The notes under the pieces were generated by a model that was not told the DNA's origin, ran no database searches, and worked only from the letters and a program-made list of their open reading frames with translations. The translations under genes and the position numbers were made by a program. A DNA stretch of 37,892 bases from Balneolales bacterium (lineage in GTDB: Bacteria; Bacteroidota; Rhodothermia; Balneolales; Cyclonatronaceae): positions 1 through 37,892 of the forward strand of contig SLDG01000217.1 of assembly GCA_007125355.1 (NCBI GenBank), given 5' to 3'. Of this stretch, positions 1-37,892 are shown one piece after another; position 1 is the first letter of the stretch; each line of letters begins with the position of its first letter.

Positions 1-713
1 CCAAAAACCACCTGCTGCGCTATTTCCGGTCGCACTTGATTAACCACAACCCGGGAGGCCTCGCGCTGTACACTACCTGTAGTTTCTGTAGATCCGTTAA
101 CTGAAACACGAACCTGAGGCTCTCTCGAAACTTCCACTTGGTTTGGTAGGGTGGTTTTAATGGCTTTCTTAGCATTGCTATCAGCTTGCCATGGATACAC
201 TTTCTGAATGTCTATCTGCGGCTTTTCTTTGTTAACAGTAATACTTGAGAATGCACTATCATTTTCCCCTTTTTGAGTCTCATTGGGCTCAACCCCAGTT
301 TGTGTATTAACTCGATCACCGTTATTAGTCAACCTACTCATTACATTATAGTCATAGAACAGAGCCGTCTCATGTGTCTCTTTATTTATTTGATTATTAT
401 AAGAACTACTGTCAAGATTTAAAGCCTCGACTTGTTGGCCTATTTGGGGGTGTAGAGGTTGCTGTTCAAGAGAAGTTCCAATTAGTTCTTCTACTATCTG
501 ATCCGTTTTACCAGATGAAGTGTTAGCTTCACCGGATTTATCATTATGTTCTTTATTTTCAGGTTTTTCACTGATAGCAATAGCACCATTTAAGAAAGAC
601 CTGAACAGCCCACCTTGAGTAATATTAGATCCATTACCATTGGCTTGAGCTAACTTTACAGAGCCAAGAGTATACTTGTTTTTGCCTATATTTTCTATAT
701 TAAACAAATTCAT
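1..713 (-). CDS. fliK: Flagellar hook-length control protein FliK, N-terminal part (cut by window edge)
   Basis: An open frame runs from an ATG at 713 off the left edge (about 237 codons seen, no stop). It starts MNLFNIENIGKNKY and is rich in Asn, Gln, Ser, Thr and Glu with no obvious fold, which is typical of the secreted, poorly conserved N-terminal half of FliK proteins. The conserved C-terminal type III switch domain would lie outside the window. The ATG overlaps the stop of the upstream motE-like gene as ATGA (710-713), so translation is probably coupled. The call rests mainly on position after fliJ/motE at the end of a fliE-fliJ operon and on composition; no diagnostic FliK motif is visible here. 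FliK measures hook length and switches export specificity in the family. Confidence 0.6.
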   Translation of the reverse strand, partial: MNLFNIENIGKNKYTLGSVKLAQANGNGSNITQGGLFRSFLNGAIAISEKPENKEHNDKSGEANTSSGKTDQIVEELIGTSLEQQPLHPQIGQQVEALNLDSSSYNNQINKETHETALFYDYNVMSRLTNNGDRVNTQTGVEPNETQKGENDSAFSSITVNKEKPQIDIQKVYPWQADSNAKKAIKTTLPNQVEVSREPQVRVSVNGSTETTGSVQREASRVVVNQVRPEIAQQVVF

Positions 714-1357
714 AACATTATCTTTTGCATAAGATTTGCTGCCCTACCAGGTGCAAGTGATCTTAGCATTTTTTCTCGTTGAATATTTCCAGCTGTATCA
801 TACAGACGCAAAAGTTGTTGATCATCTAATTGCTTAAGTATAGGAGCAAGTTCCTCTTCTTCAAGATTTAATAAGCTCTTAACTCGTTCAGAGAATTGAC
901 TTTCATGTTCACCATTATCAGCAACTAACTGAGCTGTTGATTGAGTTTGGCTGACTGTCTGATCAGGTTCGCCTCGTTGTCTGTTTACCAATGTGTCTTG
1001 GTCCTCTAGGCGTTCTATATCATCTAAGGCTAATTCTTTTTGTTCTTTTAAAGCTTCAATTTCAGTTATTAACTCATTCTTTTGATTTAGTAAAGAATCA
1101 ATTATTATTTCCAGGTTTTTCCGCATTTGTAAGCGAGCCTCTGATTCTTGATGAACTATTTCTGTTTTGATTGGGTCTACTAGTACTATATCACTTTCAA
1201 AATATTCAATCTCATCATTTCCATTCGACCTAAATTGTTCCATAGCTCTATTATATCCCTCTTCATTTATATATGGATACAAAAAGAAAAACAAAATAAG
1301 TAGTACCAAGAATGGTACAATTATCAGACCTAATATGATTAGTATCTTTTTTATCAT
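710..1357 (-). CDS. motE: MotE/YlxF-like flagellar protein with MgtE-N-like C-terminus
   Basis: 215 residues. A single N-terminal membrane segment (about residues 5-27, mostly Ile, Leu and Phe) is followed by a long charged coiled coil (about 70-120) and a linker rich in Gln, Ser and Thr. The C-terminal helical domain contains APILKQLDDQQLLRLYD and ends LAPGRAANLMQKIML. That C-terminus matches the MgtE intracellular N-domain-like module of MotE (Rhizobium) and YlxF (Bacillus), which lie next to fliJ/fliK in many flagellar operons. In alpha-proteobacteria MotE acts as a periplasmic MotC chaperone; in other groups the role is unclear. It starts 2 nt after fliJ ends and overlaps fliK by 4 nt, so it is part of the basal-body operon. 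The family call is good; the exact function is inferred. Confidence 0.75.
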   Translation of the reverse strand: MIKKILIILGLIIVPFLVLLILFFFLYPYINEEGYNRAMEQFRSNGNDEIEYFESDIVLVDPIKTEIVHQESEARLQMRKNLEIIIDSLLNQKNELITEIEALKEQKELALDDIERLEDQDTLVNRQRGEPDQTVSQTQSTAQLVADNGEHESQFSERVKSLLNLEEEELAPILKQLDDQQLLRLYDTAGNIQREKMLRSLAPGRAANLMQKIML

Positions 1358-1359
1358 GA

Positions 1360-1788
1360 TTATTTGCCAAATGATTGTATAGAAATTTCATCAATGGTAT
1401 TTTGTTCCGTTCTCTGTAACTCTTCTTGGAATAGTTCAATCTTAAATTCTTTCACCTTTTCTAAAATTGTTCTTTTCTGATGAACTTTTTCCAACTCTTT
1501 CCTTACTGCCTGAATTGATTTTTTTACATCTGTCTCTTTATTATCAAGTTTTTCTATCTCTAAATGAACTTGTTGTAAGTAGTGCGAATGCATTTTAATG
1601 TCATGTATAGATTCAGCATTTGTGCCATTAGAATCATTTATAAAGGTATTCAACTTTTCTTTTACTTTAGCCTGAAGATCTTTAATTTGATTTTTTTTCT
1701 GCATTTCTTTAGCTAGCTTTAGCTTTTGTATGTTCTCTTCATACTTTCTGACTTTGAGTACCGGATCGAGAGAAAAGTTAAACTTCAT
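1360..1788 (-). CDS. fliJ: Flagellar export chaperone FliJ
   Basis: 142 residues, the usual FliJ size. The start MKFNFSLDPVLKVRKYEEN matches the characteristic FliJ opening (F-x-LxxVLxxRxxxE). The whole chain is a charged, heptad-like coiled coil with few breaks, rich in Lys, Glu and Gln. FliJ is the central stalk-like component of the FliHIJ ATPase complex and escorts export chaperones at the cytoplasmic face of the flagellar type III secretion system. It lies 13 nt downstream of fliI and 2 nt before the motE-like gene, in the order expected for fli operons. Confidence 0.88.
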   Translation of the reverse strand: MKFNFSLDPVLKVRKYEENIQKLKLAKEMQKKNQIKDLQAKVKEKLNTFINDSNGTNAESIHDIKMHSHYLQQVHLEIEKLDNKETDVKKSIQAVRKELEKVHQKRTILEKVKEFKIELFQEELQRTEQNTIDEISIQSFGK

Positions 1789-1801
1789 GAGATATAAGTT
1801 T

Positions 1802-3133
1802 TTAATGCTGAATTATTTTTTTTAGAGATTCCCAGGGATTATCACTAAAATCGTTTTCACTTATATCTTGTATCAAAAATGATACCAATTCCTGGTTTTT
1901 CTTTATAGCCTCATCAATTTTAGGATTGGAACCCTTAACATAGGCACCGATATTAATGAGGTCCTCGGCCTCACGGTATGTTGCTAAAAGCTCTTTTGCC
2001 TTCATGGCTACTGCTCTGTCTTCATCACTAATTATCTTCGGCATTACTCTGGATACACTTTGCAAAACATCTATAGCGGGATAGTGATTTTTGTGGGCTA
2101 GGCGACGTGAAAGAACAATATGACCATCTAAAATAGATCTTACAGCGTCAGCAACAGGCTCATTCATATCGTCATTATCAACTAATACTGTATATAAACC
2201 AGTAATACTGCCCTTCTCTGTTTTTCCTGCTCTCTCGAGTAGTTTTGGTAGTACAGCAAATACACTCGGGGTGTAACCCTTGGTTGTTGGAGGTTCGCCA
2301 GAGGCAAGTCCTATTTCTCTTTGAGCCATTGCTACTCGAGTTACAGAGTCCATCATTAATAGGACATTTTTTCCGCAGTCACGGAAATATTCTGCAATTG
2401 CCGTTGCAGCAAATGCACCTTTTATTCTACTCATTGCAGCCATATCAGAAGTAACAGCTACTACAACAGATCTATTTATTCCATCTTTTCCTAAAGAATC
2501 TGTCACAAACTCTTGCACTTCACGGCCTCTTTCTCCAATAAGTGCAATTACATTAACATCTGCAGCAGAATGTTTCGCAATCATTCCCATTAATACACTT
2601 TTCCCAACTCCAGAACCAGCAAACAACCCTAATCGCTGGCCGACGCCCATAGTATTCAGAGAGTCAATCGCCCTTATACCGGTAAACATAACCTTATCTA
2701 TTTGTTTACGCTCCATTGGTGCAGGGGGTTGAACATATACGGGGTTTTTAGTGCGACAAATTATGGAGCCCAAATTATCAATTGGCTCTCCATTAGCGTT
2801 TAAAACTCTGCCAAGTAACTCAGCCCCAACTGGCACAGACAGAGTTTGCCCAACTTTTTCGACCAAACAACCCGACTTAATTCCATCAACTCTATCATAA
2901 GGAATTAATATTGTTTCCCCATTTTTTAGCCCAACAGCTTCAGCAACAACTTTTTTACCATTGCTTGAATGAATAGAATAACTTTCCCCTATACTTGCTT
3001 CAAGGCCAGCACTTTCTATTACAGACCCGACTACGGATGTTACTTTACCATAGCTTTTTGGCCTAAATGATTCTTTTTTAATTTCACTACTAAAATTAAT
3101 TATTTGATCTTTAGCAATATTTTCGTATTTCAT
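1802..3133 (-). CDS. fliI: Flagellum-specific export ATPase FliI
   Basis: 443 residues, typical length. There is an F1-type beta-barrel N-terminus, then Walker A AGSGVGKS (about 172-179) preceded by GQRLGLF. The stretch ALIGERGREVQEF and the Walker B strand NVLLMMDSVTRVAMAQREIG are followed by the family signature GEPPTTKGYTPSVFA. This is the hexameric ATPase that sits below the flagellar export gate, controlled by FliH and stimulated by FliJ. It is 58 nt downstream of fliH and 13 nt upstream of fliJ. All catalytic motifs are intact. Relatives in non-flagellar type III secretion (SctN) look similar, but the basal-body neighbours settle the assignment. Confidence 0.96.
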   Translation of the reverse strand: MKYENIAKDQIINFSSEIKKESFRPKSYGKVTSVVGSVIESAGLEASIGESYSIHSSNGKKVVAEAVGLKNGETILIPYDRVDGIKSGCLVEKVGQTLSVPVGAELLGRVLNANGEPIDNLGSIICRTKNPVYVQPPAPMERKQIDKVMFTGIRAIDSLNTMGVGQRLGLFAGSGVGKSVLMGMIAKHSAADVNVIALIGERGREVQEFVTDSLGKDGINRSVVVAVTSDMAAMSRIKGAFAATAIAEYFRDCGKNVLLMMDSVTRVAMAQREIGLASGEPPTTKGYTPSVFAVLPKLLERAGKTEKGSITGLYTVLVDNDDMNEPVADAVRSILDGHIVLSRRLAHKNHYPAIDVLQSVSRVMPKIISDEDRAVAMKAKELLATYREAEDLINIGAYVKGSNPKIDEAIKKNQELVSFLIQDISENDFSDNPWESLKKIIQH

Positions 3134-3170
3134 AAGCTTACCATTAAAAAGCGTGCCTTATAAAGTACCC

Positions 3171-3184
3171 CTCTTTATAAAGAG
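3171..3184. repeat. 14-bp perfect palindrome in the fliH-fliI gap
   Basis: CTCTTTATAAAGAG is a perfect 14-bp palindrome in the 58-nt spacer between fliH and fliI, the longest gap inside the flagellar operon. A related copy of its core (TTATAAAG) lies about 15 nt away, at about 3159-3166. It could be an RNA hairpin that tunes the mRNA or an operator. No U-tract follows that would make it a convincing terminator. Confidence 0.3.
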
Positions 3185-3191
3185 TATCATT

Positions 3192-3845
3192 CTAATCCCA
3201 GTGTGATAATATTACAGATTTCTTTTTAAAATCATTAAGCATTAGCTTGAATTTGCGTATTAACTTTTTATCATTATCCTCTAGTATAAACTCACCTTGG
3301 CTACACTCTTCAGTAAGTATAATTTTGACAGTTAATTCATCATCGAACTCATTTATCAGTTTTTTTGCTATTTCTGCATCTAAATGATTAACTTTTAGTT
3401 CAGTTCTAGTTTTTGAATTCATTTTTTTTAGAACTGATCGTAGTTCTGCTTCTGTTTTTTTAATAATATTGCTATCATTTTTGGGTTTTGATGCTATAAT
3501 TTTTTCGGCAATATCACAAGCAAGATTGATTAAGCCTGGTGCCGTTTCTTCCTGAAGATTCAACCATTGTTGATGAGCTGCTTCGAATGCTTTTTTTAAT
3601 ACCGTTATTTTTTTCTCTAACTCTGCATTAGCTTCATTTTTTCCAATTATAATCCCCTCTTTTAAACCATGTTTGTACGCTTTCTCACATTCTCGTTTTA
3701 GTCGTTCTTGCCAATGCTTTATTTGTTTCTCATGTTTTAAGTTTGCACTAATGAGTTTGCTCTGATAATCATCAGTATCATTATCAGGGATTTTTTCTTC
3801 AAAAATCATCTGATAATTGAGACGGGTTACATTATTATTTTCCAA
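3192..3845 (-). CDS. fliH: Flagellar assembly protein FliH
   Basis: 217 residues. The N-terminal third is unstructured and charged. A long helical stretch (about 45-105) contains the AYKHGLKEGIIIGKNEANAE pattern, with the small-residue periodicity typical of FliH/YscL. A C-terminal alpha/beta domain follows (LACDIAEKIIASKP ... LTEECSQGEFILED). FliH dimers bind and restrain FliI and tether it to the C-ring. The frame opens with TTG at 3845, preceded by GAGG at 7-nt spacing on the minus strand, which supports this non-ATG start; the first in-frame ATG comes 12 codons later. It is followed after 58 nt by fliI and preceded by fliG, 45 nt away. Confidence 0.85.
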   Translation of the reverse strand: MENNNVTRLNYQMIFEEKIPDNDTDDYQSKLISANLKHEKQIKHWQERLKRECEKAYKHGLKEGIIIGKNEANAELEKKITVLKKAFEAAHQQWLNLQEETAPGLINLACDIAEKIIASKPKNDSNIIKKTEAELRSVLKKMNSKTRTELKVNHLDAEIAKKLINEFDDELTVKIILTEECSQGEFILEDNDKKLIRKFKLMLNDFKKKSVILSHWD

Positions 3846-3890
3846 TTTACATCCTCAGATTAAACAATTAGCAATAAATATAAAGAACGA

Positions 3891-4931
3891 TTATTCGACT
3901 ACTTCTTCTTCATCTACTTTTCGAGTACTAATTAATCCATTTTCTTCAAGCTCTTTTATCTTCTTAATAATCCTTTGTTGTGCCTCTTTAACATCTTTCA
4001 ATGGCACAGGCCCCAGTGCCTCCATGTCCTCTTGTAACATTGCAGCCGCTCTTTGAGACATATTACTAAGGAATTTTTCGGTAAGTTCTTTCTCTACACC
4101 TTTCAAGCCCATAACCAAATCAGATTTCTCCATTTCATTGACAATAAGTTGAACCGTTTTATCATCAAAGTGAATAATATCTTCGAATAAGAACATCTGT
4201 TCCTTAATATCAGCAGCCATTTGTGGGTCTCGCTCTCCAATAATGTCAAGTACATTTTTTTCAACTGAGATATTAGCTTCATTTAAAATTTGTGCTACTG
4301 TAGCTGTTCCACTATTTACGCGGTCACCAAGTGTGTCCAACCCACCCATATGCTCTTTAATTACGCCTTCAATTTCTTGTATTACATCCATTGACACTTT
4401 TTCCATTGAAGCTAATCTATAAATAATTTCCGCTTGCATATCCTGCGGCAAATAACTCAGTATCTCTGCTGATTTGTCTGTATGTAATTGAGAGAATATT
4501 AGCGCTGCCACCTGCGGGTGTTCATTTTGCACAAAGCTCGCGATTTGAGTTATTTTACTATCCTGAAAGTCTTCAAACACATTACTCTCTGCTTGAGCTT
4601 TTAATTTCTTAAGCATTTGTTCTGATTTCTCATTGCCCCCTAATTCATGTAACAATGCTTCAGCATAATCAACACCTCCCTCTAACAAGAACTTTTTAGC
4701 TTCCATTAAGTGGTAATACTCTTTTAAAACCTCTTCCGTTAATTCGGGTTTTACATTTTCCATTTTTGCAACCTCAAGAGTAATTGCTTCAATCTCACTT
4801 TGCTTCATAGATCTTAGCATTTGCGCTGAAGCCCTGGCACCAACAGATATTATTAATATCGCTGCTTTTTGTGGCCCGGTTAACTCAGCCACACTTAATG
4901 GACTGTTTTTGGTATTTTGCTTTTTTGCCAT
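3891..4931 (-). CDS. fliG: Flagellar motor switch protein FliG
   Basis: 346 residues, normal length. The N-terminal domain opens with LTGPQKAAILIISVG, which is the FliF-binding part. The middle domain carries the EHPQ motif in NEHPQVAALIFSQL. The C-terminal charged torque helix region contains GLKGVEKELTEKFLSNMSQRAA and DVKEAQQRIIKKIKELEENG. FliG is the C-ring protein that contacts the stator and couples proton or sodium flow to rotation. The gene lies 8 nt after fliF, which fits their 1:1 assembly. A short acidic tail (VDEEEVVE) ends the protein. Confidence 0.96.
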   Translation of the reverse strand: MAKKQNTKNSPLSVAELTGPQKAAILIISVGARASAQMLRSMKQSEIEAITLEVAKMENVKPELTEEVLKEYYHLMEAKKFLLEGGVDYAEALLHELGGNEKSEQMLKKLKAQAESNVFEDFQDSKITQIASFVQNEHPQVAALIFSQLHTDKSAEILSYLPQDMQAEIIYRLASMEKVSMDVIQEIEGVIKEHMGGLDTLGDRVNSGTATVAQILNEANISVEKNVLDIIGERDPQMAADIKEQMFLFEDIIHFDDKTVQLIVNEMEKSDLVMGLKGVEKELTEKFLSNMSQRAAAMLQEDMEALGPVPLKDVKEAQQRIIKKIKELEENGLISTRKVDEEEVVE

Positions 4932-4939
4932 TTTTTATA

Positions 4940-6568
4940 CTATGTCATCATTGCCCGAACTACCTGAGCAGCTTCACGCGGTTTAAGTTCTACGTAATCT
5001 TTTATTTCTTCTACAACTAATGTTTTTTCTTTTAGCTGTTTTCTAGATTCCTGAGATTTATTTTCATCAATAAATCTTTTAGACTGTCCTGATTCATTTT
5101 GATCTTTATATGATTCATAATCAGTTTCTGCCACATTCTTTAACCCGTTATTGGGTGAATTGGTCATTACCTGTATTCCTTCAATACTCATTTTTTTTCT
5201 GGTAGTGAAAATCATAAACACTATAATCAAGGCTGTAATGAGTATTATAACCCATCTAATAATATCTTGGGTCTGTATTGGCTGTGTAGTTTGCAATCCA
5301 ACTGTATCAAAAATAGTAGGATCATGAAACTCAAATTGTATTATGGTGAGTTCATCTCCCCGGCCTGGCTGAATACCGAGCGCTACCCTTACTAAATCAC
5401 GAAATTCATTAATTTCATTCTGACTATAAGGTTGGCTAATAACAGTCATTTGCCCATCATTGACTTCCTGCATGACTTGTTTGTGATTTAATAAAACCGA
5501 TGCAGAAATTCGTTTTATTTCACCTTGAGATTTTTCGTGAATTTCACGGATGCGGTTAACATCATAATTTCTGGTTTGTATAGTTGATTCGTTAGATCTA
5601 TTATTTACTATAACAGTTTCACCCCTTCTCTCAATTGGTGTAAATTCATCGAATGGTACTTGCTGTGATGATTGATCAGAGGTGTTTTCAGAACGTCGTT
5701 CCTCTGATATTATAGTGCGACTATCGGGATCGATTAGTTCCGACTCGCGAATAATTTTATCAAAATCATGCTCCACAGATACTCTCACCATGCTATTACC
5801 ATGCCCTAAAGCTCTATCAAGCATGCTCTGAGTGCGCTCAGTTAAATATGTTTCCACCCCAACTCTTAATTCTTTTTGCATCGTACCCGAGGCTTGATTC
5901 AGATTGCCATTAATGCCATCAGTTAGGCGATTACCAGCTTGATCTAAAATTACCACAGCTTCAGGGTTTAAGCCTTCCACGCTTCCGGATATTAATGATA
6001 CAATACCCTTTACCTGCTCACCATTCAACCTCGTACCAGATTTTAAATTTAAGATTACAGATGCAGAGGCTTCAACTGATGCTTGTTGAAATGCTCTCCT
6101 TTCCGGCAGAACTAAATGTATACGCGAAGTTTCGACCTGATCCAGGCTGTTAATAGATCTGGCAAGTTCACCTTCAAGTGCTCTCTTTTTATTCACCTGT
6201 TGCATAAAGTCTGTCATCCCAAGGGCATTTTCATCAAAAAGTTCATACCCTTTTATATCTGAGTGAAACAAATTTTTTGATGCCAGCTTTAGGCGTAAAC
6301 TGTGTACTTGTGAAGTAGGTACCAAAATAGATCTGCCATCATTTTCTAACATATACCTTACACCCTCACTCTCTAATTGCTCTACGATTTCAGATGCCAC
6401 ATTGGGCTGCATTGATCCAAAAAGTAAAGAATAATCAGGTTTAAGTGCCCAATAAAATAAGTAACCAAGCGAGATTAGAATAACCAAAACAAGGCCTAAG
6501 AACATAAACCTTTGCGCTGGGCTAAGTGGTATTACAAAATTGTATGCTCGTTCTACTATATTAGCCAT
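4940..6568 (-). CDS. fliF: Flagellar MS-ring protein FliF
   Basis: 542 residues. There are two transmembrane helices, at about 20-41 and about 444-464, flanking a large periplasmic region with YscJ/FliF ring-building motifs (e.g. LALGIQPGRGDELTI before the second helix). The extreme C-terminus, LKPREAAQVVRAMM, matches the FliG-binding peptide of FliF. FliF builds the MS ring on which the rod, switch and export gate assemble. It is preceded by fliE (9-nt gap) and followed by fliG (8-nt gap). Nothing looks truncated. Confidence 0.95.
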   Translation of the reverse strand: MANIVERAYNFVIPLSPAQRFMFLGLVLVILISLGYLFYWALKPDYSLLFGSMQPNVASEIVEQLESEGVRYMLENDGRSILVPTSQVHSLRLKLASKNLFHSDIKGYELFDENALGMTDFMQQVNKKRALEGELARSINSLDQVETSRIHLVLPERRAFQQASVEASASVILNLKSGTRLNGEQVKGIVSLISGSVEGLNPEAVVILDQAGNRLTDGINGNLNQASGTMQKELRVGVETYLTERTQSMLDRALGHGNSMVRVSVEHDFDKIIRESELIDPDSRTIISEERRSENTSDQSSQQVPFDEFTPIERRGETVIVNNRSNESTIQTRNYDVNRIREIHEKSQGEIKRISASVLLNHKQVMQEVNDGQMTVISQPYSQNEINEFRDLVRVALGIQPGRGDELTIIQFEFHDPTIFDTVGLQTTQPIQTQDIIRWVIILITALIIVFMIFTTRKKMSIEGIQVMTNSPNNGLKNVAETDYESYKDQNESGQSKRFIDENKSQESRKQLKEKTLVVEEIKDYVELKPREAAQVVRAMMT

Positions 6569-6577
6569 CTAATTTTC

Positions 6578-6886
6578 CTAAATCTGCATTCTGCTAATTT
6601 CTTGATAGGTTTCAATAGCTTTGTTTCGAATTTCCACCATCATCTGAAAACTAATCTGTGCCTTTTGCATACCAATCATTACATCATGTACATTATCTGT
6701 TTTGCCAGCTATAAAGTTTTCTATATTCTGGTCAGATACCTTCATTGCCTGATCTACGCTTCCTACAGCACGTGTTAGTAAGTCAGCAAAAGATGTTTCG
6801 GGCTTAACAGATTTTAGAACACCATTTGCAGGTCTGGATTCTAAAATAGACTGTGGCTGTAATGCTTTAATTTCTATTGGATTCAT
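6578..6886 (-). CDS. fliE: Flagellar hook-basal body protein FliE
   Basis: 102 residues, typical for FliE. The conserved C-terminal helix pair is clear: TSFADLLTRAVGSVDQAM, then NVHDVMIGMQKAQISFQMMVEIRNK and AIETYQEISRMQI. FliE joins the MS ring to the proximal rod and is an early export substrate. The gene lies directly upstream of fliF and 20 nt after the 75-codon unknown gene. Confidence 0.94.
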   Translation of the reverse strand: MNPIEIKALQPQSILESRPANGVLKSVKPETSFADLLTRAVGSVDQAMKVSDQNIENFIAGKTDNVHDVMIGMQKAQISFQMMVEIRNKAIETYQEISRMQI

Positions 6887-6906
6887 AACTAACTTTATTT
6901 AAAGGC

Positions 6907-7134
6907 TCATATTCTTCTGTCTATGTTCAATCCGCGGGTCAAAAATTCACTTTTTTGAATTTTACCCTGACTTGTGTAACTATCCACAAATTTTGACCCC
7001 TTGAACTTATTGTTAATCATTGCAGACTCGTCGTTAGAAAGTGCAGGCGGCTTTGGTGCTACAGCGGCTTTGCGTAACGCGCTATTTTGGGCAGTTTTAT
7101 GAGTTTGTTGTGTATATATTGATTCAATATTCAT
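6907..7134 (-). CDS. Unknown 75-residue protein embedded in the flagellar operon
   Basis: 75 residues. It starts MNIESIYTQQTHKTAQ only 3 nt after the flgC stop and ends 20 nt before fliE, so it is co-transcribed and probably translationally coupled. It has no signal peptide, no membrane segment and no cysteines. Composition is polar and basic with a Pro/Ala-rich middle (AAVAPKPPALS), and it ends FLTRGLNIDRRI. I do not recognise a family. The small, probably disordered, Ser/Thr/Asn/Gln-rich character resembles secreted rod substrates or small flagellar chaperones, but that is inference from position only. Confidence 0.7.
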   Translation of the reverse strand: MNIESIYTQQTHKTAQNSALRKAAVAPKPPALSNDESAMINNKFKGSKFVDSYTSQGKIQKSEFLTRGLNIDRRI

Positions 7135-7137
7135 AAT

Positions 7138-7644
7138 TTAGATTTCTAAAGCACGTTTAATAATTTCTTTTTCCGCCTCGATACTGCTTAGATTAGCTTC
7201 ATACAATCTATTTGCACTAACCAATTGTGTCATTTCTCTGATAAGATCAACATCCGGGTACTTCACCATTCCGTTTTCGTCAGCATCTGGATGATTTGGA
7301 TCATATTCGAACCTAAAATTTTCTTGCTCAATTACTTCAAATTGTGGCCCAAGATTATTAAATCCAGTGTTTTTAGAACCTAGCGCGCCAGAACCAGCCG
7401 TTGATATATGATTAGGATGTGTAGTTTTCAGTGAGCTCAAACTATCTACAAGAACTTTTTTAAAACTTGTACCTGTAGGCTGCGTAGATTGTACAGATTG
7501 TGGCTTGTATACCTCTTTTGAGACCGGAGAAGATGTAGTTTGTGCATTAGCAATATTCCTTGAGGCTGTTGAAATCTTTTCACGCTGGAGTGCTAACCCC
7601 TGTGAAGCTGTTTGGAAAGTTGAAAAAACTCGGTCTGGTAACAT
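7138..7644 (-). CDS. flgC: Flagellar basal-body rod protein FlgC
   Basis: 168 residues. The N-terminal rod helix FSTFQTASQGLALQREKISTASRNIANAQTT contains the flagellar rod signature. Further on are the FlgC-specific stretch YDPNHPDADENGMVKYPDV and a C-terminal heptad helix LIREMTQLVSANRLYEANLS. FlgC is a proximal rod subunit exported by the flagellar type III system. It lies 18 nt after flgB and 3 nt before the small unknown gene. FlgC is usually around 135-150 residues; the extra length lies between the two halves (about 40-95). Confidence 0.95.
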   Translation of the reverse strand: MLPDRVFSTFQTASQGLALQREKISTASRNIANAQTTSSPVSKEVYKPQSVQSTQPTGTSFKKVLVDSLSSLKTTHPNHISTAGSGALGSKNTGFNNLGPQFEVIEQENFRFEYDPNHPDADENGMVKYPDVDLIREMTQLVSANRLYEANLSSIEAEKEIIKRALEI

Positions 7645-7662
7645 TATTCTCTAATTTCGGAT

Positions 7663-8007
7663 TTATCTATTGATTCCTGTTATCCCCGTTCTAAGCATTT
7701 CAAAATGATGGCGAAGGCTTCTGGCTACTACATTCACTCTAATTTGTGTATCTGCCATCTCTATAAGTTCATCTTCGAGTATCACTTTTTCATCGTTTTC
7801 TACAATTATTGGATTTACATCAATCATTGCCTTTTGCCCTCTGCTTTCCTGAACTCTTAGCAATTCCTGTTCAAACTGAACTTCATGCTTCTTGTAGGCT
7901 GGTGTATCTATATTTGCAATATTTGCTGATGTAATACGATGACGTAATGAATACGTATCCATCGCATTTTGCATTAACTGAGATATATTGCTGTCAATTA
8001 ATTTCAT
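7663..8007 (-). CDS. flgB: Flagellar basal-body rod protein FlgB
   Basis: 114 residues from the ATG at 8007 (MKLIDSNISQLMQNAMD). The frame stays open to a TTG at 8025 (120 residues), but MKLID matches the usual FlgB start, so I prefer the ATG. The rod signature LRHRITSANIANIDTPAYKKHEVQFE and the C-terminal helix ADTQIRVNVVARSLRHHFEMLRTGI are intact. FlgB is the most proximal rod protein. It is the first gene of the operon, with a sigma-54-type promoter element about 80 nt upstream of its start. Confidence 0.93.
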   Translation of the reverse strand: MKLIDSNISQLMQNAMDTYSLRHRITSANIANIDTPAYKKHEVQFEQELLRVQESRGQKAMIDVNPIIVENDEKVILEDELIEMADTQIRVNVVARSLRHHFEMLRTGITGINR

Positions 8008-8088
8008 GGCTAATTCTTTTGTCAATTAAGCATATCAGTTAGCTTGATAGCCCTGATAATTGAAATTTTTACTTGTAAGTAGTATTTA

Positions 8089-8103
8089 GCAATTGCTATG
8101 CCA
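8089..8103 (-). promoter_or_regulatory. Sigma-54 (-24/-12) promoter for the flgB-fliK operon
   Basis: On the minus strand the sequence reads TGGCAT-AGCAA-TTGC followed by T. It matches the RpoN consensus TGGCAC-N5-TTGCW at every position except the last base of the -24 box, with exact GG-to-GC spacing. Transcription would start near 8077, leaving a leader of about 70 nt before flgB. Sigma-54 control of rod/MS-ring genes is known from several phyla (e.g. Helicobacter, Campylobacter, Vibrio classes). The rest of the 8008-8323 gap is AT-rich and shows no other clear signal; no RpoN activator site could be identified by eye. Confidence 0.7.
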
Positions 8104-8323
8104 TGATTTTGAAGCCTCTCTGAAATCATAAAAAAAAGCATCCAAGCACAAACATAATCTTTACAATTAAAAAAAGAGGAACATTTCTTCCACTTCAAGG
8201 CAAATTTTTCCGAAACGCTTTTTCCTGTGAATTGGCTATTAAGATTTTTTCAATACGTGCTGATAAACATACTAAAGCAATTTTTTAAATAACCATGACA
8301 GGATTAACCAAATTATTGAAAAC

Positions 8324-9313
8324 ATGAATGCTTCTGTTGATTATACCTACAGCAATCCAACTATTTCAGAATTAGAAAACAGTTTACTCAAACTGCAGAG
8401 ACCCATTTTTGTGATTGATAGTAAGACCCACACTATTTTATCATCTAACCAAAAAAGAAATAGTTACAGCAGATATGACAACTATTCCGGAAAACAAATT
8501 AAAGATGTGCTATTAAATTATGACACCGAAGACCACCGCGCACCAGTCTTCTACGTTAATACTTGGTATAAGGTTGAAGAGGAATTATTTGAATTTGATG
8601 GAGAAGAATTACTTATAGTTACACTGAATGAATGCGCCGGAATACATAGTCAAGAAAATCTTCAAGGTATAAGATCTATGATAACAATGTTATTGCATCG
8701 TTTTCGCTCACCACTTACAGCTATAGGTGGTTATGCAGACATATTATCTACAAAATCAGATGAATCATCCAGTAAATTATATGCAAATAATATCAAAAAA
8801 GGCACATTTAGTATTTCCACAATTCTCGATGAGTTAGAAGTTCTTCTGCAAGATAATTATAAAGCAGAAAAGGAAGTCATTCGTTTTGAAAACTTCTTAG
8901 AAAAAATCACTCCTGTTTGGAGAGAAAAATCTTTGGCTCAAAGACTAAGATATTCCGCACGGAAAAACGGCATAATTATTGGCAGCAGTGAGTTGCTGAT
9001 TAAAATTCTTACCATACTCATACAAAATGGCTTTGATCATAGTATAGACCCTGATAGTGAAGTAGAAATTTATGTTAAATCACCGTATTGCATTGAGGTA
9101 AGAAGTAAGGGTAAAGCCATTAAAGAAGAAGATTACGAAACTATTTTTAACCCTTTTGTTACAACGCGTGCCGACAAACTTGGTACAGGACTAACGCTAG
9201 CTCGAATTCTGGCTCATAAAATGAACGCGTCAATCCACTTAAAGTCCGGTGAAGAGGGAAATGTTATTTTTTCAATTAACTTAGCTCCACTGGAATTGGC
9301 CTTAGTTAATTAA
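8324..9313 (+). CDS. Histidine-kinase-like sensor protein with atypical H and G1 boxes
   Basis: 329 residues, soluble, no membrane segment. An N-terminal PAS-like region (about 14-105) is followed by a dimerisation helix with LLHRFRSPLTAIGGYADIL (candidate phospho-His 125) and a HATPase domain. That domain has an N box (ILIQNGFDHS, Asn 235), an F box (IFNPFVTT) and a G2 box (GTGLTLA). The usual Glu after the H-box His is Arg, and the G1 box DxGxG reads SKGKA (261-265), so the adenine-contacting Asp is missing. Divergent from the sigma-54-driven flgB operon, it resembles by position the NtrB/FlgS/FleS-class kinases that activate RpoN-dependent flagellar promoters, but no response regulator is in the window. 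It may be a weak or pseudo-kinase. Confidence 0.8.
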   Translation: MNASVDYTYSNPTISELENSLLKLQRPIFVIDSKTHTILSSNQKRNSYSRYDNYSGKQIKDVLLNYDTEDHRAPVFYVNTWYKVEEELFEFDGEELLIVTLNECAGIHSQENLQGIRSMITMLLHRFRSPLTAIGGYADILSTKSDESSSKLYANNIKKGTFSISTILDELEVLLQDNYKAEKEVIRFENFLEKITPVWREKSLAQRLRYSARKNGIIIGSSELLIKILTILIQNGFDHSIDPDSEVEIYVKSPYCIEVRSKGKAIKEEDYETIFNPFVTTRADKLGTGLTLARILAHKMNASIHLKSGEEGNVIFSINLAPLELALVN

Positions 9314-9336
9314 CTCTCAAACAACAATACTTTTAA

Positions 9337-9543
9337 CCCGAATTATTCACGAAAGTATGAAATTTAAAGCATAAACCATCGAATACTAGTGATATAGATA
9401 AATACTTTGTTCACTCAAATTTGGGTATAGTTAAAATGCTGCACACCGAGCCTGCCTGACTGCATCGGCAGGCAGGCGAAGCGATTCCCACGAAGTGAAA
9501 TTTTCCCGAATTACTCTGGGCAGGCTTTGGTGAATAATCTGGG
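9337..9543. mobile_element. MITE-like element, copy A (207 bp, TTAA target duplication)
   Basis: The element is bounded by terminal inverted repeats: CCCGAATTATTCACGAAAG on the left and, read from the right end, CCCAGATTATTCACCAAAG (16 of 19 match). It is flanked by TTAA on both sides (9333-9336 and 9544-9547). A perfect 9-bp hairpin, GCCTGCCTG/CAGGCAGGC, lies at 9450-9477. There is no coding capacity. About the first 165 bp are near 90% identical by eye to the reverse complement of copy B at 27928-28229. It lies between the convergent kinase-like and DUF3987-like genes and may also serve as a bidirectional terminator. Confidence 0.75.
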
Positions 9544-9573
9544 TTAATACAGTAATCAAATCCCTGAAAAAGG

Positions 9574-11154
9574 TTATCTCTCTTTATAGAAAACACCCTT
9601 TTTTAGTTTTTTCAGGATGTTTTTTTCATAGTAATTGGTTAAGTATCGGTTAGCTGTTCTTTTGGGGATATTCATGCGGGAAGCAATACTAAGTGCCTCT
9701 GAAGTACTAAACAATACTGGTAATAAATTATAAAAACGATCATACCTATCCCCTCTCGAATATTCATTCAACATGACCGGCAAGTTTTGATAAATTCTGA
9801 ACGCATGCTTTATATGTGTATCAATCAACCATAAAGCTGCAATAATATCTTCATCTCTGGCCAAAATGTAATTCTCATTACTAATATCTTCCAATTCCTC
9901 TGCTGCACGCAGTAAACGAAATGTAGACACTAGCTTAAGGCAATAAATAGAAGCATTTATTAGCATCTTATTTAAAGATTGTGATACCCCACTTTCGTTT
10001 AGAAGAGCTTTTTTTTCCTTAAACATATCATCTATCATAACCCAATGAGCGTCTTCGAGCTTAACTTGTAGCTTTCTACCAATATTTTTCCTCATCATAT
10101 ACAACCTGAATAACTCAGACGACACCTCTTCAATATCCGCAGAAAGCTCCTCAGACCATTTATCGGGCTTGACAGACTCCCAGTCTGATTTATCATCAAA
10201 CAAATAAAAGAAATAGTTTGTCAAATGTTGTTCGCTATACAGCTCAGCTAACTTCTTTAAGCCATTTAAATCTCCACAAAAAACAGTATTAGCTGATGGT
10301 TTAAGAACTCTGCTTTTATCATTATACTTACTTATCCTGATTGTTTGTTCATTAAAACTATCCTCGATAATATCTGAAAATATAACATTTCCAATTAGCT
10401 TACTGTCTGATATATTACCCACGTTTTGATCAAATATCAGAATCCTGCCATTATTATTGTATAGTGATTCCTGTATTTTTTCATCTCTTGTTGACAATGA
10501 CAGTAACCGAATTTGATTACTACCACTTTCAAGAAGTATCTTATTTCTTATTATTTCAGAAAAATCTAACGCTTTTCTAACATACCTGTTAAACACACCA
10601 TGCGGATTTACCAAATAGCATTTCAAGGAAGTTGAAAATTCACCAATCGCGTGTTGTACATAAATGTCATTTAAATGATAGGATAAAACCGGTAAAGATG
10701 AGATCAGAAATGTGTCTTTTTTCCTATTGCCTGGTATGCTGTTACAGCATTTTTTTAACTTTTCAGGTAAATTTTGGTAGACTACCTCAGGAATTGTAGG
10801 TGTATTTGATATATAATGTGGTGTTTCTGGTTCAAAACCACACTGTATTCTCAGTTCGTTTAGCTCATCTAGTACAGATTTATAATTTGATAACAAAACA
10901 TGAGATGAAAATGATACTCTTTGAGTCCCGACTAGTTCTTGCTGATGTTCCGACAAATCGCCCACTAAATTTAACTCTAAAATTTTCTTCTTAACTTCCC
11001 AAAAAGTTATGTCCTGCAGCGTCTTTTGACTAATTGCGTCAACAGGTAAATCTTCTGCAATTCTCTCTCTGGTATTCTCCCAAATAACACATTCCTGCCT
11101 GGAAAAATAATCAGGTGGTGGGCCTATTTCTAGAATGATCTTTGCTGACTTCAA
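9574..11154 (-). CDS. DUF3987-like protein with lost P-loop and a terminase small-subunit-like N-terminus
   Basis: 526 residues. Residues about 8-112 (GPPPDYFSRQECVIWE ... SNYKSVLDELNELRIQCGFEP) follow the helix pattern of P27-family phage terminase small subunits. From about 120, IPEVVYQNLPEKLKKCC and DTFLISSLPVLSYHLNDIY resemble the start of the Bacteroidota DUF3987 ATPase/primase-like domain. Where that family has a P-loop (PAASGKG type), this one has NPHGVFNRY (183-191), so nucleotide binding by that site is unlikely. The C-terminus (about 480-520) is a helix-turn-helix, ALSIASRMNIPKRTANRYL. The frame begins at TTG directly after an in-frame TAA, with no ATG for over 300 codons, so the 5' end is odd. 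AT content resembles the flagellar block. The family calls are from memory, without a search. Confidence 0.5.
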   Translation of the reverse strand: MKSAKIILEIGPPPDYFSRQECVIWENTRERIAEDLPVDAISQKTLQDITFWEVKKKILELNLVGDLSEHQQELVGTQRVSFSSHVLLSNYKSVLDELNELRIQCGFEPETPHYISNTPTIPEVVYQNLPEKLKKCCNSIPGNRKKDTFLISSLPVLSYHLNDIYVQHAIGEFSTSLKCYLVNPHGVFNRYVRKALDFSEIIRNKILLESGSNQIRLLSLSTRDEKIQESLYNNNGRILIFDQNVGNISDSKLIGNVIFSDIIEDSFNEQTIRISKYNDKSRVLKPSANTVFCGDLNGLKKLAELYSEQHLTNYFFYLFDDKSDWESVKPDKWSEELSADIEEVSSELFRLYMMRKNIGRKLQVKLEDAHWVMIDDMFKEKKALLNESGVSQSLNKMLINASIYCLKLVSTFRLLRAAEELEDISNENYILARDEDIIAALWLIDTHIKHAFRIYQNLPVMLNEYSRGDRYDRFYNLLPVLFSTSEALSIASRMNIPKRTANRYLTNYYEKNILKKLKKGVFYKER

Positions 11155-11398
11155 TTAGTTTTATAAAGATTTTAACAGTAACAGTAAGCAAAAAATACTA
11201 CCGAAAATAATACTATGGTTGTGGTATGATTTATATTCAGCACCATTTTACTCACGATCTAATAAAGTGACATCACAAACAAAATAATAGTATTTACACT
11301 CCACAATTTTTACTATATAAGATTGAGTATAGAAGCTTTTAAAATAACCGTATCATAAAGCTTTCTTCAAATAGAGTATTACTCATTCATACTATTAA
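11155..11398. other. Gene-free AT-rich stretch between the DUF3987-like gene and gltA
   Basis: The stretch is very AT-rich. I see only weak signals: a 7-bp inverted pair, AAGCTTT/AAAGCTT, near 11333-11368 and a possible 24-codon minus-strand reading frame at 11172-11246 with no support. It probably carries the promoter of the DUF3987-like gene, but no clear boxes can be named. Confidence 0.4.
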
Positions 11399-11451
11399 AT
11401 AAACACCTGCCTAAAGATACTATAGATATGATATTCTAAACAGGTGTTTAT
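11399..11451 (-). terminator. Stem-loop downstream of gltA
   Basis: A perfect 11-bp stem, ATAAACACCTG (11399-11409) with CAGGTGTTTAT (11441-11451), encloses a 31-nt AT-rich loop and begins 13 nt after the gltA stop. On the minus strand the stem ends in a T-rich run (TTTATTTAAT). Position and shape fit a terminator, but the long loop is unusual for an intrinsic one. Confidence 0.5.
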
Positions 11452-11463
11452 ATAAATTCCCGC

Positions 11464-12759
11464 TTACCTTTTTTCGAGGGGGATGTAATCTCTGCGGGTT
11501 TCGCCGGTATAGATTTGGCGCGGACGTGTAATTGGTTGCCCCTCGCGGGTCATTTCAATCCAGTTGGCAATCCAGCCGGGCATACGGCCAAGTGCAAACA
11601 TTACGGTGAACATATCGGTCGGGATTTCCATCGCGCGGTAGAGTAATCCTGAGTAATAATCTACATTCGGATAGAGCTTTCTGTCCACAAAATAACTGTC
11701 ATTCAAAGCATGATGCTCAAGCTCACGGGCGATATCAAGCAGCGGGTCATTAACTTTAAGCTCATCGAATACGGCATCTGCTGATTTTTTCAGGATGGTA
11801 GCCCTTGGATCATAATTACGATACACCCTGTGGCCAAATCCCATCAAGCGCTGTCCGGAGTTCTTATCTTTAAAGCGTCCAATCCACTTATCAATATTTT
11901 GTTTTGAGGCGCCGCCATCATCATAAATCCGCTGCAGCATTTCCAACACAGCCTGATTTGCACCGCCGTGTAACGGACCCCAAAGCGCCATAATGCCGGC
12001 CGAAACTGAAGTGTACAGGCTCGCGCGCGAAGACCCCACAACACGTACTGTAGAGGTAGAGCAATTTTGTTCGTGGTCGGCATGCAGAATAAGCAGCTTG
12101 TTCAGCGCATCAACCATCGTATCGCTGATTTCATACTCTTCAGTTGGTTTAGCGAACATCATATACAGAAAGTTCGCGCTGTAATCTAATCTGTTTTGGG
12201 GATACATTGCCGGATGGCCAACACTGTTTTTGTAAGCCCATGCAGCAATAGTGGCACTTTTTGCTATCAATCTCTGCACATGCAAATTCAGAGATTCATC
12301 CTCGCCATCTGTTTCCAGAATATCAGGATAGAACGCCGACAGTGCACAGACCATCGATGCCAATACACCCATTGGGTGCGCATGCTGAGGAAATCCCTCA
12401 TAGAATTTCTTCATATTCTCATGGATGAGCGTATGGTTTGTAACGCCGGTGGTAAATTCGTCAAGCTTGTTTTTATCCGGCAGCTCACCATAAATAATCA
12501 GATATGCCACTTCAAGAAAACTGGCTTTCTCCGCCAATTGCTCAATGGGATATCCTCTGTATTGCAAAATTCCATTTTCGCCTTCCAAATACGTGATACT
12601 GCTTCGTGTCACCGCTGTGTTTTTGAGGCCGTAATCTAAAGTAACATACCCTGTCTGTCCCCGAAGTTTACTAATGTCTAACGCGTGTTCGTTTTCTGAG
12701 CCGACAACAACAGGCAATTCAATAGTTTGATCATTAATTTTTAATTCTGCTTTACTCAT
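11464..12759 (-). CDS. gltA: Citrate synthase (type II)
   Basis: 431 residues, the hexameric type II length. It condenses acetyl-CoA and oxaloacetate in the first step of the TCA cycle. Visible motifs are LQYRGYPIEQLAEKASF, the substrate-binding PLHGGANQAVLEML and the catalytic MGFGHRVYRNYDPRA, followed by the GLLYRAMEIPTDMFTVMFALGRMPGW region that contains conserved oxaloacetate/CoA contacts. The ATG at 12759 has GGAG about 8 nt upstream on the minus strand. It lies downstream of ppdK on the same strand but is separated by 243 nt and an inverted repeat, so it probably has its own promoter. A stem-loop follows the stop. Confidence 0.97.
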   Translation of the reverse strand: MSKAELKINDQTIELPVVVGSENEHALDISKLRGQTGYVTLDYGLKNTAVTRSSITYLEGENGILQYRGYPIEQLAEKASFLEVAYLIIYGELPDKNKLDEFTTGVTNHTLIHENMKKFYEGFPQHAHPMGVLASMVCALSAFYPDILETDGEDESLNLHVQRLIAKSATIAAWAYKNSVGHPAMYPQNRLDYSANFLYMMFAKPTEEYEISDTMVDALNKLLILHADHEQNCSTSTVRVVGSSRASLYTSVSAGIMALWGPLHGGANQAVLEMLQRIYDDGGASKQNIDKWIGRFKDKNSGQRLMGFGHRVYRNYDPRATILKKSADAVFDELKVNDPLLDIARELEHHALNDSYFVDRKLYPNVDYYSGLLYRAMEIPTDMFTVMFALGRMPGWIANWIEMTREGQPITRPRQIYTGETRRDYIPLEKR

Positions 12760-12928
12760 GGATAAACTCCGTTTAATTAATACACTTATTCAATTTGTAT
12801 AGGGTTACAGCTATTTAACTGTTATTCTGAAATTCACTAATATTCTAATATACTACATTTAAAATAGTCATTGTATTGAATTGACAAAAAAACTATTCGT
12901 TTTATTTCAACAGTTTACTATCCTGAAA

Positions 12929-12994
12929 GGCCTGTCAGGTTTTATCGGTCATTTGTAATTATCAGGAATCAATATCTTCGAAACCTGACAGGCC
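12929..12994. repeat. CCTGTCAGG inverted-repeat element between ppdK and gltA
   Basis: A 14-bp left arm GGCCTGTCAGGTTT (12929-12942) pairs perfectly with AAACCTGACAGGCC (12981-12994) around a 38-nt spacer, 9 nt beyond the ppdK stop. The same arm core occurs at 36139-36200 after hemN and, as the 11-bp ACCTGACAGGT, at 32154-32164. Each arm is itself nearly palindromic. This looks like a dispersed intergenic repeat used at gene 3' ends. Confidence 0.6.
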
Positions 12995-13002
12995 TGCACT
13001 GT

Positions 13003-15660
13003 TTACCTTGCTTCTGATTCAGCCTTTTTCTTTAAACTCGCCTGCGCCGCCGCGAGTCTTGCCACGGGCACTCTGAATGGTGAGCAACTCACGTAATCGA
13101 GTCCAAGTTCGTAGAAGAAGGTAACACTGTGTGGTTCTCCACCGTGCTCGCCGCAAATACCGACTTTTAATTCAGGCTTTTGCTTACGGCCGGCTTTGGT
13201 AGCCATTTCAACCAATTGCCCGACTCCCTCTACATCAAGCACCTGGAAGGGATCGTACATCAGAATTCCCTCTTTCAGATACTCCCCGAGAAACTTGCCT
13301 GAATCATCCCGGCTGTAACCGAATGTCATCTGGGTCAAGTCGTTGGTACCAAATGAGAAAAACGCGGCATCCTTGGCAATTTTTCGGGCAACCAATGCAG
13401 CGCGTGGAATTTCTATCATGGTTCCTACGGAATATTCTACACTTTCTACTGCCCGCTCAAAAATTGCCTTTGCAACACGGTCAATCAGAATTTTTTGAAT
13501 GCGAAATTCCTGTGGCGTACCAACCAATGGAATCATTATCTCAGGGATAATGGTAACACCGCGTTTTTTCATTTCTAAGGCGGCTTCCAAAACAGCAGTA
13601 GCCTGCATTTCGGTGATTTCAGGATAGGTGATTCCCAACCGGCATCCCCTGTGGCCAAGCATGGGGTTAAACTCCTGAAGTGTTCTGATTTTCTCCTTCA
13701 AATCATTGAATCTGACTTTCAGTTTCTTGGCTACTTTTTTGATTTCATCAGTTTCATGAGGCAAAAATTCGTGTAATGGCGGGTCGAGCAAACGAATGGT
13801 AACCGGCCGGTCTCGCATCACCTCATAAATTTTAATGAAGTCCTCTTTTTGGTAAGGCAAAAGCTCATCTATAAAGTGTTTTCTTTCTTTTGCACTCGAA
13901 GAGAAAATCATTTTTCTTATGGCCTGAATTCTTTTTTCGCCAAAGAACATGTGTTCTGTACGGCAAAGGCCAATTCCCTCGGCTCCAAATTCAAGGGCTT
14001 TGGCAGCATCTTCAGGGGTGTCTGCATTTGTCCTGATTTTCATATCCCGGTATGAATCTACCCATCCCATAAAGGTAAAGTAGTCTTCATCCAATTCAGG
14101 TTTTATCACAGATCGCTCACCTTTAATTACGGTTCCATGGGTTCCGTCAATGGAAATCCATTCACCCTCGTGTATGGTGATGTTGCCATTTGTGAACATC
14201 TTTTTGTCGTAATCAATTATGATATCGTTACAACCGGCAACGCAGGGTTTTCCCCATCCGCGCGCAACAACCGCAGCATGAGAAGTCATTCCGCCACGTG
14301 AGGTCAAAATCCCTTCGGCAGCAGCCATCCCGCCTACGTCATCCGGACTCGTTTCTATCCTCACTAAAATCACCTTTTCGCCATTTCGCACATCATCTTC
14401 GGCGTCATCGGCGCTGAATACGGCTTTCCCCACAGCCGCTCCCGGAGATGCAGGTAAACCGCTGCCAATTATATCTGCTTCCTGAACCTGATCAATATCA
14501 ATCTGAGGATGTAAAAGCTGATCAAGATGATTTGGTTCCACCATTTTTAGCACAGCATCATACTCGCTGATGATATCTTCCTTAACCATATCTACAGCAA
14601 TTTTTACGGCCGCTTTACCGGTTCTTTTGCCCGAACGCGTTTGCAGAATAAAAAGCTCATCATGTTCTATGGTAAACTCAATATCCTGCATGTTTTTATA
14701 ATGTAATTCCAGCTTTTTACAAAGGCCGTCTAACTCTTCGTATGCTTTTGGCATTATATCATTGAGTTTTTGTATCTCAATGGGCGTTCTTATACCTGCC
14801 ACAACATCTTCACCCTGAGCATTGATGAGAAATTCGCCGTACAATTTATTTTCTCCGTTGGATGGATTTCGGGTAAAACAGACACCGGTCGCGCAATCAT
14901 CCCCCATATTCCCGAAAACCATAGTCTGCACGTTTACAGCTGTACCCAAAAGTCCGGTAATATGATTTATACGACGGTATGTTGCAGCTCTTGGACTATC
15001 CCACGATTCAAAAACAGCATTCACTGCAAGCTCAAGCTGCTCGTAAGGACTATCAGGAAACATATATCCCGTGGCTTTTCTGTACACAGCCTTGTAATTA
15101 TTTACCAATACTTTAAGGTCTTTAGTGGTTAATTCTGTATCATCGGCCACACCTACATCTGATTTCAGTTTTTCCATGGCATGCTCAAATTTCTCATGTG
15201 GTATGTTCATCACCACATCCCCAAACATATCTATAAACCGGCGATAGCAGTCGTAAGCAAAACGCTCATTATCTGTTTTACACGCGAGGCCTTCTACAGT
15301 GGCATCGTTTAAGCCAAGGTTCAGAACAGTATCCATCATACCCGGCATAGATACCGCCGAGCCCGACCGTACGGAAACGAGAAGCAAATTATCGGGATCG
15401 CCAAACCGGGAACCGCTTACAGACTCAAGAAAAGCAACCCCCTCTTTAATTTGAGTATTCAAGTTTTTTGGCCATGCTTTTTGATGGGTCGAATAATAAT
15501 AGCAAGCCTCCGTCGAGATAGTGAATCCCGCCGGCACCGGCAACCCAATACGGCTCATTTCAGCCAAATTTGCGCCTTTACCACCTAATAATTCGCGCAT
15601 ACTGCGGTCACCGTCGGCAGTGCCTTTTCCAAAATTATATACGTACTTACCCTTTTTCAT
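13003..15660 (-). CDS. ppdK: Pyruvate, phosphate dikinase
   Basis: 885 residues from the ATG at 15660 ([13 protein letters not shown]). The frame is open 13 codons further, but GAGGAA sits 5 nt before this ATG. It interconverts pyruvate + ATP + Pi and PEP + AMP + PPi. The N-terminal ATP-grasp domain has [21 protein letters not shown]. The central swivelling domain has the phospho-His motif [18 protein letters not shown], and the C-terminal PEP/pyruvate barrel has [15 protein letters not shown] and [13 protein letters not shown]. All are intact. It is divergent from the nuo operon. With gltA downstream it connects PEP/pyruvate to the TCA cycle, and in a cell with 2-oxoacid:ferredoxin oxidoreductase it could work in either direction. 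Confidence 0.97.
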
Positions 15661-15867
15661 AATATTCCTCACCAGATTTTCTTGTTTAGTTATCAGCACG
15701 AAAGAGCTTTAGAGTACTCTGTGTTTATAGAGCTCTGTGCAATTCGTGATGTTCTTCGTGAAATGTCTGTAACAGCAGGATTTATGAACCGGGGAAAATC
15801 AAAATAAATATTAAATAGCCCGTACTCCGGCCATTTTTCCAGACGCTGTTTGTAGGATACAAAAATT

Positions 15868-15897
15868 TTGGATAAATAGGTATAAAACTCGTATTAT
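15868..15897 (+). promoter_or_regulatory. Possible nuo operon promoter
   Basis: TTGGAT (15868-15873) and TATTAT (15892-15897) are 18 nt apart in an AT-rich stretch about 55 nt before nuoA. The fit to a primary-sigma promoter is only moderate, and several AT-rich alternatives overlap. No good TAnnTTTG box was found here. Confidence 0.3.
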
Positions 15898-15915
15898 AAT
15901 TATAAATATTGTTCA

Positions 15916-15933
15916 GAAGGCAACATTGCCTTC
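15916..15933 (+). promoter_or_regulatory. Hairpin in the nuoA leader
   Basis: GAAGGCAA-CA-TTGCCTTC forms a perfect 8-bp stem with a 2-base loop, 17 nt before the nuoA ATG in the predicted leader. On the plus strand it is followed by CAAAAAAT, not T residues, so it is not a terminator for nuo. It may shield or stabilise the mRNA 5' end, or serve as a dyad operator. Confidence 0.4.
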
Positions 15934-15950
15934 CAAAAAATCGGATTAAT

Positions 15951-16415
15951 ATGCTGTCGGACTTTGGAAGTATCCTTCTTTTTATGATTGCCGGGGTGCT
16001 ATTCGTAGCCATTGCGCTTTTTGTTTCTAAATTAGTGCGCCCGCACCGGCCCAATGCAGATAAGCTCTCGACTTATGAATGCGGGGAGGAACCCATCGGA
16101 GATGCCCGGATTCAGTTCAATAACAGGTTTTATATCATTGGCCTCATGTTCCTGATTTTTGAAGTGGAAATTCTGCTTTTATTTCCCTGGGCAATGGTTT
16201 TTCAGGATTTAGGATGGTACGCGTTTTCGGCCATGTTTGTGTTCGTGTTCCTCATTTTCATCGGTTTTATCTATGAACTGGGAAAAGGACATCTAAAATG
16301 GGATTTGCCCTCGCCCGCCGTACCGGAATATGTAGAGGGCGTTGGTGTGGTTGAGAGGGATATCCGGACTGAGGATGATGAATTTGAATCTGACGGAGGC
16401 CTTACTTTTAAATGA
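15951..16415 (+). CDS. nuoA: NADH-quinone oxidoreductase subunit A
   Basis: 154 residues from the ATG at 15951 (MLSDFGSILLFMIAG). The frame is open to 15909, but those codons overlap the leader hairpin. There are three membrane helices (about 5-27, 63-83, 90-112) with the conserved loop motif STYECGEEPIGDARIQFNNRFY, which forms part of the quinone-site neighbourhood. An acidic, non-conserved C-terminal tail of about 35 residues follows, longer than in many NuoA. It is the first gene of an 11-gene complex I operon; nuoB follows after 15 nt. Confidence 0.95.
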   Translation: MLSDFGSILLFMIAGVLFVAIALFVSKLVRPHRPNADKLSTYECGEEPIGDARIQFNNRFYIIGLMFLIFEVEILLLFPWAMVFQDLGWYAFSAMFVFVFLIFIGFIYELGKGHLKWDLPSPAVPEYVEGVGVVERDIRTEDDEFESDGGLTFK

Positions 16416-16430
16416 TTAATCGGATGATAT

Positions 16431-16955
16431 ATGGGTCTGCTGGATAAAAAATATCACGACAGCAACATCATAATTGTAAACCTTGAGAGTGCCCTCAACT
16501 GGGCCAGAAAATCGTCGCTTTGGTACGAGCAATTCGGGCTTGCCTGTTGCGCTATCGAAATGATGGCTACCGCTGCATCCCGGTATGATTTCGACCGGTT
16601 TGGAATTATCCCCCGCTCTTCTCCGCGTCAAGCCGATGTAATGATTGTCGCAGGAACGGTTACCATGAAAATGGCATCCCGTATCCATAAACTTTACGAG
16701 CAGATGTCGGAACCGCGCTATGTCATCAGTATGGGTTCGTGCTCAAATTGCGGCGGCCCGTATTGGGAACACGGTTACCATGTACTAAAAGGGGTTGATA
16801 AAGTAATTCCTGTAGATGTGTACGTTCCGGGTTGTCCGCCTCGCCCCGAAGCACTTCTCGAAGGCTTCCTGAAATTACAGGAGAAAATAATGAATGAAAG
16901 CCTGGTAGAAGAAAAGCCGAAAATTGGTAACACTATCGAAAAAAAAGAAACATAA
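16431..16955 (+). CDS. nuoB: NADH-quinone oxidoreductase subunit B
   Basis: 174 residues. It contains the four Cys that bind cluster N2, the last Fe-S centre before quinone: the tandem pair in LACCAIEMM, one in [12 protein letters not shown] and one in [14 protein letters not shown]. The [27 protein letters not shown] core is canonical. It is peripheral-arm, cytoplasmic and quinone-proximal. A short charged tail ([16 protein letters not shown]) extends past the usual end. nuoC starts 19 nt later. Confidence 0.97.
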
Positions 16956-16974
16956 CGCAAGTAGATTGCAGCCT

Positions 16975-17487
16975 ATGGCAAAGTCAACACAGGAAATTTT
17001 TGATTATCTGAAAGCGGCATACCCCGAAGTGGATTTGGTGTTGGAATCTGCCAAACTTGGCGACCCATGGATTACAATCCCTGCTGAACACTGGAAAAAA
17101 ATCGCGAAATTTTTACGGGATGATTCAGACCTGCGCTTCGACACACTAATGTGCCTGAGTGGAATCCATTATCCCGATGAAGTGTTACTTGCCATTGCCT
17201 GCCATCTGCACGCTACCGAAAAAGGCCATACTTTGGCCATAAAGGTGAAAGTGCCGGAAAGCAATCCAAACATCCCATCAGTGGAATCTATCTGGAAAAC
17301 CGCAGACTGGCACGAACGGGAAGCGTACGATATGTTTGGGATTATTTTTGATGGGCATCCCGACCTGCGCCGGATTTTATGTCCTGATGACTGGGAGGGT
17401 TTCCCCCTGCGAAAAGATTACGTGCCGCAGGAAAGCTACATGGGTATTAATACCAAATATACCGAGGTGGAGGCGAGCGATGATTGA
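16975..17487 (+). CDS. nuoC: NADH-quinone oxidoreductase subunit C
   Basis: 170 residues from the ATG at 16975 ([20 protein letters not shown]). A longer frame from a TTG at 16924 would overlap nuoB and is unlikely. The signature [24 protein letters not shown] followed by [12 protein letters not shown] is intact. NuoC scaffolds NuoB/NuoD at the quinone site. It is a separate gene from nuoD, unlike the fused nuoCD of enterics, and overlaps nuoD by 8 nt (ATGATTGA). Confidence 0.95.
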
Positions 17488-18619
17488 AATCGTGCAAAAA
17501 GGCAAATCGCGTCCGGAAATGGTCATCAATATGGGGCCTCAGCATCCATCAACGCACGGTGTACTTCGGCTTGAGGTAACGTTAGATGGCGAGCTTGTAA
17601 CACACGTAAGGCCGCATATCGGTTATCTGCACCGTTGTTTCGAAAAATACGGCGAGTCGGTTGGGGATTACGGCATGGTAACGCCCTTCACTGACCGTAT
17701 GGATTATGTCTCGGCGATGAATCAGGAACACGGCTATGTAATCGCCATGGAAAGGCTGCTTGACATCGAGGTGCCGGAACGCGTGGAGTACATCCGGGTG
17801 ATTATGGCCGAGCTTCAACGAATTGCCAGCCATTTACTTGCCGTCGGTACATTCGGACTCGACCTCGGAGCATTCACTCCATTTCTATACGTATTTACCG
17901 AAAGGGAGAAAATCCTCGATATCTTCGAAAAAAGTTCCGGCGCGCGTCTGCTCTACAATTACATGTGCATAGGCGGATTAATGCGGGATGTTGATGACGA
18001 TTTCAAAAAAGACACAGAGGAATTTGTACGCACATTCAGGCCAAAAATTACAGAACTACAAAACCTGCTTACCTACAATTCCATTTTCATTAAACGTACT
18101 GCACATATTGGTGTGCTGCCCCCAAAAGTGGCGTTGAATTATGCTGCCTCCGGACCGGTATTGCGAGGTTCGGGCGTAAAATGGGACCTCCGCAAAAACA
18201 ACCCCTACTCCATTTACGACCGTTTCGATTTCGACATCCCCGTTGGAGAAGGTGAAGTCGGTACACTCGGCGATTGCTGGGACCGCTACATTGTGCGGGT
18301 ACTTGAAATGGAAGAAAGCTGCAAAATAATTGAACAAGCTCTCGAAGCCATGCCCGACGAAGGCGATGTTCAGCAAAACGTACCAAAGCGCGTCCGTACC
18401 AAGCCGGGCGAAATTTATGCCCGAACCGAAACTCCACGCGGCGAACTCGGGTATTATATCATCAGCGACACATCCGCCAAACCCTACCGTATTAAAGCAC
18501 GGGCACCGAGTTTTGTGAACCTGAGCCTGCTCCCTGCCATCTCGCGCGGAAGCCTGATGTCGGATTTGGTAGCCATAGTGGGCAGCATAGACATTGTACT
18601 TGGGGAGGTTGACCGATGA
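17480..18619 (+). CDS. nuoD: NADH-quinone oxidoreductase subunit D
   Basis: 379 residues from the ATG at 17480 ([19 protein letters not shown]). The frame is open upstream inside nuoC, but that part is non-homologous, and GGTGGAGGCG precedes this ATG. It contains the quinone-site loop [13 protein letters not shown], the [12 protein letters not shown] motif with a conserved quinone-pocket His, and the C-terminal [12 protein letters not shown] ending typical of NuoD. It is related to the [NiFe]-hydrogenase large subunit without the metal-binding Cys. It overlaps nuoC by 8 nt and nuoH by 4 nt (ATGA). Confidence 0.97.
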
Positions 18620-19629
18620 CATGGCTCGAATCTTTACCATTGGCTGTTTTTGTGATGATTCCCCTTGTCATCATCCTCATTTACGCTCTGTTCGCCATTT
18701 GGATGGAGCGCAAGGTTGCGGGATTTATTCAGGACCGTCTTGGTCCGATGCGTGTCGGAGGCTGGCACGGATGGGCACAGTCGTTTGCTGATTTGCTCAA
18801 ACTCATCCAAAAAGAGGATATCATTCCCGCAGAGGCAAGTAAATTCCTGTTTCGTTTCGCTCCTTTCCTCATGTTCGCGGCTTCTTATGCTGCTTTCGCC
18901 GTGATTCCATTCAGCAGCGCGTACATGGGAAGCAATATAGATATCGGTGTTTTTTACCTGCTTGCAATTACATCGCTGCTAACAATCAGTGTGATAATGG
19001 CGGGATGGGCGTCGAATAACAAATGGTCGTTGTTGGGCGCCATGCGTACGGCCGCGCAGATGGTCAGCTACGAAGTTCCAACTATAATGGCAGTACTTTC
19101 AGTGATTATTGTGGCCGGTTCGCTCAATCTTATGACCGTTACCGAAATGCAGTCGGGCAACGATACACTTGGATTCCTGCCCAATTGGCTCATTTTCCAG
19201 AACCCGTTTTTGTTGGTGGCATTCGTGATTTTCTTTATTTCCATTTTAGCTGAATCGCACAGGGTTCCGTTTGACCTTCCTGAGTCGGAATCGGAACTGG
19301 TAGCCGGATTCCAGACCGAATATTCCGGTATGCGCTGGGCTATGTTCATGCTCGCGGAATATGCCGACATGCTGTTGCTTTCATTGCTTGGCGCGGTGCT
19401 GTTTTTTGGGGGATGGAACAGTCCCTTTGGCGGATTCATGGATGGCCCGATTTGGGGATTCTTCTGGTTCATGTTCAAAGGCATGATATTGGTTTTTGTA
19501 ATGATGTGGATTCGTTGGACACTCCCCCGATACCGGGTTGATCAACTCATGTATTTATGCTGGAGTATTCTTATCCCACTGTCATTCATCAATTTTGTAC
19601 TGATTGCATTGTGGGAGATGCTTTTTTAA
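18616..19629 (+). CDS. nuoH: NADH-quinone oxidoreductase subunit H
   Basis: 337 residues with about eight membrane helices. Conserved segments include [19 protein letters not shown] near the start of the quinone channel. The charged loop [18 protein letters not shown] followed by [18 protein letters not shown] carries the acidic residues proposed to link quinone chemistry to the proton path. It overlaps nuoD by ATGA and is followed 18 nt later by nuoI. Confidence 0.97.
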
Positions 19630-19647
19630 AGGATTCAGAAATACAAT

Positions 19648-20823
19648 ATGGTACATAGTTTTAAACAAGGCTGGCAGACATTAAAGAGCATCTTTACTGG
19701 GATGGGGATAACCATCCGCCATTTTTTCGGTCCTTCGGTAACATTACAGTATCCGGATGAAAGAGATGTACTACCAAAACTTGCCCGCAGCAAACTGTTT
19801 GTAAATATTGATGATTGCATTGGATGCAATCTGTGCGCCAGAGCATGCCCCGTTAACTGTATTGACATAGAAACGGTTAAAGCCGGCGCGGACGTAGATT
19901 TGGGAAAGACCTCAAATGGCAGCCAAAAACGTTTATGGATTTCCCGTTTCGTCATTGATATGGCCAAGTGTATGTACTGCGATTTATGTACATATCCGTG
20001 TCCGACCGATTGTATTTATATGGTTCAGGAATATGAATATTCTGACTTTAACCGCGATAATCTGGTCTATAAATTCAGCAACCTTACCCCGGAAAAAATT
20101 GCTGAAGTGAAAGAAACGGCAAGGATTGAAGCTGAAGAAGCTGAGAAAAAGAAAGCCGAAGAAGCCGCAGCCAAAGCTGCCAGGGCGAGTAAAGCTTCTG
20201 ATTCACGGCCGTCATCTGTACCAGGTGCCGCAAGAGGTATCCCGGGATCAGCAAAAGGAATCCCCGGGAAAGCTAAAGGAATTCCGGGCGCATCAAAAGG
20301 GGTGCCGGGCAAGGCTCAAGGTATTCCCGGTGCTGCGAAAAGCATCCCTGGAAAAGCTAAAGGGATACCGGGTGCGGCGAAAGGAGTACCCGGCAAAGCA
20401 AAGAGTATCCCCGGAACAGCGAAAGGAGTACCGGGTGCCGCTAAAAGTGTCCCAACTGCGGCCAAAGGCGTACCGGGTAAAGCAAAGGGTGTTCCGGGTG
20501 CGGCGAAAGGAGTTCCCGGCAAAGCCAAAAGCGTTCCAACCGCGGCTAAGAACGTGCCAGGTAAAGCAAAGAGTATTCCCGGAACTGCAAAGGGAGTGCC
20601 CGGGAAGGCTAAAAGTGTTCCAACTTCAGCCAAAAGCGTGCCCGGGAAGGCAAAGAGTGTCCCCGGTACAGCTAAGAGCGTACCAGGAAAAGCAAAAGGG
20701 GTTCCCGGCAAAGCAAAAGGAGTTCCGGGTGGCGGAGCTGCCAAGGTTCCGGGCAAATCTACTGCAAAACAAGTACCGGGCAAAAAACCGCCAAAAGAAA
20801 ATAAAGACAACAATACCGACTGA
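19648..20823 (+). CDS. nuoI: NADH-quinone oxidoreductase subunit I with a long basic heptad-repeat tail
   Basis: 391 residues, about twice the usual NuoI length. Residues 1-145 are a normal NuoI with two 4Fe-4S motifs (C57, C60, C63, C67 and C108, C111, C114, C118), carrying clusters N6a/N6b. An Ala/Glu/Lys-rich helix (about 145-185) leads into 24 unbroken heptads of type [VI]PGxAK[GS] (residues 191-358), then a degenerate basic end. The tail adds dozens of lysines and should be cytoplasmic. Synonymous codons vary among repeats, so the peptide pattern appears maintained. The stop overlaps nuoJ by 1 nt (TGATG). The core function is certain; the role of the tail is unknown. It might bind anionic lipid, nucleic acid or a partner protein. 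Confidence 0.95.
   Translation: MVHSFKQGWQTLKSIFTGMGITIRHFFGPSVTLQYPDERDVLPKLARSKLFVNIDDCIGCNLCARACPVNCIDIETVKAGADVDLGKTSNGSQKRLWISRFVIDMAKCMYCDLCTYPCPTDCIYMVQEYEYSDFNRDNLVYKFSNLTPEKIAEVKETARIEAEEAEKKKAEEAAAKAARASKASDSRPSSVPGAARGIPGSAKGIPGKAKGIPGASKGVPGKAQGIPGAAKSIPGKAKGIPGAAKGVPGKAKSIPGTAKGVPGAAKSVPTAAKGVPGKAKGVPGAAKGVPGKAKSVPTAAKNVPGKAKSIPGTAKGVPGKAKSVPTSAKSVPGKAKSVPGTAKSVPGKAKGVPGKAKGVPGGGAAKVPGKSTAKQVPGKKPPKENKDNNTD
20218..20721 (+). repeat. 24 tandem 21-bp repeats inside nuoI
   Basis: Exactly 24 in-frame units of 21 bp encode heptads such as VPGKAKG, IPGTAKG and VPTAAKG. Lys and Ala/Thr alternate at the fourth position in most units. VPT appears at units 12, 16 and 20, giving a higher-order period of four heptads (84 bp). 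Third-codon positions differ widely between units. The reverse strand therefore shows long spurious open frames. Confidence 0.95.
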
Positions 20824-21326
20824 TGGAATTAACAACTCTTTTATTTTACTTCTTTTCACTGCTCACTATTGGCAGTGCCATTTTCATGGTGTTCAGTAAA
20901 AACATCGTTCATGCCGCATTCGCGTTGATGTTTACCCTTCTTGGCGTAGCAGCACTTTATGTGTTGCTGTTTGCAGATTTCATCGCGGCAACCCAAATTT
21001 TGGTCTATGTCGGGGGAATTCTCATCCTCATCCTTTTCGGCGTGATGCTCACCACAAAGGGCTTCACCGACAACCTGAAAACACTGACCACAAACCTGCG
21101 TCCTGTTTCTGTTGTCATGACCCTCGTTGCGGCCGGAATGATATATGTACTGCTTACCACAACATGGCCTGTAGCAGAAATAGCAGAACCCGAAGGTACC
21201 ATCACCGGGCTTGGCACACTCTTGTTGAAAGAATACATCCTGCCGTTTCAGGTAACCGGGGTACTGTTGCTCGTCGCCATTATTGGCGCGCTGCTGATGG
21301 CAACCAAAGTTAAACATCAACAATAA
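20823..21326 (+). CDS. nuoJ: NADH-quinone oxidoreductase subunit J
   Basis: 167 residues with five membrane helices. The conserved third-helix region, ADFIAATQILVYVGGILILILFGVML, contains the pi-bulge Tyr/Gly motif typical of NuoJ. It is a membrane-arm subunit next to NuoK and NuoA. Start and nuoI stop share a base (TGATG); nuoK follows after 15 nt. Confidence 0.95.
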   Translation: MELTTLLFYFFSLLTIGSAIFMVFSKNIVHAAFALMFTLLGVAALYVLLFADFIAATQILVYVGGILILILFGVMLTTKGFTDNLKTLTTNLRPVSVVMTLVAAGMIYVLLTTTWPVAEIAEPEGTITGLGTLLLKEYILPFQVTGVLLLVAIIGALLMATKVKHQQ

Positions 21327-21341
21327 AAAGCGCTCAGAATC

Positions 21342-21677
21342 ATGGAAAATGAACTTATTCAATGGCTGTCGCAACCGGGGTTAACCCACTACCTGATGAT
21401 CGGGGCGTTATTGTTTTGCATCGGTATCACACTTGTCCTCACACGAAGGAACGTGATTATGATTCTAATGGGGATTGAGCTCATCCTGAATTCCGTAAAC
21501 CTGAATTTTATCGCGTTCAGCCGGTTCAGTGTCATTACACTCGACGGCCACCTGACCGCTTTATTCCTGATCATACTTGCCGCCGCCGAAGCCGCAGTTG
21601 CACTCGCCATTGTCCTCAATATCTATAATCGTTTCAAAACCATAGATATCGACGAAATAAGCTTATTGAAAGGGTAA
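21342..21677 (+). CDS. nuoK: NADH-quinone oxidoreductase subunit K
   Basis: 111 residues with three membrane helices. The conserved membrane glutamates lie in IMILMGIELILNSVNLNF and in LIILAAAEAAVALAIVLNIY, the proton-path residues of NuoK (MrpC-like). It is followed 6 nt later by nuoL. Confidence 0.96.
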   Translation: MENELIQWLSQPGLTHYLMIGALLFCIGITLVLTRRNVIMILMGIELILNSVNLNFIAFSRFSVITLDGHLTALFLIILAAAEAAVALAIVLNIYNRFKTIDIDEISLLKG

Positions 21678-21683
21678 TCGCGT

Positions 21684-23744
21684 ATGGAGCAAAGCATGTT
21701 ACATCTTTCCCTTCTCATTCTTTTCATCCCGCTTGCCGGGTTCCTGATTCTTGTATTCTTCGGCAAAAAACTGCCCCGACAGGGCGATTGGCTCGGAACC
21801 TCCCTCATTGGAATAACCCTGCTTATGGCGCTTTATATGCTTATAAGTAAAATTTCTTCCATGTCCACCGAGACACTCACCTATTCGGCTTCATGGGTTA
21901 TTCTGAGAAATTCATCTTTTGGCGCCACGAGTATTGACCTTGGGTTTATGATAGACAATCTCACAGTTGTGATGCTTGTTGTGGTGATGCTCGTCAGTTT
22001 TCTGGTGCATCTGTTTTCTATCGGTTACATGAAGGGGGATGCCCGCTACTCCCGCTATTTTGCGTATTTGGGATTGTTCACATTTTCAATGACCGGCATC
22101 GTGCTGACCCACAACCTGTTGATGATGTATATCTTCTGGGAGTTGGTTGGCGTAAGCTCCTATCTGTTAATTGGATTCTGGTACGAGAAAAAATCAGCCA
22201 CTAACGCGGCATCCAAAGCGTTTATCGTTAACCGGATTGGGGATGCGGGGATGTTTATCGGGATCATGATTCTGTTCATCCACTTCTCCACATTTACATT
22301 TGAACCGATTTTCAGCGGACTTGCCGCCGGTGACCTTCCCTTCCAAAGCACGGCTTGGTTAACGGCAGCCGGAATTCTCATTTTCTGTGGTGCAGTCGGT
22401 AAATCCGCGCAGTTCCCGCTTCATGTGTGGCTGCCCGATGCGATGGAAGGCCCGACGCCCGTGAGCGCGCTCATCCATGCGGCTACCATGGTCGCTGCCG
22501 GTGTGTATCTGATTGCACGAATGTTCCCGATGCTCACTGCCGAGGCGCTGATTGTTATCGCGTACATTGGCGCCATCACAGCTCTTATTGCAGCTACCAT
22601 AGCGCTTACGCAATACGATATTAAAAAAGTACTGGCGTATTCTACCATTAGTCAGCTTGGCTTTATGGTTATGGCGCTCGGGCTTGGAGCGTTCGCCGCC
22701 GGATTCATGCACCTGGTTACCCACGCCGCTTTCAAAGCCGGCCTATTCCTCGGCGCCGGAAGTGTAATCTTTGCCATGCACAACGCCCTGCACAAGAAAA
22801 ACGACCATCATACCGATGCGCAGGATATCCGGAACATGGGCGGACTCAAAAGCAGGATGCCCGTCACCTATTGGACATTCCTCATTTTTACGCTTGCCAT
22901 TGCCGGTGTTCCGCTGACTTCCGGTTTCCTCAGTAAAGACGAAATTCTCGCAGGCACATTGGCATTCAGCTCGCTGAACGGACATTATCTGCTCCCAATC
23001 ATCGCGTTCACGGTTGCCGGAATGACCGCTTTCTACATGTTCCGTTTGTTCATTCTCACTTTCCACGGCAATCACGCCGACGAAAGCCGGATTTCCGGTT
23101 TGATGGAATCGCCACTGACCATGACCATCCCGCTGCTGATTCTGGCAGGGCTTTCTACATTCGTTTTTTACAGTTTCAATCCGCTCGGTGCATCGGGTGG
23201 ATGGTTCTTCAGCGCCATTGAGCGTCCGGCGAGCATGATTCCCGAAGCCCTGCAACCTGCAAGTGCCGAAATCTTTAATCAGGCAGTAAAAGCGCTGCAC
23301 ACTCCGGCGCTGATCCTGTCTGTTCTGATAGCCGGTGCCGGTATTTTTGGGGCAGTTTGGGTTTATGAATGGAAAAAGTCAAGCGCGGATGTCATCTCCC
23401 AAAATTTCGGTGCTTTATACAAGGGCGCTTTCAACAAATGGTATTTCGATGAAATGTACCAATACGTTTTTGTCGGCGGTACATTCATCCTCACAAAAAT
23501 ATTACGATGGTTCGATGAAAAGATTATCGACGGAATCGTAAACGGAGCGGCAACACTTTCCGAAAGATTCTCTGTTATGAACCGCTGGTTTGACGAGAAT
23601 ATCATTGACGGCCTGGTGAATTTCACCGCATGGTTCATGGGAATTTTAGGATTTGTACTGCGCAGACTCCAAACAGGAAAAATTCAACACTACCTGGCCT
23701 TCGTGGTTCTGGGGGTACTCGTTTTTTACTTCATATTTGTCTGA
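21684..23744 (+). CDS. nuoL: NADH-quinone oxidoreductase subunit L
   Basis: 686 residues, a typical NuoL with about 16 membrane helices. It is antiporter-like, with the proton-channel Glu in YIFWELVGVSSYLLIGFWYEK and Lys in AVGKSAQFPLHVWLPDAMEGPTPVSALIHAAT. The C-terminal segment that forms the long lateral helix carries a 26-residue internal duplication (RWFDEKIIDGIVNG ... RWFDENIIDGLVN), similar to what I recall for other NuoL C-termini in this group. It is the distal proton pump of complex I. Confidence 0.97.
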   Translation: MEQSMLHLSLLILFIPLAGFLILVFFGKKLPRQGDWLGTSLIGITLLMALYMLISKISSMSTETLTYSASWVILRNSSFGATSIDLGFMIDNLTVVMLVVVMLVSFLVHLFSIGYMKGDARYSRYFAYLGLFTFSMTGIVLTHNLLMMYIFWELVGVSSYLLIGFWYEKKSATNAASKAFIVNRIGDAGMFIGIMILFIHFSTFTFEPIFSGLAAGDLPFQSTAWLTAAGILIFCGAVGKSAQFPLHVWLPDAMEGPTPVSALIHAATMVAAGVYLIARMFPMLTAEALIVIAYIGAITALIAATIALTQYDIKKVLAYSTISQLGFMVMALGLGAFAAGFMHLVTHAAFKAGLFLGAGSVIFAMHNALHKKNDHHTDAQDIRNMGGLKSRMPVTYWTFLIFTLAIAGVPLTSGFLSKDEILAGTLAFSSLNGHYLLPIIAFTVAGMTAFYMFRLFILTFHGNHADESRISGLMESPLTMTIPLLILAGLSTFVFYSFNPLGASGGWFFSAIERPASMIPEALQPASAEIFNQAVKALHTPALILSVLIAGAGIFGAVWVYEWKKSSADVISQNFGALYKGAFNKWYFDEMYQYVFVGGTFILTKILRWFDEKIIDGIVNGAATLSERFSVMNRWFDENIIDGLVNFTAWFMGILGFVLRRLQTGKIQHYLAFVVLGVLVFYFIFV

Positions 23745-23787
23745 TAATTCAATGTTTGTAAGAATTACTTTAATGTAGGTTTATGAT

Positions 23788-25374
23788 ATGGAACTTCAAT
23801 TTTTAGGAATAGGCATACTCACCTGGATACTCTTTCTGCCGATTGCAGGCCTTATTATCATCCTGCTGATTCCGGGTGACAAATTAAAGGCTATTCGGAT
23901 TACCGCAACGGCCATTACCGGCATACAGGTTATTCTTGCTGCCGTAATTTTCAGGCATTTCGACCGTGCTATTGAAGGCATAAACTCCATCGAAGGCTTT
24001 CAGTTTGTAGAAAAATACAGGTGGATTACCGTCGAAGCCGTGCCGTGGTTTGGTCGCATAGAAATCAACTACTTCCTCGGAATTGACGGCCTGAGTGTGC
24101 TTATGGTCATCCTAACCGCGTTGATAGGTTTCATTGGCGCGATTTCATCATGGACAATCAAAAAACAGGTAAAGGGATATTTCGCCCTGTACATGCTGCT
24201 TGTTACTGGTATGATGGGCGTTTTCGTAGCCCTCGACTTTTTCCTCTTTTTTATTTTTTGGGAAGTAATGCTCCTGCCCATGTATTTCCTCATTGGCATC
24301 TGGGGCGGCCCGAGAAGAGAATACGCTGCCATCAAATTTTTCCTCTACACATTTGTCGGCGGTATTTTGATGATGCTTGTGATGCTTGCACTATATTTCA
24401 GTGTGGCCGTGCCCGATCCCGAAACCGGCGAAATGTATCACACCTTCAACATCCTGCACATGATGAATCCCGCCTACTATGTCGAGGGTTCCATACTTGC
24501 CGGCGTAGATACCACATGGCGCTATGTCGCGTGGATGGCATTGTTCATAAATTTCGCCATCAAAATCCCGCTGTTCCCGTTCCACACCTGGCTGCCCGAT
24601 GCCCACGTGGAAGCCCCGACCCCTATCAGTGTGATTCTGGCAGGCGTACTTTTGAAACTCGGAACCTACGGATTGTTGCGAATCAGCTTCCCGATTTTCC
24701 CGGACGCGACAATGTACTTCATGATTTTCATGGCCGTCTTAGGAATGATAAGCATTATTTACGGAGCCTTCTGTGCGCTTGCTCAGGATGATTTCAAAAA
24801 GCTGATTGCCTATTCTTCCATCAGTCACATGGGAATTGTGGTCATTGGTATTGCCGCGCTAAATACGCAGGGTATGGTCGGCGGCGTGCTGCAAATGTTC
24901 AATCACGGGATTATTACAGCCGTGCTTTTCCTGATGGTCGGCGTGGTGTACGACCGCACCGGCAAACGCGGGCTGTACGATTTTGGCGGCTTGGCGAATC
25001 AAATGCCAAAATACACCGGCATCGCCATGATAGGTTTATTCGCCGCACTTGGCCTGCCGGGATTAAATGGCTTTGTGAGTGAGCTGTTCTCTTTCCTTGG
25101 CGCATTCGAAGCTTACCGCTGGATTGCCATAGTTTCTGTCTTTGGCATCATCATAACAGCCGGTTACATTTTATGGACACTCCAACGTGTTTTCCTTGGC
25201 AACACACCGGAACACCTTACAAGCCTGAAAGACCTCACCACCCGCGAAATGGTCTGCTTCGTGCCACTGATTATTCTCATAATCCTGCTTGGTGTATATC
25301 CTGCACCCGCCATTGAGCTTATGAATACCTCGCTGAGCTATCTAACTCAAATCGTGACCGTTCCGGCGTACTAA
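23788..25374 (+). CDS. nuoM: NADH-quinone oxidoreductase subunit M
   Basis: 528 residues, an antiporter-like proton pump with about 14 helices. The channel Glu is in FLFFIFWEVMLLPMYFLIGIWGG and the Lys in FAIKIPLFPFHTWLPDAHVEAPTPISV. The region DDFKKLIAYSSISHMGIVVIG is diagnostic of the family. It starts 43 nt after nuoL. Confidence 0.97.
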   Translation: MELQFLGIGILTWILFLPIAGLIIILLIPGDKLKAIRITATAITGIQVILAAVIFRHFDRAIEGINSIEGFQFVEKYRWITVEAVPWFGRIEINYFLGIDGLSVLMVILTALIGFIGAISSWTIKKQVKGYFALYMLLVTGMMGVFVALDFFLFFIFWEVMLLPMYFLIGIWGGPRREYAAIKFFLYTFVGGILMMLVMLALYFSVAVPDPETGEMYHTFNILHMMNPAYYVEGSILAGVDTTWRYVAWMALFINFAIKIPLFPFHTWLPDAHVEAPTPISVILAGVLLKLGTYGLLRISFPIFPDATMYFMIFMAVLGMISIIYGAFCALAQDDFKKLIAYSSISHMGIVVIGIAALNTQGMVGGVLQMFNHGIITAVLFLMVGVVYDRTGKRGLYDFGGLANQMPKYTGIAMIGLFAALGLPGLNGFVSELFSFLGAFEAYRWIAIVSVFGIIITAGYILWTLQRVFLGNTPEHLTSLKDLTTREMVCFVPLIILIILLGVYPAPAIELMNTSLSYLTQIVTVPAY

Positions 25375-25426
25375 GGTGAAAAAATATGACAGATTACAAG
25401 ATAAATTTAAATAAGATCTTAATTAC

Positions 25427-26911
25427 ATGAGCGAACATGTTCTGAATAGCATCGGATTATTTGTGCCTGAAATCATTCTGGTGGCATCGCTGTGTATTAT
25501 CATTGTGGCTGATCTCCTCCTGAAAAAACGCACACATGCAGGTGGATGGATCCTGCTGGCTTCTCTTGTGCTCTGCTTTTTCGCATTCAGTGCGCAATCG
25601 GGCATAAATACCTCTGCTTTTTTCGCGATGATTGCGGTTGATCCGTTTTCGGTGTTTTTTAAAGTAATTCTGGTGATTTCGGGGATTTTTATAGTGTTGT
25701 TTTCTATGCAGAATAAAGAGCTAATCCCCTATAAAAACCGCATTGGCGAATATTACATGCTTATTGCCGGCATGATGCTGGGCATGTTCCTTATGGTCAG
25801 TTCCACAAACTTGCTGATGATGTACCTCGCTTTTGAAATGACGAGTATCTGCTCGTATGTGCTTGTGGGATTCACCAAAAAATCCATTCGGTCGGCGGAG
25901 TCATCCATCAAGTACATCATTTACGGTTCGGTAAGTTCGGGGATTATGATTTACGGGATGTCGCTGATCTACGGGATGTCAGGCAGCCTGAATATTTTTG
26001 AAATCGGCGCCGCACTTTCAGGTTTGGAATCGGCGCCCATTTTTTCGATGGCCGTATTGATGATTACCGCGGGGATTGGATTTAAGATCGCGCTCGTGCC
26101 GTTCCATTTCTGGGCTCCTGATGTGTACGAAGGCGCTCCTATGGCCATCACCGCGCTTCTTGCCGTAACATCTAAAATCGCTGCCGTTGCCATGCTCATC
26201 AGGCTGTTCCGGGTTTCATTTACCGGTGTGGATGCCACAGGCATGATGGCCATCATCCCCGAAGGAATCCGCTGGGATATGATGCTTGCCGTAATGGCCG
26301 CCGCCGCCATGATTCTCGGTAATCTCGCAGCGCTTTGGCAGGATAACATCAAACGGATGCTTGCTTATTCGAGCATTGCCCATGCCGGTTATATTATTAT
26401 GGGCGTAGTGGTCCTCACCGATCAGGGCATTTCGGCTGTGATGCTCTACGCGTTTATGTACCTTTTTATGAATCTCGGCACGTTTTACATGGCTATGCTG
26501 TACGCCAACAAGTTCAGCACGGAATCCATAGAAGGCTACAAGGGTATAGGCTACCGAGCGCCATTTACCGCCGTTGCACTGACCATCTTTTTGGTGTCGC
26601 TTACCGGACTACCACCAACTGCAGGATTCATAGCCAAACTGTATATCTTCGGTGCTGCCATAAACGCCGGCTGGATTTGGCTGGTACTTGTTGCCGGTGT
26701 AATGACTATCGTATCGCTGTTTTACTACATCAGGGTCGCCCGAAATATGTTTTTGTACAAACCCGAAGGTGAAACCGAACCGGTGCGTTTTGATAATTTC
26801 ACAACAGCCATAGTTCTGTTACTGCTGACTCCTGTTCTTGTGCTCGGCGTTTACTTTACGCCTGTTCTTGAATTCATAAAACATTCGCTTGTCATGTTTG
26901 GAGTGCAATAA
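25427..26911 (+). CDS. nuoN: NADH-quinone oxidoreductase subunit N
   Basis: 494 residues with about 14 helices. It is the third antiporter-like subunit, with Glu in MMYLAFEMTSICSYVLVGF, Lys in GFKIALVPFHFWAPDVYEGAP and the DNIKRMLAYSSIAHAGYIIMG motif. It is the last nuo gene of the operon. No nuoE, nuoF or nuoG is seen anywhere in the window. The HEPN-like gene begins 22 nt downstream, so read-through is likely. Confidence 0.97.
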   Translation: MSEHVLNSIGLFVPEIILVASLCIIIVADLLLKKRTHAGGWILLASLVLCFFAFSAQSGINTSAFFAMIAVDPFSVFFKVILVISGIFIVLFSMQNKELIPYKNRIGEYYMLIAGMMLGMFLMVSSTNLLMMYLAFEMTSICSYVLVGFTKKSIRSAESSIKYIIYGSVSSGIMIYGMSLIYGMSGSLNIFEIGAALSGLESAPIFSMAVLMITAGIGFKIALVPFHFWAPDVYEGAPMAITALLAVTSKIAAVAMLIRLFRVSFTGVDATGMMAIIPEGIRWDMMLAVMAAAAMILGNLAALWQDNIKRMLAYSSIAHAGYIIMGVVVLTDQGISAVMLYAFMYLFMNLGTFYMAMLYANKFSTESIEGYKGIGYRAPFTAVALTIFLVSLTGLPPTAGFIAKLYIFGAAINAGWIWLVLVAGVMTIVSLFYYIRVARNMFLYKPEGETEPVRFDNFTTAIVLLLLTPVLVLGVYFTPVLEFIKHSLVMFGVQ

Positions 26912-26933
26912 TCAACCCGAATAAAATAACATT

Positions 26934-27356
26934 ATGAAAATTGAACAAATAAAGGATTTATTCTCTCAAGGAGAAGAAAATCTCAAAGGCGCTGAAAACG
27001 AACTTTATCGTCCATCTTCAGATGTGGTTAACTATGCCGTTTGTGTGAATGGAAGGAAAGCCATCCATTATTTTATGGCTTGTTTATATCTCTATTATTG
27101 TGATGAAAACAATGATACCCCTGCAGAAGACCCGGTTATTGAAGAAATGCTGGAGTACTGCAAACAGCACAATAAAACGCTGAAAGAGATGGATTTTTCA
27201 CAGCTCAACTGTATGGGTAAAGATGTTCGGAAAACCGATGATTTTTATTGTTGTAACGATGTAAAAACGGTGTCATCCTGTACAAAGCTGGCAAGCGATG
27301 TCCGCACAATTTTTGTGAATGAAGCCGGTAACGGCAATACTGATTTTTTGAACTAA
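26934..27356 (+). CDS. Small HEPN-like protein downstream of nuoN
   Basis: 140 residues, soluble. The helical pattern (MKIEQIKDLFSQGEENLKGAENEL ... VNYAVCVNGRKAIHYFMACLYLYY) fits the first two helices of HEPN domains. The usual catalytic RX4-6H motif is not clear: RKAIH (41-45) has three intervening residues and sits in the wrong helix. It contains eight Cys, including a CC pair in FYCCND, many for its size. It lies 22 nt after nuoN and about 100 nt before an Fe-S regulator gene. No MNT nucleotidyltransferase partner is next to it. The function is unknown; a toxin role is not supported by the sequence. Confidence 0.6.
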   Translation: MKIEQIKDLFSQGEENLKGAENELYRPSSDVVNYAVCVNGRKAIHYFMACLYLYYCDENNDTPAEDPVIEEMLEYCKQHNKTLKEMDFSQLNCMGKDVRKTDDFYCCNDVKTVSSCTKLASDVRTIFVNEAGNGNTDFLN

Positions 27357-27379
27357 AATATAAATTTGCCGTACCTTTG
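27347..27379 (+). promoter_or_regulatory. Bacteroidota-type promoter for the Rrf2 gene
   Basis: TTTG (27347-27350) and TACCTTTG (27372-27379) are separated by 21 nt. They match the -33 TTTG / -7 TAnnTTTG consensus of Bacteroidota primary sigma promoters. The element overlaps the end of the HEPN-like gene and would give a leader of about 70 nt before the regulator. Confidence 0.45.
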
Positions 27380-27453
27380 TGCTCTGCTTAATCTTGTTGA
27401 GTAAACACAAAATATGTTAATCGACCTTTGAATCTCAATTAAAAACTGAACAG

Positions 27454-27909
27454 ATGTTTTCTACATCATGCCATTACGCGTTACAGGCTATGATTTTTAT
27501 AGCCTTAAAATCTGACGGAAACAAAAATGTGGACCTCACAAGTATTTCCACAGAATTAGATATTCCCAAACATTTCCTTAGTAAAATCCTTCAGATGCTG
27601 GTAAAGCACCGGCTACTTAATTCAATGAAAGGCCCCACGGGCGGCTTCAGCCTGAAAACACCGGCAGATAAAATTACGCTTATCAAAGTCGTTGAAATTG
27701 TAGATGGGCTTGATGTCTTCAACCGCTGCGGAATTGGATTTAAAGAGTGCGATGACCAAAACCCGTGTCCGATTCATTTCGAATTTTGTCAGGTCAGGGA
27801 ACAAATTCAGGAGGTATTCGAGTCCAAAACCCTCGAACAACTAAAACAAGACATCCTCGACGGCAAAAGCATCATAAGCCCCGATTTGACGGAGAAATTA
27901 GCGAAGTAA
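27454..27909 (+). CDS. Rrf2-family transcriptional regulator, probable Fe-S sensor
   Basis: 151 residues. The N-terminal winged helix (MFSTSCHYALQAMIFIALKS ... TELDIPKHFLSKILQMLVKHRLLNSMKGPTGGFSL) is standard Rrf2. The C-terminal loop carries C92, C99, C105 and C112. The spacing (C-x6-C-x5-C-x6-C) is close to, but not the same as, the C-x5-C-x5-C of IscR/NsrR. Binding of an Fe-S cluster and redox- or NO-dependent DNA binding are inferred. Neighbours are complex I upstream and a ferredoxin-dependent oxoacid oxidoreductase downstream, both Fe-S-heavy, so these are plausible targets. It has its own promoter. Confidence 0.9.
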   Translation: MFSTSCHYALQAMIFIALKSDGNKNVDLTSISTELDIPKHFLSKILQMLVKHRLLNSMKGPTGGFSLKTPADKITLIKVVEIVDGLDVFNRCGIGFKECDDQNPCPIHFEFCQVREQIQEVFESKTLEQLKQDILDGKSIISPDLTEKLAK

Positions 27910-27927
27910 AAACAGACCCCTGCCTAC

Positions 27928-28229
27928 CCCGGATTATTCACCAAAGCCTGCCCCGACTAATTCGGGGAAATTTTCTCGTTAGAAAGGCGAAGGGGGAAAA
28001 TCCGCGGAAGGGTACCTGAGTACCCTGAGCATGATTTTTCAACTTCAACGCGGCTAACGTGGAAATTTCACTTCGTGGGAATCGCTTCGCCTGCCTGCCG
28101 ATGCAGTCAGGCAGGCTCGGTGCGCAGCATGTCAACCACACCCAAGTTTGAGTGAATGCAGTATTTATCTATATCATCAGTATGCAATGGTTTATGCTTT
28201 AATTTACATACTTTCGTGAATAATTCGGG
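27928..28229. mobile_element. MITE-like element, copy B (302 bp, CTAC target duplication)
   Basis: The ends are CCCGGATTATTCACCAAAG (left) and, read from the right, CCCGAATTATTCACGAAAG, matching those of copy A in inverted orientation. It is flanked by CTAC at 27924-27927 and 28230-28233; the right copy contains the korB stop codon. It has the same GCCTGCCTG/CAGGCAGGC hairpin (28089-28116). About 90 bp near 27976-28065 are absent from copy A and include the hairpin GGGTAC-CTGA-GTACCC (28010-28025). A short direct repeat (GAAATTTCC-like) at both edges of that segment suggests copy A lost it by recombination. It lies between convergent genes. Confidence 0.75.
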
Positions 28230-29258
28230 CTACTTCACTTCCCACGTATTTCCGCTCATGAATAAATCAGAGGTGGATTTGTAGGGGGTGTATTTTTTTG
28301 CTGCTTCTATGGCATTATAGACCTGCGCATCATAACTGACATCCTCTACCTGTCTTAAAATCCCCGTGGCGACGGGAAATTCAGGTAGCTGCATTCTTGC
28401 TAATGCCAGATGAAATGGCGAGGATTCTTCGTGCATATCATGCTTTAGAAATGCTTCATCAGGAATGGATTGCCCGAATTTTTCTTTTTTCAGTTTCATG
28501 CCATTAAGCACCAAACCGTACTCGTCATCTTTTCCGAAACGAATGGTTTCTCCGTGCGACAGCACAACCTGATTTTCGTCTTTGGTTTCTTTGGATGTAA
28601 TTTGCTCGTGAATCCCATCTGTGTAAATCACACAATTCTGCAGCACTTCAATGACGGACGTCCCCTTGTGTTTATAGGCGGCGTGCATGGTTTCTTCAAG
28701 CATTTTGTAATCTTTATCAGGCACACGGGCAAAGAAAGATGCGCCGCACCCGATGGCGGCTTCACCGATATTAAATGGACGTTCATATACACCGCCGGGA
28801 GCCGTCTTGGTTTTCAAACCTTCAGGAGATGTGGGCGAAGACTGCCCTTTGGTCATCCCGTAAATTCTGTTGTTAAATATGATGATATTCAGGTCGATAT
28901 TTCGGCGAACGGCGTGAATAAAGTGGTTCCCGCCGATGGCCATACAGTCGCCGTCTCCGGTGGCAACCCATACGCTCAGACCGGGATTTGCCAGTTTCAC
29001 CCCCGATGCCGTTGCAATAGCACGGCCGTGAATCGAATGGATACCGTAGGTTTCCATGTAATATGTAATCCTCGACGAGCAGCCAATCCCGGAAACCAGC
29101 GTGAAGTCTTCTTTCCTGACTCCAATATCAGCAAAAACCTTCCGCATGGTGTTCAAAATCATGAAATCTCCACAACCGGGACACCAACGAACATGCTGAT
29201 CGGTCATAAAATCTTTGCGATCGTACGCAACGGTATGAGGTTTAACTTCAGCCTGCAT
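28230..29258 (-). CDS. korB: 2-oxoacid:ferredoxin oxidoreductase beta subunit (2-oxoglutarate type)
   Basis: 342 residues. It is the thiamine-diphosphate subunit: WCPGCGDFMIL (cluster/TPP-proximal Cys), GIGCSSRITYYMETYGIHSIHGRA, and the Mg-TPP motif GDGDCMAIGGNHFIHAVRRN ... NNRIYGMTKGQSSPTS. With KorA it oxidatively decarboxylates a 2-oxoacid to acyl-CoA and reduces ferredoxin, or runs in reverse. The TPP core is complete; the substrate (2-oxoglutarate rather than pyruvate) is inferred from the two-subunit layout. It overlaps korA by 11 nt. Its stop codon lies in the target duplication of MITE copy B. Confidence 0.93.
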   Translation of the reverse strand: MQAEVKPHTVAYDRKDFMTDQHVRWCPGCGDFMILNTMRKVFADIGVRKEDFTLVSGIGCSSRITYYMETYGIHSIHGRAIATASGVKLANPGLSVWVATGDGDCMAIGGNHFIHAVRRNIDLNIIIFNNRIYGMTKGQSSPTSPEGLKTKTAPGGVYERPFNIGEAAIGCGASFFARVPDKDYKMLEETMHAAYKHKGTSVIEVLQNCVIYTDGIHEQITSKETKDENQVVLSHGETIRFGKDDEYGLVLNGMKLKKEKFGQSIPDEAFLKHDMHEESSPFHLALARMQLPEFPVATGILRQVEDVSYDAQVYNAIEAAKKYTPYKSTSDLFMSGNTWEVK

Positions 29259-31110
29259 ATTCTGATTCCTCCAGTGTTTCCCTGATTTTTTGTTTAATTT
29301 CGTCGACGAAGAAAGGCTGTCCCTGAATTTTGTTGTAATTCCTGATTTTCAAGCCGGGATATTGTGTCTGCAAATAGGCCGCGAACTGACCATTATTTTG
29401 TTCACAAACGAGCAGTTCATCAAACCGGCTGAATAATTCGCCTGTGTTTTCAGGAAGCGGTTTAATATAATTGAAGTGGGTGAATCCCATGGAATCGTGT
29501 CCCTCTTCAAGCAGTTCTGTAAAGGCTGTTTTAGCCGAGCCATACGTACTGCCCCAGCAAACTATAAGCAATTTGCCTGAGTCCGGGCCATAGACATTTT
29601 GTTTTGGCAGTTTCTTAGCAACGCGCGCTATTTTTTCCTCTCGCAGCTTTACCATCAGCTCGTGGTTCAGCGGCTCATAGGTTAGATTACCTGAATTTTC
29701 TTTTTTCTCGAGTCCACCGATACGATGTTCAAATCTGGCCTGACCCGGATATTTCCAGAAACGGGCTAAATACTCAGCCTCTCTTTGATAAGGCTGCCAA
29801 TCTTCCGGGGCTCCTTTGTATTCCGGAATGTTGATATCAGGAAGTTCTTGCGGCGGGGTGATGCGCCACGGACTGTTTCCGCTCGACAGATAGGAATCTG
29901 TAAGAAGAATCACCGGAGTGGAATGCTCCATGGCGAGTTTGCATGCTTCGTAGGCAAATTCAAAGCAATCGTCAGGTGTGGATGCCGCAAGTACAATCAA
30001 GGGAGCTTCGCCATGGCGGCCATATAAGGCCTGAAACAAATCGGCCTGTTCGGTTTTTGTCGGTAATCCGGTAGAGGGACCCGCACGTTGCACGTTCACC
30101 ATTACCAACGGAAGTTCAGCAATTACAGCCAAACCCATGGCTTCTGATTTTAGAGATGCGCCCGGCCCGGATGTGGTTGTCAGAGACAAATTCCCCGCAA
30201 AAGCCGCACCGATGGAAGCACAAACCGCGGCGATTTCATCCTCTGCCTGAAACACTACCACGCCGAGGTCTTTTCGTGCCGATAGCTCATGTAAAATTTC
30301 TGACGCCGGCGTAATGGGATAAGAACACAGCGACAACGTTTTGCCGGTTTTTTCTGCAGCCGCCAAACACCCCCAAGCTACAGCTGTATTTCCGTCGATA
30401 TTTCGGTACATCCCCTTCCTAAGTCTTGCCGGGGGGATGTGCATAGAAAGCGCGTTGATTTCTGTGGATTCGGCGAAACTGTAGCCCGCTTGCAGCGCTT
30501 TGGAGTTCGCCTTGGCTATTTCCGGCTTTTTGGCGAATTTCTTTTCAAAATACGCAACTGTTGATTCGAGTGGCCTGCTGAACAGGTGATAAACCAGCCC
30601 GAGCGCAAACATATTACGGCAACGCATTATCGTTTTTGTATCCAAGCCCATGTCTTTGAGGGCTTCTTTGGTCATAAACGCAATGGGGGCTTTTATCACT
30701 CTGAAATCTGAAAGCGTATCATCTTCAAGCGGATTATTTTCATATTCTGCCTTTTTGAGATTCTTTCTGTTGAATTCATCGGCATCCACAATAATCATGG
30801 CGCCCGGCTTCAGGAATTTCAGGTTTGCGGCAAGTGCGGCCGGATTCATAGCCACCAAAAGATCGGTTTTATCCCCGGGTGTGTAAATCTCTGTTCCCCC
30901 GAATTGCACCTGATAACTTGAAACACCGCTTATCGTACCCTGTGGCGCGCGGATTTCAGCCGGGAAATCCGGGACGGTTGTTAAATCATTACCGGCCAGG
31001 CCTGAACTCTGCGAAAACAAACTGCCCGTAAGCTGCATGCCGTCGCCTGAGTCGCCTGAGAATCTGACCACCACCTTATTGACCGGCGTGGAAATTGTAG
31101 GTTCAGCCAT
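29248..31110 (-). CDS. korA: 2-oxoacid:ferredoxin oxidoreductase fused gamma-alpha subunit
   Basis: 620 residues. The N-terminal gamma domain (about 1-195) starts KVVVRFSGDSGDGMQLTGSL and contains DLLVAMNPAALAANLKFLKPG. The alpha (pyrimidine-binding) domain follows from about 215, with GNTAVAWGCLAAAEK, YPITPASEILHELS and TTTSGPGASLKSEAMGLAV. The C-terminal transketolase-like domain contains the typical VCWGSTYGSAKTA. The fused gamma-alpha plus separate beta architecture is that of KorAB enzymes of Bacteroidota and related groups. It is 51 nt downstream of a dedicated ferredoxin gene on the same strand. Confidence 0.93.
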   Translation of the reverse strand: MAEPTISTPVNKVVVRFSGDSGDGMQLTGSLFSQSSGLAGNDLTTVPDFPAEIRAPQGTISGVSSYQVQFGGTEIYTPGDKTDLLVAMNPAALAANLKFLKPGAMIIVDADEFNRKNLKKAEYENNPLEDDTLSDFRVIKAPIAFMTKEALKDMGLDTKTIMRCRNMFALGLVYHLFSRPLESTVAYFEKKFAKKPEIAKANSKALQAGYSFAESTEINALSMHIPPARLRKGMYRNIDGNTAVAWGCLAAAEKTGKTLSLCSYPITPASEILHELSARKDLGVVVFQAEDEIAAVCASIGAAFAGNLSLTTTSGPGASLKSEAMGLAVIAELPLVMVNVQRAGPSTGLPTKTEQADLFQALYGRHGEAPLIVLAASTPDDCFEFAYEACKLAMEHSTPVILLTDSYLSSGNSPWRITPPQELPDINIPEYKGAPEDWQPYQREAEYLARFWKYPGQARFEHRIGGLEKKENSGNLTYEPLNHELMVKLREEKIARVAKKLPKQNVYGPDSGKLLIVCWGSTYGSAKTAFTELLEEGHDSMGFTHFNYIKPLPENTGELFSRFDELLVCEQNNGQFAAYLQTQYPGLKIRNYNKIQGQPFFVDEIKQKIRETLEESEYAG

Positions 31111-31161
31111 AAAGTTGAATCAAATAGATAAGTAATAAAAAATAAGCGGAGAGGCGTTTAT

Positions 31162-31512
31162 TTAGCCGTGCAGAAATTCACGTTTAGCAAGAAGAATTTC
31201 TTCGTCTTCGTCATGATCTGCATGTGTTATTATGCAATCATCAACCGGACAAAAAGACACACATTGTTCCTCATCGTGTTCACCCTTACAACCCGTACAC
31301 TTTTCCGGCACGATGAAATAGAATTCATCTGAGAGCGCCTCTTGTGGTTCTTCGGCGTCTACTTCCCTGCCATCATATAAGGCAATTAGCCCTTCCAAAG
31401 AAGTACCTTCGGCCATAGACCATTCGGCTCCGGGTTCGTAGATTGCCTGATTAGGACATTCAGGTTCACATGCACCGCAGTTGATGCAGGTATCCGTGAT
31501 AAATAGTGCCAT
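31162..31512 (-). CDS. 2[4Fe-4S] ferredoxin (Allochromatium type, acidic insert)
   Basis: 116 residues, strongly acidic. The first cluster is C9-x2-C12-x2-C15-x3-C19-Pro. The second is C72-x2-C75-x8-C84-x3-C88-Pro, with the six-residue expansion typical of Alvin-type ferredoxins. Between them is an insert of about 40 residues (EPGAEWSMAEGTSLEGLIALYDG ...), longer than in the classical small ferredoxins. It is the first gene of the fdx-korA-korB unit, so it is the likely electron acceptor of KorAB. It could carry electrons to complex I lacking NuoEFG. Confidence 0.9.
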   Translation of the reverse strand: MALFITDTCINCGACEPECPNQAIYEPGAEWSMAEGTSLEGLIALYDGREVDAEEPQEALSDEFYFIVPEKCTGCKGEHDEEQCVSFCPVDDCIITHADHDEDEEILLAKREFLHG

Positions 31513-31784
31513 ATTCTGTAATAATTATATTTTTAGTGTTTTCTTAAAGCAAATTATATCAATTAGTTATAACCCGATATAATTTTAGACAAATTACTCT
31601 ATAATTAAATTACATAAATTACCATCTCAGTACAAGAATTATGCGTTATTTTTACTGTATCTAAAGAACCGGAGGGTAAGGTTGAGGTTGAGTTAAGGTC
31701 AGTTGCGCGTTACGTTTTTCGGGTTGCGTGTGTTTCGAGGAAAAAATAATTTATTTACCCAAGATTTTAATATTAGTAGTCAGT

Positions 31785-31860
31785 CTGCTGCGTCCCGAGT
31801 ATCGGGGAGCAGAATGCCGGATAATTGTTAATGTTTGGGGTGAGCAACGTAATCCGGCAT
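31785..31860. repeat. Pair of adjacent hairpins
   Basis: The first hairpin nests CTGCT/AGCAG (31785-31789, 31808-31812) around CCCGA/TCGGG (31794-31798, 31802-31806). The second pairs ATGCCGGAT (31814-31822) with ATCCGGCAT (31852-31860) over a 29-nt loop. They lie about 270 nt upstream of the ferredoxin start, on its promoter side. Confidence 0.5.
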
Positions 31861-31901
31861 GTAGTCGAAGTCCTGGTCGATTATGCTCCGTACACTAAAT
31901 T

Positions 31902-31917
31902 TGTCATTTCGAGGGTA
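31902..31917 (+). repeat. 16-bp sequence also present at 37816-37831
   Basis: TGTCATTTCGAGGGTA occurs here and again, in the same orientation, near the right window edge. Related TGTCATTTCGA-type sequences are frequent intergenic repeats in Bacteroidota genomes as far as I know; here it begins the repeat-rich stretch. Confidence 0.5.
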
Positions 31918-31981
31918 GATTATTGCCACGATTTAAGATTTCGCCATTAAGATTCTAATCATTTTCAGGCAAAGTATACCC

Positions 31982-32042
31982 GAGAAATCTCCCAAGTTTG
32001 CCCTTGTAAAATTGCTATAGAGGTCACCTTGGGGGATTTCTC
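31982..32042. repeat. GAGAAATC inverted repeat
   Basis: GAGAAATCTCCCAAG (31982-31996) pairs with CTTGGGGGATTTCTC (32028-32042), 14 of 15 positions, over a 31-nt loop. Together with the TGTCATTTCGA box upstream it matches the layout of a dispersed Bacteroidota intergenic repeat known to me by sight. Confidence 0.6.
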
Positions 32043-32162
32043 CCACATGCATTGGGGTGGCAAGAATTGTGGTTGTAATCCAATGTCTTGCCATTGGTAC
32101 GAATGTGCGTTCGAAAGGACACGATTGGGTTTTGTGCCGTTTCTATCAAATTTACCTGACAG

Positions 32163-32190
32163 GTAGAGACGCAAAATTTTGCGTCTCTAC
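32163..32190. repeat. 28-bp perfect palindrome
   Basis: GTAGAGACGCAAAA followed directly by its reverse complement TTTTGCGTCTCTAC makes a perfect 28-bp palindrome, 37 nt beyond the stop of the methyltransferase gene. It overlaps the end of ACCTGACAGGT (32154-32164). On the minus strand it could act as a terminator for the STAS-prsW-methyltransferase unit, although no T-run follows. Confidence 0.7.
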
Positions 32191-32227
32191 GGTGATTGCA
32201 GGCTTGTTCATGTTGCAAGCATTCGGG

Positions 32228-33445
32228 TTAAACACCCTCAGCAACCAGCATGATCAAACCACCATCACCATGTTTTGTAAAAAACAGGTGTGCTTGATTT
32301 CCCATAGATAAACCGAATTTTTTGTACAGCACATCTACCGTTTGGGGGAAGTCGCGTTTGTGAATCATTACTTTTTCGATTTGCTGTTCTTTCAGAAATT
32401 GTTTGATGATTCTCGGTTTGAAAGGTATCACTGCCGTAATCAAAAATTTCTTGCCGCAGAAATCTGGAATGAGTTTGTCTGATGTCAGATAATCAGAACC
32501 TTGATTCAGTTTATTTATCCCCAATTTTACAGCGTATTTCCTTGTAAGTCCGGCTTTGATGATGGTGGCATCCGGTTCATACAAAAATCCCATCGGCTCG
32601 ATGGCCGTATCGGCGGGGGGTGATTCGTTCAGCTTTACCGAGACTTTTTCTGTTTCATTACCCTGCTTGTCTAATGCAACGGCGTGAACAGTTGGCTCCT
32701 CGTCTGCATCCGTTTCCTGAGGCTCTGAAACTGACAGCACTTCTTTGACTTCCCCATTCACCGAAATCACATAAATATCTCTTATGGCCGGAATTTCGCG
32801 CGTCAATTGCTGGATATCATACAATGGCGACACTTTCACTACCAGCAATCGCGTGCGAGTATCGAGGAGTGGATACAGCAAGCGGACATCCGGCTCGCAA
32901 TCCCTCAGCCGGAAAAACCGTTTATTACTATCTCTTCTGGATGGGTCGATATAGATCAAATCAATGACGGTATTCTTTTTTTGCTTCAACCATTCTTCAG
33001 CATCTGATTCATAATGCCGGATATTATCATAACCAAGCAATTTGTGATTATGAGATGCTGTTTTGCAGACAATGCCGTCTTTTTCCACATAGATTACATT
33101 TTCAAACGCATCCGCCAGAAAAATGGAATCCATCCCGAGTCCGCCGGTAAGGTCGATGGCCGTATCCCCCTTAAAAAGCCTCTTTTTGAATGTCATTACA
33201 GCCTCTCCGGTCGATTGTTCTATCGCTTTTCGGGTATAGAGCATGCCCTCCCTGTGCAGAGTGGGGAATTTTTGGGATGCACGCTGATAGCAATCCAGCA
33301 AACGGGCAGCATCGGCAACCGGAATGGGGATTGTATCAGATTTTATCTTCATGGCAAAATCGGCCGGCGGCATAGAACTATACTCGCGCAATACCGGCAG
33401 CATATCAGAAAGAAAAGGGATAACCGAAACGGGGAAAGTGTTCAT
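32228..33445 (-). CDS. THUMP-like-domain class I SAM methyltransferase (PG_1098 type)
   Basis: 405 residues. A helical N-terminus is followed by a Rossmann methyltransferase with AdoMet motif I AIDLTGGLGMDSIFLA (about 96-111) and the catalytic-type motif IDLIYIDPSRRD (about 161-172). A ferredoxin-like segment (about 190-300) and a C-terminal THUMP-like domain (PDFCGKKFLITAVIPFKPRIIKQFLKE) come next. Relatives are probable RNA methyltransferases found across Bacteroidota; the target base is not known. The DPSR motif resembles the DPPY/NPPY loop of base methylases. It starts 3 nt after the prsW-like gene, so the two are co-transcribed. Confidence 0.85.
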   Translation of the reverse strand: MNTFPVSVIPFLSDMLPVLREYSSMPPADFAMKIKSDTIPIPVADAARLLDCYQRASQKFPTLHREGMLYTRKAIEQSTGEAVMTFKKRLFKGDTAIDLTGGLGMDSIFLADAFENVIYVEKDGIVCKTASHNHKLLGYDNIRHYESDAEEWLKQKKNTVIDLIYIDPSRRDSNKRFFRLRDCEPDVRLLYPLLDTRTRLLVVKVSPLYDIQQLTREIPAIRDIYVISVNGEVKEVLSVSEPQETDADEEPTVHAVALDKQGNETEKVSVKLNESPPADTAIEPMGFLYEPDATIIKAGLTRKYAVKLGINKLNQGSDYLTSDKLIPDFCGKKFLITAVIPFKPRIIKQFLKEQQIEKVMIHKRDFPQTVDVLYKKFGLSMGNQAHLFFTKHGDGGLIMLVAEGV

Positions 33446-33448
33446 GTC

Positions 33449-34471
33449 TCAAGATACTTTTGCGTTTTCACGCATCATTGACAATTGCCATAAATCGGTG
33501 TTATTAAGCTTGAGTAACGGCTGTATAGCAAGCTTTCCTGTTTTGCCAATTTGGGAATCGAGATAGTTCAGTTCAGAAAACTGAGCCTCCACAAGAGGTG
33601 AAAGTGGTAGTTCTATCCCACTGTTTTTCATGATGAGGATGCCCTTTGCCTCGACAGAGAGCTCCAGATAAATTCTGAGATAGCAAATCAGATCGCCAAC
33701 CACCGTGGGCGGAAAGTTGTTTTCGATGGATTTAATGTAATTCCCTATTCTGGTGTCTGTAATGTTTCCGGCCAACAGTATGCGCAGCATTTCCATATCA
33801 CTATCGAGGCCGGTACCGAGCCATTCTCTTGTATTGCTTTCGCTTTTTTTGAAGATAGCAACAAAAATAGCCGGCAGCGTAAGAATAACAATCAACGCCA
33901 TGGTAATGGGCGGCAGGATAAACATATTGAACAGAGCATGAATTACAATCGCTGCCATCAAGCCAGGCAGATAAACAAGCGGGAATGGCCAGTTTTTACG
34001 GTCGGCCAAATCCTTGCAAATTACAGCCGCTATAGCCGTTGCGCCGCCATGCATAATGGCGGTGCCAAATCCCCTGACGAACCAGGTTAAAATTCCTGCA
34101 TCAGTCAGATAATTCATGTAATAAAAATTCTCGATGATGGCAAAACCCGCCCCCACAGCAAACCCAAGAATGGCTGCATCAACCATAAATCCCACTTTAT
34201 TCACGCGTATTACATAGATGATAAAAAGTATTTTCAGGATTTCTTCTGTAACAGGTGCCACAAACCTGCTTACGTCAACAGACTCTAAATCCAATAAATT
34301 CATCAGTCCATTATTAACAAATACGGCCAAAATTGCCACAAAAAAACCCACCAATATAGCCACAGCCACATCCTTCGTTTTAACAAGCTGGAAGCTGTCC
34401 ATCATATACATTACAACAAGAAATGTGATGATGGGCAAAAAAGCTATACCGGTTTCAAGGATGTTTATCAT
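33449..34471 (-). CDS. PrsW-family intramembrane glutamic protease
   Basis: 340 residues. About eight helices lie in residues 5-205, then a soluble C-terminal domain of about 130 residues. The PrsW motifs are present: PVTEEILK (E76, E77, K80), GFAIIEN (E114, N115), GTAIMHGG (H141) and VIHALFN (H178). Bacillus PrsW cleaves the anti-sigma factor RsiW; members elsewhere have unknown substrates. The soluble tail is longer than in Bacillus PrsW and contains no domain I recognise. It follows a STAS-domain gene after 45 nt and precedes the methyltransferase by 3 nt. A link to partner-switching sigma control is possible but not shown. Confidence 0.88.
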   Translation of the reverse strand: MINILETGIAFLPIITFLVVMYMMDSFQLVKTKDVAVAILVGFFVAILAVFVNNGLMNLLDLESVDVSRFVAPVTEEILKILFIIYVIRVNKVGFMVDAAILGFAVGAGFAIIENFYYMNYLTDAGILTWFVRGFGTAIMHGGATAIAAVICKDLADRKNWPFPLVYLPGLMAAIVIHALFNMFILPPITMALIVILTLPAIFVAIFKKSESNTREWLGTGLDSDMEMLRILLAGNITDTRIGNYIKSIENNFPPTVVGDLICYLRIYLELSVEAKGILIMKNSGIELPLSPLVEAQFSELNYLDSQIGKTGKLAIQPLLKLNNTDLWQLSMMRENAKVS

Positions 34472-34516
34472 TGCATAAAATAACCCATTTTAGTAACAAT
34501 AATCCAGCCACCAGAC

Positions 34517-34801
34517 TCAGATTATCTCAAGAACCTGATCGAGCTTCGTAAACTTAAACACATCCTTCACATGATTGTTTGGATTCTTGAGCTTTATGGT
34601 GTGCCCATTTTCTTCGAGCCTTTTAAATGTTCTGGCAAGTACGCCTAAACCAATACTCGAAATATATTCAAGCTCAGAAATATCTATGACTATAGTTTCT
34701 CGTATGTGGGCGAGTTCCTGCGTAGCATATTCAGCCTGACTCGCATCAAATCTGCCTGTAAACTTCAATTCGTTTTCGCCTGCTTTTTCTATGGAAAGCA
34801 T
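34517..34801 (-). CDS. STAS-domain anti-sigma-factor antagonist-like protein
   Basis: 94 residues, a single STAS domain. The strand ETIVIDISELEYISSIGLGVLARTFKRL contains the conserved Ser in the SSIGL loop that RsbW/SpoIIAB-type kinases phosphorylate in this family. It ends in the typical C-terminal helix VFKFTKLDQVLEII. No kinase partner is adjacent. It is first in a probable unit with prsW and the methyltransferase. Confidence 0.88.
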   Translation of the reverse strand: MLSIEKAGENELKFTGRFDASQAEYATQELAHIRETIVIDISELEYISSIGLGVLARTFKRLEENGHTIKLKNPNNHVKDVFKFTKLDQVLEII

Positions 34802-34897
34802 GTTTGTAAACTAAATATTCTAAGAGTTTTTATAAAAGAGAAGATATTACACTACTATGGCATATACAACTATTCAGTCGTATTCAATGTACGCTTT

Positions 34898-36088
34898 TTA
34901 TCGGGGCAGGCTAACGATTATAACTCCGGCCAAAATTAGTATTCCGGATATGGTCATAAGTAATTGATAAGGCAAAAATAGAAATACGCCAAAGAGTGGC
35001 AATCCGGCCATCATGCCCATGAACAAGATCATCAACACCACTCCTGAGAGTAATAAAACCGGGGCTAATGCATTCAATATTTTATTTTTAGGGGGATGGG
35101 ATGCAAACGGAATTAAAATTAAAGTAACACACCCAAGTAAAAACAGATGCAAAAACAACACTTTCAGGTGGTGATTGGATGTCAAATATAGAAGGAAAGG
35201 CAAAAATGCTATAATTTGAAGAACTGATTTGACAATTAAAAACAGCAATCCCTGGAAAACAAGCCACTTGTCAATTGTTTTTTTGAGTGCCGGTTTTATA
35301 AGGGGGATAACGACCATCAAGGTACCAATTGAAAACGCCACATTAAATAACCAGCCAATCCATTGCAGCTTTTCAGAAATATCCAGCACATAAAACATAG
35401 AAATCATGGAGCCCGGCAGGCTGTAAAACATGATATTGAAACCAATATTCATCCATTTATTTGAATCTGTTTTTACGTGCAGATGCTGAATGCCCACAGC
35501 GATAAGGATAAACAAAATCCAGCCGTTGGTAAGCAAATATAAATAGCTGCCCAACCAGAACTGCGCCCACTGCCCCGCCATACCCCCGGTAAATGCCAGC
35601 GCGAAGAGGCCAAATCCCGACAACATAAGCCACAGCCAGGCCGAACCTGTGAAATTCCTTACTAAAAGGGGAGCATCCTTTTTCCTGAAAAAAAGATACA
35701 CAACAGCCAGCCAAACGGTTAAAAACAGGTGGATGGATGAAAATAAAATCGACCAAAATGCATAACCCTGCAAACTAAAGGCGATAAACATGCCCACATT
35801 CGCTAGGTGCAACCCGACTGCCATGGGTACAGCAATAGCAGTTGCTTTCCTTTCGGGGATGACAGTTTTGAGCGTGAAACCTGAAAAAATCAAATATACC
35901 CAACCCAGCAGCGCTGCGTGTGTATGTGTGTGAATTAAATGAGGGATGGCAAATTCAGATTGTATGGGACTATGCCACTCAAAGCGAATCCAAATTCCTA
36001 CAATTAGTGACAAAACGAGCCAGATGAATGCAGGTTTATAAAACCAAACATCGACCAATGACCGTAAATCTTTTGCCTTTGATGTCAT
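34898..36088 (-). CDS. Polytopic His-rich membrane protein, distantly haem-copper-oxidase/NnrS-like
   Basis: 396 residues with about 11-12 membrane helices and almost no soluble part. A His cluster at the end of the second hydrophobic region (PHLIHTHTHAALLGWVYLIFSG; H50, H53, H55, H57) resembles the haem-ligand helix motif HxHxxxxGW of subunit-I-like and NnrS-like proteins. Further His occur in GIQHLHVKTD and TSNHHLKVLFLHLFLLG. The full Cu-B ligand set of true oxidases is not evident, so catalytic oxygen reduction is unlikely. It lies next to hemN, the anaerobic haem pathway enzyme, which is consistent with haem binding. The family call is tentative. Confidence 0.55.
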   Translation of the reverse strand: MTSKAKDLRSLVDVWFYKPAFIWLVLSLIVGIWIRFEWHSPIQSEFAIPHLIHTHTHAALLGWVYLIFSGFTLKTVIPERKATAIAVPMAVGLHLANVGMFIAFSLQGYAFWSILFSSIHLFLTVWLAVVYLFFRKKDAPLLVRNFTGSAWLWLMLSGFGLFALAFTGGMAGQWAQFWLGSYLYLLTNGWILFILIAVGIQHLHVKTDSNKWMNIGFNIMFYSLPGSMISMFYVLDISEKLQWIGWLFNVAFSIGTLMVVIPLIKPALKKTIDKWLVFQGLLFLIVKSVLQIIAFLPFLLYLTSNHHLKVLFLHLFLLGCVTLILIPFASHPPKNKILNALAPVLLLSGVVLMILFMGMMAGLPLFGVFLFLPYQLLMTISGILILAGVIIVSLPR

Positions 36089-36138
36089 CCTGATGAAAAA
36101 AAAATACTTTTACTTTATCAAAATTGTTAACAGGCAGT

Positions 36139-36200
36139 CCTGTCAGGTTTTGAAGACATTTTTCTTCTAATTATGCAACTGAGACTAAAAACCTGACAGG
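36139..36200. repeat. CCTGTCAGG inverted-repeat element downstream of hemN
   Basis: CCTGTCAGGTTTT (36139-36151) pairs with AAAACCTGACAGG (within 36187-36200) over a spacer of about 36 nt. It is the same layout as the element after ppdK. It starts 31 nt beyond the hemN stop and lies before the membrane-protein gene. Confidence 0.6.
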
Positions 36201-36230
36201 TCTTCAAAAAATAATTATAAATAAATAACA

Positions 36231-37589
36231 CTAAATTGTTTTAGAATAGGTGGGAGTAGTACTTTTCTGCGCAAGATATTCATCAAACACCATTGCGATA
36301 TTTCTTAAAAAGTGGCGACCTTCGGGATAAATTTCAACCGAGTCGGGTGCCACTTTTAGAATACCATCATCTTCAAATGGTTGAAGTTGTTTCAGTTCAT
36401 TAGCAAAGAATTCCACGGCATTGATATTCCACTTTTGGCTGACATCTTTAAAAACAAGGCTTCGGCTGCACATAATCTGCATGATAACATCCCTGCGTAA
36501 ACGGTCGTCGCCGGTCAATTTTAGTCCTTTAACCCAGGCATCTCCACGGCGTTCTATGGACTGTGACCAGTCGTCAAGCCCTTTATAGTTTTGGAAGTAA
36601 TAATCGCCAACCGAGCTAATACTCGACATCCCCAATCCATACAAATCCAGCCCTGACAAGGTGCTGTATCCCTGGAAATTTCGCTGAAGGGTTTTGTTTT
36701 TAAGCGATACGGCAAGTTCATCGTCGGGACGCGCAAAATGATCCATTCCGATGTGAACCATCCCAAGTTTTTCCATGTAATCTATGGCATCCTGCAATAG
36801 TTGCAGTTTTTCGTTGGGCGCAGGCAGGTCTTTATCTTCAAGCAGCTTTTGCGCGGGCTTTATCCATGGGACGTGAGCGTAGCTGTAAATAGCAAAACGG
36901 TCTGCCTGCAATGCGGCGGCGGCATCAAGCGTGTTTTTAAATCGCTCACTTGTTTGCTTCGGCAGTCCGTAAATAATATCCAGATTCACCGAGCTGATTC
37001 CCGCCTTTCGAAGCGTGTTCATTACGCCCTCGACCATCGAAAATGGCTGAATCCGATGGATTGCTTTTTGTACCTCATCGTTGACATCCTGCATGCCAAT
37101 CGAAGCCCGGTTCATACCATAATCCATCATTGCCTCGAGGTGTGACTCTGTAAACGAGCGCGGATCAATTTCGACACTGTACTCGGCATTGAGGTCAATA
37201 TTCAGATATTTGTGCAGCATTTTCCCGAGATGTCGGAGCTGTACAGGCGAAAGGAATGTAGGTGTACCGCCACCGTAGTGCACCTGCCGCACGTTATGCT
37301 CAGGATGCAGATTTCGGGCTAAGGTCTTGATTTCCTTTTCAAGCACCTTTAGATATTCATCGGCCTGCCCTTTGTTTTTGGTGATTACCGTGGTACAACC
37401 ACAGTACCAGCACAATGAAGCACAAAAAGGTAAGTGGATGTAAATGGAGACATCACGGGGAACAACGTTTCTGTCAATGAGATAACGTTGCAAAGATTCG
37501 CGCTCAACAGGCTGGAATTCTACAGCCGTTGGATACGACGTGTATCGGGGACCCGGAACATTGTATTTTTTGATCAGTTCAGCTGACAT
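36231..37589 (-). CDS. hemN: Oxygen-independent coproporphyrinogen III oxidase
   Basis: 452 residues, a radical SAM enzyme that decarboxylates coproporphyrinogen III to protoporphyrinogen IX without O2. The N-terminus PGPRYTSYPTAVEF and IHLPFCASLCWYCGCTTVI carry the SAM-cluster Cys (C56, C60, C63) plus the extra Cys C65 typical of true HemN rather than HemW. GGGTPTFLSP and the YSVEIDPRSF segment follow. The length and the conserved N-terminal tail support HemN. It is transcribed alone or with the downstream membrane protein, from which it is separated by an inverted repeat. Confidence 0.93.
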   Translation of the reverse strand: MSAELIKKYNVPGPRYTSYPTAVEFQPVERESLQRYLIDRNVVPRDVSIYIHLPFCASLCWYCGCTTVITKNKGQADEYLKVLEKEIKTLARNLHPEHNVRQVHYGGGTPTFLSPVQLRHLGKMLHKYLNIDLNAEYSVEIDPRSFTESHLEAMMDYGMNRASIGMQDVNDEVQKAIHRIQPFSMVEGVMNTLRKAGISSVNLDIIYGLPKQTSERFKNTLDAAAALQADRFAIYSYAHVPWIKPAQKLLEDKDLPAPNEKLQLLQDAIDYMEKLGMVHIGMDHFARPDDELAVSLKNKTLQRNFQGYSTLSGLDLYGLGMSSISSVGDYYFQNYKGLDDWSQSIERRGDAWVKGLKLTGDDRLRRDVIMQIMCSRSLVFKDVSQKWNINAVEFFANELKQLQPFEDDGILKVAPDSVEIYPEGRHFLRNIAMVFDEYLAQKSTTPTYSKTI

Positions 37590-37892
37590 AGTTCGATTAA
37601 CAACTTATGGATGGCAAAATGCTCAATCCATTCAAATAATTATAATATTAATATACGAATAATTGAGGTAAAAATAAAAGCAAGGGGAGGAATTCAGAAT
37701 GCAGAATTTGAGGAGGGGGAAGGGGAATTCAAAATGTAAAATTCAAAATTTAGAATTTTTGGGGATATGGGCGAGGCTCTGAGCACTTGTCATTTTACTG
37801 ACGCTCTTTAATAACTGTCATTTCGAGGGTACACTTGGGCAACATTTGAAGTATAAACCATGAAACCCCGAAGCAAGCTACCCCAAAGCATA
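37590..37892. other. Gene-free right edge with low-complexity repeats
   Basis: Upstream of hemN the sequence is AT-rich to about 37680. A purine-rich stretch follows, then irregular tandem copies of AATTCAAAAT/TTAGAATT-like units (about 37728-37760). A second copy of TGTCATTTCGAGGGTA (37816-37831) leads to the edge. No gene or clear promoter box is visible. The edge may cut a further repeat element. Confidence 0.5.

Follow-up and report, generated by a model that had tools for sequence, protein, structure and literature searches.

Results

Gene neighbourhood of the fusion gene

The window analysed here is the whole of a 37,892-nt stretch of DNA from a Balneolales bacterium (Cyclonatronaceae; assembly GCA_007125355.1, contig SLDG01000217.1). 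On its reverse strand, at 9574..11154, lies an open reading frame with a TTG start codon. Its product of 526 residues (the fusion protein) joins a terminase-small-subunit (TerS)-like part to a DUF3987 core lacking the P-loop and to a winged helix, an assignment based on the reading frame, on PF13148 and on five further orthologues. A genome search found a single copy, and annotation of the window placed it between flagellar and housekeeping genes with no other phage genes identified nearby, both as the original prediction, made from the DNA letters, had it.

The flagellar flank consists of the operon flgB-flgC-fliE-fliF-fliG-fliH-fliI-fliJ (1360..8025, reverse strand; Pfam and NCBIfam), which has the same gene order in relatives, and of a FlgS-like histidine kinase with HisKA and HATPase_c domains (8324..9313, forward strand; Pfam), which is convergent with the fusion gene. 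On the other flank are citrate synthase, PPDK-like and NADH-dehydrogenase genes. A 215-bp MITE-like element (9333-9547) separates the kinase from the fusion gene; it is bounded by 23-bp terminal inverted repeats (TTAACCCGAATTATTCACGAAAG / CTTTGGTGAATAATCTGGGTTAA) and is matched 56 times across the genome, in full or in part, and a further copy is found at 27925-28232. In the related genome G006 the kinase and the fusion gene are 13 bp apart. The interval separating the fusion gene from citrate synthase contains a 15-bp inverted repeat with a 31-bp gap (TTAAATAAACACCTG / CAGGTGTTTATATAA; 11395-11455), a possible terminator or operator.

The position of the gene is conserved. Counting the window's own copy there are six orthologues. 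Five adjoin the FlgS-like kinase and the flgB operon, a single PAS-protein gene intervening in G113. The sixth (G102) is found on an 8.5-kb contig that also carries a chemoreceptor-like fragment as well as a PAS-type protein, and proteins similar to the latter occur beside the flagellar kinase in other genomes. The flagellar kinase itself adjoins flgB in nearly every flagellated locus read. We rejected the kinase as an exclusive partner of the fusion gene: flagellated Balneolales have the kinase as a core gene, whereas the fusion gene is accessory. Several Balneolales also have, next to the flagellar kinase, a PAS-domain protein of about 470 residues (L065, 12113-13576), and its gene is present in some genomes without the fusion gene; the L065 protein was profile-tested, and the copies of L060, L061, L062 and L069 are only similar-looking.

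Upstream of flgB is a sigma54-type promoter (TGGCATAGCAATTGCT; 8088..8103, reverse strand) with one mismatch by motif comparison, and almost all loci examined have a promoter of this type, with 0-2 mismatches, either ahead of the annotated flgB start or at it. Upstream of this promoter, a conserved motif (CGGAAAAATTTGCC; 8199..8212, reverse strand) recurs in most of the flagellated loci read, whether or not they carry the fusion gene. Since it is present where the fusion gene is absent, it more likely serves as a response-regulator enhancer site than as a site for the fusion protein, and it is probably the enhancer-binding-protein site of a FlgR-like activator. The motif and promoter taken together were rejected as a carrier-specific binding site, as both are also found in flagellated genomes lacking the gene. 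Comparison of loci with and without the gene revealed no cognate site of the fusion protein upstream of flgB. The genome encodes four strong sigma54-activator domains, and the partner of the kinase could be among them. In the part of the published account on which we draw (PMC7064773), FlgSR, FlrBC and FleSR are two-component systems acting with sigma54, a scheme that the window's kinase and flgB promoter fit; that part describes no counterpart of the fusion protein. A literature search found no study of flagellar control in Balneolota.

The N-terminus is related to P27 terminase small subunits

Residues 1-115 (10810..11154, reverse strand) were predicted by AF2 to form four helices (residues 19-35, 43-63, 69-76 and 84-104). 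Neither Pfam nor PHROG produced a terminase match for the window protein alone, and Pfam did not detect the domain on single orthologue sequences. Three of the six orthologues match PHROG_83 (“terminase small subunit”; best E=1.5e-5). Furthermore, a profile of the orthologues retrieved two stand-alone P27 proteins over profile residues 6-110 (E=3.9e-9 and 5.3e-8), both of which were recovered independently with PF05119. When the orthologue N-termini were aligned with four stand-alone P27 proteins by hhalign, the probability was 98.2 with E=4.3e-14 over 102 columns; the best E was 0.041 in 100 column-shuffled controls and 0.2 among FliE, FlgB and FlgC. Together these profile results bear out the P27-like N-terminus that had been proposed. 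A structure search of the PDB with the predicted domain ranked HK97 TerS (8pop) third (TM 0.45, with a non-significant E of 2.5), and in a viral library phage small terminases took ranks 1, 3 and 4 (TM 0.53-0.60, E non-significant); this match of predicted folds is only suggestive.

The P27 small subunits (PF05119 Terminase_4, PHROG_83; prophage copies in G068 L111 and G072 L113) have in common with the domain the pattern PPxxL...W...LCxWE...LRxxLGL. The phage copies are short separate proteins, whereas the window's P27-like domain is fused to a dead helicase. In the prophage-like regions L111 and L113 the gene that follows P27 looks, by eye, like a large terminase. Beside the fusion gene no large terminase or packaging genes were found, the window neighbours being flagellar and metabolic. 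The N-terminal domain is thus related to P27 TerS, but the fusion protein is not a terminase subunit. We also observed a stand-alone P27-like protein in G058 (L110, 9480-9947), possibly part of a satellite or cryptic element: an integrase-like gene is close by, and no large terminase is obvious beside it.

The DUF3987 core has lost its ATPase motifs

The body of the protein is DUF3987-like, as had been predicted: PF13148 matches all six orthologues (best E=1.4e-11), although for the window protein alone the match is marginal (E=5.9e-6, residues 222-456, 26.1 bits against a cut-off of 27). With the window protein alone as query, searches of NCBIfam, PHROGs, PADLOC and the PDB (phmmer) returned nothing significant, and profiles built from the orthologues were required. 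DUF3987 proteins have been predicted to be mobile-element helicases from their fusion to primases (PMC5862659), and the family is used as a primase marker of phage satellites (PMC10803314).

For motif comparison, we built an alignment of the six orthologues and 14 intact DUF3987 proteins, the latter drawn from the order, class and phylum. The GKG P-loop is found in all 14 mobile-element relatives and in none of the orthologues. At the Walker A position the window protein reads NPHGVFNR (residues 183-190; 10585..10608, reverse strand), which confirms the earlier reading of this site, and the other five carry SQDGSLSF, KSGARTDR, RNDSDSVR, DGSGFAKR and SEKGNETE, five unrelated strings. An orthologue with an intact P-loop would have counted against the original prediction, and none has one. 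The Walker B ETE is lost or degenerate in 6/6, and every one lacks the SRF arginine located towards the end of the core. These changes fall within a degenerate AAA+ catalytic core spanning Walker A, Walker B, sensor and SRF arginine (residues 176-325; 10180..10629, reverse strand), delimited by the motif table and per-region identity, and they suggest that ATPase activity has been lost. The mobile DUF3987 helicases of G067 (L040), G060 (L041) and G015 (L003) can be aligned end to end with the window protein through the core, the C-terminal half and the winged helix. They differ in having an intact GKG, mostly an ETE Walker B and SRF or SRY, all of which the window protein lacks; some have long N-terminal extensions, but not the TerS-like part that forms the N-terminus of the window protein. 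From its sequence, we regard the fusion protein as a derived and presumably inactive offshoot of DUF3987 rather than an active helicase.

The full-length AF2 model of the window protein has a pLDDT of 84.7 and a pTM of 0.76. Its top Foldseek matches are MCM helicases, aligned over the core and winged helix (best E 3.4e-6). Compared with the AAA+ helicases MCM2-7 and archaeal MCM, identity is 10-15% and TM ~0.35, and the ATPase motifs are absent from the window protein.

Constraint is concentrated at the C-terminus

The core is followed by a helical C-terminal half of DUF3987 (residues 326-466; 9757..10179, reverse strand), recognised from per-region identity, and by a winged helix with the motif IPxRTAxRYL (residues 467-526; 9577..9756, reverse strand), recognised from identity and the AF2 model. 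The latter is well predicted and corresponds to the C-terminal helix-turn-helix noted earlier. Mean pairwise identity over residues 176-325 is 17% among the six orthologues versus 37% among the 14 intact relatives, and the order is reversed over residues 326-466 (37% versus 21%) and over the winged helix (49% versus 29%). The least conserved of these regions in the orthologues is therefore the former catalytic core and the most conserved is the winged helix. Outside the window the five orthologues are 24-40% identical to the window protein, with frames that are open and free of stops. Conserved C-terminal regions together with a degraded core fit a protein that is done with ATP but still uses its C-terminal part, and this pattern, together with the intact frames, is not that of a decaying fossil.

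Distribution and descent

A full-length fusion protein was found in six of the 129 genomes of the order searched. FliG_N is matched in 55 of the 129, three of these being weak matches in long frames unlikely to be FliG, and approximately 50 of the genomes are flagellated. Most flagellated Balneolales, G049, G038 and G040 among them, do not have the fusion gene, which is therefore not essential for flagella. Among 396 genomes sampled from the phylum, none outside Balneolales had a full-length copy. When 85,000 species were scanned with the window protein as single query, no relative was returned; an alignment as query succeeded, giving four named full-length relatives (PBR18_bin04A, DLM2.Bin75, coassembly_bin.34 and CSSed11_50), all of them Balneolia/Balneolaceae MAGs. 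A viral or plasmid ancestor carrying the same fusion was rejected, as none was found in viral contigs, a phage collection or plasmids. The sole relative in phage records has an intact P-loop (NAAAGKG).

In the protein tree the six orthologues are monophyletic (UFBoot 76 over all columns, 96 with the core left out), and their clade groups with the mobile helicase of G067 (100 and 99, respectively) and is nested among Balneolales mobile-element helicases. The mobile DUF3987 proteins of the order (L003, L004, L005, L040 and L041) are located elsewhere, several of them near integrase-like genes. In a tree built from six flagellar proteins of 21 genomes, all six carriers belong to one flagellar-cluster lineage. 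Here the window genome (G000) and G006, both of family f1, stand beside G101 of family f4 and apart from G001, a member of f1 whose flagellar genes belong to a different lineage. The flagellar cluster and the fusion gene have probably moved between families together, a reading that is based on the flagellar tree. Nested in the carriers' lineage are G049, G038 and G040, and since these lack the fusion gene, its loss is implied, although several of the deep branches there are weak (44-71). The association with flagella in 6/6 carriers is a raw count that ignores kinship. In the window, positions 1-11400, which hold the flagellar genes and the fusion gene, have a G+C of approximately 35%, against ~40-50% over most of the remainder; this is consistent with a separate history of the flagellar cluster.

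Discussion

The original prediction had left open whether the protein is a domesticated DNA-binding protein or the remnant of an element. The shared architecture, the loss of ATPase motifs in six divergent orthologues, the conserved termini and the flagellar synteny support the former, with DNA binding as a putative property, and we consider it very likely that the fusion protein is a domesticated pseudo-ATPase under selection. If it were instead the fossil of an integrated element, carried along with the flagellar cluster and slowly decaying, the missing catalytic motifs, the patchy distribution and the mobile-element parentage would be as expected. However, the frames have stayed intact at this level of divergence, the C-terminal regions are more conserved than in active relatives, and the position has been retained with no other phage genes identified nearby. 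Conservation already largely refutes the idea of a remnant, and we think it very improbable. A defence role had also been raised, and here a TerS-like decoy could poison phage packaging, or a dead helicase the replication of related elements. Both parts do derive from phage or mobile-element machinery, and P27 prophages are present in the same order, but the protein has no match to a PADLOC family at E<=10 and is always retained in a flagellar/chemotaxis region, not among defence genes, so that an anti-phage factor seems to us quite unlikely.

Two further explanations accept that the protein is maintained and differ in what it would do. Dead ATPases often turn into scaffolds, and since the fusion gene adjoins the kinase, the dead AAA+ fold might contact for example the kinase, FliF or FliG in an assembly checkpoint and not bind DNA at all. 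FlgS-type kinases sense the FliF/FliG ring (PMC7064773), and this would suit such a partner of the kinase or basal body. The most conserved part of the protein is the winged helix, however, which argues for nucleic-acid binding, and we regard a scaffold of this kind as rather unlikely. The winged helix would equally have been retained in an initiator-like DNA-binding protein that kept a chromosome, replicon or copy-number function from its ancestor, for which a role in element replication has been predicted (PMC5862659), with the proximity to flagellar genes being only historical. No partner primase or integrase was identified nearby, and the gene has repeatedly been kept beside flagellar genes in divergent genera; a function of this type is in our view distinctly unlikely.

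A regulatory factor had been suggested in the original prediction as well, and this seems plausible. Our preferred reading, domestication as a regulator, would begin with a Balneolales mobile-element DUF3987 helicase comprising an MCM-like AAA+ core and a C-terminal winged helix, which may have been fused with a small terminase subunit of the P27 type from a phage. The fused gene would then have been fixed beside the flagellar histidine kinase in one flagellar-cluster lineage. ATP binding and hydrolysis would have been lost afterwards, with the putative DNA-binding and oligomerisation ends and the fold between them kept. Today the protein may act as an ATP-independent oligomeric DNA binder alongside the FlgS-like kinase and the flgB sigma54 promoter, contacting DNA through the terminase-like domain and the winged helix, with the dead AAA+ fold serving as a scaffold. 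MCM proteins assemble into rings on DNA. In HK97 the small terminase binds DNA as a nonamer, the DNA being threaded through its ring (PMC11331095). Given both precedents, we infer that a ring or filament of the fusion protein on DNA is reasonable. Any effect on flagellar transcription is putative, and the linkage to flagellar genes does not prove a flagellar role. Taken as a whole, the reading of the protein as an oligomeric, ATP-independent DNA-binding regulator or architectural protein of the flagellar/chemotaxis locus, drawn from sequence comparison, appears to us evenly poised. That it would represent a new kind of regulator, in which a small-terminase domain and an ATPase-dead MCM-like helicase control flagellar/chemotaxis genes and spread with the flagellar cluster, is a possibility that we put forward more tentatively.

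The inverted pattern of constraint, with a dead core and conserved ends, may be used elsewhere to spot other domesticated helicases. In this protein two DNA-handling parts of parasitic origin, one for packaging recognition and one a replication helicase, appear to have been combined and recruited to a core locus with the motor switched off. If the fusion protein does regulate flagellar genes, it would constitute a mobile-element-derived layer on the sigma54/FlgS flagellar circuit in Balneolota.
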